Positions 1 through 44,949 of a stretch of DNA of 44,949 nucleotides are shown here, piece by piece (position 1 is the stretch's first letter; each line of letters starts with the position of its first letter). Position numbers and translations under genes: made by a program. The notes below the pieces were generated by a model. The model was not told the origin of the DNA and did not search any database. It was given only the letters and a program-made list of their open reading frames with translations. The DNA lies in the NCBI RefSeq assembly GCF_001636845.1, contig NZ_LITT01000016.1, forward strand, positions 1 to 44,949, in the 5' to 3' direction. Source of the stretch: Clostridium ljungdahlii. GTDB lineage: Bacteria > Bacillota > Clostridia > Clostridiales > Clostridiaceae.

Positions 1-157
1 AATATAAATCTGTTAAATCCATCTCCTCAATAAATTGACTTAGCAAACGCACCGAATCATCATCTGGAATCATGTACTCAATATTTAGTGGAAGTTTTAA
101 TTGATAATTTCCACGATTTGAAGTATAATTTTTATGTAAATTAATGTGTTTTGTCAT
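1..157 (-). CDS. IS1182-family transposase, N-terminal fragment (runs off the window)
   Basis: Reading the minus strand from the ATG at 157 gives a protein beginning MTKHINLHKNYTSNRGNYQ and continuing through LLSQFIEEMDLTDLY to the window edge. This resembles the opening of IS1182-type DDE transposases, where a leader is followed by the RLLSxFIEEMDL block. The catalytic part lies outside the window, so it cannot be said whether the element is intact. Upstream, at 158-251, are two hairpins that look like the terminal region of the insertion sequence. The family assignment comes from motif memory only. Confidence 0.7.
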   Translation of the reverse strand, partial: MTKHINLHKNYTSNRGNYQLKLPLNIEYMIPDDDSVRLLSQFIEEMDLTDLY

Positions 158-177
158 ATATTAATTTTACCATAAAT

Positions 178-251
178 CTTTCACTCTTCCGAGTGAGAGA
201 TTTATTTTTTTATACAAAAAACTGTCACACTAATTTTTTTAGTGCGACAGT
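178..251. mobile_element. Insertion-sequence terminal region with two hairpins
   Basis: A hairpin at about 178-200 pairs TTTCACTC with GAGTGAGA. A second at 221-251 pairs ACTGTCaCACTAA with TTAGTGcGACAGT around a T-rich loop. They sit just outside the transposase start, where an IS1182-type end is expected. The palindrome at the tip probably marks the element boundary near 251. They may also stop outside transcription from entering the transposase gene. The exact end cannot be fixed without the other terminus. Confidence 0.5.
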
Positions 252-278
252 CCCGTTATGCATGCTCTATTTTGAAAG

Positions 279-292
279 CAAACATACGTTCG
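279..292. promoter_or_regulatory. LexA (SOS) box-like operator upstream of the methylase
   Basis: CAAACATACGTTCG matches the Gram-positive SOS box CGAAC-N4-GTTCG at nine of the ten defined bases; only the second base differs. It ends 37 bases before the methylase ATG, a normal operator distance. This suggests damage-inducible control, as for prophage genes. Chance occurrence is possible because only one box is seen. Confidence 0.4.
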
Positions 293-329
293 CATGTAAT
301 AGTATTGTCTGGAATATAGGAGGTACTAT

Positions 330-1109
330 ATGAATAGTTTTATAGGTTGGATAGATGGAAAGAAACTTTTAAGAAAAGAGATAGTTAAAAGATTTTCTGA
401 AAAATTTAATAGATACATAGAGGTATTTGGAGGAGCAGTATGGGTTCTATTCTCAAAAGACAAACAAGCTAATATGGAAGTATACAATGACGTAAATGGT
501 GACTTGGTAAATTTATTTAGATGCGTGAAATTTCATTGTGGAGAATTGCAAAGAGAGCTTTCGTTTATGCTTAATTCAAGAGAATTGTTTTATGACTTTG
601 TAAGCCAATACAACACTAGGGGAATGACAGATATACAAAGGGCAGCACGATTTTTTATGCTAATTAAGACAAGCTATGGAAGTGACCATAAATCTTATGT
701 ATGTGTTAAAAAGGATATTAATGTAGCAGCTAAATATCTTACAGATATTCAAGAAAGACTCATAGGAGTAATTATAGAGAACAAAGATTTCCAAGATTTA
801 ATCAAGGTATATGACAAAGAAGGTGCCCTTATATATCTGGATCCTCCATACTATGGTACTGAAAGATATTATCAGAATAAGTTCTCAGAAGATGATCATG
901 TAAGATTGTGTGATTGTCTTAAGAATGTGAAAGGGAATTTTATTCTTTCATATAATGACTGTGAATTTATAAGAGATCTATACAAAAATTTTAATATAGA
1001 CGAAGTCCAAAGAAACCATAATCTTGTAGGAAAATATGAAGGTAAATATGAAGGTAAATATGAAGGTAAAGAGCATAAATATAGTGAACTGATTATTAGA
1101 AACTATTAA
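330..1109 (+). CDS. Phage-type D12-class DNA adenine methylase with altered SAM-site glycines
   Basis: This 259-residue protein follows the layout of phage and Firmicute Dam-like N6-adenine methyltransferases: MNSFIGW start, FGGA motif I near residue 33, EVYNDVNGDLVNLFRC, then the catalytic DPPY at residues 171-174 and FILSYND near the end. Two normally invariant glycines are changed. The early W-x-G-G-K block reads WIDGKK (Asp9) and the FGGAG block reads FGGAV (Val37). Both help bind S-adenosylmethionine, so activity may be lost or reduced. The C-terminus carries an expanded KYEG repeat before the conserved LIIRNY end. A GGAGG ribosome site lies just upstream (ATAGGAGGTACTAT). It sits next to an IS end and has a LexA-like box, consistent with prophage origin. 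Confidence 0.85.
   Translation: MNSFIGWIDGKKLLRKEIVKRFSEKFNRYIEVFGGAVWVLFSKDKQANMEVYNDVNGDLVNLFRCVKFHCGELQRELSFMLNSRELFYDFVSQYNTRGMTDIQRAARFFMLIKTSYGSDHKSYVCVKKDINVAAKYLTDIQERLIGVIIENKDFQDLIKVYDKEGALIYLDPPYYGTERYYQNKFSEDDHVRLCDCLKNVKGNFILSYNDCEFIRDLYKNFNIDEVQRNHNLVGKYEGKYEGKYEGKEHKYSELIIRNY
1032..1067 (+). repeat. Three exact 12-bp tandem repeats inside the methylase gene
   Basis: AAATATGAAGGT occurs three times in perfect tandem, encoding KYEG three times. Family members usually have a single such segment here before the final strand. The frame is preserved, so the expansion looks like replication slippage, and copy number may vary between strains. Confidence 0.9.
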
Positions 1110-1125
1110 AAAATTAAATTTCATA

Positions 1126-1149
1126 AAATAGGATAAATTTATCCTATTT
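1126..1149. promoter_or_regulatory. Perfect 24-bp palindrome between methylase and antitoxin
   Basis: AAATAGGATAAA is followed directly by its exact reverse complement. It sits 17 bases after the methylase stop and about 40 bases before the antitoxin ATG, with a TTATAAT-like -10 region just downstream. Because Phd/YefM antitoxins repress their own promoters, an operator is the favoured reading. A loop-less terminator of the methylase is the alternative. Confidence 0.5.
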
Positions 1150-1190
1150 GCGTTATAATATAAATATATTATAGTTGAGGAGGGACTCAA

Positions 1191-1436
1191 ATGCTTGTTA
1201 ATACAAATAAAATGATTTCAATATCAGAAGCGAATAAGAATTTTTCCAAGGTAGCAAAAATAGTTGATGAAGATAAATCAGTTGTTATAATGAAAAATAA
1301 TAAACCTAGATATGTTATTTTGAATTTTGATAAATTTAGTAAAGAGGCATCATCTGAGGATCAAACCCTTGATAAAATTGCTGATAAAATTTTAGATGAC
1401 AATATAGAGGCGTTTAAGGAATTAGCAAATAGATGA
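1191..1436 (+). CDS. Phd/YefM-family antitoxin, apparently orphan
   Basis: The 81-residue protein has the Phd/YefM pattern: MISISEANKNFSKVAKIVD forms the DNA-binding first half, followed by VVIMKNNKPRYVILNFDKF and an acidic C-terminal helix that would wrap a toxin. The ribosome site GAGGAGG is at ideal spacing. The expected toxin ATG overlaps the stop (ATGA), but that frame encodes only MKYIVR before a stop, so no toxin is translated there. A decayed Doc-type toxin fragment occurs about 1.3 kb downstream (2762-2913), suggesting the pair was broken by insertion or rearrangement. If still expressed, it may only repress its own palindrome or protect against related toxins. Confidence 0.8.
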   Translation: MLVNTNKMISISEANKNFSKVAKIVDEDKSVVIMKNNKPRYVILNFDKFSKEASSEDQTLDKIADKILDDNIEAFKELANR

Positions 1437-1490
1437 AGTATATAGTAAGATAGAGCAAGAGAATGTAGTTAATTGAATAAAAAGTCATGA

Positions 1491-1527
1491 AAAAGGTACT
1501 TTTTAATAATAAGTGCCTTTTATTTTG
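1491..1527 (+). terminator. Rho-independent terminator after the antitoxin
   Basis: AAAAGGTACTT (1491-1501) pairs with AAGTGCCTTTT (1511-1521), followed by TATTTT. A closely similar but decayed tail follows the Doc fragment at about 2903-2935, which links the two loci. Confidence 0.75.
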
Positions 1528-1711
1528 GTAATCTAAATAAGAATAAAGGTTACTTAAAAACAGTGGTGTGACTTTGTCTTAGAAACAAATCATATTTACA
1601 CCATAGTTTTAGATTGATACATATAACAATATTTTATTATAGATAGAAAGCCTTTATAATCAGGGGCTTGCAGAAAATCATATATAATTGTAATATATTA
1701 AAAATAAAATT

Positions 1712-1739
1712 AGGAGTTCGATTCTCCTAGGGACTACCA
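1712..1739 (+). other. tRNA 3'-end-like sequence (T-arm, acceptor strand, CCA); possible att site
   Basis: AGGAG-TTCGATT-CTCCT is a perfect five-pair T-arm with a canonical loop, followed by AGGGACT, a discriminator A and CCA. No D-arm, anticodon arm or 5' acceptor strand (AGTCCCT) lies upstream; the preceding bases are AT-rich. Isolated tRNA 3' ends are typical of attachment sites left by elements that integrate into tRNA genes. The phage-like genes to the left fit this. It is not a functional tRNA. Confidence 0.55.
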
Positions 1740-1749
1740 AAGATGAAAG

Positions 1750-1788
1750 AATGGCTCAACTACAATGGCTGAGCCATTTCTATTTTTA
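1750..1788 (+). terminator. Rho-independent terminator downstream of the tRNA-like end
   Basis: AATGGCTCA (1750-1758) pairs with TGAGCCATT (1770-1778), followed by TCTATTTTT. It sits where a tRNA transcript would terminate, supporting the idea that this is the true downstream flank of a tRNA gene carried over at integration. Confidence 0.75.
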
Positions 1789-1825
1789 TGTAGTTTACAA
1801 AATCTTTAAAATATTAAGAATTAAT

Positions 1826-2068
1826 TTACTTATATGACATCAAATTGTAACAAATCATTTATATACTTGAAACGACGTAAAGAATTGTTTTAATGATAAT
1901 AGTTTATTCATATGTAGGGCACAAAAGTAAATTAATATCCTGTCTGTGTCTGCGGTTGCAGGGCACGTAAAATTTAAATGCAACCATCACAAGATAGTAT
2001 ATTAATTGATTTCCTTTAAAGCATTCTAATACAAAATAGGCACCTATTATTTAGGGTGTCTATTTTGT
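1826..2068 (+). ncRNA. Putative small RNA, copy 1: promoter, H-type pseudoknot, terminator
   Basis: The element starts with a promoter-like block shared with copy 2 (TTACTTATATGACAT ... TATATACTT). An H-type pseudoknot follows: stem 1 TGTGTC (1945-1950) with GGCACG (1962-1967), and stem 2 GGTTGCA (1954-1960) with TGCAACC (1979-1985). Loops are 3, 1 and 11 nt. It ends in a strong hairpin, ACAAAATAGGCACC (2031-2044) with GGTGTCTATTTTGT, forming a terminator. No ORF fits inside. The full copy at 3652-3901 keeps the same architecture with matched base-pair changes, so RNA structure is under selection. It could be a stand-alone sRNA, or a leader that attenuates the lipoprotein gene at 2240. No named RNA class was recognised. 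Confidence 0.6.
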
Positions 2069-2159
2069 ATTCTGGATTGCTTCACTATATAGTGGCATAA
2101 ATAAAGGTAGCTGGCAATTTATTTAGAACATATAAGTTTTTACTGTGACTCTTATAACC

Positions 2160-2235
2160 TTTTTAGTACGAAATATTTCGAAAATATGATAATATTAACT
2201 CATAGGATTGGTATATGAAAGATTTTATGGGGGTG
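2160..2235 (+). promoter_or_regulatory. Repeat A, copy 1: promoter and leader with palindrome CGAAATATTTCG
   Basis: This block runs from TTTTAGTACG through a perfect palindrome (2169-2180), an extended -10-like TGATAATAT and on to the GGGGGTG ribosome site of the lipoprotein at 2240. Nearly the same 75 bases precede the membrane protein at 4455, and a truncated copy lies at 5719-5786. In the second copy both palindrome ends change together (C to T, G to A), which preserves symmetry. A repressor operator is the likely reason. Confidence 0.6.
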
Positions 2236-2239
2236 TAAA

Positions 2240-2731
2240 ATGAAAAAGGTAGTATTGGTAATCTTATCTTTGTTTATTATGCTTACAGGTTGTTCTATAA
2301 CAAAAACACAACAGACTAGTTCGCAAAAACAAGCATCAGAGTCACAGCAGTTATTGCAACCTAAGCAAGTAGTGGAAAATTATTTTAAGTATCTTAATGA
2401 GAAGAATAAAAAGGCTTTGTTTACAACAATAACTGAATGGCAGAAGGCGCCAAATGTGGAATGGGGATTTGATGTTCGTGAATATATTAAGCTTATTTCT
2501 GTTAACGAAGAAACGAATCCTGTCTTTAAAGAGGGGTATCTATCTAATGGTAGAGGAAGTATTAATGGTGTCAAGAAAGAAAATGTAAAAGTATATAAAG
2601 TTGACTATGATGTAAAATACAAAGAAGATGCTATTACAGCTGAAGACAATGGGAAAAATACATCATGGTTCTTCGTAGTTAGAAAAGATAAAAATTCACC
2701 TTGGCTTATAGATTCACAAGGCCAGCCTTAA
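2240..2731 (+). CDS. DUF4829-like lipoprotein
   Basis: The 163-residue product begins MKKVVLVILSLFIMLTGCS, a lipoprotein signal with lipobox LTGC (Cys18), so it should be anchored on the outer face of the membrane. A Ser/Gln-rich linker follows, then one NTF2-like domain with VVENYFKYLNEKNKKAL near the start and TSWFFVVRKDKNSPWLID at the end. The last motif is characteristic of the clostridial DUF4829 group as remembered. Function is unknown. The ribosome site GGGGGTG and the upstream promoter repeat are shared with the unrelated membrane protein at 4455, suggesting common control or duplication of the promoter cassette. Confidence 0.75.
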   Translation: MKKVVLVILSLFIMLTGCSITKTQQTSSQKQASESQQLLQPKQVVENYFKYLNEKNKKALFTTITEWQKAPNVEWGFDVREYIKLISVNEETNPVFKEGYLSNGRGSINGVKKENVKVYKVDYDVKYKEDAITAEDNGKNTSWFFVVRKDKNSPWLIDSQGQP

Positions 2732-2761
2732 TTTTATGTAGAATCAAGAGCTGATGGTAAT

Positions 2762-2913
2762 ATGGAAATAGATCTAAATAGAGAAAATTATATTACTATT
2801 AGTAAATTTTAAAACTTAATGATAGGTTAATAAAGGCTGTTAGAGGGACAAGTGGCGTAAGAAATTTGGAACTTTTGAAATCATCAGTTGAAAATTCTAA
2901 AGCTGCTTTTTAA
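2762..2913 (+). pseudogene. Decayed Doc (Fic-family) toxin, N-terminal remnant
   Basis: From the ATG at 2762 the first frame reads MEIDLNRENYITISKF and then stops. After a one-base shift the next frame reads LKLNDRLIKAVRGTSGVRN and then LELLKSSVENSKAAF before a stop at 2911-2913. Joined, these match the start of Doc-type toxins, where a helix is followed by GxSGVRDxxLLESAL and then ATF. The catalytic HPFxxGNKR region is entirely absent. It is therefore both frameshifted and truncated, and cannot AMPylate or phosphorylate. Its tail shares bases with the terminator of the antitoxin at 1191-1436, a likely former partner. The assignment rests on motif similarity. Confidence 0.65.
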
Positions 2914-3065
2914 TAATAAGTGTCTTTTATTCTGGAAAAATAGCTGGATTTATACTTCAACTTAAGTTTGTTTTCCCAAAACTTAAGTAAAGAATATATT
3001 ATACTATTAAAAAACTTCTAATTCGTGCTAAATAAAAATTTATATTGAATAACTAATGGTATTAA

Positions 3066-3287
3066 TTATTTCTTGTTATTGAGAACAAGTTTTGCAAAAG
3101 CTTCATATGATGAGTCATCGATTACTGTTACATCCCTTAGTTCTTCAGAAACAGCCCTAAAAAAACATGATGGGAGTGCACCATCATTTAGACAAATTTT
3201 AATACAGAGATTACAACCTTGGTCATGATTACGTGGGTTAAACTTACAACTATAATTTTTACATGTACAAAAATCAGTATTAGCCAT
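3066..3287 (-). CDS. Small cysteine-rich protein (DUF6485-like)
   Basis: The 73-residue protein carries eight cysteines in its first ~45 residues: CTCKNYSCKF, then GCNLCIKIC, then SCFF. This resembles the DUF6485 family of short Cys-rich, probably zinc- or iron-sulfur-binding proteins. The ribosome site AAGGAGG lies at proper spacing before ATG 3287. It stands alone between repeat elements on the minus strand. No function is known; the metal-binding role is inferred only from cysteine spacing. Confidence 0.7.
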   Translation of the reverse strand: MANTDFCTCKNYSCKFNPRNHDQGCNLCIKICLNDGALPSCFFRAVSEELRDVTVIDDSSYEAFAKLVLNNKK

Positions 3288-3579
3288 AAAAAGTTCCTCC
3301 TTAAATGAGCAGCACGAATTAGTTAAGTATCAAAGAAAAGTATAATAAATTATAAATGATTACTCAATTATATAACAATAAGTTGTTACCTTTTTTTCAT
3401 AAAAGGTATTTAAAATACTATATCAGATGTATAAATACTAACTATAATATTATAAAGTGGTTATTATACAATGAAATTATCTAAATGAATTTTGATTCTC
3501 ACAGCAATGTAATATTTTTATCAATAAGTTTGCAAATCGATGCTTTTACGCAGATGGTAGATGAAAACATGATTAAACA
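3288..3579. other. Intergenic stretch, AT-rich, possible coding relic
   Basis: No recognisable gene. A 33-codon frame at 3485-3586 (starting MNFDSHSN, ending MVDENMIKQR) runs up to the repeat-C hairpin but has no ribosome site. It may be the 3' relic of a lost gene. Confidence 0.3.
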
Positions 3580-3642
3580 AAGATAAGCACTAGTTAAAGC
3601 CAGAGCTTATTCTTATATTATTTACATGATATTCAAAAAATA
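3580..3642 (+). repeat. Repeat C, copy 1 (hairpin plus conserved tail)
   Basis: ATAAGCACTAG ... GAGCTTAT forms a terminator-like hairpin, followed by a ~38-base tail (TTCTTATATTATTTAC...) that is nearly identical in the copy at 4978-5041. Its conservation beyond the hairpin shows duplication rather than chance. It ends immediately before small-RNA copy 2. Confidence 0.7.
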
Positions 3643-3651
3643 AATAAATAA

Positions 3652-3901
3652 TTTACTTGTATGACATTAAATCGTAACAAATACCGTATATACTTATAAG
3701 TGTCCTAAGGAAATAGCCTTAGCGAAAATGAAAATAATGCATTTACATATATGAAAGAAAAGTGAAGGTAGTTATCCTCCTCGTGTCTGTAGTTGCAGGG
3801 CACGTTAAACTTAAGTGCAACTGCCACAAGAAAGTATATAAAATTAGATCCCCAATTATTATTGTAGAATAGGCATCCGTCATCTAGGGTGCCTATTTTG
3901 C
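3652..3901 (+). ncRNA. Putative small RNA, copy 2: promoter, H-type pseudoknot, terminator
   Basis: The promoter block TTACTTGTATGACAT ... TATATACTT is shared with copy 1. A 5' hairpin CTAAGG/CCTTAG lies at 3705-3722. The pseudoknot has stem 1 CGTGTC (3782-3787) with GGCACG (3799-3804) and stem 2 AGTTGCA (3791-3797) with TGCAACT (3816-3822). Loop lengths 3, 1 and 11 are identical to copy 1. Against copy 1 the outer stem-2 pair changes from G-C to A-T on both sides, and stem 1 begins with C-G instead of a T-G wobble. The terminator hairpin is GAATAGGCATCC with GGGTGCCTATTTT. The gene at 4048 starts 147 bases later. Confidence 0.6.
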
Positions 3902-4047
3902 GTAATAAAAATGAAAATATTAAGAATCAGGGACTTAGTTATATATTGTTTGTAGGAAGTTTTATTAATATTTTAGTTTATTTAAGTTATATGGTATTAG
4001 TATTATTTAGGAACAGTTAGTATAATTTTTATAGGAGGTGTACTTTT

Positions 4048-4326
4048 ATGTCAAAGTATAAGGATCTTATAAGTGAAGCTCAAATACATATAGCTGATAA
4101 TGAAATTGCTAAGGTTGAAAGAATACTAATAAGGGAAACAGGAGCAGAAGAATTAAGGTTTTCATGGTGGAAGTATGAAGGTGAGAAACCCATGTTTATT
4201 CCTAGACCACTAGATTTACCAGAAGAGCAGTGGGTTGAATTATTTTATGAAGCAGTAAAAAATAAAGTAGTTACTCAAAAATTTATTAAAGGAATGATAA
4301 AGGTTTTAGCTAAAGGATTAGAATAA
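4048..4326 (+). CDS. Hypothetical protein, 92 residues
   Basis: A strong ribosome site (ATAGGAGGTGTACTTTT) precedes the ATG. The product is soluble and mixed in charge, with a notable central RFSWWKYEGEKPMFIPRPLDLPEEQW segment split by prolines and flanked by helices (KYKDLISEAQIHIADNEIAK and a C-terminal KGMIKVLAKGLE). No signal peptide, membrane segment or catalytic motif is visible, and the family is not recognised. It lies downstream of small-RNA copy 2, which could control it by attenuation, although the separate terminator suggests independent transcription. Confidence 0.65.
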   Translation: MSKYKDLISEAQIHIADNEIAKVERILIRETGAEELRFSWWKYEGEKPMFIPRPLDLPEEQWVELFYEAVKNKVVTQKFIKGMIKVLAKGLE

Positions 4327-4347
4327 TTTTATTGGTTGAAATAGATT

Positions 4348-4379
4348 GAGAGTTTTGGAGAAATTCAGGACTCTTTTTT
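4348..4379 (+). terminator. Weak terminator after the 92-residue gene
   Basis: AGAGT and ACTCT flank a ~16-base loop and are followed by six T residues, directly before repeat A copy 2. The stem is short. Confidence 0.4.
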
Positions 4380-4450
4380 AGTATGAAATATTTCAAAAAT
4401 ATGATAATATTAACCTACGTAATTGGTATATGGAAGATTTTATGGGGGTG
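4375..4450 (+). promoter_or_regulatory. Repeat A, copy 2: promoter and leader with palindrome TGAAATATTTCA
   Basis: Matches copy 1 (2160-2235) over its whole length, ending in the same GGGGGTG ribosome site. The palindrome at 4384-4395 is perfect, although both end bases differ from copy 1, so the two changes compensate each other. Confidence 0.6.
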
Positions 4451-4454
4451 CAAA

Positions 4455-4892
4455 ATGAAAATAGCAAAGCTTATGTTAATTTCGTTAGCTGGTGTGTTAG
4501 ATATGCTTTTAATTGTTGCTCAAATATTAATAACAACCACGAACTTTAAATGGTCACCTTGGTATGACCCTGAAAATGGTATGGGAATATTTATATTGAC
4601 ATTTCAACTAAAAACAATTGTAATTGTTTTATCAATTTTGTGTATAAACCTTATTATAAAGGAGACAAGATTAAATATTAAAATGCTTTTGATAAGCTCA
4701 GTAAACCATATTGTATTACTTTTCAGTTTTAGTTTATTAGATGTAAGTTGGATACTATTTAATATGGTTCTTATAGGAATTATAGTAGTATCTATTGCAC
4801 TTATAATTAAAATATTCTGTAATACTATAAGAGGTTTTTATGTTTGTAAATCGGTGTTTTATGGAAGGTTGAATTTGCCGTGGAAAAAGTAA
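4455..4892 (+). CDS. Small integral membrane protein, unknown family
   Basis: The start at 4455 is chosen because GGGGGTG lies eight bases upstream and the leader matches that of the lipoprotein at 2240. A longer in-frame ATG at 4383 falls inside the promoter repeat. The 145-residue product has four hydrophobic segments, about residues 6-28, 46-68, 75-93 and 98-120, with an external-looking SPWYDPENGMG loop and a basic C-terminal tail. No family was recognised. A second frame at 4880-4978 continues in coding-like style past the stop, so the original C-terminus may have been longer. Confidence 0.65.
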   Translation: MKIAKLMLISLAGVLDMLLIVAQILITTTNFKWSPWYDPENGMGIFILTFQLKTIVIVLSILCINLIIKETRLNIKMLLISSVNHIVLLFSFSLLDVSWILFNMVLIGIIVVSIALIIKIFCNTIRGFYVCKSVFYGRLNLPWKK

Positions 4893-4978
4893 GTGACCTG
4901 TCAAACAATAGTTTTAATTTAGAAAGAAACTTAAAGGAGCAGGGAAATACAAAGTATGATTATATCTTATATAAATAA
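4880..4978 (+). pseudogene. Possible frameshifted C-terminal relic
   Basis: A 32-residue frame beginning with GTG overlaps the end of the membrane protein and reads VEKVSDLSNNSFNLERNLK then EQGNTKYDYILYK. Its composition looks coding, but there is no clear ribosome site. It may be the lost tail of the membrane protein or the relic of another gene. It ends at repeat C copy 2. Confidence 0.25.
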
Positions 4979-5041
4979 AAATAAGCACTGGTTAAAGCTG
5001 GTGCTTATTCTTATATTATTTACGGGATATTCAAAAAATAA
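4978..5041 (+). repeat. Repeat C, copy 2 (hairpin plus conserved tail)
   Basis: AATAAGCAC (4979-4987) pairs with GTGCTTATT; the downstream tail matches copy 1 at 3580-3642 with about two differences over ~38 bases. It also acts as a plausible terminator for the membrane-protein transcript. Confidence 0.7.
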
Positions 5042-5058
5042 AAATGAAATAATAATTT

Positions 5059-5083
5059 AAGGGAGGCTGGGCCTCCCTTTTTG
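5059..5083 (+). terminator. Strong terminator between convergent genes
   Basis: AAGGGAGGC (5059-5067), loop TGG, GCCTCCCTT (5071-5079), then a T-run. It serves the plus-strand unit; the GC-rich stem probably also stops the minus-strand amidase transcript. Confidence 0.85.
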
Positions 5084-5093
5084 TAGCTATACT

Positions 5094-5621
5094 TTAAATG
5101 CTTATTTTCAAAAAATGCATTTTATATGCTGGCCATGAACTTTGGTAGGGTATGTTCAAAGCCTCAAAAGAATGATGAGATATTAGTGGCTTATTGTGTA
5201 AGAGTGATGTAACTATTGTAGAATGGAAAATAAAGCCTTTGTTATCTTCAAAAAATATAAGATCGCCTGGTTTAAGCAAAGAAACATTTTGAACTTCTAA
5301 ACCTTTAGCACCGGGCAAGTGTGATGCCTGATTTATTTTCAAGTACCAGTAAAGAGAATTTGCTACTGCCCAAGATATAAACCAAGTATCTCTATTTATA
5401 TTTATGTCACTATGTCTATACCACCAAGGGTTTCTAGTACTATAATTCATAGGTGCACCACCGGCGTGTAAACATTGAGAAACAAAATTAGCACAATCAC
5501 CACTAGTGTTATTATTTGTTAGAGGAAAATATCTATAAGCAGGGTTAGGTTTAAGCGCATATATAATGGCGTATTTTACAGCATCAGCCCTGAAATATTG
5601 ATTTTGTCTAAATGAGTTCAT
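5094..5621 (-). CDS. Amidase_6-family (putative amidase) protein
   Basis: The ATG at 5621 (MNSFRQNQYF) is preferred over the one at 5633 because GGAG lies six bases before it. The 175-residue protein has the Amidase_6 core: YRYFPLTNNNTSGDCANFV with presumed nucleophile Cys43, SQCLHAGGAPMNY, WWYRH and a later FHSTIV/SHHS histidine pair that may complete the active site. These papain-like domains usually occur as the tail of secreted cell-wall proteins. Here the domain stands alone with no signal peptide, so any extracellular role needs another export route. Substrate is not established. Confidence 0.8.
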   Translation of the reverse strand: MNSFRQNQYFRADAVKYAIIYALKPNPAYRYFPLTNNNTSGDCANFVSQCLHAGGAPMNYSTRNPWWYRHSDININRDTWFISWAVANSLYWYLKINQASHLPGAKGLEVQNVSLLKPGDLIFFEDNKGFIFHSTIVTSLLHNKPLISHHSFEALNIPYQSSWPAYKMHFLKISI

Positions 5622-5718
5622 ATTAATCTCCATAAAATTATTTATAATTATATTTTATGTAGCAATAGAATATTTTTTGCATACTAAGACGTTAAGAGTT
5701 TAGGATATGTCCAAGGAT

Positions 5719-5786
5719 ATTTTAGTACGAAATATTTAAAAAATATGATAATATTAACTCATGGAATTAGTATATGGAAGATTTTT
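5719..5786 (+). repeat. Repeat A, copy 3, truncated and fused to a small-RNA tail
   Basis: The sequence follows repeat A from TTTTAGTACGAAATATTT to GGAAGATTTT, then switches directly into the middle of the small-RNA repeat at TTAAACTTAAG. The palindrome is broken (ATTTAA instead of ATTTCG). There is no gene start where copies 1 and 2 have theirs. The short T/A run at the junction suggests a microhomology deletion. Confidence 0.75.
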
Positions 5787-5880
5787 AAACTTAAGTGCAA
5801 CTGCCACAAGAAAGTATATAAAATTAGATCCCCAATTATTTGTAGAATAGGCATCCGTCATCTAGGATACCTATTCTGCA
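5785..5880 (+). repeat. Small-RNA repeat, copy 3: 3' half only
   Basis: From TTAAACTTAAG onward this matches copy 2 almost base for base, including TGCAACTGCCACAAG and the terminator AGAATAGGCATCC ... GGATACCTATTCT. The 5' half, including both 5' pseudoknot strands, is missing. The near identity implies a recent duplication followed by deletion. It could still terminate transcription from the adjacent repeat-A promoter, giving a ~100-nt RNA. Confidence 0.75.
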
Positions 5881-6197
5881 TATAGTAAAAGTAGAGTTGA
5901 ATTGTTCAATGAATTTCATCCTTTTTTATACTGTAATACTAATGCAATTTAAATTTTTGTTAAATCGTCTTACATTAAAAAGAACTTATTCAATAAGAAG
6001 CAGCATATAATTATATTTATTACAATAATAATTACAAGAATTAACAAATACAAGTAAATTTAAGCATTGAAATTGCTATATTTAGCGATAATACTTTCAA
6101 CACGTTGGTTTATTAAAAGTAAGTAAAAGTGTAAATAGTGTTTTTAAATGGTAAATCAAGTTAAATCTGTTTCGAATATATAATTAGGGGTGATAAA
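5881..6197. other. Intergenic, no gene seen
   Basis: This AT-rich stretch holds no supported ORF or stable hairpin. Its last ~30 bases (TTTCGAATATATAATTAGG ...) are shared with the leader of the paralogous small gene at 15765 and probably contain its promoter. Confidence 0.5.
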
Positions 6198-6386
6198 ATG
6201 AGAGTATATCCAATTATCAAATCTAATAATGAATTTTGTAGGAATTTAAATAGTGAATATGAAAATAGACATAAAAGAAATAATGGGATGGGTATGTTGT
6301 TTTATGAAATGCTAGAAAAACATATATTAGAAAATACATATGAAAAAATGGAAAATGCGAAAAAAGTAATAGAAAGTTTATATTAA
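6198..6386 (+). CDS. Small conserved protein, paralogue of 15765-15944
   Basis: The 62-residue product begins MRVYPIIKSNNEFCRNLNS and has a charged middle (ENRHKRNN) and a helical tail with FYEMLEKHI. A second copy at 15765 shares IIKSNNEFxRNLNSE, HKRNN and FYEML, plus about 27 bases of identical leader including AGGGGTGATAAA and a TATATAAT -10-like element. Such retention of promoter and coding sequence implies a real, expressed two-member family. No function is recognised; lack of a signal or membrane segment suggests a cytoplasmic, possibly partner-binding peptide. Confidence 0.6.
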   Translation: MRVYPIIKSNNEFCRNLNSEYENRHKRNNGMGMLFYEMLEKHILENTYEKMENAKKVIESLY

Positions 6387-6463
6387 GTTAAACTAGATGC
6401 TCACAAGATTATATTTGTTCGAATAATATGTAGGGGTAAATATTAAATATCGGAGGAATTTTA

Positions 6464-7276
6464 GTGGGCTATTATGTTGAAGTGGAACCTTGGGTGAAAA
6501 TTTATGTGGAGGATATTAATCCTAATGGAAATAAAACCATAGTGTTTTTACATGGTTGGCCTGGAAATCATAATTTATTTGAATATCAATTTAATGTACT
6601 TCCTAAACATGGATATAGATGTATTGGCATAGATCAAAGAGGATTTGGTAAATCTGATAGACCATTTATAGGTTATGATTATAATACACTGGCGGATGAT
6701 GTTAGAAAAGTGGTGGAAGCTTTAAAGTTGAAAAATTTTATGTTAGCAGGTCATTCTACAGGAGGAGCCATTGCTGTTAGGTATATGTCAAGGTATAAAG
6801 AATATGGCGTATCAAAACTTTTGAACTTTGCAGCAGCAGCTCCTAGTCTTATTAAACGTCCCAATTTTCCATATGGACTTGATAAGAAAACTGTAACTAG
6901 TATTATTAGTCAAACATATAATGACAGACCTAAAATGTTAAGTGATTTTGGTGATATATTCTTTTTTCAGCATATAACTAAACCTTTTGCTGATTGGTTC
7001 TTAAGTTTGGGATTACAGGCAGCAAGTTGGTCAACTATTGCAGTAGCAAATACATGGATACGAGAAGAACTGTTTAATGATTTATCCTCAATAAGTGTTC
7101 CAACATTAATACTACATGGAATTCACGATAAGGTTGTACCTTTTGAATTGGGAGAAGTGCAAAACAAATGTATTAGAAATTCAAAACTCATACCATTTAA
7201 ATATAGTGGCCATGGATTATTTTATGATGAGAAAGATAAATTTAATGAAGAATTAATGAAATTTATCGAAGAATAG
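6464..7276 (+). CDS. Alpha/beta hydrolase (esterase/haloperoxidase-like)
   Basis: GTG start with GGAGG seven bases upstream. The 270-residue protein has the full alpha/beta-hydrolase signature: HGWPGN near residue 30 (oxyanion loop), DQRGFGKSDRP, the nucleophile elbow GHSTGG (Ser98), an acid loop HGIHDKVVPF and catalytic His in SGHGLFYDE. This arrangement is typical of non-haem chloroperoxidase/arylesterase-like cytoplasmic hydrolases; no signal peptide is present. Substrate cannot be told. It is monocistronic, ending at the terminator at 7326. Confidence 0.85.
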   Translation: MGYYVEVEPWVKIYVEDINPNGNKTIVFLHGWPGNHNLFEYQFNVLPKHGYRCIGIDQRGFGKSDRPFIGYDYNTLADDVRKVVEALKLKNFMLAGHSTGGAIAVRYMSRYKEYGVSKLLNFAAAAPSLIKRPNFPYGLDKKTVTSIISQTYNDRPKMLSDFGDIFFFQHITKPFADWFLSLGLQAASWSTIAVANTWIREELFNDLSSISVPTLILHGIHDKVVPFELGEVQNKCIRNSKLIPFKYSGHGLFYDEKDKFNEELMKFIEE

Positions 7277-7325
7277 AATTTAAAATTTCTATTAAAATGT
7301 TGTAATTAGTAGATTTTGATTAGGC

Positions 7326-7358
7326 GCCACCAATTATTAACAAATTGATGGCTTTAAT
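7326..7358 (+). terminator. Terminator after the hydrolase
   Basis: GCCAcCAATT pairs with AATTGaTGGC with one mismatch, followed by TTTAATATTTT. Confidence 0.55.
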
Positions 7359-7380
7359 ATTTTGTGTTATGCAATGTTTT

Positions 7381-7587
7381 CTATGAATGGTAGTTTTTGT
7401 ACTGACTTAATCCAGAAGCTATTTTTTCACATTCGTCAAGACAAGTAGAAACTTGGTTTAACTGGGTATTTATTTGATTTTTAATATTAGAATTTTCCAC
7501 TTCATCTGCAGCCATTTGCAAACCTTGCTGAGCACTTTTCAATGATTCTTTTACTTTATGAATATTATTCCTTGCTTGTGAATTCAT
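7381..7587 (-). CDS. Small helical protein, 68 residues
   Basis: The ribosome site GGGAGG precedes the ATG at 7587. The sequence is Gln/Asn-rich and amphipathic: HKVKESLKSAQQGLQMAADE, then INTQLNQVSTCLDECEKIA, suggesting a two-helix coiled coil. It resembles in style the short helical clostridial proteins related to DUF1657, but no firm match is claimed. It stands alone. No signal or membrane segment is present. Confidence 0.6.
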   Translation of the reverse strand: MNSQARNNIHKVKESLKSAQQGLQMAADEVENSNIKNQINTQLNQVSTCLDECEKIASGLSQYKNYHS

Positions 7588-7847
7588 ATATCAATTCCTC
7601 CCTTATCATCTACTTTGATTAATATTATTTACAATATAGAAAATATAATACTAAAATTTTTGATCGAATTCACACTAAGCTATATTGAGTGTTTTACAGA
7701 CATTTTTGTATTAAAAATAGAAAACCTAAATGAACAAATTAGAAGTTTGATGAATACTTTAAAAGTGGGGCATTGGTATATCCAAAGTTAGATATTTAGA
7801 GCATATTATTGAACAACTAAGATAAATTTAAAGTGGAGGAAAATGAT

Positions 7848-8429
7848 ATGATTAGCGTAAATGATATTGTAGCCATAGGTGGAGTATTAGTTGGTGTAAT
7901 CGGAGGTATATTTGGGTTAACACCTTATTTGAAGAAAAGGAATATTAATGTAGACAAGGTATTAAGCACAACAGAACAAGTTTTAACTGCAGCAGAACCA
8001 CTTATAAAAATTTCAGAGACTTTACCTGCTCTAAAACCTGCTGGAAGTTTGATAGATTGGATAGAACAGAAAGCAAAAGCAGGTGTAAAAGCAGCTGAAC
8101 AACTATATCATTCAGGAATATTAAAAACTGATGAAGACAGATTTAAGGCAGCTCAGAACACGGTATATGCTGCACTTAAGGAAATTAATGTGGAACCTAC
8201 AATGAATCAAAGAAAGCTCATTAGTGATTTTATCCAAGAGGCAGTAAATGACTTAGGACATGCTATTCCTACAGAAACTGAAAAAAATGCACAAATTCAA
8301 AAGGCTCAGCAAGATTTAGCTGAAGTACAAAAAGAAAATGAAAAATTGAAGCAAAAACTAGCTAATATACAGAATACTGTAACTCCTGTACAAAAGGCTG
8401 ATACAGCAGCTGAAGGTAATGTATCATAA
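7848..8429 (+). CDS. LLH-type phage holin-like protein
   Basis: ATG 7848 is chosen because GGAGG sits seven bases before it; the GTG at 7833 overlaps that ribosome site. The 193-residue protein has one N-terminal membrane segment (IVAIGGVLVGVIGGIFGL) and then helical stretches. These include KAGVKAAEQLYHSG and a LISDFIQEAVNDL block that match phage holin superfamily 6 (LLH). A coiled-coil tail (QKAQQDLAEVQKENEKLKQK) extends past the usual domain. No endolysin, tail or portal genes adjoin it, although a stand-alone amidase-like protein lies 2 kb upstream. It is either a prophage relic or a domesticated membrane protein. Confidence 0.7.
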   Translation: MISVNDIVAIGGVLVGVIGGIFGLTPYLKKRNINVDKVLSTTEQVLTAAEPLIKISETLPALKPAGSLIDWIEQKAKAGVKAAEQLYHSGILKTDEDRFKAAQNTVYAALKEINVEPTMNQRKLISDFIQEAVNDLGHAIPTETEKNAQIQKAQQDLAEVQKENEKLKQKLANIQNTVTPVQKADTAAEGNVS

Positions 8430-8445
8430 ACAGAGTTCAATAAGA

Positions 8446-8490
8446 AATAAAATCTAGAGTAGTGTAAAAGCTATTTTAGGTTTTATTTTT
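8446..8490 (+). terminator. Terminator after the holin-like gene
   Basis: AATAAAATCTAGAGTAG is partly complementary to CTATTTTAGGTTTTATT, and the hairpin is followed by a T-rich run. Confidence 0.65.
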
Positions 8491-8675
8491 GTATATTAAC
8501 TGTAATGATTTCTTTGCAAAAGATAAATTCTAGAAAAGGAATTTTTAATTCAATATAGAATACTATTTAATACAAATAACAGATAATGTTATTGCCATAA
8601 GCTAGGTGACAGTCATATAAGGGTAATACTTAGTATAGTAACATACACTAAATATAAGTAAAGGGGATGGATAAT

Positions 8676-9305
8676 ATGATTTTGGGAATTAGTGCAAGCG
8701 GCAGAAAAGATGGAATTACCAGCAAGACAGTGAAAGCTATATTGGAAGCAAGTAATTCAGAGTATGAATACATTTCATTATCAGGCAAGAGAATTAATGG
8801 TTGTGTTGGATGTACACTTTGCGCCGCCGATAATCAGTGCAAAGTTAAAGATGACTGGAATGAAATAGCAGAAAAAATGTTAATGGCAGATGCAATTGTT
8901 TTTGGTGCACCTAATTATGGATGGACTATAAATGCCCTTGGTCATGCATGCTTGGAAAGAACTTTTTGCTTTCGACATAGAGGAGTTTTTAGTCTATCCG
9001 GCAAGATTGGTATAGCAGTTAGTTCTAGTTATAGTGAGCAAGGAGCCGGTTTAGTCAATATGATTATAAAAAAAGCTATGATGGGTAATAAGATGTCAGT
9101 AGTTGGTACTATATCCGCTCATGGATATTCCCAATGTTACACATGTGGATTTGGTCACAAATGTAGTGTAGGGAATGTGGTTAAGAAACATGGTCCTTTG
9201 GATAAAATCGAAAAGAAACATCTTCCGCCTAGTTTTGAAGAGCAGGAAGATACAATCCTTCAAGCTAATAGTATGGGAAAATTATTGGGGTCTTTAGGAG
9301 TCTGA
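8676..9305 (+). CDS. Iron-sulfur flavoprotein (Isf-like NADPH-dependent FMN reductase family)
   Basis: ATG 8676 has AGGGG nine bases upstream; the ATG at 8667 touches that site. The 209-residue protein opens with a flavodoxin-like FMN loop, ILGISASGRKDGITSK. A compact cysteine motif follows, CVGCTLCAADNQC (C-x2-C-x2-C-x5-C), as in iron-sulfur flavoproteins that bind one 4Fe-4S cluster beside FMN. GAPNYGWTIN forms the second flavin loop. A further CYTCGFGHKC pair near residue 160 is less usual and may hold extra metal. Such proteins move electrons in anaerobes and reduce oxygen species or quinones; the partner here is unknown. A bidirectional terminator follows. Confidence 0.8.
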   Translation: MILGISASGRKDGITSKTVKAILEASNSEYEYISLSGKRINGCVGCTLCAADNQCKVKDDWNEIAEKMLMADAIVFGAPNYGWTINALGHACLERTFCFRHRGVFSLSGKIGIAVSSSYSEQGAGLVNMIIKKAMMGNKMSVVGTISAHGYSQCYTCGFGHKCSVGNVVKKHGPLDKIEKKHLPPSFEEQEDTILQANSMGKLLGSLGV

Positions 9306-9314
9306 ATAAAGAAT

Positions 9315-9357
9315 AATGCAAAATAAGCACTGGTTAAAACGGGTGCTTATTTTGCAT
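9315..9357. terminator. Bidirectional terminator between convergent genes
   Basis: AATGCAAAATAAGCAC (9315-9330) pairs with GTGCTTATTTTGCATT. T-rich flanks in both directions serve the flavoprotein and the PucR-type gene. Confidence 0.85.
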
Positions 9358-9375
9358 TAGAAGATTCTAAATTTA

Positions 9376-10938
9376 TTAATCAGTTTTTTTTAGCTGCTCA
9401 AGCATGTCCATAATAAGAAATGATAATTGTAATTGAAATATAGTCTGATAGTCTGTAAAGTTTAGTCCTGTCAATTCTACAATTCGATTAAGTCTATATT
9501 TTATTGTATTATAGTGAGTAAATAATGATTTAGCAGTTGGTACAATTTCTAACCTATTGGTAATATATGCTTTTATAGTTTCTAGTAACATGTGGTATTT
9601 GTCTGATTCTAGCTCTTGCAAAGTTTTTATAGCTGGATGAATCAAAGGTGACAAATCCTTTTGATTGGCATAAGTCAAGAAAACGTGTTGAAGAATAATA
9701 TCTGAATATTTAATAATGGGTTTAGAAAAATGTAATTTCCAACCGGTATGCAGTGCTTCACAAGCAGAACGGTAACATTCAGGCAATGAATAAAGATTGC
9801 TAAATAGCAAGCTAATACCAGCACGACAATTAAAAGAATCTAATAAATTTTCAAAATTAGTCCATTCAAATTCTGTGAATGGTTCATTTGATTTATAATC
9901 ATAAAGAGCTACAAGGTGATTATCGTAATATACAATGTTATCTCGTCCCAGGAAGTTTTGAAGTTTTCTTTTAAATAGAAAAGCTTTGTCTTTGTCTTGT
10001 AAAAGGTCATTTTTTAGTTCAATAACTATCAATATCAAATTATCATATAACTTCAAATTAAATTGGTGTATGCGCTCATTAATTGCATTACGATCATATA
10101 ATTTTTCATTTAATAGGGATGTTAAAAATGATTCTATTAGGGGAGAACAAGAAGCTTGTTCTGCATGATTATTAGTTAAAAATTGGCAAAGACAATTTCC
10201 TATGAGTGTAATAATCTGTTGATCAGTTTCAGATATTGACTTATTATATGCTAATGTTTTAAGATATCCTACAGGAGTATTATTGTATAAAATACGAAAA
10301 ACTAATTGGTCATGATTTAAAATACCCTTTTCCCATATTAAAAGAGGTTTTTGCGGATATGTTCTTTCATCAGCTAATCCATCCATCATTACAGAGTTAA
10401 CATATTCTTCTGTTACATATCCTTTAGATAATGTCCATTCCCATAAAGGTTCATTAATAACGGTGTTACCGCCAGCATGAGCAATAAAACAAAGTGAAAC
10501 ATCTACCAACAAGAGAGGATTCCCTAATAACTCCAGGCCTAAATCAAGCACTTCCTGCAAAGTGGAAGTATTCTTATTTAATTGCATAATTTTGAGAGCA
10601 CATTCAGATACATACATAGCATTATCAAAGTAATCCTGTACTGAGTTAAATAGCATATTAAGGTTTGTACTAGGTTCAACGTAAATATAGTCACATTTAT
10701 GGGCTAAAGAATCGTATGCAAAAGTGTCACTATCCTTTATCAGTAAAAATGTTGTTGGTACAGTTGTTTGAACAGATGCTAGTTGAGAAGCTTTACCTAT
10801 GTATATACAGTCTGAATGTAAGTTACTTAAATTGTTATTTAACAAACGAAAAGTACGCACCTCATGATAACATTTACATACGGAAGTTGGTTTAAATTCT
10901 GAAAGAAATTCTAATAAGCTGCTAATTTTTACTGCCAT
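9376..10938 (-). CDS. PucR/CdaR-family transcriptional regulator
   Basis: The 520-residue protein starts at an ATG with GGAGGAATTATT upstream. It has an N-terminal PucR-type domain (about 1-125), a middle region with the CdaR GGDEF-like fold (about 280-410) and a C-terminal helix-turn-helix. The last reads SLFTHYNTIKYRLNRIVEL and TGLNFTDYQTIFQLQLSF, the PucR HTH_30 signature. Such regulators activate catabolic genes when a substrate is sensed by the N-terminal domain. It is divergent from the MFS/oxidoreductase/dehydrogenase operon at 11213, so that operon is its probable target, through the palindrome at 11037 or elsewhere in the 274-base gap. Confidence 0.85.
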   Translation of the reverse strand: MAVKISSLLEFLSEFKPTSVCKCYHEVRTFRLLNNNLSNLHSDCIYIGKASQLASVQTTVPTTFLLIKDSDTFAYDSLAHKCDYIYVEPSTNLNMLFNSVQDYFDNAMYVSECALKIMQLNKNTSTLQEVLDLGLELLGNPLLLVDVSLCFIAHAGGNTVINEPLWEWTLSKGYVTEEYVNSVMMDGLADERTYPQKPLLIWEKGILNHDQLVFRILYNNTPVGYLKTLAYNKSISETDQQIITLIGNCLCQFLTNNHAEQASCSPLIESFLTSLLNEKLYDRNAINERIHQFNLKLYDNLILIVIELKNDLLQDKDKAFLFKRKLQNFLGRDNIVYYDNHLVALYDYKSNEPFTEFEWTNFENLLDSFNCRAGISLLFSNLYSLPECYRSACEALHTGWKLHFSKPIIKYSDIILQHVFLTYANQKDLSPLIHPAIKTLQELESDKYHMLLETIKAYITNRLEIVPTAKSLFTHYNTIKYRLNRIVELTGLNFTDYQTIFQLQLSFLIMDMLEQLKKTD

Positions 10939-11036
10939 AATAATTCCTCCATAATATAGTCTTTATTAAATTATATAGTAAGTAGTGTAAACAAGCAAGA
11001 TGATAGGTGTCTAAACATGCGATATTATAAAGTATG

Positions 11037-11052
11037 TTGCAATTTATTGCAA
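11037..11052. promoter_or_regulatory. Inverted repeat TTGCAA-TTTA-TTGCAA in the divergent intergenic region
   Basis: Two self-complementary TTGCAA half-sites separated by four bases lie between the PucR-type gene and the MFS operon, about 160 bases before the latter. This is a candidate regulator site. Evidence is symmetry and position only. Confidence 0.4.
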
Positions 11053-11212
11053 ATTAGAGGTAATAGATTATCAATAAATTATAAAAATAAAATGCAATAT
11101 ATTTAATGATAATAATTTAACAATTTCACTTTTAGACGATGCATTGAAAGGTAGGTACGTGATAAAATTAGTTTAAGAAATAACCCTACTGTATGAAAGG
11201 AGAGAAATATTT

Positions 11213-12382
11213 ATGGAAAATGCAAAAAGTAAAATTAAGTTAGGAATTTACGGCATTGGATTATTAATGATGGGTGTTATCGGCATTTCTAGTTCTTTAT
11301 CGACAATAGGAGCTAAATTTCCTGAAGCGTCACAAACGATGATTCAGAATCTAATTTCAATACCATGCATTGTAATTATACCTACAACTATTGTAGTCGG
11401 CAAGCTTATGCAAACGATTTCTAAAAAGAATATTGCACTAGCAGGAATTATAATTTTCCTTATAGGAGGATCAGCACCTGCATTTATGACATCTTTCACA
11501 ACTATTCTAGTTATGAGAGGGATACTTGGTGTTGGTATAGGCATATGTCAAGTTGTTAGTACTGCAATTGTTGCTGATAATTTTAGTGGAGTTGAACAAC
11601 AAAAAGTACAGGGGACATTACAAGCAAGCCAAATGGCAGGAGCAGCTATTATGGTTTTTGCAGGTGGGTGGCTGACAGAAGTGAGATGGAATTATGTATT
11701 TTTCGTTCATTTACTTGCAATCATATCACTTATTTTAGTAGTAGTTATGGTACCAAATACAAAACCGGAAAAAATGACAACAACAGGTGATGTGCAAAAA
11801 ACAAAGCTTACAAGTGCTACATGGGGATGGGTTATATTCATGTTTATCCTATTTATCAGTGTACAAGTATATTCCATTTCATTGTCGTTTCTTGTAACAG
11901 AAAAAAATCTTGGAACTGCTGCAGATTCAGGACTAGGGTTAGCATTCTTTGCAATTGGCGGTATTATTATGGGATTGTTATATGGCAGCCTGGCAAAGAG
12001 GACTAAAAACTGTGCAATTGCAGTTGGCTGTTTGATGCTGGCAATAGCTTATGTAGTCATAGCATTTGCTGGAAGTATGATTGTGTGCCATATTGGCAGC
12101 ATACTTGTTGGTATGGCCGTTTCTGCTGCTTTACCTGGTATTTTTATCAATACAGGGATGTCTGTAGATGGATTTTCAGCAGGTATGGCAATTTCAGTTG
12201 TGACCTGTGCACAAAATTTTGGCCAATTTTGTTGCCCATATATTATTAATCCAATTTCCGCATCAATTAGCGGCGGCCACAGTGTAAACTTTATGTGTTT
12301 TATCATAGGAGCAATTGTGGCAGCTGCCTTAACTATACTGATGTTGGTTTGGGGTGTTAAAAAAAATAGGCAAGTAATTTAA
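11213..12382 (+). CDS. MFS transporter
   Basis: This 389-residue, 12-segment hydrophobic protein is the first gene of a three-gene operon. The ribosome site is AAAGGAGAGAAA. Family features include a charged loop between helices 2 and 3 (GKLMQTISKKN), RGILGVGIGICQVVSTAIVAD in helix 4-5 and a central hydrophilic linker around residue 190 (KPEKMTTTGDVQKTK). The overall pattern fits drug:H+ antiporter-like or organic acid MFS carriers. Linked to a flavin-dependent enoate reductase-like enzyme and an alcohol dehydrogenase, it likely imports the substrate or exports the reduced product. The exact substrate is unknown. Confidence 0.85.
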   Translation: MENAKSKIKLGIYGIGLLMMGVIGISSSLSTIGAKFPEASQTMIQNLISIPCIVIIPTTIVVGKLMQTISKKNIALAGIIIFLIGGSAPAFMTSFTTILVMRGILGVGIGICQVVSTAIVADNFSGVEQQKVQGTLQASQMAGAAIMVFAGGWLTEVRWNYVFFVHLLAIISLILVVVMVPNTKPEKMTTTGDVQKTKLTSATWGWVIFMFILFISVQVYSISLSFLVTEKNLGTAADSGLGLAFFAIGGIIMGLLYGSLAKRTKNCAIAVGCLMLAIAYVVIAFAGSMIVCHIGSILVGMAVSAALPGIFINTGMSVDGFSAGMAISVVTCAQNFGQFCCPYIINPISASISGGHSVNFMCFIIGAIVAAALTILMLVWGVKKNRQVI

Positions 12383-12410
12383 AAATATACAACTTGGAGG
12401 GAGAAAAGAT

Positions 12411-14384
12411 ATGTATCAAAAATTATTTTCGTCAAAAAATATTGGATCAATGACTGTGCGAAATAGAATAGTTATGACTGCAATGGGTAACCATTTGGCA
12501 GAAGCAGATGGAAGTGTTTCAGAATCAGATGTAGCATTTTATGGAGAACGAGCAAAAGGTGGAGTAGGTCTTATAATCACAGAGTGTGCTTGCATCAATT
12601 TAGAAATTGGAAAAGGAAATTGCAGGCAGATAGCAGTAGATGATGATAAATACATTGAGGGATTGAAAAGAATGGCAGATGAAATTCATAAATATGGCTC
12701 AGTGGTAGCTGTTCAAATCTATCATCCAGGGCGTCAGGGAATTGCAGTAATTAATGGAAATACAACCATGCAAGCACCTAGTGTTACAGAATGTCAGGTG
12801 GTTCATCAACCAACTCATGAGATGACAAAAGAAGAAATTAGAGATACAATCGATAGATTTATTCAGGGAGCTAAAAGGCTGCAGAAAGCCGGAATTGACG
12901 CAGTTGAACTTCATGGAGCACATGGTTATATGATTGGTCAATTTTTAAGCCCGTATACGAATAAAAGAACGGACGAATATGGTGGAAGTTTTGAAAACCG
13001 TATGAGATTTTTAGATGAAATTATTGCAGGAGTTCGTAAGGAGTGTGGATCAAATTATCCTATTATTGTAAGATACTCAGCAGATGAGTGTATGGGTTAT
13101 GCGGGATATCCGGAATTAGGAATACATTTAGATGAAGGAGTAAAGATTGCAAAGCATTTAGAGGCACAAGGAGTTGATGCACTTGATGTAAGCTGTGGTA
13201 TTTATGAAACAATGAATACATCCTGGGAACCAGTTGGTTTTGATCAAGGATGGAAAATTAATATTCCAGCTAAGATCAAAGAGTCAGTTTCTATCCCGGT
13301 AATTGGTGTATCTGTTATTCGTGAGCCAGAATTTGCAGAGAAGGTTCTTGAAGAAGAAAAAGTAGATTTTATAGGATCAGCTAGACAATTCTTTGCTGAC
13401 CCAGAATGGGGAAATAAAGCACAACAGGGAAAAGAAAAAAGTATTAGAAAATGTATCTCTTGCTTGTATTGCATGGAAACATTAATGTCTGCAGATATGG
13501 GATCAGCACCTATGGCATGTGCAATTAATTATCAGGGAGGCAGAGAAAATCAGTATGGGGACCATTGTTTGAAGAAAGATGGTAAGGGACATATAGTTGT
13601 AGTTATTGGTGCCGGACCATCAGGAATGGAAGCAGCTCGCATATTAGCAAAACGTGAATTCAAGCCAATTGTTTTTGAAAAGAATTCTAAGGTTGGTGGG
13701 CAAATTGTATATGCTTCTAAGCCGCCTAAAAAAGAAAAAACAGCATGGCTAATTGATTACCAAAAAGGGCAATTGGATGAACTTGGTGTCGAGGTAAAAA
13801 CAAATCATGCACCAACAATAGATGAAATAAAAGCATTAAATCCCTATGCAGTATTTGTTGCACAAGGCTCTAATCCTATAATGCCAAAATCTATTCCAGG
13901 ACTTGATGGAGAAAAGGTTTATACACCAGTAGATATTTTGAGTGGAAAAATAACACTTAAAGGTAAAAAGGTTGGTGTTATTGGTTCAGGCATGACAGGA
14001 ATTGAGACTGCAGAATTGTTGGGATCACAAGGCAATAAGGTAACAGTATTTGAAATGGCAGATGAAATAGGGCCGGGAATATTCTTTCAAAACCTGATTG
14101 ATGTTATGGGAAGAATAGCAGAACGTGAAATTAAACTATATCCAAAGAATAAATTGGTAAAAATTGATGGAACTACTGTGACAGTGGAAACGACAGATAC
14201 TAATGAAATTAAAAATTTTGATTTTGATGCAGTAGTAGTTTCTTTGGGAACAGCATCTAATAAAGAATTGGTAGAAGAAATAAGGAAAGCATTTGACAAG
14301 GTTGTATTGCTTGGCGATGCGGCAAAGGCAGGGCGTATTGAGGCAGCTGTTGGCAGCGGATATAAAGCAGCATTTGAATTATAA
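12411..14384 (+). CDS. NADH:flavin oxidoreductase / 2,4-dienoyl-CoA reductase-like (BaiCD/BaiH type)
   Basis: The 657-residue protein has two halves. Residues 1 to ~340 form an old-yellow-enzyme TIM barrel (NRIVMTAMGNH, VELHGAHGYMIGQFLSPYTN with RTDEYGGSFENR) that binds FMN. A cysteine cluster, CISCLYC with a later MACAIN, binds 4Fe-4S. Residues ~390-657 hold a first dinucleotide fold, VVIGAGPSGMEAA, and a second, VGVIGSGMTGIETAE, for FAD and NAD(P)H. This is the plan of 2,4-dienoyl-CoA reductase, enoate reductase and the bile-acid enzymes BaiCD/BaiH. It should reduce an activated C=C bond using NAD(P)H. It lies 28 bases after the MFS gene and 32 before the alcohol dehydrogenase; the three are surely co-transcribed. 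Confidence 0.9.
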   Translation: MYQKLFSSKNIGSMTVRNRIVMTAMGNHLAEADGSVSESDVAFYGERAKGGVGLIITECACINLEIGKGNCRQIAVDDDKYIEGLKRMADEIHKYGSVVAVQIYHPGRQGIAVINGNTTMQAPSVTECQVVHQPTHEMTKEEIRDTIDRFIQGAKRLQKAGIDAVELHGAHGYMIGQFLSPYTNKRTDEYGGSFENRMRFLDEIIAGVRKECGSNYPIIVRYSADECMGYAGYPELGIHLDEGVKIAKHLEAQGVDALDVSCGIYETMNTSWEPVGFDQGWKINIPAKIKESVSIPVIGVSVIREPEFAEKVLEEEKVDFIGSARQFFADPEWGNKAQQGKEKSIRKCISCLYCMETLMSADMGSAPMACAINYQGGRENQYGDHCLKKDGKGHIVVVIGAGPSGMEAARILAKREFKPIVFEKNSKVGGQIVYASKPPKKEKTAWLIDYQKGQLDELGVEVKTNHAPTIDEIKALNPYAVFVAQGSNPIMPKSIPGLDGEKVYTPVDILSGKITLKGKKVGVIGSGMTGIETAELLGSQGNKVTVFEMADEIGPGIFFQNLIDVMGRIAEREIKLYPKNKLVKIDGTTVTVETTDTNEIKNFDFDAVVVSLGTASNKELVEEIRKAFDKVVLLGDAAKAGRIEAAVGSGYKAAFEL

Positions 14385-14416
14385 AAATAATAGGCTAAAA
14401 AAGGAGGAAATGATAA

Positions 14417-15586
14417 ATGTTAAAATCAGGAATTTACACACAACTATCACCAGTACTTTTTGGAAATGGAACTTTACAGCAAGTAGGTAAAAAAACAAAA
14501 GAATTGGGTATGAACAAAATATTATTAGTAACAGATAAGAAAATTTCAGAAATTGGTTATGCAGAAAAAGTAGCTAATATTATAAGAGAGGAGGATGTGG
14601 AAGTTGTTATATGGGATGGTGTAGAAACAGATTGTCCGGATTATACAGTAGCAGCGGCAGCAGCTATAGGTAGAGAAAAAGCAGTTGATGGTATTGTAGG
14701 AGTTGGCGGCGGTAGTACGCTTGACAGTGCAAAAGCTATTGCAGCAGTAATTCCAAATGGTGATGAAGTATTACAGGAAATTGTACTTTATTTAACCGGT
14801 CAAAAGAATTATGCTGTAAAGCCGCTTACAATGCTATTAATTCCTACAACTTCAGGAACAGGTTCAGAGAGTACCTTTGTATCAGTTATTTCCTCGGAAA
14901 CAATGCAATGCAAGATTGGACTTCCGTGTCCCCCTGATTATGCAATTGTAGATCCAGAACTTACAGTTGGATGTCCGGCATTTATTACAGCATTTACAGG
15001 AATGGACGCATTTTCACATGCCAACGAAGCATTAACGGAAGGAAAAAATACATCACATTCTGATTTGCTAGCTTACGAAGCTATTAGACTAATAACAAAA
15101 TGGCTGCCAATTGCAGTAAAAGATATAAACAATGTACAAGCAAGAGAAAATCTAGCTTTGGCAAGTAATTTTGCAGGTATTGCATTTAATGAGTCAGGAG
15201 TGCATATGGGACATTCAACAGCACATGCTTTGGGGCATATGTACCATATTTCTCATGGTATATGCTGTGCATTAGTAACTCCAGCCATTATAGAATTTGC
15301 CGCTAAAACATATCCTGAGAAAATGAAAAAAATTGGAGAAATAATGGGAGTTACTTTTTCATCAGAAGAACCAGAAGCAATTGGAAAAGCAGTAGGTAAT
15401 GCAGTTAGAAAGTTGTGCAAAGAAATACAAATTCCTTCTTTTAAAGAGCAAGGATTTACAAAGGAACAGATATTAGCGGCAAAACCAATGATTTATAAAG
15501 AACCATTATGTATGTCATTTGGAGGAACAATTATGGAACAGGATGTAATTACGACATTAGAAACGTTATATGACGGCTACCAATAA
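14417..15586 (+). CDS. Iron-containing alcohol dehydrogenase
   Basis: The 389-residue protein has the group III alcohol dehydrogenase layout. NAD(P) is bound by GVGGGSTLDSAKAIA (about 97-111) and TTSGTGSE. Metal ligands are Asp and His in GMDAFSHANEA and two later His in HMGHSTAHALGHMYHISHG. Fe(II) is the usual metal. AAAGGAGGAAATGATAA gives the ribosome site. As the last gene of the operon it probably interconverts an alcohol and an aldehyde or hydroxyacid related to the flavoenzyme's substrate. A strong terminator follows. Confidence 0.9.
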   Translation: MLKSGIYTQLSPVLFGNGTLQQVGKKTKELGMNKILLVTDKKISEIGYAEKVANIIREEDVEVVIWDGVETDCPDYTVAAAAAIGREKAVDGIVGVGGGSTLDSAKAIAAVIPNGDEVLQEIVLYLTGQKNYAVKPLTMLLIPTTSGTGSESTFVSVISSETMQCKIGLPCPPDYAIVDPELTVGCPAFITAFTGMDAFSHANEALTEGKNTSHSDLLAYEAIRLITKWLPIAVKDINNVQARENLALASNFAGIAFNESGVHMGHSTAHALGHMYHISHGICCALVTPAIIEFAAKTYPEKMKKIGEIMGVTFSSEEPEAIGKAVGNAVRKLCKEIQIPSFKEQGFTKEQILAAKPMIYKEPLCMSFGGTIMEQDVITTLETLYDGYQ

Positions 15587-15627
15587 AAGCTCATCGTTTC
15601 CTTTAGATTTTGCAAGTATAGTATAGT

Positions 15628-15665
15628 AAAGAAAAACACTCGATTCAACGGGTGTTTTTCTTTTA
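15628..15665 (+). terminator. Terminator of the MFS-oxidoreductase-dehydrogenase operon
   Basis: AAAGAAAAACACTCG (15628-15642), loop ATTCAA, CGGGTGTTTTTCTTT (15649-15663): a 15-pair stem with one G-T pair. Confidence 0.85.
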
Positions 15666-15764
15666 CTGTTTTAAGGTAGGAAAGATTTGAATTCGTTAGA
15701 AAATTTACTTAAGGATATCATAAAAATAGATGTACGTTTCGTATATATAATTAGGGGTGATAAA

Positions 15765-15944
15765 ATGCGAGTACATTCAATTATCAAATCTAATAATGAG
15801 TTTCATAGAAATTTAAATAGTGAACATGGAAATGGACATAAAAGAAATAATGATACTGATATATCGTTTTATGAAATGCTAAAAAAATATATATTAAAAC
15901 GTATTGATAAAAGTAATATTATATTGCAAAACACCAAAAAATAG
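15765..15944 (+). CDS. Small conserved protein, paralogue of 6198-6386
   Basis: ATG 15765 is preferred over an in-frame start at 15687 because AGGGGTGATAAA and the leader match the paralogue at 6198. The 59-residue product starts MRVHSIIKSNNEFHRNLNS and keeps HKRNN and FYEMLKKYI, then diverges at the C-terminus. The common core of about 45 residues with a variable tail suggests a functional unit of roughly that size. No family was recognised. A terminator overlaps its stop codon. Confidence 0.6.
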   Translation: MRVHSIIKSNNEFHRNLNSEHGNGHKRNNDTDISFYEMLKKYILKRIDKSNIILQNTKK

Positions 15945-15972
15945 AGTGGATGTACGTATCCACTCTATTTGT
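15939..15972 (+). terminator. Terminator overlapping the small gene's stop
   Basis: AAATAGAGTGGAT (15939-15951) pairs perfectly with ATCCACTCTATTT (15958-15970). Confidence 0.85.
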
Positions 15973-16143
15973 CATACATAATATGTTTTACAATATATTT
16001 TCCATTTGTTAATATTTTGCCATAAAAGTATAATCTATGAATATAGAATTATCATTTTTGAAAAAAGTTACTGGTTAGTTCTAATAAAAGATGATAAACT
16101 TAGTATAGAATATATGAGTTAAGGAAGGATGAAAGGTAAAATA

Positions 16144-16698
16144 ATGAAAATAGAAAATTTAAAAGTATATGATCTAGAAGAAAGCATAAAAGCAAGTAAA
16201 TATCCTATGGCAGTAGATACAGATAAATGCAATTCTGATATTACAAATACAGTTAAAAGTTTGGCTAAATCACCTAAAGGAGAAGCTCATGATCAATTTT
16301 TGTCAGGAATACGTGTTGCCTTTGATTTAACATTTACTAATAAGGCATGGGTTGAATTGGAAAGATATAGATTTATTACTTTCGTAAGCAGTCAGAGTAC
16401 AATGCATAGAATATCGAAATTTGATTTATCCAAGCAGTATAATGAATATGTGGACAAAAGAATTATTGATATAATAGAAGAATTAAAGAATACATACAAT
16501 AAAACTCAGGATAAAGAAGATTATTTAAAGCTTTTATACTCTAATCCTGCAGGATTTGAACTTACTGCAAGATTAACTACTAATTATAGATGTTTAAAGG
16601 GTGTATATAGCCAGAGAAGGAATCATAGGCTACCAGAATGGAGAGAATTTTGTAAATGGATTGAAACTCTACCATATGCTAAAGAATTGATAATTTAA
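16144..16698 (+). CDS. Conserved protein, possibly ThyX-like
   Basis: The ATG at 16144 has GAAAGG seven bases upstream; the ATG at 16129 abuts a ribosome site without spacing. The 184-residue protein resembles conserved phage/clostridial proteins with ERYRFITFVSSQSTMHR, YNEYVD, LLYSNPAGFELTARLTTNYR and YSQRRNHRLPEWREFCKW. The R-x-R-x-serine-rich block followed by Asn/Arg-rich helices recalls FAD-dependent thymidylate synthase (ThyX), but the exact RHRxxSxxExSxR motif is absent. It is therefore either a divergent relative or an unrelated family. Monocistronic, with a strong terminator. Confidence 0.6.
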   Translation: MKIENLKVYDLEESIKASKYPMAVDTDKCNSDITNTVKSLAKSPKGEAHDQFLSGIRVAFDLTFTNKAWVELERYRFITFVSSQSTMHRISKFDLSKQYNEYVDKRIIDIIEELKNTYNKTQDKEDYLKLLYSNPAGFELTARLTTNYRCLKGVYSQRRNHRLPEWREFCKWIETLPYAKELII

Positions 16699-16723
16699 AA
16701 AGAGCGGCTAACCGCTCTTTTTT
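16697..16723 (+). terminator. Strong terminator
   Basis: AAAAAGAGCGG, loop CTAA, CCGCTCTTTTTT. Confidence 0.9.
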
Positions 16724-16773
16724 ATAAAATGAAAAATTTATAATGCAGATATTTAAATCGTAAATATTGGATG

Positions 16774-16962
16774 CTAATTAAAAAACGTAAATAATATAAG
16801 CAATATAGCCATAGGAATAACTGCAAACACAACTAATAATGCAGGTGGTATGTCATCTTCCTGTACAGGCCTATCATTAAGTTTATTTAATTCTTCAGTT
16901 GGTGGCTGTACAGTATGATCTTTTTCTATTGATTTTTGTCCTAGAGAACCTAAGTTTGCCAT
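16774..16962 (-). CDS. Small tail-anchored membrane protein, 62 residues
   Basis: The ATG at 16962 (MANLGSLGQK) has AAGGAGGTGTATATTG immediately upstream, so longer in-frame starts are rejected. The N-terminal half is polar and proline-containing (HTVQPPTEELNKLND, QEDDIPP). The last ~22 residues form one membrane helix (ALLVVFAVIPMAILLILFTFF) ending at the C-terminus, so the protein is tail-anchored with its body in the cytoplasm. No family recognised. Confidence 0.7.
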   Translation of the reverse strand: MANLGSLGQKSIEKDHTVQPPTEELNKLNDRPVQEDDIPPALLVVFAVIPMAILLILFTFFN

Positions 16963-17187
16963 CAATATACACCTCCTTATATTAATTTTATACTTAAACA
17001 AAAATTTTCTTTTCATTAATTCCCATTCAAGTATACGTTTACAGGATATCCACATTTTAGTTAAATAAGAAATAGTTTAATATATTTCTTATTTATATTA
17101 TATACAATTGTTTCCGATTTGTGAACATTATTTAAATTATTTATAAAATTTAATTTCGCCAAATTTAGAATGATTTTTTAAATTATA

Positions 17188-17245
17188 CCCCTTAGAATTT
17201 AGCGTGAAATAGGTATCCGTCATTTAGGATGCTTATAGTTATTTC
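17188..17245 (+). repeat. Small-RNA repeat, copy 4: terminator-end relic
   Basis: CCCCTTAGAATTTAGCG then AAATAGGTATCCGTCATTTAGGATGC matches the end of small-RNA copies 2 and 3 (AATAGGCATCCGTCATCTAGGGTGC), but the closing strand is interrupted. Only the last ~55 bases of the repeat remain. Confidence 0.55.
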
Positions 17246-17297
17246 TTAGGATAAAATTCTATTGTAGATATTATATCATATTGAAGATATTTTAAGC

Positions 17298-17378
17298 TTA
17301 TCATAATTATGAGGTAAGTTCATTTTGATGAAAAGAACAATAAAATTATGATAACTTCCTATTTAGATAGGATATAAT
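17298..17378 (+). promoter_or_regulatory. polC upstream region: spaced inverted repeat and promoter
   Basis: TTATCATAATT (17298-17308) and AATTATGATAA (17344-17354) form a perfect 11-base inverted repeat with a 35-base spacer. A GATATAAT -10 lies at 17371-17378, about 130 bases before the polC start. The repeat may be an operator or may form a leader hairpin. Confidence 0.45.
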
Positions 17379-17508
17379 ATAATTGCAAGAAAGTAGTGAA
17401 AATGGATAAACGGTGTTATATACACTTTTTCCCTACATGACAAGGCATAAGATCATCTTATATAATAGTAACATACTAAAAATTTTTGGGAGAAGGTTAA
17501 AAAGTAGT

Positions 17509-20500
17509 ATGAAAAGAATAAATGAAATTTTTAGTGATTATGAAACAGAAGGTAACATAAATGCTGCCATTGTAGAATCTGTAGTCTTAAGTAAAAAAAC
17601 TAAAACTTTAGAAATGAAAATTAACTCAGATAAGTATATTGAAATAAGAGAAATCCAGCGACTTAATAAATTTATAAGAGAAAGGTTTTCACTAAAGAAT
17701 TCTAAAATTGCTGTAAAGTATGCTGAAGATACGGATAAAAAACCCATAGAAGATGAGTTGAAAAATATTATATTTTTTGTGGCAGATAAGCATCCTGCTT
17801 TAAGAGCAGTACTCTTAAATAATAGTGAATATGAAGTGAATGAAAATACCATAAACTTCAATTTAAAGATTTCAGTATCAGAATTTTTAAAATCTATGGA
17901 TTATGATAAAAAGATCTCTAAGGCTATAAAAAGCATGTACGGTACAGAATATAAAATAAACTTTGTTGATAAATTGGGAAGTGAAGAATTAATAAAGTTT
18001 GAAGAGGATAAACGTGAAAGCGAAATGCTGTTTATTAAGAAGGAAATTAATAGTATACGAAGCAATAATGTTTCTAAATTGCCAAATAAGCCTGTAGAAA
18101 AAAATCAGGAAATGAAAACAGAGACCCATAGGAAAAAAGCTAATAATCCATTCTTGATATTAGGCAGAAGTAGTAGTATTAGGGAGCCTGTAGTAAAAAT
18201 TACTGATATTACACCAGATGAAGGCAGGATAGCTATACAGGGTGAAATATCCAACATGGAGGCAAAGGAACTCCGAAGCGGAAAAATACTAATTTCCTTT
18301 GATTTATATGATGGTTCAAGTTCAATGACCTGTAAGGTATTTTGCAAGCCCGGTGAAGACAGTGAGGTATTATCCAGACTTAAAAAGGCTAAGGGTATTA
18401 GGCTTTCTGGGAATTCAGGTTATAGCAAGTTTTCTCAGGAAATTGAGATTATTGCCAATACTATAATTGAAACAGAAGGCATGAAGAAAGTTCAGAGACA
18501 AGATAAATCTGAGGTGAAGAGGGTAGAACTTCACATGCATACCCAAATGAGCCAGATGGATGCTATGACTAGTGCTACTGATTTAATTAAAAGAGCTATG
18601 AGCTGGGGGATGAAGTCAATTGCCATAACAGATCATGGAGTAGTGCAGGCTTTTCCTGAAGCACATAAACTTTTAGGAAGAGATAATCCAGATATGAAGA
18701 TTATATATGGAGTTGAGGCCTATCTGGCACCGGATAAAAAGCCATCTGTAATAAACCCTAAGGGACAGAGTATTGATACTACCTATTGTGTATTGGATTT
18801 GGAAACCACAGGATTTTCGCCAGTAACAGAAAAAATTACTGAAATAGGAATCATGAAAATCAAGGATGGAAAGGTAATAGACACATTCAGCTGTTTTGTA
18901 AACCCTGAAAAGCCAATTCCATTGAGAGTTGTAGAGGTTACAAATATAACTGATGATATGGTAAGAAATGCAGAAAACATAGAGCAGGTATTTCCTAAAA
19001 TGCTGGATTTTATTAAGGATAGTGTTTTGGTTGCACATAATGCTGAATTTGATGTGGGATTCTTAAAGCATAATGCCAGAATTTTAGGTTGTGACTTTGA
19101 TTTTACATATGTAGATACTTTGTCCTTAGCACAGGAGGTCTTCCCTGATTTTAAAACCTATAAATTAGGAAGAATTGCTAAAAACCTTGGTATAAAGGTG
19201 GAAGTTGCCCATAGAGCTTTGGATGATGTGGCAACTACTGTTAAGGTGTTTAATGTAATGCTTGAAAAGCTAAAAGAAAGGGGAGCAGAAAACCTTAAAG
19301 ATATAGATATATACGGCCGTGATGAGGCAGCTAAAAAAGAAGAGTATAAAAAGCTTAAAACTTACCATGCAATAATACTCGCAAAGGATTATGTGGGATT
19401 AAAGAATTTATATAAGCTGGTATCTTATTCCCATTTGGATTATTTTTATAAAAAACCTCGTATATTAAAGAGTCTGTATAAAAAATATTCTGAGGGTTTA
19501 ATTCTTGGTAGTGCCTGCAGTGAAGGAGAGTTGTATCAGGCAATACTACTGGGAAAATCCGATGAGGAAATTGAAGAATTAGCAAAAGGATACGATTATT
19601 TGGAAATTCAGCCTCTAGGAAATAATGATTATTTAGTAAGGACAGAGCAGGTACCTGGTAAAGAATATCTAGAGGAAATTAATAAAAAAATTGTAGCCCT
19701 GGGAGAAAAATTAAATAAACTTGTAGTTGCTACAGGAGATGTTCACTTCATGGACCCGGAGGATGAGATATACAGGCGTATACTGGAAGCAGGACAGGGA
19801 TTTAAGGATGCAGATAATCAGGCTCCATTGTATTTAAAAACTACAGAGGAGATGCTTGAGGAATTTTCATATTTGGGAAAAGAAAAGGCCTATGAGGTGG
19901 TAGTTACAAATACCAACAAGATATCAGATATGTGTGAGCCAATTAGTCCTATTTCACCTGAGAAATGTCCACCGCACATAGATGGCTGTGAACAGACTAT
20001 TAAGGACATTGCTTATAAAAAGGCTCATGAACTGTATGGAGATCCACTTCCAGAAATTGTTCAGTCCAGGCTGGATAGGGAGCTGGAATCTATTATAAAA
20101 AATGGCTTTTCTGTAATGTATATTATTGCTCAAAAGCTAGTATGGAAATCAAATGAAGATGGCTATCTAGTGGGTTCTAGGGGATCTGTTGGTTCCTCTT
20201 TTGTAGCAAATATGACCGGTATAACGGAAGTAAATTCTCTGCCACCCCACTATAGGTGTCCTAAATGCAAGTATTCGGACTTCTCAGATTACGGTGTTAA
20301 AAATGGATTTGACTTACCGGATAAAGTATGTCCTGTTTGTGGAGAAAAGCTAGCTAAGGATGGTATAGATATACCTTTTGAAACCTTTTTAGGCTTTAAT
20401 GGAGATAAGGAGCCGGATATAGATTTAAACTTTTCAGGAGAATATCAGGCAAAGGCCCATAAATATACGGAGGTTATCTTTGGAAAGGGCACAACCTTTA

Positions 20501-21858
20501 AAGCTGGAACTATAGGTACTATAGCAGAAAAGACAGCTTTTGGATACGTAAAAAAGTACTTTGATGAAAAAAATATTCCAGTAAACAAGGCAGAAATAAC
20601 TAGAATTTCAGCAGGTTGCACGGGGATAAAGAGAACCACCGGACAGCATCCGGGAGGAATTATAGTTGTGCCAAAGGGGCGTGAAATCTTTGAATTTTGC
20701 CCTGTACAGCATCCTGCAGACGATCCTAATTCAGATATTATAACGACGCATTTTGATTATCACTCTATTGACCAGAACTTATTGAAACTTGATATACTTG
20801 GACACGATGATCCCACAGTTATAAGAATGCTGCAGGATATAACTGGGGTGAATCCCCATGAGATACCTATGGATGATAAGGAGACTATGTCTATATTTTC
20901 ATCTACGGAAGCTTTAGGAGTAACACCGGAACAGATAAATTCTAAGGTAGGAACCTTTGGTATTCCTGAATTTGGTACTAAGTTTGTAAGGGGGATGCTT
21001 GTAGATACAATGCCAAAAGCATTTTCAGATTTAATATGTATATCAGGACTTTCTCATGGTACCGATGTGTGGCTTGGAAATGCAAAGGACTTAATTGATG
21101 ATGGAATAGTTACATTAAGTGAGGCTATATGTACCAGGGATGATATTATGATTTATCTTATCAAAAAAGGTCTGCCACCAAATAGTGCCTTTAAGATAAT
21201 GGAGCTGGTACGTAAAGGAAAGGTATCGAAGCAGCCTGAAAAATGGGCAGAGTATGAAGCTTTAATGAGAGAACATAAAGTGCCAGAATGGTACATAGAT
21301 TCCTGTAAAAAGATAAAATATATGTTTCCTAAAGCTCATGCTGCAGCTTATGTAATGATGGCATTTAGAATAGCCTGGTTTAAGGTTCACATACCAAAGG
21401 CTTATTATGCAGCATACTTTACTATTAGAGCAAAGGCCTTTGACAGTGAATTTATGATATTTGGAAAAGAAAAGGTTATAGAAAAGATGCGAGAAATTCA
21501 AATCATGGGTAATCAAGCTACTCCTAAGGATAAGGATATGTATGATGACTTAGAGATAGTTTTGGAAATGTATGAGAGGGGATTTAAATTCTTACCAATT
21601 GATTTATATAAATCTCATGCTACCAAATTTATAGTAGAGGAAGATGGCTTAAGGCCACCTATAAATAGTATATCTGGCATGGGAAATATCGCAGCAGAAA
21701 GTATATTTAGTGCAGCACGAGAAGAGCCATTTAGTTCTATAGAGGATGTAAAGAAACGTGCTAAAATTGGAAATTCTGCTGTAGATTTACTTAAAAAATT
21801 TGGTTGTTTAAAAGGTCTTCCAGAAAGTGATCAAATAAGCTTTTTTGATGTAATTTAA
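17509..21858 (+). CDS. polC: DNA polymerase III, PolC type (replicative alpha subunit)
   Basis: The start at 17509 (MKRINEIFSDYETEG) gives 1449 residues, the usual PolC length; a farther in-frame ATG at 17413 would add 32 atypical residues. Domains in order: N-terminal region; OB fold near 240-320; PHP domain (ELHMHTQMSQMDAM, AITDHGVVQAF); inserted 3'-5' exonuclease (CVLDLETTGFSP, AHNAEFDVGFL, HRALDDVATT); palm and zinc-binding region (CPKC ... CPVCG); catalytic PDIDLNFSGEYQ; and thumb/fingers to a SFFDVI end. All catalytic acids seen are present. It synthesises chromosomal DNA and proofreads. Unusually it is not next to dxr, rseP, ispG or nusA, as normally seen in clostridia, so it may be a second copy. 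Confidence 0.95.
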   Translation: MKRINEIFSDYETEGNINAAIVESVVLSKKTKTLEMKINSDKYIEIREIQRLNKFIRERFSLKNSKIAVKYAEDTDKKPIEDELKNIIFFVADKHPALRAVLLNNSEYEVNENTINFNLKISVSEFLKSMDYDKKISKAIKSMYGTEYKINFVDKLGSEELIKFEEDKRESEMLFIKKEINSIRSNNVSKLPNKPVEKNQEMKTETHRKKANNPFLILGRSSSIREPVVKITDITPDEGRIAIQGEISNMEAKELRSGKILISFDLYDGSSSMTCKVFCKPGEDSEVLSRLKKAKGIRLSGNSGYSKFSQEIEIIANTIIETEGMKKVQRQDKSEVKRVELHMHTQMSQMDAMTSATDLIKRAMSWGMKSIAITDHGVVQAFPEAHKLLGRDNPDMKIIYGVEAYLAPDKKPSVINPKGQSIDTTYCVLDLETTGFSPVTEKITEIGIMKIKDGKVIDTFSCFVNPEKPIPLRVVEVTNITDDMVRNAENIEQVFPKMLDFIKDSVLVAHNAEFDVGFLKHNARILGCDFDFTYVDTLSLAQEVFPDFKTYKLGRIAKNLGIKVEVAHRALDDVATTVKVFNVMLEKLKERGAENLKDIDIYGRDEAAKKEEYKKLKTYHAIILAKDYVGLKNLYKLVSYSHLDYFYKKPRILKSLYKKYSEGLILGSACSEGELYQAILLGKSDEEIEELAKGYDYLEIQPLGNNDYLVRTEQVPGKEYLEEINKKIVALGEKLNKLVVATGDVHFMDPEDEIYRRILEAGQGFKDADNQAPLYLKTTEEMLEEFSYLGKEKAYEVVVTNTNKISDMCEPISPISPEKCPPHIDGCEQTIKDIAYKKAHELYGDPLPEIVQSRLDRELESIIKNGFSVMYIIAQKLVWKSNEDGYLVGSRGSVGSSFVANMTGITEVNSLPPHYRCPKCKYSDFSDYGVKNGFDLPDKVCPVCGEKLAKDGIDIPFETFLGFNGDKEPDIDLNFSGEYQAKAHKYTEVIFGKGTTFKAGTIGTIAEKTAFGYVKKYFDEKNIPVNKAEITRISAGCTGIKRTTGQHPGGIIVVPKGREIFEFCPVQHPADDPNSDIITTHFDYHSIDQNLLKLDILGHDDPTVIRMLQDITGVNPHEIPMDDKETMSIFSSTEALGVTPEQINSKVGTFGIPEFGTKFVRGMLVDTMPKAFSDLICISGLSHGTDVWLGNAKDLIDDGIVTLSEAICTRDDIMIYLIKKGLPPNSAFKIMELVRKGKVSKQPEKWAEYEALMREHKVPEWYIDSCKKIKYMFPKAHAAAYVMMAFRIAWFKVHIPKAYYAAYFTIRAKAFDSEFMIFGKEKVIEKMREIQIMGNQATPKDKDMYDDLEIVLEMYERGFKFLPIDLYKSHATKFIVEEDGLRPPINSISGMGNIAAESIFSAAREEPFSSIEDVKKRAKIGNSAVDLLKKFGCLKGLPESDQISFFDVI

Positions 21859-21866
21859 AAGATAAT

Positions 21867-21897
21867 TAAAAAAACCAGGGATTTAAAATATCCCTGG
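21867..21897 (-). terminator. Terminator of the minus-strand diguanylate cyclase gene
   Basis: CCAGGGAT (21875-21882) pairs with ATCCCTGG (21890-21897). Reading on the minus strand the hairpin is followed by a T-run, and on the plus strand it is not. It therefore serves the gene at 21970 best, though it may also stop polC. Confidence 0.75.
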
Positions 21898-21969
21898 TAA
21901 AAAAATTAATCGAAGAAGGCTAATGTTGAATTCATACAATATTATGTGTAGAATAAAATTATTTATACA

Positions 21970-22878
21970 TTATGCTATTACCTTGTTTCTTCCAGCATTT
22001 TTAGCTTCGTATAATTTTTTATCTACTTCTTTTATTAGATCTTCTTCATTAAGATTCTCATCAAATAATGTTTTAACACCAAAGCTTGCAGTGACTTTTA
22101 TAGAGGCACCTTCATAATTAATTATAGTGTTTTCTATTGCTTTTCTCATTTTTTCAGCAACTTTTACTGCTGTATCTTCACTTGCATTTTTTAAACAAAT
22201 TATAAATTCTTCTCCACCATAGCGAGCCGTCCAATCTACATCTTTTCTCACAGAACCACTAAGTATAGAAGCAACTACTTTAAGAACTTCATCTCCAGCT
22301 ACATGTCCATAAATGTCATTTACTTTCTTAAAAAAATCTATGTCTGCCATTATTAATGACAACGGCTTACTGTTTAATAAGCTCTTTATTATGTCAGCTG
22401 GAAGTCTTTCGTATATAAATCGTTTATTAAAAACTTGCGTAAGAGGATCTAATACTATTAGTTCATTTATATGATTTACTGCATGGCGTATAGTGTCACT
22501 ATCTTTATTTTCTATATTTTCTATGACTCCACTTTTAGTTATATCCTTGAGAAGTTCAAGAACTACTGGTAAATTATCAACTTCAACTGGTATAGCGGTG
22601 ATCATGTAGACTTTTTTGCCAGTGTACTCTATTTTTACAAAAGTTTCTTTTTCATTATAAGCTCTAGCAGAGACACAATTACTACATACTTTTCCCATCC
22701 TCCAAAGATTATAACAAGAAGATTCCAATTCATTAACCTTGTTTAACTTTAAATCTAATAATTGTTTTTTTACTGGGTTTACTATCCTAATTACGTCATA
22801 TAACGTCTCAAATATTGAAATGGTGTTAATTAATGTATTCATACTAATACTTTTAGTACTTGTATTAACTTTTTCCAT
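21970..22878 (-). CDS. Diguanylate cyclase with N-terminal Cys-containing sensor domain
   Basis: ATG 22878 follows GGAGGAAACAAT; the track of longer in-frame ATGs lacks such a site. The 302-residue protein ends in a GGDEF domain (residues ~130-300). It has DPLTQVFNKRFIYERL, IMADIDFFKKVNDIYGH, then ARYGGEEFIICL, a valid active-site loop, so c-di-GMP should be made. The N-terminal ~110 residues have a PAS-like pattern with GKVCSNCVSARAYNEK, a CxxC that could bind metal or sense redox, and VVLELLKDIT at its end. No membrane segment is present, so it is a soluble sensor. It is adjacent to, but not in operon with, the GlcG-like lipoprotein. Confidence 0.9.
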   Translation of the reverse strand: MEKVNTSTKSISMNTLINTISIFETLYDVIRIVNPVKKQLLDLKLNKVNELESSCYNLWRMGKVCSNCVSARAYNEKETFVKIEYTGKKVYMITAIPVEVDNLPVVLELLKDITKSGVIENIENKDSDTIRHAVNHINELIVLDPLTQVFNKRFIYERLPADIIKSLLNSKPLSLIMADIDFFKKVNDIYGHVAGDEVLKVVASILSGSVRKDVDWTARYGGEEFIICLKNASEDTAVKVAEKMRKAIENTIINYEGASIKVTASFGVKTLFDENLNEEDLIKEVDKKLYEAKNAGRNKVIA

Positions 22879-23043
22879 ATTGTTTCCTCCTAAAATAGAG
22901 TCCATTATTTTCAATCATATCATAAATATTATGTTTTCTGTAGTAAAAAAACTCCAGTAAATTTTTTAATTCTAAAACTATCTATAATAGCAAACTACCT
23001 TATTGCAATTACATACTTGCTAAACAAGAAGTTAATTGAAAGT

Positions 23044-23072
23044 GAAAAAGAAGATAGCTGGCTGCTACCTTC
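23044..23072 (-). terminator. Terminator of the GlcG-like lipoprotein gene
   Basis: On the minus strand GAAGGTAGC pairs with GCTATCTTC (one G-T pair) and is followed by TTTTTC. Confidence 0.7.
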
Positions 23073-23112
23073 TTTCATTATATTTAAAAATTTTATATTT
23101 GATTTTCTTCAA

Positions 23113-24159
23113 TTATTTTTTCAATTCTGCATTGTATACATCCATAGCAGCTTGAGCTACTTGCATATCTTGATCAACAGATCCGCCGCTTACACCAACA
23201 CCACCTATAACTTTTCCGTTATATGCAAGTGGATAGCCACCTCCAAACGTGATCATTCTAGAAACAGACTGGACACCAAATAGTGGAGCTCCAGGTTGGG
23301 AAAGTTTTGAAACTTCATCTGTTGGAAGCTTAAGAGTAGCTGCTGTATATGCTTTGTTTAATGAAATTTCTCTACTTGCCAGCAAAGCTTCATCCATTCT
23401 TTGTTCTAAAATTAGATTACCACCTTTGTCTACTGCAGAGAACCACATTGGTACGCCGATTTCAGCAGATTTTTTCTCAACTGCAATAGCCATTTTTCTG
23501 GCTAGTTCAACATTAATTCCATAATCAGTTATTTTAGTACCAGTTATATTTTTTGATGCCTCTGATTGTGTTATTACAGAGTTGCTCTTCAATCCTTCAG
23601 CGATTTCTTTATATTTTTTTAAACCAGTCTGAGCTACTTGCATGTCTTGGTCAACAGAACCACCGCTTACACCAATAGAACCAATAATTTCACCATTTAG
23701 TAGTAGAGGGAAACCTCCACCAAAAATAATTATATTGCTATTATTTTGTATACCATATAAAGATGATCCTGGTTGAGCTAGAGATGTAAGTTTGCTAGTT
23801 GGCATTTTTAGTGCAACGGCAGTATATGCCTTACCCTGTGATATTTTTTCACTAGCCAAAATTGTGCCAGCCATTCTATTAATAGAAATTAAGTTTGCAT
23901 CAGCATCGTCAATAGTAATATACATGGGAACCTTTATTTCTTTTGCTTTTGTCTCGGCTGCAGTAGTAATTTGTTTTGCAAGGGCTAAATTTACAATAGA
24001 TCGGCCTATTTTGATATTGGTATTTTTTGCTTCAATTGTTGCAGGTTCTGTAGTAGTTTTTGATTCATTCTTTTGGGTAGTATCTTGACAGCCAGAAAAA
24101 GGTATTACTGACATAAGTGATAAAATTAATGCAAGAAATGATGTCTTATTTATTTTCAT
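23113..24159 (-). CDS. Lipoprotein with two tandem GlcG/HbpS (haem-binding) domains
   Basis: The 348-residue product has a lipoprotein signal with lipobox FSGC (Cys24). A Thr/Glu linker is followed by two copies of a ~130-residue GlcG/HbpS domain (PF03928). Each copy contains IxxDDADANLIS or VDKGGNLILEQRM, a KAYTA segment, QPGxxLxGxQ and GGGxPLxxNGxxIGxxGVSGG, then VDQDMQVAQ. HbpS proteins bind haem or Fe outside the cell and modulate partner kinases; GlcG relatives occur in glycolate loci. Single-domain members are usual, so the duplication is notable. A ribosome site AAGGAGTCTTATTA lies upstream. Its ligand is unproven. Confidence 0.85.
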   Translation of the reverse strand: MKINKTSFLALILSLMSVIPFSGCQDTTQKNESKTTTEPATIEAKNTNIKIGRSIVNLALAKQITTAAETKAKEIKVPMYITIDDADANLISINRMAGTILASEKISQGKAYTAVALKMPTSKLTSLAQPGSSLYGIQNNSNIIIFGGGFPLLLNGEIIGSIGVSGGSVDQDMQVAQTGLKKYKEIAEGLKSNSVITQSEASKNITGTKITDYGINVELARKMAIAVEKKSAEIGVPMWFSAVDKGGNLILEQRMDEALLASREISLNKAYTAATLKLPTDEVSKLSQPGAPLFGVQSVSRMITFGGGYPLAYNGKVIGGVGVSGGSVDQDMQVAQAAMDVYNAELKK

Positions 24160-24315
24160 TAATAAGACTCCTTTCTTAGGATATATAAGTTATTTAAAGT
24201 TTCAAATGCACTTTTTATATTTTTCCCTTAAAAGGAGTTGAATATGTAGCTAGACAGTGGCTAACGTCATTTATTTTCAAAGATATTTAGATGTTTTTTA
24301 TTCAAATAATGTTGG

Positions 24316-24402
24316 CATATGATAGAATAGAATTATAGGCTGGTTAAAAAGTTATTATAAGGTATAGATAAAATAATATGGTAGAAGTCTATTACTAGCG
24401 TA
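24316..24402 (+). pseudogene. Deletion scar of an AAA/PD-(D/E)XK gene
   Basis: The first ~40 bases (TATGATAGAATAG ... TATAGGCTGGTTAAAAAG) match the promoter/leader of the AAA gene at 41377 (TATGATAGAATAT ... TATAGGATGGTGAGAAAG). The next ~30 (AATATGGTAGAAGTCTATTA) match its last codons (AATATAGTAGAAGTCTATTG), which encode NIVEVY. The intervening ~1.55 kb coding region is missing. This looks like a second copy of that gene reduced to its two ends by one deletion. Confidence 0.6.
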
Positions 24403-24426
24403 ATAGAAAATGACAAGGGGGTAAAA

Positions 24427-24816
24427 GGTGAGAAAAAAGTTTTGTGTAATATTTTTAGCTTTGATTTGTTTAATTGTTGTAGGGTTTAAACTTTTTGTAC
24501 AGAAAAATTCGCTTTACAGTAAAAATACAACCGAGATGGAAAATAAAAGTATGGATAGTAAAAAAAGATTGAAACAATTGATGAGAAGCTAAAGAAAAAA
24601 ATAATATTAATAAATTCAGACAAGAATATAAAGGAATGGCAGCCAGGGGATATCATAACCTTTGATCATAGGGAACACATAGCTATAGTTTCTGATAAAA
24701 GGAGAGAAGACGGCATTCCATATATCATACATAATGCGCCACCTTATGCTAGAGAAGGTGACGAAATTATGTATTGGATGCCTAAAATAACAGGCCATTT
24801 TAGATTCCCAAAATAA
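24427..24816 (+). pseudogene. DUF1287-family protein, frameshifted and internally deleted
   Basis: A GTG start with AAGGGGGTAAAAG upstream opens a signal-anchor (VRKKFCVIFLALICLIVV) and runs 54 codons to a stop. One base shift at the A7 tract near 24552 restores a frame reading IETIDEKLKKKIILINSDKN, then EWQPGDIITFDHREHIAIVSD, DGIPYIIHN and ITGHFRFPK. The latter are the C-terminal motifs of DUF1287 proteins, usually secreted, papain-like enzymes. The N-terminal catalytic part (the VCTD-type Cys region) is missing, so even without the frameshift the protein would be inactive. A second relic of the same family follows serA at 31816. Confidence 0.7.
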
Positions 24817-24939
24817 AACTTTAAAAATTCAGGGTATAAATCTATTGACATAAGAATTAAGTTATTGATGTAGAAAATGGAAAAGGTTTTGAAATGATAA
24901 AAAGTTGAATATAATAAATATTATAGAAAAATATGAATA

Positions 24940-27681
24940 TTAAATTTTATTATATTGCTTTACATATTTGATAAAATCACTGAGAATAAGGGGCTTACTA
25001 AAATAATATCCCTGAAGTTCGTCACATCCTTCAGCTATTAATCTGTTGACTTGTCCCTGTGTTTCTACCCCCTCTGCAACTGTTTTTAGGTTGAGAGTTT
25101 TTGCCATAGAAATAATACTTGGTGTAAGATTTTTATGATCTGTATTCACAATGTCATCTATAAAAGACTTATCAATTTTTAAATAGTCGGCAGGCAAATG
25201 AGTTAAATAACTCAGACAAGAAAAACCTGTACCAAAATCATCTATCGAAATACCAATTCCTATCTTTTTTATTTCAAGCAAGCTTTGTATTGCTTCCTCA
25301 GTATTTTGCAATAAAAAGCTTTCTGTTATTTCAATTACCAAATCAATATTTTGAGAAATATTCTCTTTGAAAATTTCTTTAATTTTTGAGACTAAATTAT
25401 TATTTTCAAATTGTTTTGATGAAACGTTAATTGATAACTTAATATTGATGCCACTGCTTTTCAATACTTGATCAATTCTAAGAATTTCTTCTAATATCCA
25501 ATTACCAATAGGTATTATCATTCTATTGTTTTCAGATATAGGTATAAACTTATCTGGTGTAAATACTTTGCCATCTGCTGTTTTCCACCTAATAAGGGCT
25601 TCAGCACCAACTACTTTAAAGTCATTTCCGTCAAAAATAGTTTGTGGCTGAAGATATAAACTAAATTCATTATTGCGCAGTGCTGTAGTTAATCTTATTT
25701 GCATTTCAAGAATTTCGCGGTTTTTTCTTTCAATTTCTTTTGAAGAAAAAGAATATTTTCCTTTTCCAGATTCTTTTGCGTCATACATTGCAGCATCTGC
25801 TTTTCTAATTAGGCCTTCAACGGTAGATTCATCATAGGGTGCTAAAGCTATTCCTATACTTACCCCTAAAGTTATTTCCTGGTCAAGTATATTGTAAGGA
25901 ATCAGTATTTTATCAATGATAGTTTGTGCTGTAGTTTTTACATATTCTTGATTCCCTACGTTTTCAAGTATTACAGTAAATTCATCTCCTCCCAGCCTTG
26001 ACACAGTGTCGGATTTACGAATATTAGATTTAATGCGGACTGCGACTTCTTTAAGAAGTAAATCTCCAGCTGCATGACCAAGGGAGTCATTAATGAATTT
26101 AAAACCATCTAAATCCATAAATAACAAAGCTACTGCTTTTTTGTTGTCATTACCTCTTATAAGTGCTCTTTCAAGCCTTTCATAAAAGAGAGCCCTATTT
26201 GGTATACCTGTTAATGGGTCATAATAGGCAAGATTGTGAAGTTTATTTTCTGTCTTTTTTAGTTTACTGATGTCTGTAGAAATAGCAATGTAATTTTCTA
26301 CTGTTCCATCCGACCCTTTTAAAGATGTTATTGACATCCATTTAGGATATAATTGCCCGTTTTTAGCTTTGTTCCAAATCTCACCTTCCCAATAACCGGT
26401 AGCAATTAAATTGTGCCACATATTTAAGTAGAATTTTTTATTGTGACGGCCGGATTTAAGTATTCTAGGGTTTTTCCCAATTAAATCTTCTTTTTTATAC
26501 CCCGATATTCTCTGAAAAGAATCATTCACTTTAATAATGTTTCCAGAAGCATCTGTCATCAATACACCTTCCATGGCAGTGCCGATTATTCTATATGAAA
26601 TTAATAAATTATCATTTAATTGCTTAAGGTTGTTAGTGTATTCCTGCATCTTAGTTATATTGTGGAAGGTAAATAATCTGCCAATTTCAGATTTATCTGT
26701 ATCAAAAATAGAAGATTTATATACCCTATAGTAAAAAGTTTTATTGTTGAAGTTAAAAGTAATTGTATATTCGTTACTTGTATCATTTATTGCAGCAGCG
26801 TGTTTTATATCCGGTACAAATTTTAATAGATCATTAATTTTTATTCCTATAAAATTCATACCTTGTTTAATATTAAATTTTTTATTTTTGAAAGACATTA
26901 TAAGTTCAATGCCTGCTGGATTGATATCTATTATTTTGTTAGAAGAATCTACTATAATAACAATGTCCTTAATATTTTCTATTAAAAGATCTCTGGCAAT
27001 TGGTACTATTACTAACTTGGTCATATGAAACATTCCCAGGTATAATACAATCAATGTTAATAGTATGCAAATGGGAGTAACATCTATGGGGACTAATTTA
27101 AAATTAGAACTAATAAATAAAAAGTTGAGTCCGATTGATATGATTGTACCTATAAAAATAAATGTACTTTGCCTGCGGTATAATTTGGGAGATTTTATTG
27201 ATTTCATCATAAGAATATAACATCCTGCCAAAATACTGCAGTAGGTATAAATGAGATTAATGTAAAATCCGATATTTGGCACGTATAACAATATGGGAAT
27301 ACCTTTAATATATGACATGCTAATATGTGACATAAATTTGTAGGGTATGTTAGAAGTTAAAGACAATAATGATAATATTGGTATAATAAAAATCAATAAA
27401 ATAAAGTAAAGATTTTTTCTGTTTTTATTAGCATATTCATTTATTATTAACAGGTAAAGTGGTGACACAAATACTATACTGATAAATTCTATCTTCTGGA
27501 ATAGAATTGCAATTTCGTTTGTTTTTATATAATAGCTAAGTATTTCCATTAAAAGCCATAAAGAAACAAGCACAGTATTTATGATCAATGGCTTTGTGAT
27601 GGCAGCATTTTTTACTCTATACAGAAGAACTAATAAAATTATAGAAACTATAAAACTTATACTGAATAAAATTCCATACAT
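24940..27681 (-). CDS. Membrane PAS-GGDEF-EAL protein (c-di-GMP turnover)
   Basis: ATG 27681 (MYGILFS) has GAGGAG at seven bases; the ATG at 27687 is too close to that site. In the 913 residues an N-terminal seven-helix region (about 1-220, HisKA-7TM-like, including YRRQSTF) is followed by two PAS domains. The second carries ISGYKKEDLIGKNPRILKS and an IAISTDISKLKKTE C-cap. A GGDEF domain (DPLTGIPNRAL, SRLGGDEFTVIL) and an EAL domain (AEALIRWK, EITESFLL, DDFGTGFSCLSYL, AEGVETQ) follow. Active-site residues of both catalytic halves are present, so it may make or degrade c-di-GMP. Membrane-bound sensor; ligand unknown. Single gene. Confidence 0.95.
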   Translation of the reverse strand: MYGILFSISFIVSIILLVLLYRVKNAAITKPLIINTVLVSLWLLMEILSYYIKTNEIAILFQKIEFISIVFVSPLYLLIINEYANKNRKNLYFILLIFIIPILSLLSLTSNIPYKFMSHISMSYIKGIPILLYVPNIGFYINLIYTYCSILAGCYILMMKSIKSPKLYRRQSTFIFIGTIISIGLNFLFISSNFKLVPIDVTPICILLTLIVLYLGMFHMTKLVIVPIARDLLIENIKDIVIIVDSSNKIIDINPAGIELIMSFKNKKFNIKQGMNFIGIKINDLLKFVPDIKHAAAINDTSNEYTITFNFNNKTFYYRVYKSSIFDTDKSEIGRLFTFHNITKMQEYTNNLKQLNDNLLISYRIIGTAMEGVLMTDASGNIIKVNDSFQRISGYKKEDLIGKNPRILKSGRHNKKFYLNMWHNLIATGYWEGEIWNKAKNGQLYPKWMSITSLKGSDGTVENYIAISTDISKLKKTENKLHNLAYYDPLTGIPNRALFYERLERALIRGNDNKKAVALLFMDLDGFKFINDSLGHAAGDLLLKEVAVRIKSNIRKSDTVSRLGGDEFTVILENVGNQEYVKTTAQTIIDKILIPYNILDQEITLGVSIGIALAPYDESTVEGLIRKADAAMYDAKESGKGKYSFSSKEIERKNREILEMQIRLTTALRNNEFSLYLQPQTIFDGNDFKVVGAEALIRWKTADGKVFTPDKFIPISENNRMIIPIGNWILEEILRIDQVLKSSGINIKLSINVSSKQFENNNLVSKIKEIFKENISQNIDLVIEITESFLLQNTEEAIQSLLEIKKIGIGISIDDFGTGFSCLSYLTHLPADYLKIDKSFIDDIVNTDHKNLTPSIISMAKTLNLKTVAEGVETQGQVNRLIAEGCDELQGYYFSKPLILSDFIKYVKQYNKI

Positions 27682-27823
27682 GGGCATACTCCTCTAAAAT
27701 GATCTATATACTGCTTATAATTTATTTTAAGTCATAACATGTACAATTACAAAATTTTTTGTGGAAATTTTATCTTTTGTAGGCATTGATTTAAAGTTAA
27801 TGAAGTAGTAATAGACACTTTAA

Positions 27824-29053
27824 TTAGATTAGAACAGTAAAGCAAATGGATTTTCCGTCTTCACTTTTAACTGAAATCTTTCCATGATGAGCCTGTACAA
27901 TGGATTTGGCAATGGAAAGTCCAATTCCATACCCTCCAGTTTCTCTGGACCTTGAGGAGTCCGCCCGATAGAATCTGTCAAATAACTTGTTTAAATTTTC
28001 TTTATCAATTTCATCCGTTGTATTATATACTTCTAGCTTTGATCCTTTCTTTGCAGCAGACAAAGAAATTTTGATAGTCCCTTTTTCATTAGTATACTTC
28101 ACGGCATTGTCCACAAGAGTAGAAACGAGTTGGTGGATACTATCTTCATCTCCATATAATTTTATTCCTGGATTAATATCCATTAGAAACTTTTTATTTT
28201 GTGACTCTGCAATGGTCCCAAATGGAGCTGTTGTTTCAAAAACTGAATCACTCAAATCAAAATCAGTAAACACCAATTTAATATTTCCTTCATCCATCTT
28301 TGAAAGTGTTAGTAAATTTTTTACAAGCTTATTAAGACGGGAAATTTGATTTCGAGTGCTTGTAATCCATTCACTTTTACCGTGAGTTAGCTCCAGCACA
28401 TCTGCATTAGCTGAAATAATGGCAAGTGGTGTCTTGATCTCGTGTCCTGCATCAGTAATAAACTGCTTTTGTTTCTCCATATTTTCAATAATAGGATTAA
28501 TTGCTTTTTTAGAAAAAATAGACACAAGAATAAACACAAGCAAAAGAGTTATTAGTGCAACTCCACAAGAAGTTAGTAAAAATAAAGTAGCCATTTGGAT
28601 CTGACTTCTACAATCCATGAATACAAGCATGAGGCCATCTGGTTTATTTACTACTATATATTTATAGATGTCACTATATCCGTTAGTTTTACCCTCATCT
28701 AGTACTTTATTGGCATATCCTGCTGCATCGGTTGAAGAAACAGCAGCAATATGGTTTGTATCAATTTCTCGGATACTACCGTCTTTATTGACCTTTACTA
28801 CAAAATACCGTGTTTCAAACTGGGTTTCTGCATTCATTTGAAAACCAAATCTTTGCTCACTAGGCGGCAGCTTTCCTTTTTTATATATTGGAAACTTTCC
28901 CTGATTTTCCGAAAGAATTTTAAGGGCACCATTAACTTTACGGTCTATCTGATAAAGATTAACTACGTTAATGGAGCCAAGGAGAATGAATACAACTAAA
29001 GCCAATGAACTCATTGTAATCATAATGAATTTTCTCTGTAATTTTTTAATCAT
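27824..29053 (-). CDS. Sensor histidine kinase
   Basis: The 409-residue kinase has two membrane helices (about 12-28 and 155-180) around a ~125-residue extracellular sensor. The HisKA H-box is GHEIKTPLAIISANAD. The ATP-binding domain has N-box LVSTLVDNAVKYTNEKG and G-box RETGGYGIGLSIAKSI. Its ATG overlaps the response regulator stop by four bases (ATGA), so translation is coupled. With the alarmone synthetase at 29740 it forms a three-gene operon. The extracellular signal is unknown; its closeness in plan to VanS/BaeS-type kinases suggests envelope or antibiotic stress. Confidence 0.95.
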   Translation of the reverse strand: MIKKLQRKFIMITMSSLALVVFILLGSINVVNLYQIDRKVNGALKILSENQGKFPIYKKGKLPPSEQRFGFQMNAETQFETRYFVVKVNKDGSIREIDTNHIAAVSSTDAAGYANKVLDEGKTNGYSDIYKYIVVNKPDGLMLVFMDCRSQIQMATLFLLTSCGVALITLLLVFILVSIFSKKAINPIIENMEKQKQFITDAGHEIKTPLAIISANADVLELTHGKSEWITSTRNQISRLNKLVKNLLTLSKMDEGNIKLVFTDFDLSDSVFETTAPFGTIAESQNKKFLMDINPGIKLYGDEDSIHQLVSTLVDNAVKYTNEKGTIKISLSAAKKGSKLEVYNTTDEIDKENLNKLFDRFYRADSSRSRETGGYGIGLSIAKSIVQAHHGKISVKSEDGKSICFTVLI

Positions 29054-29724
29054 TTAATCTCCTCCAATGTATAGCAGGCATCTCTCCTTGAATTAATTTT
29101 TACATTAGCACCTAAAGATGACAGCTTTTTACGCAGGTAAGAAATATATACCAACACCACATTGCTTTCAGCTTCCTCATCATATCCCCAAATTCGTTCC
29201 ATAAACTGTTCTGTGGAAATCAAACATTTTGGATTATTCATTAGCATCTCAAGCATCAGAAATTCCTTGTTGCCAAGTCTTAGAGAGGATTTTTTGCTTG
29301 ATAATTCATAGTTTTCTTTGTTGAGGCTAATATTTCCTACTTTAATTAAGCTTGGTGTAAACTCGGTTTTTCGTCTGGTCATAGCATGAACTCTGGCCAG
29401 CAATTCTCCCATAGCAAAAGGTTTGCTCAAATAATCATCTGCTCCTGTATTTAGTCCAAAAATTAGGTCTTCAATCTCAGCCTTTGCAGTAAGCATCAAA
29501 ATCGGTGTATGTATTCCTTCTTTTCTTAAATTTTCCAATGTTTCAAGTCCGTTCATCTTTGGCATCATAATATCTAAAATAATCACATCGTAGCTTTTGG
29601 ATAATCCACATTTTAATGCATCTGCTCCATCATACACAGTATCCACTGAATAATTGTTATGCTTTAAAATGGCAGCCAGTGCATTTGACAATTCTTTTTC
29701 ATCTTCCGCAAGTAAAATTCTCAT
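29050..29724 (-). CDS. OmpR/PhoB-family response regulator
   Basis: The 224-residue protein has a receiver domain with acidic pocket EDE (residues 7-9), phosphoacceptor Asp51 in IILDIMMPKMNG, the switch Thr in LTAKAE and Lys101 in YLSKPFA. A winged-helix DNA-binding domain follows, with LISTEQFMERIWG and VVLVYISYLRKKL. It is partner of the kinase that begins inside its stop codon, and it starts 15 bases after the alarmone synthetase. GGAG at eight bases sets the start. Targets are not visible, but autoregulation of the operon is usual. Confidence 0.95.
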   Translation of the reverse strand: MRILLAEDEKELSNALAAILKHNNYSVDTVYDGADALKCGLSKSYDVIILDIMMPKMNGLETLENLRKEGIHTPILMLTAKAEIEDLIFGLNTGADDYLSKPFAMGELLARVHAMTRRKTEFTPSLIKVGNISLNKENYELSSKKSSLRLGNKEFLMLEMLMNNPKCLISTEQFMERIWGYDEEAESNVVLVYISYLRKKLSSLGANVKINSRRDACYTLEEIK

Positions 29725-29739
29725 ATATATATCTCCATC

Positions 29740-30390
29740 TTAATATTGTATTTCATTTATCATATCCGAAATAGTCTGTAAATTTAAATCTGTTGAAGCA
29801 ATTTCATCTGCACACCGTTTTAATTCATTAATAATCATCTTCTCATTAGGAATGTTTTTCTTGTATTTTAACTGGTGCTCTAAACTTGCCCAACAATCCA
29901 TTGCAATAGTACGTATTTGAATCTCACAGTACACCATTTCAACCCGGTTTTCTAGATGCAATGGCACTTGTAGAATTACATGATAACTACGATAGCCATT
30001 AGGTTTCGGATTATGAATATAATCCTTTTCCTTAATAATCTTAATATCCTGCTGGTTCTTTAGCATGTTTACAATCCAATAAATATCATCTAAGAATGGA
30101 CAGATAACACGGATTCCAGCTGCATCATGGATTTCCTTTAAAGCACTCTCTACCGTAACAGGTAAATTTTTTCGCATCAATTTTTCTTTCATACTCTTAG
30201 CCGACTTAATCCTCGCCTTACAGTGTTCAATAGGATCTTTACATTGCTTGGCTACTTTGTATTTTCGAATAATATCCAACCTTGAAATAACTTCAATAAT
30301 TGCTCCTTCTAATAGTATATGAGATTCTTTATAGAATTCATGTTCAGGTGACAGCGTTTCACATTTAATGTCATATTTGGACTGCTGCAT
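29740..30390 (-). CDS. Small alarmone synthetase (RelA/SpoT synthetase domain)
   Basis: ATG 30390 (MQQSKYD) follows AAGGAGGAATACCTG; upstream in-frame ATGs lack such a site. The 216-residue protein holds only a (p)ppGpp synthetase domain, with no hydrolase, TGS or ACT parts, like RelP/RelQ. Motifs: RIKSAKSMKEKL (ATP loop), DAAGIRVICPFLDDIY, EKDYIHNPKPNGYRSYH (GTP site) and CEIQIRTIAMDCWASLEHQL. It should form (p)ppGpp from ATP and GTP or GDP. Gene order SAS-RR-HK, 15 bases from the regulator, means that synthesis of the alarmone and the two-component system are made together, a link between envelope sensing and stringent response. Confidence 0.9.
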   Translation of the reverse strand: MQQSKYDIKCETLSPEHEFYKESHILLEGAIIEVISRLDIIRKYKVAKQCKDPIEHCKARIKSAKSMKEKLMRKNLPVTVESALKEIHDAAGIRVICPFLDDIYWIVNMLKNQQDIKIIKEKDYIHNPKPNGYRSYHVILQVPLHLENRVEMVYCEIQIRTIAMDCWASLEHQLKYKKNIPNEKMIINELKRCADEIASTDLNLQTISDMINEIQY

Positions 30391-30648
30391 CAGGTATTCC
30401 TCCTTGCTGAAATAATTGTTTTTAACTTCTGATATAAAAGATAGCATTGTAACCTTAAATATAGGTTAAATTTATAATAGTATAAATAATTTATTATTTG
30501 TATTATGGTAGAGTTGCTGAAATGCTTGAATTTTGATAATATAGTAATAAATCTGACAAATGGTCAAGCTATTTCCTATCAATGAATTTTACTTAATGGG
30601 AGTGTTACAGTAGGCAGCCATCAGATAAACGATATAGGGGGCAATTAA

Positions 30649-31815
30649 ATGTTTAAAATTCAGAAGTATAATAATATTTCACAAGAAAAACTTAATACAA
30701 TGCCAAATGATTTATATGAGATTGGGGAAAATTTTGATAATCCAGATGGAATTCTTCTTAGAAGTTTCAATTTACTTAATGCCGAACTTCCTCAAAGTCT
30801 TAAAGCAATTGCAAGGGCAGGAGCTGGAGTTAATAATATACCAATAGACAAATGTTCTGAAAATGGAATTGTTGTATTTAATACACCAGGAGCTAATGCA
30901 AATGGTGTTAAAGAGTTAGTTTTAGCATCTCTCTTTCTTTCTTCAAGAAAGATATATGGAGGAATAAATTGGGCTAAGTCTCTTAAAGGAAAAGGTGAAG
31001 ATGTTGTAAAGTTAGTGGAAAAATCCAAAAGCCAATTTCAAGGACCAGAAATTAAAGGAAAAAAGCTTGGAATTATAGGGCTTGGCGCTATAGGTGCAGC
31101 GGTTGCCAATGATGCACTTGCACTTGGTATGGAGGTAATAGGGTATGACCCATATATATCCGTAGATTCAGCATGGAATCTTTCGCGAAAGGTAGAAAAA
31201 GAGACGAATTTTGATAACTTACTTGCTGAAGCAGATTATATTACTATTCATGTTCCATTAAATAATAATACAAAAGGTATGATTAATAAGGAAAAGTTTG
31301 CAATTATGAAAAAAGGTATGAAAATAATAAACATAGCAAGAGGTGGACTAGTTGTAAATGAAGATTTACTTGAAGCAATAGAAGATGGCACTGTAAGCTG
31401 CTATATTACAGATTTTCCAGAGGATGAACTAATAGGAAATGATAATATTATTACAATTCCTCATTTAGGAGCTTCAACGCCTGAATCAGAGGAAAATTGT
31501 GCAGCTATGGCAATAGATGAACTTAGAAATTTTCTTGAAAGAGGTACTATTAAAAATTCAGTAAATTTCCCAAATTGTGATCTAGAATATAAGGGTCACA
31601 TAAGGCTTTTAGTTGGAAATATCAATGTTCCTAATATGGTTGGACAGGTAACAACTATATTAGCACAAAATGAAATAAATATTGCCAGTCTATTAAATAG
31701 TCATAAGGGAAAAATTGCATACAATATAATAGATGTTGATGGTAATGTAACTTCTGAAGTGTTGGAAAAAATTAAGGCAATCGATGGAGTTGTAATGGTA
31801 AGAATTATTAGATAG
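30649..31815 (+). CDS. serA: D-3-phosphoglycerate dehydrogenase
   Basis: The 388-residue enzyme has substrate-binding GAGVNNIPIDKC, an NAD fold LGIIGLGAIGAAVAN, the catalytic Arg in NIARGGLVVNED, Glu in DFPEDEL and His in PHLGASTPESEENCA. A C-terminal ACT domain (about 315-388) gives serine feedback. This is the first step of serine synthesis in the cytoplasm. Ribosome site GGGGGCAATTAA. The gene stands alone; no serC or serB is in the window, whereas serA is often with serC in clostridia. A DUF1287 relic directly follows the stop. Confidence 0.9.
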   Translation: MFKIQKYNNISQEKLNTMPNDLYEIGENFDNPDGILLRSFNLLNAELPQSLKAIARAGAGVNNIPIDKCSENGIVVFNTPGANANGVKELVLASLFLSSRKIYGGINWAKSLKGKGEDVVKLVEKSKSQFQGPEIKGKKLGIIGLGAIGAAVANDALALGMEVIGYDPYISVDSAWNLSRKVEKETNFDNLLAEADYITIHVPLNNNTKGMINKEKFAIMKKGMKIINIARGGLVVNEDLLEAIEDGTVSCYITDFPEDELIGNDNIITIPHLGASTPESEENCAAMAIDELRNFLERGTIKNSVNFPNCDLEYKGHIRLLVGNINVPNMVGQVTTILAQNEINIASLLNSHKGKIAYNIIDVDGNVTSEVLEKIKAIDGVVMVRIIR

Positions 31816-31915
31816 TTATGCTGTAGTTTCTGATAAACAGAGTTCTTGGCATCAGATGGTATTTTATATATAATGCATCACCTTATACCATACAAAGGCG
31901 ATGCATTATTAATTA
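31816..31915 (+). pseudogene. DUF1287 relic and terminator-like hairpin after serA
   Basis: Beginning right after the serA stop, AGTTTCTGATAAA and ATAATGCATCACCTTAT match the pseudogene at 24427 (AGTTTCTGATAAA; ATAATGCGCCACCTTAT). The encoded AVVSDK matches AIVSDK there, and after a shift NASPY matches NAPPY. Frames are broken. Within it, TAATGCATC-a-CCTT (31871-31884) pairs with AAGG-c-GATGCATTA (31895-31908), giving a hairpin that may terminate serA. Confidence 0.5.
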
Positions 31916-31965
31916 ATCACAAAATTGAGAAAAAGTTAAATCAGTTTAAAATAAAATATAATCTA

Positions 31966-32799
31966 TTAATGTAACTTCATATTATCAACCAATATCTGTG
32001 AATTTTCAGTAATTTGTGTTATTGTTGCAGATACTTCTTCTAATGAACCGGCTTGAGTTGTGGCTATTTCGCCTAATTCATTTATAGTATCTATTATTAC
32101 TTTCATATTGTTGTTCATTTCAGCAAGTGCAGAAGAGATCTTTTTAGAAGATTCACTGCTATTTGATGCCAATTTTCTCATTTCTCCTGCTACTACGGAG
32201 AAACCTTTTCCGTATTCTCCAGCTCTTGAAGACTCTATTGCAGCATTAAGTCCAAGAAGATTAGATTGTTTTGATATGCTTTCAATTAAATTAATAGCCT
32301 CATTGCTTTCAATTATTAATTTTTTTGTTACTTCAGTATTTTCTATAATATAGTTTAATTTTTCAGATAATTTAACAGCATCATTAGTAATTTCTGATAT
32401 ACTTGAGCTTGTTTCTTGAAGAGAGGTCTTTAATTCTGATGTGGACTTTTCAATTTTTAAGATGTCTTCTATATCTGTTGACAAAATTAATACCCCAACA
32501 ACTTGGCCATCTTTATTAATTGCAGGAATTATGGTAATCTTAGCATCTATACCATGTTCATTTTTATTAAATACAGCTCTAAATGTTTCTTTTTTATTAA
32601 AAATGATATCACTGGCACCAACATTTTTAATAAGATTCATATCAGATCTGTCACCGACTTTTACAGTAGATTTTTTATTTTTACTGTCTAGAACATATAT
32701 ACATTTTTCTTTATCCCAAATTGTGATAACTACATTTCCTTCAAGCGCTTCACTTATGACTGGTGCAGTATTAATCAATGATTGAAAAATTTTTTCCAT
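31966..32799 (-). CDS. Soluble methyl-accepting chemotaxis-type protein
   Basis: The 277-residue protein lacks membrane helices. An N-terminal ~115-residue sensor ([18 protein letters not shown], then [20 protein letters not shown]) of PAS/Cache-like style is joined to a short signalling hairpin. The hairpin tip reads [19 protein letters not shown] and [14 protein letters not shown], the CheA/CheW contact. It is short compared with membrane chemoreceptors. It is divergent from the receptor gene at 32894. It should signal to CheA from the cytoplasm; the stimulus is unknown. Confidence 0.9.
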
Positions 32800-32893
32800 T
32801 TATAATCCCTTCTCTCATAATTTTGTGAAATATTTTATTAACAATATATCACAATTTAGGGCCATTTTCTACTTTTAATAAATTGTAGCTGCA

Positions 32894-34543
32894 TTGATTT
32901 TAATAGTAGGAGTAGTGGGAACAATATCTTTAAAGAAAGTTTCAAGTAATTCCCAAAACATGTACAATCAAAACATGCAGATTGTTTATAAGTTATCCGA
33001 TATGAACAGGAATTTATCTGATATAAGGTCAGATACCTTAAAAATGGTTTATCAAAAGAGCGATGCAAAAAGGCAAGATGCTGAAAAAGATATAAATGCC
33101 AAAGAAATCAATAATGCCGAATATGTTAAAGTTTTTGATACATTTGAAATGGATGCTTCACAAAAGAGTGCTTGGGAAACATTTAAAAGTCAATTGAAGA
33201 GTTATAATGATGAAGTTAAAAATATCAATAATTTTTCATCAAAACAGGATTACGAATCTGCAGAAAGTGAATTGCTAAATAAAGCTACATCTATGAGAGA
33301 AAATATGTCTAAAAGTTTAAATGATTTAATAAACTTAAATCTTAATTATGCAAAAAACGATAATCAAGACGATATAAAATTATATAATATGTCAAGTGTA
33401 ATAATGGCTATATTGATAATTTTTGGATTTGCTCTTGCAATATTGATAGGATTGCTTACATCAAATGACATAAACAAGGTACTTCATGACATACTCAATT
33501 TTGCACATAAACTAGAGAAATATGATTTATCATATAAATCTTCAATGGCTAGAAAAGACGAATTTGGAGAAACTGTAGTTGCCCTTACAAATGCTAGAAA
33601 CAATATAAAAAATCTCATTCACAATATAATGGAAAATTCTCAGGATATGAGTGCAGCCAGCGAAGAATTATCTGCTACTGTTGAAGAGCTTTATTCTAAA
33701 ACTGAAAATATGCAAAATGCTGTAGACAATATTGCATCTGGAGTACAAGAAACAAGTGCATCTACTGAAGAAATTACAGCATCTATTCAGGAGGTAAATT
33801 CGAGTATAAGTGAGCTTTCACAAAAATCTTTAAATGGAAGTAATAATGCAAACCAGTCAAAAGAACATGCTTTAACTGTACAGGAAAGTGGTAAAAAGGC
33901 AATCGAACAAACAACAAAAGTCTATAATGAAAAAAGAGAAAAAACATTGAAGGCAATTGAAGATGGTAAAGTAGTAGAAAACATAAAAATTATGGCTGAT
34001 ACGATATCGAGCATAGCACAGCAGACCAATTTACTTGCATTAAATGCAGCAATAGAAGCAGCAAGAGCTGGAGAAAAAGGAAAAGGATTTGCTGTAGTTG
34101 CGGATGAAGTAAGAAATCTTGCGGAGCAGTCTTCAGAAGCAACAACTGGTATTCAGGACACTATTTTAAAAGTCCATGAGGCATTTGAAAACCTGTCATT
34201 GAACAGCAATGATATATTGAATTTTGTACATATAGATGTGGGTAAAGGATTTGAAGCTTTTGGAAGTATGGGGAATCAATATTATAGTGAGGCTGAATTT
34301 GTAAGTAAAACGTCGGAAGAAATTGCAGCTATGTCAGAAGAACTTACTGCAACTATGAATCAGGTGAGTGAAGCGGCACAGAATATGGCAGAAGTATCTC
34401 AGAAATCTTCAGAAGATGCATTTGTTATAAAAGAGAGTATAAATGAAACAACACAAGGAATTGAACAGGTGGCTAAAACAGCACAAATTCAGGCAGGCAG
34501 TGCTCAAAAACTTAATGAACTTGTACAAAAGTTTAAATTATAA
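32894..34543 (+). CDS. Methyl-accepting chemotaxis protein, 5'-truncated
   Basis: The open frame begins just after a TAA at 32879 and reads [19 protein letters not shown], which is the second part of a normal first membrane helix. The usual start and ~20 residues (basic leader and early helix) are missing, and no ATG or ribosome site precedes it. TTG 32894 is only the first possible start. The rest is intact: a four-helix-bundle sensor (about 20-160), TM2 near 170-190, HAMP and a signalling domain with the tip [21 protein letters not shown]. The clostridial-type ~50-residue insertion ([19 protein letters not shown]) lies before the last helix. Membrane insertion and expression are doubtful; probable pseudogene. 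Confidence 0.7.
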
Positions 34544-34682
34544 TTATGGGCTTGAAAAAAAATATTAAAAGATTTACTATTTTAAAGAACAAAATAATAA
34601 ATTGATTTAAACCAGATAATAATGTAAGGTTTGATACGCGGCCGTTATTGCAAATTAATATTTTATGAGAGAAGGTAAGATA

Positions 34683-35246
34683 ATGACAAATGCTACAATA
34701 CGTATGGCAACTAAAGCAGATGCAAAAGAAATTTTGAACATATATGCACCTTATGTGAAGGATACTGCAATTTCTTTTGAATATGATGTTCCATCTATTG
34801 AAGAATTTACTGAGAGGATTAATAACATATTGAAAAAATATCCATACATATTAGCGGTAGATAACGATAAGATTATTGGTTATGCATATGCTTCATCATT
34901 TAAGGAACGAGTTGCATATGATTGGGCTGTTGAAACTACTATATATTTAAATCAGGATTGTCGAGGTAAAGGTGTAGGAAAAAAATTGTATTTGGCTTTG
35001 GAAAAAATATTAAAGAGACAAAATATCATTAACTTGAATGCGTGTATAGCCTATACAGCTACTGATAATGCATATCTTACCAATGGCAGCACGTATTTTC
35101 ATGAGCATTTAGGGTACAGGAAAGTTGCACATTTTACAAAATGCGGATACAAGTTTGGAAACTGGTATGATATGATTTGGATGGAGAAAATTATTGGAGA
35201 GCATTCTAAAAATCCAAAACCAGTTATTCCAATATCAGAGTTGTAG
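34683..35246 (+). CDS. GNAT acetyltransferase (phosphinothricin acetyltransferase-like)
   Basis: ATG 34683 has GAGAAGG seven bases before; the ATG at 34665 is weaker. The 187-residue protein shows TIRMATKADAKEILNIYAPYV, SFEYDVPSIEEFTERI and IIGYAYASSFKERVAYDWAVETTIYL, followed by the CoA loop RGKGVGKKLYLALE and HEHLGYRKVAHF. This is the Pat/Bar-type GNAT layout. Members acetylate phosphinothricin, methionine sulfoximine or related amines; natural substrates are often unknown. Ends in an unusual ~15-residue tail (HSKNPKPVIPISEL). Confidence 0.85.
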   Translation: MTNATIRMATKADAKEILNIYAPYVKDTAISFEYDVPSIEEFTERINNILKKYPYILAVDNDKIIGYAYASSFKERVAYDWAVETTIYLNQDCRGKGVGKKLYLALEKILKRQNIINLNACIAYTATDNAYLTNGSTYFHEHLGYRKVAHFTKCGYKFGNWYDMIWMEKIIGEHSKNPKPVIPISEL

Positions 35247-35379
35247 AGATTTTGTTTTGGCTTTCAGCAAATATAATACTACATTTAAAGAACTGCTAAA
35301 TAATGTAGTGGAAAATCAATCACAAATTTTATTAGTAATAGTGTATAATATTATCTAGGGTTTTAGGGAGGATGATAAT

Positions 35380-36387
35380 ATGCAAACTGTAACATTAGGA
35401 AAAACCGGACTAGTTGTAAGCAAAAATGGATTTGGTTCACTTCCAATACAGCGTATTTCAAAGAAAAATGCTGTATATTTATTGCAAAAGGCATTTTATA
35501 ATGGTATCAATTATTTTGATACTGCAAGAGCGTATTCGGACAGTGAGGAAAAGCTTGGAGCTGCCTTTTCTTACATAAGAGATAAGATTGTTATCAGTAC
35601 AAAAACAGCAGCACAAAATGCGGATGATTTTTGGAAAGATTTAGAGCAAAGTCTTAAAAATCTTCAGACAAATTATATTGATATATATCAATTTCATAAT
35701 CCTGCATTTTGCCCAAAGTCTGGTGATGAATCGGGACTTTATGATGCAATGCTTGAAGCAAAGAAACAGGGGAAAATTCGTTTTATTGGAATTACAAATC
35801 ACAGATTGGCAGTAGCAAAAGAGGCAATAGAATCAAATTTATATGATACGCTGCAGTTCCCATTCTGTTATCTTGCAAGCGATGCAGATATAGAAATTGT
35901 GGAAGCATGCAAGAAAAACAATATGGGTTTTATTGCAATGAAAGCTTTATCAGGAGGACTTATTACAAACTCTGCTATGGCATATGCATATCTTGCACAG
36001 TTTGAACATGTTGCTCCAATCTGGGGTATACAGCGTGAGCGTGAACTGGATGAATTCCTGTCCTATAATGGTAATCCACCAGTTTTGACACAAGATATGA
36101 AAAAACAGATTGAACATGACAGAAAAGAATTATCCGGTGAGTTCTGCCGTGGATGTGGGTACTGTATGCCATGCTCTGCTGGGATTCAAATTAATGATTG
36201 TGCAAGGATGAGTCTTCTTCTCCGACGTGCACCGCAGAATGTATATCTATCAAAGGAATGGCAGGAGAAGATGAAAAAAATAGAGGATTGTATTCACTGT
36301 AACAAGTGTATGAGCAAATGTCCATATGGCTTAAACACTCCGGAACTTCTAAAAAAGAATTATGATGACTACAAGACCTTTTTATAA
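35380..36387 (+). CDS. Aldo/keto reductase with C-terminal ferredoxin-like cysteines
   Basis: The 335-residue protein has an aldo/keto reductase barrel with NYFDTARAYSDSEEKLG (Asp and Tyr of the tetrad), KTAAQ (Lys) and IYQFHNP (His). The last ~90 residues hold CRGCGYCMPC and CIHCNKCMSKCPYG, which should bind 4Fe-4S clusters. This clostridial type, sometimes annotated as a ferredoxin-linked aldo/keto reductase, may couple carbonyl reduction to ferredoxin rather than only NADPH. GGGAGG gives the start. It stands alone. Confidence 0.9.
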   Translation: MQTVTLGKTGLVVSKNGFGSLPIQRISKKNAVYLLQKAFYNGINYFDTARAYSDSEEKLGAAFSYIRDKIVISTKTAAQNADDFWKDLEQSLKNLQTNYIDIYQFHNPAFCPKSGDESGLYDAMLEAKKQGKIRFIGITNHRLAVAKEAIESNLYDTLQFPFCYLASDADIEIVEACKKNNMGFIAMKALSGGLITNSAMAYAYLAQFEHVAPIWGIQRERELDEFLSYNGNPPVLTQDMKKQIEHDRKELSGEFCRGCGYCMPCSAGIQINDCARMSLLLRRAPQNVYLSKEWQEKMKKIEDCIHCNKCMSKCPYGLNTPELLKKNYDDYKTFL

Positions 36388-36432
36388 TGCATTTGAAAGA
36401 AAATAATAAGTCAAGGGTGCGGCAGATATTTT

Positions 36433-36506
36433 TTATCCGATGACTACCCACTCTAATGCTCACACTTTTCCAAGTGTGAGCAAAGAGTGGCTGCGTCTCT
36501 GGATAA
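36433..36506 (+). ncRNA. Structured repeat, copy 1 (IS200/IS605 right-end or omega-RNA-like scaffold)
   Basis: TTATCC (36433-36438) pairs with GGATAA (36501-36506), enclosing CCACTCT (36448-36454) with AGAGTGG (36484-36490) and a terminal hairpin GCTCACACTT/AAGTGTGAGC (36458-36481). The same arrangement, with different stem sequence, occurs at 43011. It is preserved by covariation, so it is an RNA structure. It lies between the aldo/keto reductase and the stop of the diguanylate cyclase pseudogene. It lacks the TCAGATGG hairpin of copies 2 and 3. No tnpB is present. Confidence 0.5.
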
Positions 36507-36512
36507 CAATTT

Positions 36513-37489
36513 CTAATCGGTCTCCCTTCTACCGTAAAATCCTTTCAATTTTGCTTTGTTAGTATACATAGCTTTATCAGCTTTGTAAAATGTAGAATAT
36601 ATACTTTCGCTTGCGTCTTTGTTATAAAAAGCATGTCCATAAAGCTTTGTTCTATAACTTTTGCTGCATGAAAGATCATTTCATCACCAGCTTTATGTCC
36701 ATATTTATCATTAGTAACTTTTAAGTTGTTTAAATCAAACATAACAATTGTTGCATTATTATCTCCATTTACATATTGCCCCATTTCTTTTTCAAATGAT
36801 GCACGATTTTTAATTTTAGTTTGAACATCATATCTAAATTGTAACTCAAGTAAAAAAATATAATATAACAGCAAAGATATAGATGTACAACTCCAAATTA
36901 GTATTATATCTTTGAATAAAAGCTGCAATATGATTCCTAGTACGGGTATAAAAAAAACAGAAATTATAATTTTTTTATCTTCTATTTCATATTCAGCACT
37001 ATTTTTGATTACAATAATTAAAAACAACACATAATAAAACATACTAATTATAGTGGGTAGTAAAAATAATTTTCCTCGTGCATATTGATTCTGAGCATTG
37101 ACGAAAAAGATGAAGCCTGCTTTATAGCTTAAAATGCAAATAAAAGTATTAAAATATAAAGGTACTGTTAAAAAGAAATTATGCAAAATGTTTTTCGTAT
37201 TATCGTTATTAAAAAATAGGAAAAGAATAAAAGGAATTACAGGACTCAACGAAAATCCTAATATGTTAGCTATGCGATAAGGTATCACAAGGATACTATT
37301 GCTTGAAGATCCCATTAAAATAGTCGCTATTTCTAAAATTAGTAAAATAATTGTAGTCACCGATGCAGATATGTAAATCATAGTTTTTTTATTATTTATA
37401 ACAACATTCCTTTTAGCCAAATTTATTGTAAAACAAAGTGCAATAATTGCAAGAATATCTGTACTGATTAATGTTATCATATTAGTCAT
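36513..37489 (-). pseudogene. Membrane diguanylate cyclase with the GGDEF loop deleted
   Basis: ATG 37489 follows AGGTGGTGAT. The N-terminus has seven or so membrane helices (residues 1-215), then the start of a GGDEF domain: RYDVQTKIKNRASFEKE, VMFDLNNLKVTNDKYGHKAGDE. After IEQSF the reading frame shifts. The other frame resumes with GHAFYNKDASESIYSTFYKA and DKAMYTNKAKLKGFYGRR, the family C-terminus, ending at 36513. The roughly 50-60 residues between, including the catalytic GGDEF motif, are gone. One deletion with frameshift explains both. It cannot make c-di-GMP. The original frame runs into a false end at 36545. Confidence 0.8.
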
Positions 37490-37556
37490 ATCACCACCTT
37501 GAATTTTATTTAGGTTTATTAAGATGATACCATAATATTTATATATTTTCATTGCC

Positions 37557-38927
37557 TTACAGATTATTTTCTCTTTCATGTTTAACTATATCTTGAGCAA
37601 TTTTATGGGCGTTTTTTGCTATTTCATCTGTATTCATGGTAATAAGCTTTCCATCTATTGAAACTATCTTTCCGTTAACAATGGTCATTTTTGTATAACT
37701 TGAGTTTCCAAGGCATACCAATGAAACAAGTGGATCATGGCATCCTGCATATTCAACTCCGCTAAGATCAAATAATATTATATCTGCAGCTTTTTCGGTA
37801 TCTAGTCTTCCAGTATCAGTTCTTCCAAGCACATCTGCTCCACCTCTTGTAGCAATCTTTAATATTTCATAAGCATTAAGTCCTTTTGTTCCATACTTTA
37901 AATGGTTTAGAAGATAGGCACGTCTAATTTCCTCCCACATATTAGAACCATCGTTACTAGCACTTCCGTCGACCCCTATACTTATTTTTCCGCCTTTTCG
38001 AACAATTTCAGAAGTCCTGCAGATTCCACTGCTGAGCTTCATGTTGGATGAAGGACAGTGTGCAATACCTGTTCCACTTAATCTATCTATTTCTGCATCG
38101 CTAAGATATATACCATGTGCATACCAAACATCAGAGCCAACCCATTCAAGTTCCTCCATAAGTTCAAAAGGTCTTCTTCCATATTTTTCAATGCAAAATT
38201 TCTCTTCATCTAGCGTTTCTGCAAGGTGAGTATGCATCATAACTCCTCTTTTTCTAGCTAACTCTTTTGTTTCAAGCATTAACTCTTTCGTAACTGAAAA
38301 TGGTGAACAGGGTGCTAGTGCGATTCTTGTCATTGCAAAATCATTTACATCATGATACTTGCTTATAAGTCTATCACTATCCTCTAATATTTTATCTTCT
38401 TTTTGAACAACTGTCATTGGAGGAAGTCCTCCCTGATCCCTGCCTAAAGACATGGAGCCTCTTGTGGCAGTAAAACGAATTCCTATTTCTTTTGCTGCTC
38501 TGATTTCATCATCTATTAGAGTTTGAGGTTGATTGTTTGGAAACACATAGTGATGATCTGAAGTTAAGGTGCATCCGGTTCTTAATAGTTCGCTAAAACC
38601 AACTAAAGCACCATAATATACTGCATCGGGAGTTATGTTTTTCCAAAACTCGTACAATCCAATAAGCCATGGAAAAAGCGGTTTTTCTTGAACTTCTTTT
38701 ATTCCTCTAAATAAGGTTTGATATAAATGGTGATGGGTATTTACAAATCCAGGCAAAGCTACAAGATTGGTACAGTCTATTGTCTCTGTCTTATCAGGTA
38801 CACTAAGGTCTTTACCTATTGAAGTAATTTTTGGACCTTCTACTAATATGTCTACATTTTCAAGTATTTCATCTTTGTCATTAAATGTTACTACAGTTTC
38901 AATATTCTTTAAAAGTAATGCTTTCAT
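37557..38927 (-). CDS. Amidohydrolase of the 8-oxoguanine deaminase / AtzA group
   Basis: The 456-residue protein has the metal-dependent amidohydrolase layout: ALPGFVNTHHHLYQTLFRG (HxH), MHTHLAET (third His), YAHGIYLSD (fourth His) and GVDGSASNDGSN (catalytic Asp). NTHHHLYQT plus the TSDHHYVFP loop fits 8-oxoguanine deaminase and related hydroxyatrazine hydrolases; it should deaminate a purine-like or triazine base using Zn or Fe. GGAGGGTTTTATTA gives the start. No purine genes are adjacent, although a PucR-type regulator, from a family named for purine catabolism, lies far upstream. Substrate is inferred from motifs. Confidence 0.85.
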   Translation of the reverse strand: MKALLLKNIETVVTFNDKDEILENVDILVEGPKITSIGKDLSVPDKTETIDCTNLVALPGFVNTHHHLYQTLFRGIKEVQEKPLFPWLIGLYEFWKNITPDAVYYGALVGFSELLRTGCTLTSDHHYVFPNNQPQTLIDDEIRAAKEIGIRFTATRGSMSLGRDQGGLPPMTVVQKEDKILEDSDRLISKYHDVNDFAMTRIALAPCSPFSVTKELMLETKELARKRGVMMHTHLAETLDEEKFCIEKYGRRPFELMEELEWVGSDVWYAHGIYLSDAEIDRLSGTGIAHCPSSNMKLSSGICRTSEIVRKGGKISIGVDGSASNDGSNMWEEIRRAYLLNHLKYGTKGLNAYEILKIATRGGADVLGRTDTGRLDTEKAADIILFDLSGVEYAGCHDPLVSLVCLGNSSYTKMTIVNGKIVSIDGKLITMNTDEIAKNAHKIAQDIVKHERENNL

Positions 38928-38955
38928 TAATAAAACCCTCCTTAAAAAACAAAAA

Positions 38956-38988
38956 AACCACTTTGAATGAGTATATTCAAAGTGGTTA
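38956..38988 (-). terminator. Terminator of the radical-SAM/DUF4130 operon
   Basis: AACCACTTTGAAT and ATTCAAAGTGGTT form a 13-pair stem, followed on the minus strand by a long T-run. It separates the operon from the amidohydrolase gene downstream. Confidence 0.9.
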
Positions 38989-39057
38989 ACTCGACACTGA
39001 TTTGTACATATTCTAATATTATATTATCAATTTTATAAATATTTGTATAGCTTTTTA

Positions 39058-39792
39058 TTATTTAAATTCCGTAAGATGATTCCAATATCTTCTGGGCATA
39101 TAATGGCTGCGCAGCCTTAAATTTTTACGTTCCTCTATATTGACGGATTTATAAAAAGTTTTCCAAAGAGCTTCAAATTTGCCATCTGCTGAGTTTAACA
39201 TTTTAGCATCTTCCTTTTTAAATTCAGTTATGATAGCGGTCTTTTTGTTGTATATGATTGCCAGTTCTCTTCTTAAATCATGAATTATAAAATTCTGGTC
39301 GGAAAATCTTTTTGTAAAATGATTGAGTATCAATGGTAAAATATTGTGATCAGGTTCTATAGGAGCATAAAAACTTAAGGGGGCTATTTCTTTAAATCTT
39401 ACAAATCCATTGAAGTTATGGGCTTCAGAGGTAACTTTTCTAGTATACTTGTCAACTAAAATTATAATATCATTATTTTTAGCCAAATTAATATTTGTAC
39501 CATATTTATAGCAAAGTTTAAGATACTTTAAAGCAATGGAACTGGAATCTGAAATTCCACAAAGATATAAGTAATAAATATTTGTTAAAACTTTTCTGTT
39601 AAGTTTTTTTATGATGCTCTTATAAACTCTATCAAATTTATCGTACTCAGCTGGAATATTTAAAATTTCATTGAGAAATGAAGGTATATAGTCTTTTGAC
39701 TTTGTTATGATACAATTTTCCCTGCAGCTGTAGGCATAGAAAATAGCTGTAAGTAAACCTTCAAAAGTATCATCATATATATATTCTTTCAA
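39058..39792 (-). CDS. DUF4130 / TIGR03915-type putative DNA-repair protein
   Basis: The 244-residue protein matches the TIGR03915 family as remembered: YIYDDTFEGLLTAIFYAY start, ...TSEAHNFNGFVRFKEI..., FYAPIEPDHNILPLILNHF, then KTFYKSVNIEERKNLRLR and SHYMPRRYWNHLTEF. The HNFxGFxRF and MPxRYWxxLxEF blocks are diagnostic. It is always paired with the radical-SAM partner that lies 11 bases upstream. The pair is thought to act on DNA or bases; the reaction is unproven. Cytoplasmic. Confidence 0.85.
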   Translation of the reverse strand: MKEYIYDDTFEGLLTAIFYAYSCRENCIITKSKDYIPSFLNEILNIPAEYDKFDRVYKSIIKKLNRKVLTNIYYLYLCGISDSSSIALKYLKLCYKYGTNINLAKNNDIIILVDKYTRKVTSEAHNFNGFVRFKEIAPLSFYAPIEPDHNILPLILNHFTKRFSDQNFIIHDLRRELAIIYNKKTAIITEFKKEDAKMLNSADGKFEALWKTFYKSVNIEERKNLRLRSHYMPRRYWNHLTEFK

Positions 39793-39803
39793 GACAGAAC
39801 CTC

Positions 39804-41141
39804 CTATAATTCACCGGTAATTGAGGTGGACTTATCATTTAACAAAAGCAGTTTATTATTCGATGAAATTTTAGGGATAGTTAAATTATCCATATTATCG
39901 AAGAAACTTAATTGTTTTCCCTTATCTATTGAATTTAAATCAACTTTAGGAGAAAGAGCTTTCTTAATTCGCATATCATCAAATTTCACATTTCCATAAT
40001 ATCTGCCTTTGCAAGTGATAAAATATTGTGCTCTTTTTATGACTATGCCAAGTTTTTTTAGATCAAAAAAGTCCAATAAACCAATTCTGCGGGCACTTAT
40101 TATCTTATGTGCACCGCGTATCCCAATTCCAGGAACCCTTATAAGAATGTTATAAGGAGCCTTATTTATTTCAACAGGAAATAGATGAATATTATTTAAG
40201 GCATAGGTTGTTTTAGGATCAAAGTTGATATCAAAGTTAGGATTTTTTTCATTTAATAATTCTTCTGCTTTAAATCCATAAACCCTCAGCAGCCAATCAC
40301 CTTGATATAGTCTGTGCTCTCTTAAAGTAGGTGGAGTTTTAATATCTGGAAGATTGGGACTACTATTAATAGGAACATATGCAGAATAGTAAATCCTTTT
40401 TAGATCAAATTTGTTATATAAATTTTCTGTTAAATTCAGTATATTTAAATCATTTTCTTTTGTAGCTCCCACAATAAGCTGGGTGCTTTGTCCTCCAGGA
40501 ACGAATATAGGTGAATTTTTATATTTTCCACGATCATACTTATTTGCAATAATATTATTTTTAATATCTCCCATAGGTTTAAAAATATCATGCTTATTTT
40601 TTTCAGGTGCCAATAATTTAAGTGATTTTGCTGATGGCAGTTCTATATTTACACTCATTCTGTCTACAAGGGAGCCTGCCTTTTTTATAAGGTCTTTGTC
40701 AGCTCCGGGAATTGCTTTCATATGAATGTAACCCCTGAAGTTATATTCATTTCTTAGTTTATAAGCAACAGTTGTAAGTAGTTCCATGGTAAAGTCGGCA
40801 TTTTTCACAATTGATGAACTTAGAAACAGGCCTTCTATATAATTACGCCTATAAAAATTCATGGTCAGATCTACAATTTCATCGCAGGTAAAAAAAGCTC
40901 TTTCGATATCATTGGATTTTCTATTGATACAATAAGAACAATCATATATGCAGCAGTTTGTTAAAAGTATCTTAAGCAGAGATACACACCGTCCATCTGG
41001 AGTAAAACTATGGCATATACCACTTACATCTGCTGAACCAAGACTGCCTTTCTTTGAATGTCTATTTGAGCCGGAAGATGAACAAGATACATCATATTTG
41101 GCTGCAGAAGATAAAATCCTTAACTTTTCACCTATTTCCAT
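39804..41141 (-). CDS. Radical SAM protein, putative DNA modification/repair (TIGR03916-type)
   Basis: The 445-residue protein holds CCIYDCSYCINRKSND, the CxxxCxxC that binds the radical-SAM 4Fe-4S cluster, near residue 63. SSSIVKNADFTMELL, MSVNIELPSAKSL (strand 4) and FVPGGQSTQLIVGA follow, then a helix-hairpin-helix-like RVPGIGIRGAHKIISARRI near 350, a DNA-binding motif. An FDxxxLxxxGIVIKRA segment and the tail match TIGR03916. Gene order with the DUF4130 partner is conserved. It makes a 5'-deoxyadenosyl radical; the DNA substrate is unknown. The pair forms one operon ending at 38956. Confidence 0.9.
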   Translation of the reverse strand: MEIGEKLRILSSAAKYDVSCSSSGSNRHSKKGSLGSADVSGICHSFTPDGRCVSLLKILLTNCCIYDCSYCINRKSNDIERAFFTCDEIVDLTMNFYRRNYIEGLFLSSSIVKNADFTMELLTTVAYKLRNEYNFRGYIHMKAIPGADKDLIKKAGSLVDRMSVNIELPSAKSLKLLAPEKNKHDIFKPMGDIKNNIIANKYDRGKYKNSPIFVPGGQSTQLIVGATKENDLNILNLTENLYNKFDLKRIYYSAYVPINSSPNLPDIKTPPTLREHRLYQGDWLLRVYGFKAEELLNEKNPNFDINFDPKTTYALNNIHLFPVEINKAPYNILIRVPGIGIRGAHKIISARRIGLLDFFDLKKLGIVIKRAQYFITCKGRYYGNVKFDDMRIKKALSPKVDLNSIDKGKQLSFFDNMDNLTIPKISSNNKLLLLNDKSTSITGEL

Positions 41142-41376
41142 ACTTCATCACCAATCTTTTCACTTTTATGAATTAATTATAACTCATTTTTTATTACAGA
41201 ACAAGTGTTCGTAAACTGAAACTAGGAAAATGTATATGTGATGAATTTGTAATAAATCTTTTTGTATAACATTATAGAAAATAGCATGTTAGAATTCAAG
41301 ATTTTAAGACTCAAGACTTTTTGTTTAAATAAGGTTAACCTATGATAGAATATAGATATAGGATGGTGAGAAAGCT

Positions 41377-42960
41377 ATGGAAAAAGAATTTAATGTAACA
41401 GGGACCTGCATACCTGAAATGCATTATATGGTAGACACATCTAATAAACTAAAAAAAGTTATAAGACTTATAGATAAGGGAAAATATTTTATAATAAATA
41501 GACCAAGACAATATGGAAAGACTACAACACTATTTTTACTTGAAAAAACTTTAAATAAAAATGAAGATTATTTTGTTATCTCCATAAGCTTTGAGGGCAT
41601 AGGAGACTTGATATTTGAGGATGAAACTAAGTTTTCCAAAGGCTTTTTAAATATATTAAAGAGAACTGTGGAGCTAGAAGATTTAGAAATTGCAGCTTTT
41701 ATAAATGAAGAAAAGGAAAATGTAGAGAATTTAGATGATCTATCAAGCTTCATAACACGACTAGTAAAAAACATAAATAAAAAAGTTATATTAATGATAG
41801 ATGAGGTAGACAAAAGCAGTAATAATCAACTGTTTTTAAGTTTTTTAGGAATGCTTAGAAATAAATATTTGCTTAGGAATATGGGAAAGGATTACACCTT
41901 TTATAGTGTAATCCTGGCGGGAGTGCATGATGTAAAGACTTTAAAGGTTAAGATACGACCAGATGAAGAGCATAAATATAACAGTCCCTGGAATATAGCT
42001 TCAGATTTTGACGTGGATATGAGCTTTTCTTCAAAAGAAATAGAGACGATGATGGATGATTATGTAGAAGACAAGAATGTTGAGTTAGATAAAGAATATT
42101 TTTCAGAAAGGCTTTATTATTATACTTCAGGATATCCTTTCTTAGTGAGCAAATTGTGTAAGATAATAGATGAAAAGATAATGGATGAGGACAGATTAGT
42201 ATGGGACAAAGATTACATGGATTTAGCAGTGAAAAAAATCTTAATGGAAAGTAATACTAATTTTGATAGCCTTATTAAAAATATTGAAAATAATGATGAA
42301 TTAAAGAATTTAGTAAAGAGAATTATACTGGATAATGATGAAGTAACTTATGTAGCTGACAATCCAGTAATAAATATGGGAATAATTTATGGAATTTTTA
42401 AAAATGAAAATGGTAAAATAAAAATCAACAATAGGGTATATGAACAGAGAATTTACAATTATATGAGTTCACTTGTAGAAATTTCAGTGAATATAGGTTA
42501 TTACAATCAAAAAAGCGGCTATATAAAGCAAGATGGAGAGTTAGATGTAAGAAGAATTCTTATAAAATTTTCTGAATTTATGAAGCACGAATATTCAGAG
42601 AAGAGGCAAGCATTTTTAGAAGCAGATGGAAGACTATTATTTTTAGCATTTATAAATCCTATTATAAATGGAACAGGATTTGCATTCAAAGAAGTGCAGG
42701 GTGGAGAAGAAAAACGTTTTGATATAGTTATAACCTATAATAAAAAAATGTATATATTAGAACTTAAAAGGTGGAATGGTGAGGAGTATCATCAAAAGGG
42801 TTTAGTACAATTAGGAGAATACTTAGAGCAATATGGACTAGATGAAGGTTATCTTTTAATATTTGATTTTAGAAAGTTAAATAATGAATTAGGAAAGTTG
42901 AAAGAAGCGGCTGTAACTATAGGGGATAGGAAAAAGAATATAGTAGAAGTCTATTGCTAA
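41377..42960 (+). CDS. AAA-ATPase-like protein with C-terminal PD-(D/E)XK nuclease-like domain
   Basis: The 527-residue protein has an N-terminal ATPase: Walker A in NRPRQYGKTTTL (about 41-52), Walker B in VILMIDEVDK (about 140-149) and sensor-like FYSVILAGVHDVKTLK. The C-terminus has FKEVQGGEEKRFDIVI and MYILELKRW, the D...ExK pattern of PDDEXK_9. This AAA-ATPase-like + PDDEXK_9 architecture is common in clostridia and often multi-copy; function is unproven, with defence or mobile roles suggested. A collapsed copy at 24316 shows that the family has recombined here. Terminator at 42980. Confidence 0.85.
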   Translation: MEKEFNVTGTCIPEMHYMVDTSNKLKKVIRLIDKGKYFIINRPRQYGKTTTLFLLEKTLNKNEDYFVISISFEGIGDLIFEDETKFSKGFLNILKRTVELEDLEIAAFINEEKENVENLDDLSSFITRLVKNINKKVILMIDEVDKSSNNQLFLSFLGMLRNKYLLRNMGKDYTFYSVILAGVHDVKTLKVKIRPDEEHKYNSPWNIASDFDVDMSFSSKEIETMMDDYVEDKNVELDKEYFSERLYYYTSGYPFLVSKLCKIIDEKIMDEDRLVWDKDYMDLAVKKILMESNTNFDSLIKNIENNDELKNLVKRIILDNDEVTYVADNPVINMGIIYGIFKNENGKIKINNRVYEQRIYNYMSSLVEISVNIGYYNQKSGYIKQDGELDVRRILIKFSEFMKHEYSEKRQAFLEADGRLLFLAFINPIINGTGFAFKEVQGGEEKRFDIVITYNKKMYILELKRWNGEEYHQKGLVQLGEYLEQYGLDEGYLLIFDFRKLNNELGKLKEAAVTIGDRKKNIVEVYC

Positions 42961-42979
42961 TGTAAGGTGAGAGAAAAGG

Positions 42980-43012
42980 GCATCTAGTTATTGGGGTAAC
43001 TAGGTGCTTTTT
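42980..43012 (+). terminator. Terminator after the AAA gene
   Basis: GCATCTAGTTA (42980-42990) pairs with TAACTAGGTGC (42997-43007), then TTTTTA. The T-run overlaps the TTATCC of structured-repeat copy 2. Confidence 0.85.
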
Positions 43013-43162
43013 ATCCGATCGCTACCATTGCTAACACCCCCATCTTCTTCAAAGTGGGGGGAATAAGCACTGCTACGCGCCTGGATAAGTTCTTCTAAGG
43101 TTCAGATGGAGGAAAGACATTCCTTATAAGCAAATTCCACCTGAACCTAAGAATCACTTGAT
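43011..43162 (+). ncRNA. Structured repeat, copy 2, with right-end hairpin and TTGAT
   Basis: TTATCC (43011-43016) pairs with GGATAA (43083-43088) and encloses a stem CCCCCA/TGGGGG. GGTTCAGATGG (43099-43109) pairs with CCACCTGAACC (43137-43147), and TAAGAATCACTTGAT closes the element. The TCAGATGG hairpin followed by TTGAT is how I remember clostridial IS200/IS605-type (including IStron) right ends, where tnpB's omega-RNA scaffold lies. No tnpB or tnpA is within the window, so this is an orphan end or a domesticated RNA. The 15-20 bases after 43162 would be its guide if active. Confidence 0.55.
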
Positions 43163-43259
43163 AGTTTAGGAAGGTGTTAAAATTCCAGAAAAAGCTATAC
43201 CTATAGCTACAGCTGTACCCTTATCTACTAAAAAAGGAAGCCTACTCCATTTATTATAT

Positions 43260-43982
43260 TCATATATGCATAAGCCATAACAGTGCTTTGCTAAACCTTT
43301 GAGAAATTTCAGTGAAATGACCACCATTATTCCATTCTAGTATTATGTTTTCTGTAGATACAAGTTGTTTTGACAATATAGAAAAGGTCTTTTGAGTACA
43401 ATCTCCAACTTTAGCCATACGCTGATTTCGACTGCGTTCTTCACTCTTGCCAAGAGAGAGGTATACTTTTGCAGCAGTATTTATAGGAGAATTAGAACTT
43501 ATGAATTCAATCCACCCATCATACCATAATGAACCAGATAAGCTTCCTACTTTTCCGAAGGTTCCAAATAGATAAAGACTGTATAAAGTTGCAAGTCCAC
43601 CTAGGGAATATCCAATCAGTACAGTGTTTTCAGGTTCAGTTTTTGTCCTGTAATGTGCATCTATAAAAGGCTTGATAACCTTAGTAAGGTTACTTAGATA
43701 TTCATATGCACCCCCACTAAAGTCTTCTCTGTCCTTTGTTAAAGCTGGTGCAGGCCATGGAGAAAAATCATGATTCCAATTTTTTGATTTAATATTTATA
43801 AGTATAAAAGTACTGCAGTCTACATCAAAATGAGGCTCTATAGAATTTATTATTTCTTCTATATTGTTATCTCCATTCATATATACAACAGGATAGTTAA
43901 CATCAAGTATGTTGTAGTTAGGTGGAAGGTATAGTGAACAATGATGCTCATTTATATTTAAATTTTGTATAGTTCCGTTCAT
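43260..43982 (-). CDS. Esterase of the alpha/beta-hydrolase (Esterase_D / IroE-like) family
   Basis: ATG 43982 follows GGGGGTGAAGAC; longer frames lack such a site. The 240-residue protein has LYLPPNYNILDVNYPVVYMNGD at the start, an IGYSLGGLATLYSLY nucleophile elbow (Ser) and SLSGSLWYDGW after it. The catalytic His is in WNNGGHFTEISQRF, with an Asp/Glu expected between. It resembles IroE/YbbA-type esterases that hydrolyse siderophore or acyl esters. No signal peptide is seen, so it is cytoplasmic. It lies between two structured repeats of the same orientation. Confidence 0.85.
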   Translation of the reverse strand: MNGTIQNLNINEHHCSLYLPPNYNILDVNYPVVYMNGDNNIEEIINSIEPHFDVDCSTFILINIKSKNWNHDFSPWPAPALTKDREDFSGGAYEYLSNLTKVIKPFIDAHYRTKTEPENTVLIGYSLGGLATLYSLYLFGTFGKVGSLSGSLWYDGWIEFISSNSPINTAAKVYLSLGKSEERSRNQRMAKVGDCTQKTFSILSKQLVSTENIILEWNNGGHFTEISQRFSKALLWLMHI

Positions 43983-44106
43983 GTCTTCACCCCCTAGAAT
44001 ATTTAAATTTATAATTATTAATTTACAGTAAATTATGGAGAAGTACAAATTTTTTCTGGTTTATGAAGAAGCAAGACAAAGATTTGGAATATCTGCTTTC
44101 CTATGA

Positions 44107-44251
44107 AAGTGGGGATGAGCGCTGCTGCGCGCATGGATAAGTTCTTCTAAGACTCAGATGGATTAAATTTCTAAATGACATTTAACGAGCTTGTTCAGGA
44201 AGAAGGTATTCCTCATAGGGAAATTCCATCTGAGTGTAAGAATCACTTGAT
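44107..44251 (+). ncRNA. Structured repeat, copy 3, 5'-truncated
   Basis: GTGGGGATGAGCGCTGCTGCGCG then GGATAA (44135-44140), with the hairpin ACTCAGATGG (44152-44161) / CCATCTGAGT (44226-44235) and TAAGAATCACTTGAT (ending 44251). The 5' TTATCC strand and left half of the inner hairpin are missing. The insert between hairpin arms is longer than in copy 2 and different, so the copies are not a simple recent duplication. Confidence 0.5.
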
Positions 44252-44401
44252 GTAGTATAACCATAATTTAGAGGAAATTTAGTTTTTTTGTAGAAATATA
44301 TTTTGTAGAAATATATATAATAATTAAATTGTGGATATACCTGGAGTAGGGAACATGATATAGCTAATATCTATAGTTAGAATTTGATCTAATTTTATTA
44401 A

Positions 44402-44848
44402 ATGGATTTGAAGAGTTTTAGAATAATGAGTTGTGAACCCATACCACAAATAAATGCTAATGCTATTTTATTTATGAAAAGAGAACTGGAGACTGACATG
44501 TTTAATTATAAAAGAATGAGAGAAGAAATAAAGAAATTTAAAAACATAAATGATGTAATTAGGTTTGCTAAAGTACATTATAGCAAATTAACAAGAGCAG
44601 ATAGAGCAGAAGTTTTTAATGAAGTTATACAAGATAGACAAATTTATGTAGAAAAATTTAGATTTTCGTTGAGGCTATCTATAGAGCTAAGCTTCATATT
44701 TATGTTATATAAGATTAACTCTATTAGAATATTTAGTAAGTATAAATTTAGTTTAGCTGAAGAAAAAGAAATATTTAAAATTATAGTAGAGAAAATCTAT
44801 GAATTGGGTTGGTCAAAAAAATGGTTCAACCACTACTTTTGTGAATAA
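44402..44848 (+). CDS. Hypothetical protein, 148 residues
   Basis: No family recognised. The sequence is basic and helical (MRREIKK-like MREEIKKFKNINDVIRFAK) with one weak hydrophobic stretch (LRLSIELSFIFMLYKI, about 95-110) and a Trp-rich end GWSKKWFNHYFCE. No ribosome site is visible before the ATG, so the start is uncertain; M9 is an alternative. It follows structured-repeat copy 3. No flanking partner within the window. Confidence 0.5.
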   Translation: MDLKSFRIMSCEPIPQINANAILFMKRELETDMFNYKRMREEIKKFKNINDVIRFAKVHYSKLTRADRAEVFNEVIQDRQIYVEKFRFSLRLSIELSFIFMLYKINSIRIFSKYKFSLAEEKEIFKIIVEKIYELGWSKKWFNHYFCE

Positions 44849-44949
44849 TTAAAAATACCATTAATTGCATTACCAATGTACTGGCAAAAAAATTGAAAAG
44901 CATCCGATATCTCCTTTATGATTATCTTGCAGAAAAAATCAAAATAAGG
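44849..44949. other. Window end, no gene seen
   Basis: About 100 AT-rich bases with no supported ORF; the start of a gene beyond the window cannot be judged. Confidence 0.4.

Follow-up and report, generated by a model that had tools for sequence, protein, structure and literature searches.

The window, a stretch of 44,949 nucleotides from Clostridium ljungdahlii, carries on its forward strand two copies of an element in which an H-type pseudoknot of the same fold is flanked by a promoter and a terminator. The positions and letters that a first-pass annotation had given for both elements agree with the window sequence as we re-read it, and the promoter and terminator that it had described as common to the two were recovered, i.e., a TATACT box and a terminator were located in each. 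In copy 1, an operator-like region around TTTACTTATATGACATCAAATTGTAACAAAT (positions 1808-1860) precedes the -10 box TATACT (1862-1867), and the pseudoknot spans 1946-1985, with stem 1 formed by 1946-1950 and 1962-1966 and stem 2 by 1954-1960 and 1979-1985. It is followed by the CU-rich stretch UUUCCUUU (2010-2017), a candidate anti-Shine-Dalgarno seed that is predicted to be mostly paired (unpaired probability 0.26), and by an intrinsic terminator (2033-2067). Copy 2 is laid out in the same order, with an operator-like region (3638-3687), the -10 box TATACT (3689-3694), a 5′ hairpin CUAAGG-AAAUAG-CCUUAG (3705-3722), the pseudoknot (3783-3822; stem 1 at 3783-3787 and 3799-3803, stem 2 at 3791-3797 and 3816-3822), the C-rich stretch UCCCC (3849-3853), which is likewise a candidate seed (unpaired probability 0.87), and an intrinsic terminator (3867-3899). 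The -10 boxes were assigned from the letters, the terminators from the letters and a rule for terminator-like hairpins, and the pseudoknots from the letters and the covariation of the family. As judged by eye, copy 1 has no 5′ hairpin; this hairpin is found in other full copies and also in relatives that carry no pseudoknot.

Stem 1 reads GTGTC/GGCAC in both copies. The compensated change reported for stem 2 is present and amounts to one pair, since GGTTGCA/TGCAACC in copy 1 corresponds to AGTTGCA/TGCAACT in copy 2. The loop lengths of 3, 1 and 11 hold if a sixth pair is counted in stem 1 (U1945-G1967 in copy 1, C3782-G3804 in copy 2), and become 3, 1 and 12 if stem 1 is limited to five pairs. 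When the core string was searched with up to three mismatches, these two sites were the only ones found in the window, and none of 100 shuffled sequences gave any.

Family size and covariation of the pseudoknot

The description of a two-copy family proved wrong by a wide margin. A covariance-model search, which had been suggested as a check, was carried out with a model (R1) built from 27 sequences with stem 2 alone entered as pairs, and it returned 145 matches, which were spread over every one of the 13 genomes of the genus (2 to 34 in each). The source genome alone (4.36 Mb in 65 contigs) has six pseudoknot copies, and a paralogue that lacks the pseudoknot lies on its contig C24. In 206 genomes at the level of the family, R1 matched one genome beyond the 13 of the genus, and a tighter core model (R3) matched the same 14; across 391 genomes drawn from the class, R3 matched 5, all within the 14 already found. 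Both collections hold one genome per species, and both searches were run with stricter filters that lose weak matches. The exact core pattern was also present in records of C. ragsdalei, C. luticellarii, C. tyrobutyricum and C. algifaecis, in strains BL-3 and cel8, in a Clostridium metagenome-assembled genome and in nine IMG/VR contigs, and a blastn search of copy 2 against collections of plasmid and phage records (E up to 1e-5) gave no match. In these searches the pseudoknot form occurred in a single Clostridium genus, with one further occurrence beyond it. In the open-licence literature that was searched, we found no paper on this family.

The pairing was analyzed in an alignment (A4) of 131 matches from 92 sources, which represent 124 distinct copies. 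Its input consisted of genomes G004 and G007-G011, one stretch of G001, the window, one C. tyrobutyricum record, G019 and the nine IMG/VR contigs; the copies of the source genome beyond the window, G002, G003, G005, G006, and the other copies of G001 and those of G012 lay outside it. Homologues without pairing in both stems had been named as evidence against the family; in the 124 copies both stems are kept, and standard pairs occupy 99.1% of 1478 cells, compared with 28-50% when the pairing scheme was slid along the alignment. Double-sided changes occurred in 9 of the 12 pseudoknot pairs (3/5 in stem 1 and 6/7 in stem 2; 50 cells), a value that 0 of 500 shuffles reached; because the copies share descent, this and the other enrichments over copies given below are not statistically independent. 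Stem 1 is free of model bias, because its pairs were not part of R1. The result was similar after realignment: removal of three odd rows left 114 distinct cores (A5), and in the 65 of these that were aligned with MAFFT, 98.8% of the cells were paired and 9/12 pairs were doubly changed, which again 0/500 shuffles reached. In the first set of 27 there was a single doubly changed pair, which 474 of 500 shuffles reached as well; hence, the strength of the covariation comes from the diverged copies. The first-pass claim of a selected, structured RNA, for which one compensated pair was a thin basis, is therefore borne out by the 124 copies, and we regard the existence of such a family as almost certain.

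As had been claimed, the family could not be assigned to a known class: Rfam 15 gave nothing at gathering score in the window or at 12 further loci. With the limit relaxed to E 10, all matches were below threshold, the best being mir-3116 on the terminator of copy 1 (E 0.0013, 26.8 bits, gathering score 65).

Putative transcription units, promoters and seed

A terminator-like hairpin lies 3′ of the pseudoknot in 99/124 copies, compared with 3/124 shuffled sequences (one shuffle each). Tandem copies are frequent, and in these the promoter is placed after the terminator of the preceding copy. Most copies look free-standing. In 81 of 113 cases the upstream open reading frame (ORF) shares the strand of the copy, so that some copies may be 3′ untranslated regions, as is the case with a gene for a 75-aa protein. 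In this second arrangement, the promoter and 5′ hairpin are followed by the 75-aa ORF, the pseudoknot and the terminator; it occurs in the source genome (C8:93007-93785) and at loci L113, L132, L133, L154, L155 and L177, one copy having an internal stop. The 75-aa protein matched no family above cut-off, and is also encoded in another genus (G015, G152), there with no pseudoknot match.

A TAACA half-site precedes the -10 box in 70 of the 124 copies, and the remaining 54 have no operator-like promoter in the stretch examined. In the 70 copies, the self-similarity of the half-site peaked at 33 bp (4.50 of 7), with 22 bp ranking second (3.50), values that have no shuffled control; at 11 bp (3.04) it was not above that at 13 or 15 bp. 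With up to three mismatches the operator pattern has seven sites in the source genome, the operator-like regions of copies 1 and 2 among them; all seven are promoters of the family, including that of the pseudoknot-less copy on C24, and the reversed control gave 0. Such promoter repeats would be in keeping with an OmpR/PhoB-type response regulator, without amounting to proof of one. A link to phosphate through PhoP was considered because the repeats recall the Pho boxes of B. subtilis, and it was dropped, since inspection by eye of the region upstream of the pstS-like gene of the same genome revealed no such repeat array.

The layout resembles that of two described groups of small RNAs (sRNAs). 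The LhrC sRNAs of Listeria monocytogenes are multicopy, all five require the LisRK two-component system, and their CU-rich UCCC motifs bind the Shine-Dalgarno region of lapB (PMC4132741). The streptococcal csRNAs, also multicopy, have the promoter element TTTAAG-N5-TTTAAG, i.e., two CiaR hexamers 11 bp apart with a predicted ten bases to the -10 box, and an unpaired region complementary to the Shine-Dalgarno sequence (PMC3091779). The analogy in layout is close, with differences: compared with LhrC, the present family has up to 34 copies, a pseudoknot module, prophage copies and no match in the Rfam scan; compared with the csRNAs, its half-site is TAACA/TTACA-like instead of TTTAAG, the spacing is 22 and 33 bp, a pseudoknot is present and again the Rfam scan gave no match. 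Descent from LhrC or csRNA was rejected, in that no described RNA family reaches the Rfam gathering score in the window or at the 12 further loci.

By this analogy, the family may form a multicopy regulon of trans-acting sRNAs that repress translation by occluding the Shine-Dalgarno sequence under one regulator, a reading that we hold to be about evenly balanced between right and wrong. An OmpR/PhoB-type response regulator would switch the genes of the family on together, and the CU-rich stretch (a UCCCC loop in some relatives) would pair with the Shine-Dalgarno sequence of target mRNAs, so that translation would be blocked. The pseudoknot could serve as a scaffold on which the seed is displayed, with a protective or protein-binding function, and the many non-identical copies might provide both dose and a range of targets. 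When the sequence 3′ of the pseudoknot was scanned for a CU/anti-Shine-Dalgarno motif, using a motif set picked after the sequences had been read, 73/124 copies carried one within 52 bases (mean of 40 shuffles 29.7, largest 39). A mild enrichment was also observed on the 5′ side (46/124; shuffles mean 30.6, largest 37), and 39/124 copies had the motif on neither side. The openness of the motif was moderate, with 0.59 against a background of 0.47 over 66 copies, 48 of which were above background.

The relatives that lack the pseudoknot keep the promoter end and the 5′ hairpin. Among 14 of them picked by eye, UCCC(C) occurs in eight (L036, L037, L049, L051, L098, L112, L136 and L200), and no UCCC is present in the other six (L031, L050, L071, L119, L159 and L185). 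The C24 copy of the source genome carries UCCC(C), and in C. tyrobutyricum, as well as in two genera apart from this one (G015, G019), the motif makes up the loop of an AU hairpin. The promoter and 5′ hairpin look like an older sRNA to which the pseudoknot would have been added in this genus. In this reading, the pseudoknot would be a new module of the sRNA family, with a putative role. The seed model does not explain its conserved loops or the prophage copies.

The pseudoknot as a possible separate module and its prophage copies

The pseudoknot could instead be the working part of the RNA, binding a protein or a small molecule, so that the many sRNA copies on the chromosome would be sponges or sensors for it and the CU stretch would be secondary. 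We consider this possible, if somewhat unlikely. The pseudoknot core, loop letters included, stays recognisable in very different surroundings, and the same core lies upstream of some prophage terminase genes with no CU motif on either side; however, pseudoknot-less relatives that keep the promoter and 5′ hairpin exist in other genera and also in this one, and the absence of an Rfam family at gathering score also speaks against it.

The prophage copies belong in part to a leader class of seven (L082, L106, L128, L166, L183, L190 and L191), in which the pseudoknot has its own sigma-A-like promoter, with TTGACA/TATACT-like boxes. An AU-rich hairpin with a U-run lies directly 3′ of the pseudoknot in 6/7 (not L106), and a 40-aa LGRK/LGRR ORF comes next in 6/7 (not L166). 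In L128, whose stretch is repeated in L228, the gene that comes next codes for a terminase small subunit, and a terminase-like start is visible past the 40-aa ORF in L106 and L191; no intact terminase was seen after L082, L166, L183 or L190. In addition, another pseudoknot copy (L108) lies upstream of the genes for the small and large terminase subunits, and in L131 two diverged pseudoknots precede a RepA_N-type gene, an HNH gene and a weak match, below cut-off, to the terminase small subunit. No CU motif was found on either side of the prophage pseudoknots, which suggests that the pseudoknot may serve a separate function. Given this position ahead of the terminase genes of some prophages, it may be a portable recognition module. 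A more specific proposal is that this module links the host sRNA regulon with the prophages: the leader that precedes the packaging genes of a prophage would be recognised by a factor from the host or the phage, for which the host's many sRNA copies compete (or the phage copies would titrate a host factor), and RNA dosage would set prophage late expression or immunity. We view this proposal as speculative and rather unlikely.

The finding would place an RNA family with no Rfam entry and up to 34 copies per genome in a Clostridium group that includes gas-fermentation acetogens. The strongly conserved pseudoknot, common to host sRNAs and some prophage leaders, could be used directly to look for a protein or ligand that binds it. 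Published maps of transcription start sites (TSSs) allow an immediate check of the family in C. ljungdahlii, for which 125 orphan TSSs are reported (PMC6203783), and in C. autoethanogenum, whose map includes an orphan class (PMC6873888).

Leader, peptide and CsrA-sponge explanations

The element could also act mainly in cis, as a leader or a riboswitch of the downstream gene. The leader class, placed between a sigma-A-like promoter and the 40-aa ORF with its AU-rich hairpin and U-run, speaks for this explanation, but the hairpin fails the terminator rule in 7/7 of these copies. Furthermore, in the 117 elements surveyed the next downstream ORF shared the strand of the element in 63 of 114 cases, which is near chance, and it started 6 to 1302 bases away; the many tandem copies that have their promoter after the prior terminator also argue against a leader, as do the neighbours. 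The neighbour set comprised 127 of 165 proteins picked; 17 were left out, including the neighbours of low-scoring copies such as L128 and L131, and a further 21 were removed manually (six copies of the 75-aa protein and 15 that were judged doubtful or redundant). These 127 proteins were spread over 88 Pfam families, the commonest of which, a HicB-like antitoxin, occurred in five. A type III toxin-antitoxin RNA (ToxI-like) would be expected as a repeat array next to a ToxN-type toxin gene, and no such toxin name appeared in the 13 PADLOC families or in the 25 of the 88 Pfam families listed for these neighbours. A cis-acting role as the main one is improbable, and a cis-riboswitch is disfavoured for the chromosomal copies. 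The c-di-GMP-II riboswitch was a specific candidate, and the family does share with it and with other pseudoknot riboswitches a compact pseudoknot with conserved loops, as well as the GGGCAC and GCAAC strings. In contrast to these riboswitches, however, the present family is mostly not located ahead of a gene, with the leader class as a possible exception, and the Rfam lists, taken to E 10 or E 5, included neither c-di-GMP-II nor any other riboswitch family. As the Rfam models contain no pseudoknots, a remote relationship to a riboswitch might escape detection. The c-di-GMP-II candidate, which the first-pass annotation had also set aside in spite of the two strings, was rejected on both grounds.

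A small-protein gene, with the core encoding the short peptide VSVVAGH.KLKCN, is very improbable. The frame is open in 118/124 copies, and in the leader class a stretch resembling a ribosome-binding site and an ATG lie ahead of the core, but the three codon positions barely differ in entropy (0.456/0.404/0.440; 111 copies, each 39 bases long), 13/124 copies are of another length, 6/124 have in-frame stops, the frame from the leader-class ATG is broken in 2/7, and L142 and L035, as judged by eye, have an in-frame stop just upstream and no ATG. The absent third-position bias and the broken frames speak against such a gene, and the paired base changes fit an RNA structure.

Titration of CsrA by the copies, in the manner of enterobacterial CsrB, is the explanation that we credit least: C. 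ljungdahlii has CsrA, with no detectable CsrB or CsrC homologue (PMC6203783), and AAGGA occurs within the 5′ hairpin, but in 124 transcript windows neither ANGGA (55, shuffled mean 65.8) nor GGA (173, shuffled mean 177.9) was enriched.

Finally, the window holds a truncated copy on the forward strand (5785-5882) that consists of the 3′ half only, i.e., most of loop 3, the 3′ strand of stem 2, the C-rich stretch and the terminator, and that shares 94% identity with positions 176-275 of the copy 2 query. This truncated copy adjoins a copy of another dispersed repeat.

Pseudoknot copies beside protein-coding genes

At locus L194 (8393-8620, corresponding to 93392-93616 of contig C8 in the C. ljungdahlii assembly), and at six further loci (L113, L132, L133, L154, L155 and L177), the promoter and 5′ hairpin of the sRNA are followed by the ORF of a conserved 75-aa protein, which matches no family above cut-off, and then by the pseudoknot and terminator. 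Since the ORF sits between the promoter/5′ hairpin and the pseudoknot-terminator, the pseudoknot would be a 3′ UTR at these loci. Pseudoknot copies were also found in or near phage packaging regions (L128:1993-2400, L191:1844-2400, L108:183-1704, L106:7811-7898, L131:1758-2164 and L228:8740-9200), with terminase or terminase-like genes downstream. Several of these have their own sigma-A-like promoter, and a 40-aa LGRK/LGRR ORF follows.

Pseudoknot-less relatives and a second promoter type

The promoter and 5′ hairpin of the family also occur without the pseudoknot, at L036:1550-1670, L037:1551-1670, L051:1525-1640, L098 (reverse strand) and C24:261208-261315 of the C. ljungdahlii assembly. A UCCC(C) stretch is present in all five, and in the four L-numbered relatives it forms the loop of an AU hairpin; it is absent from 6 of 14 pseudoknot-less relatives picked by eye. 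A second, TTTAACCTGTACAAAATAATATAGTAACAATTGATGTATATAAT-like promoter type, with a 22-bp repeat spacing, accounted for 14 of the 70 promoters that carry a TAACA half-site before the -10 box. It lies 5′ of many tandem copies at loci L112-L171 (e.g., L120, L121, L130 and L143), some of which carry CTCTAAAT- or CCCTAAAT-type tails.

Neighbors of the sRNA copies

A Phd-type antitoxin gene (window 1191-1436) was identified by a Pfam match, and no partner ORF was found beside it among the listed ORFs. At the related C8 locus, two gene pairs (L194:6452-7080 and 8832-9487) lie next to the sRNA locus, one Phd/Fic-like and the other HicAB-like, both assigned by reading only. The tRNA 3′-end-like fragment AGGAGTTCGATTCTCCTAGGGACTACC (window 1712-1738 and L005:137-163), which lies near window copy 1 and is also close to the C8 sRNA copy, is possibly an attachment-site remnant; ARAGORN found no whole tRNA in the window. 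A dispersed promoter-like repeat, TTTTAGTANGAAATATTT...GTATATG, is present in three copies (window 2161-2217, 4376-4432 and 5720-5776), the third of which ends a few bases 5′ of the truncated sRNA copy at 5785.
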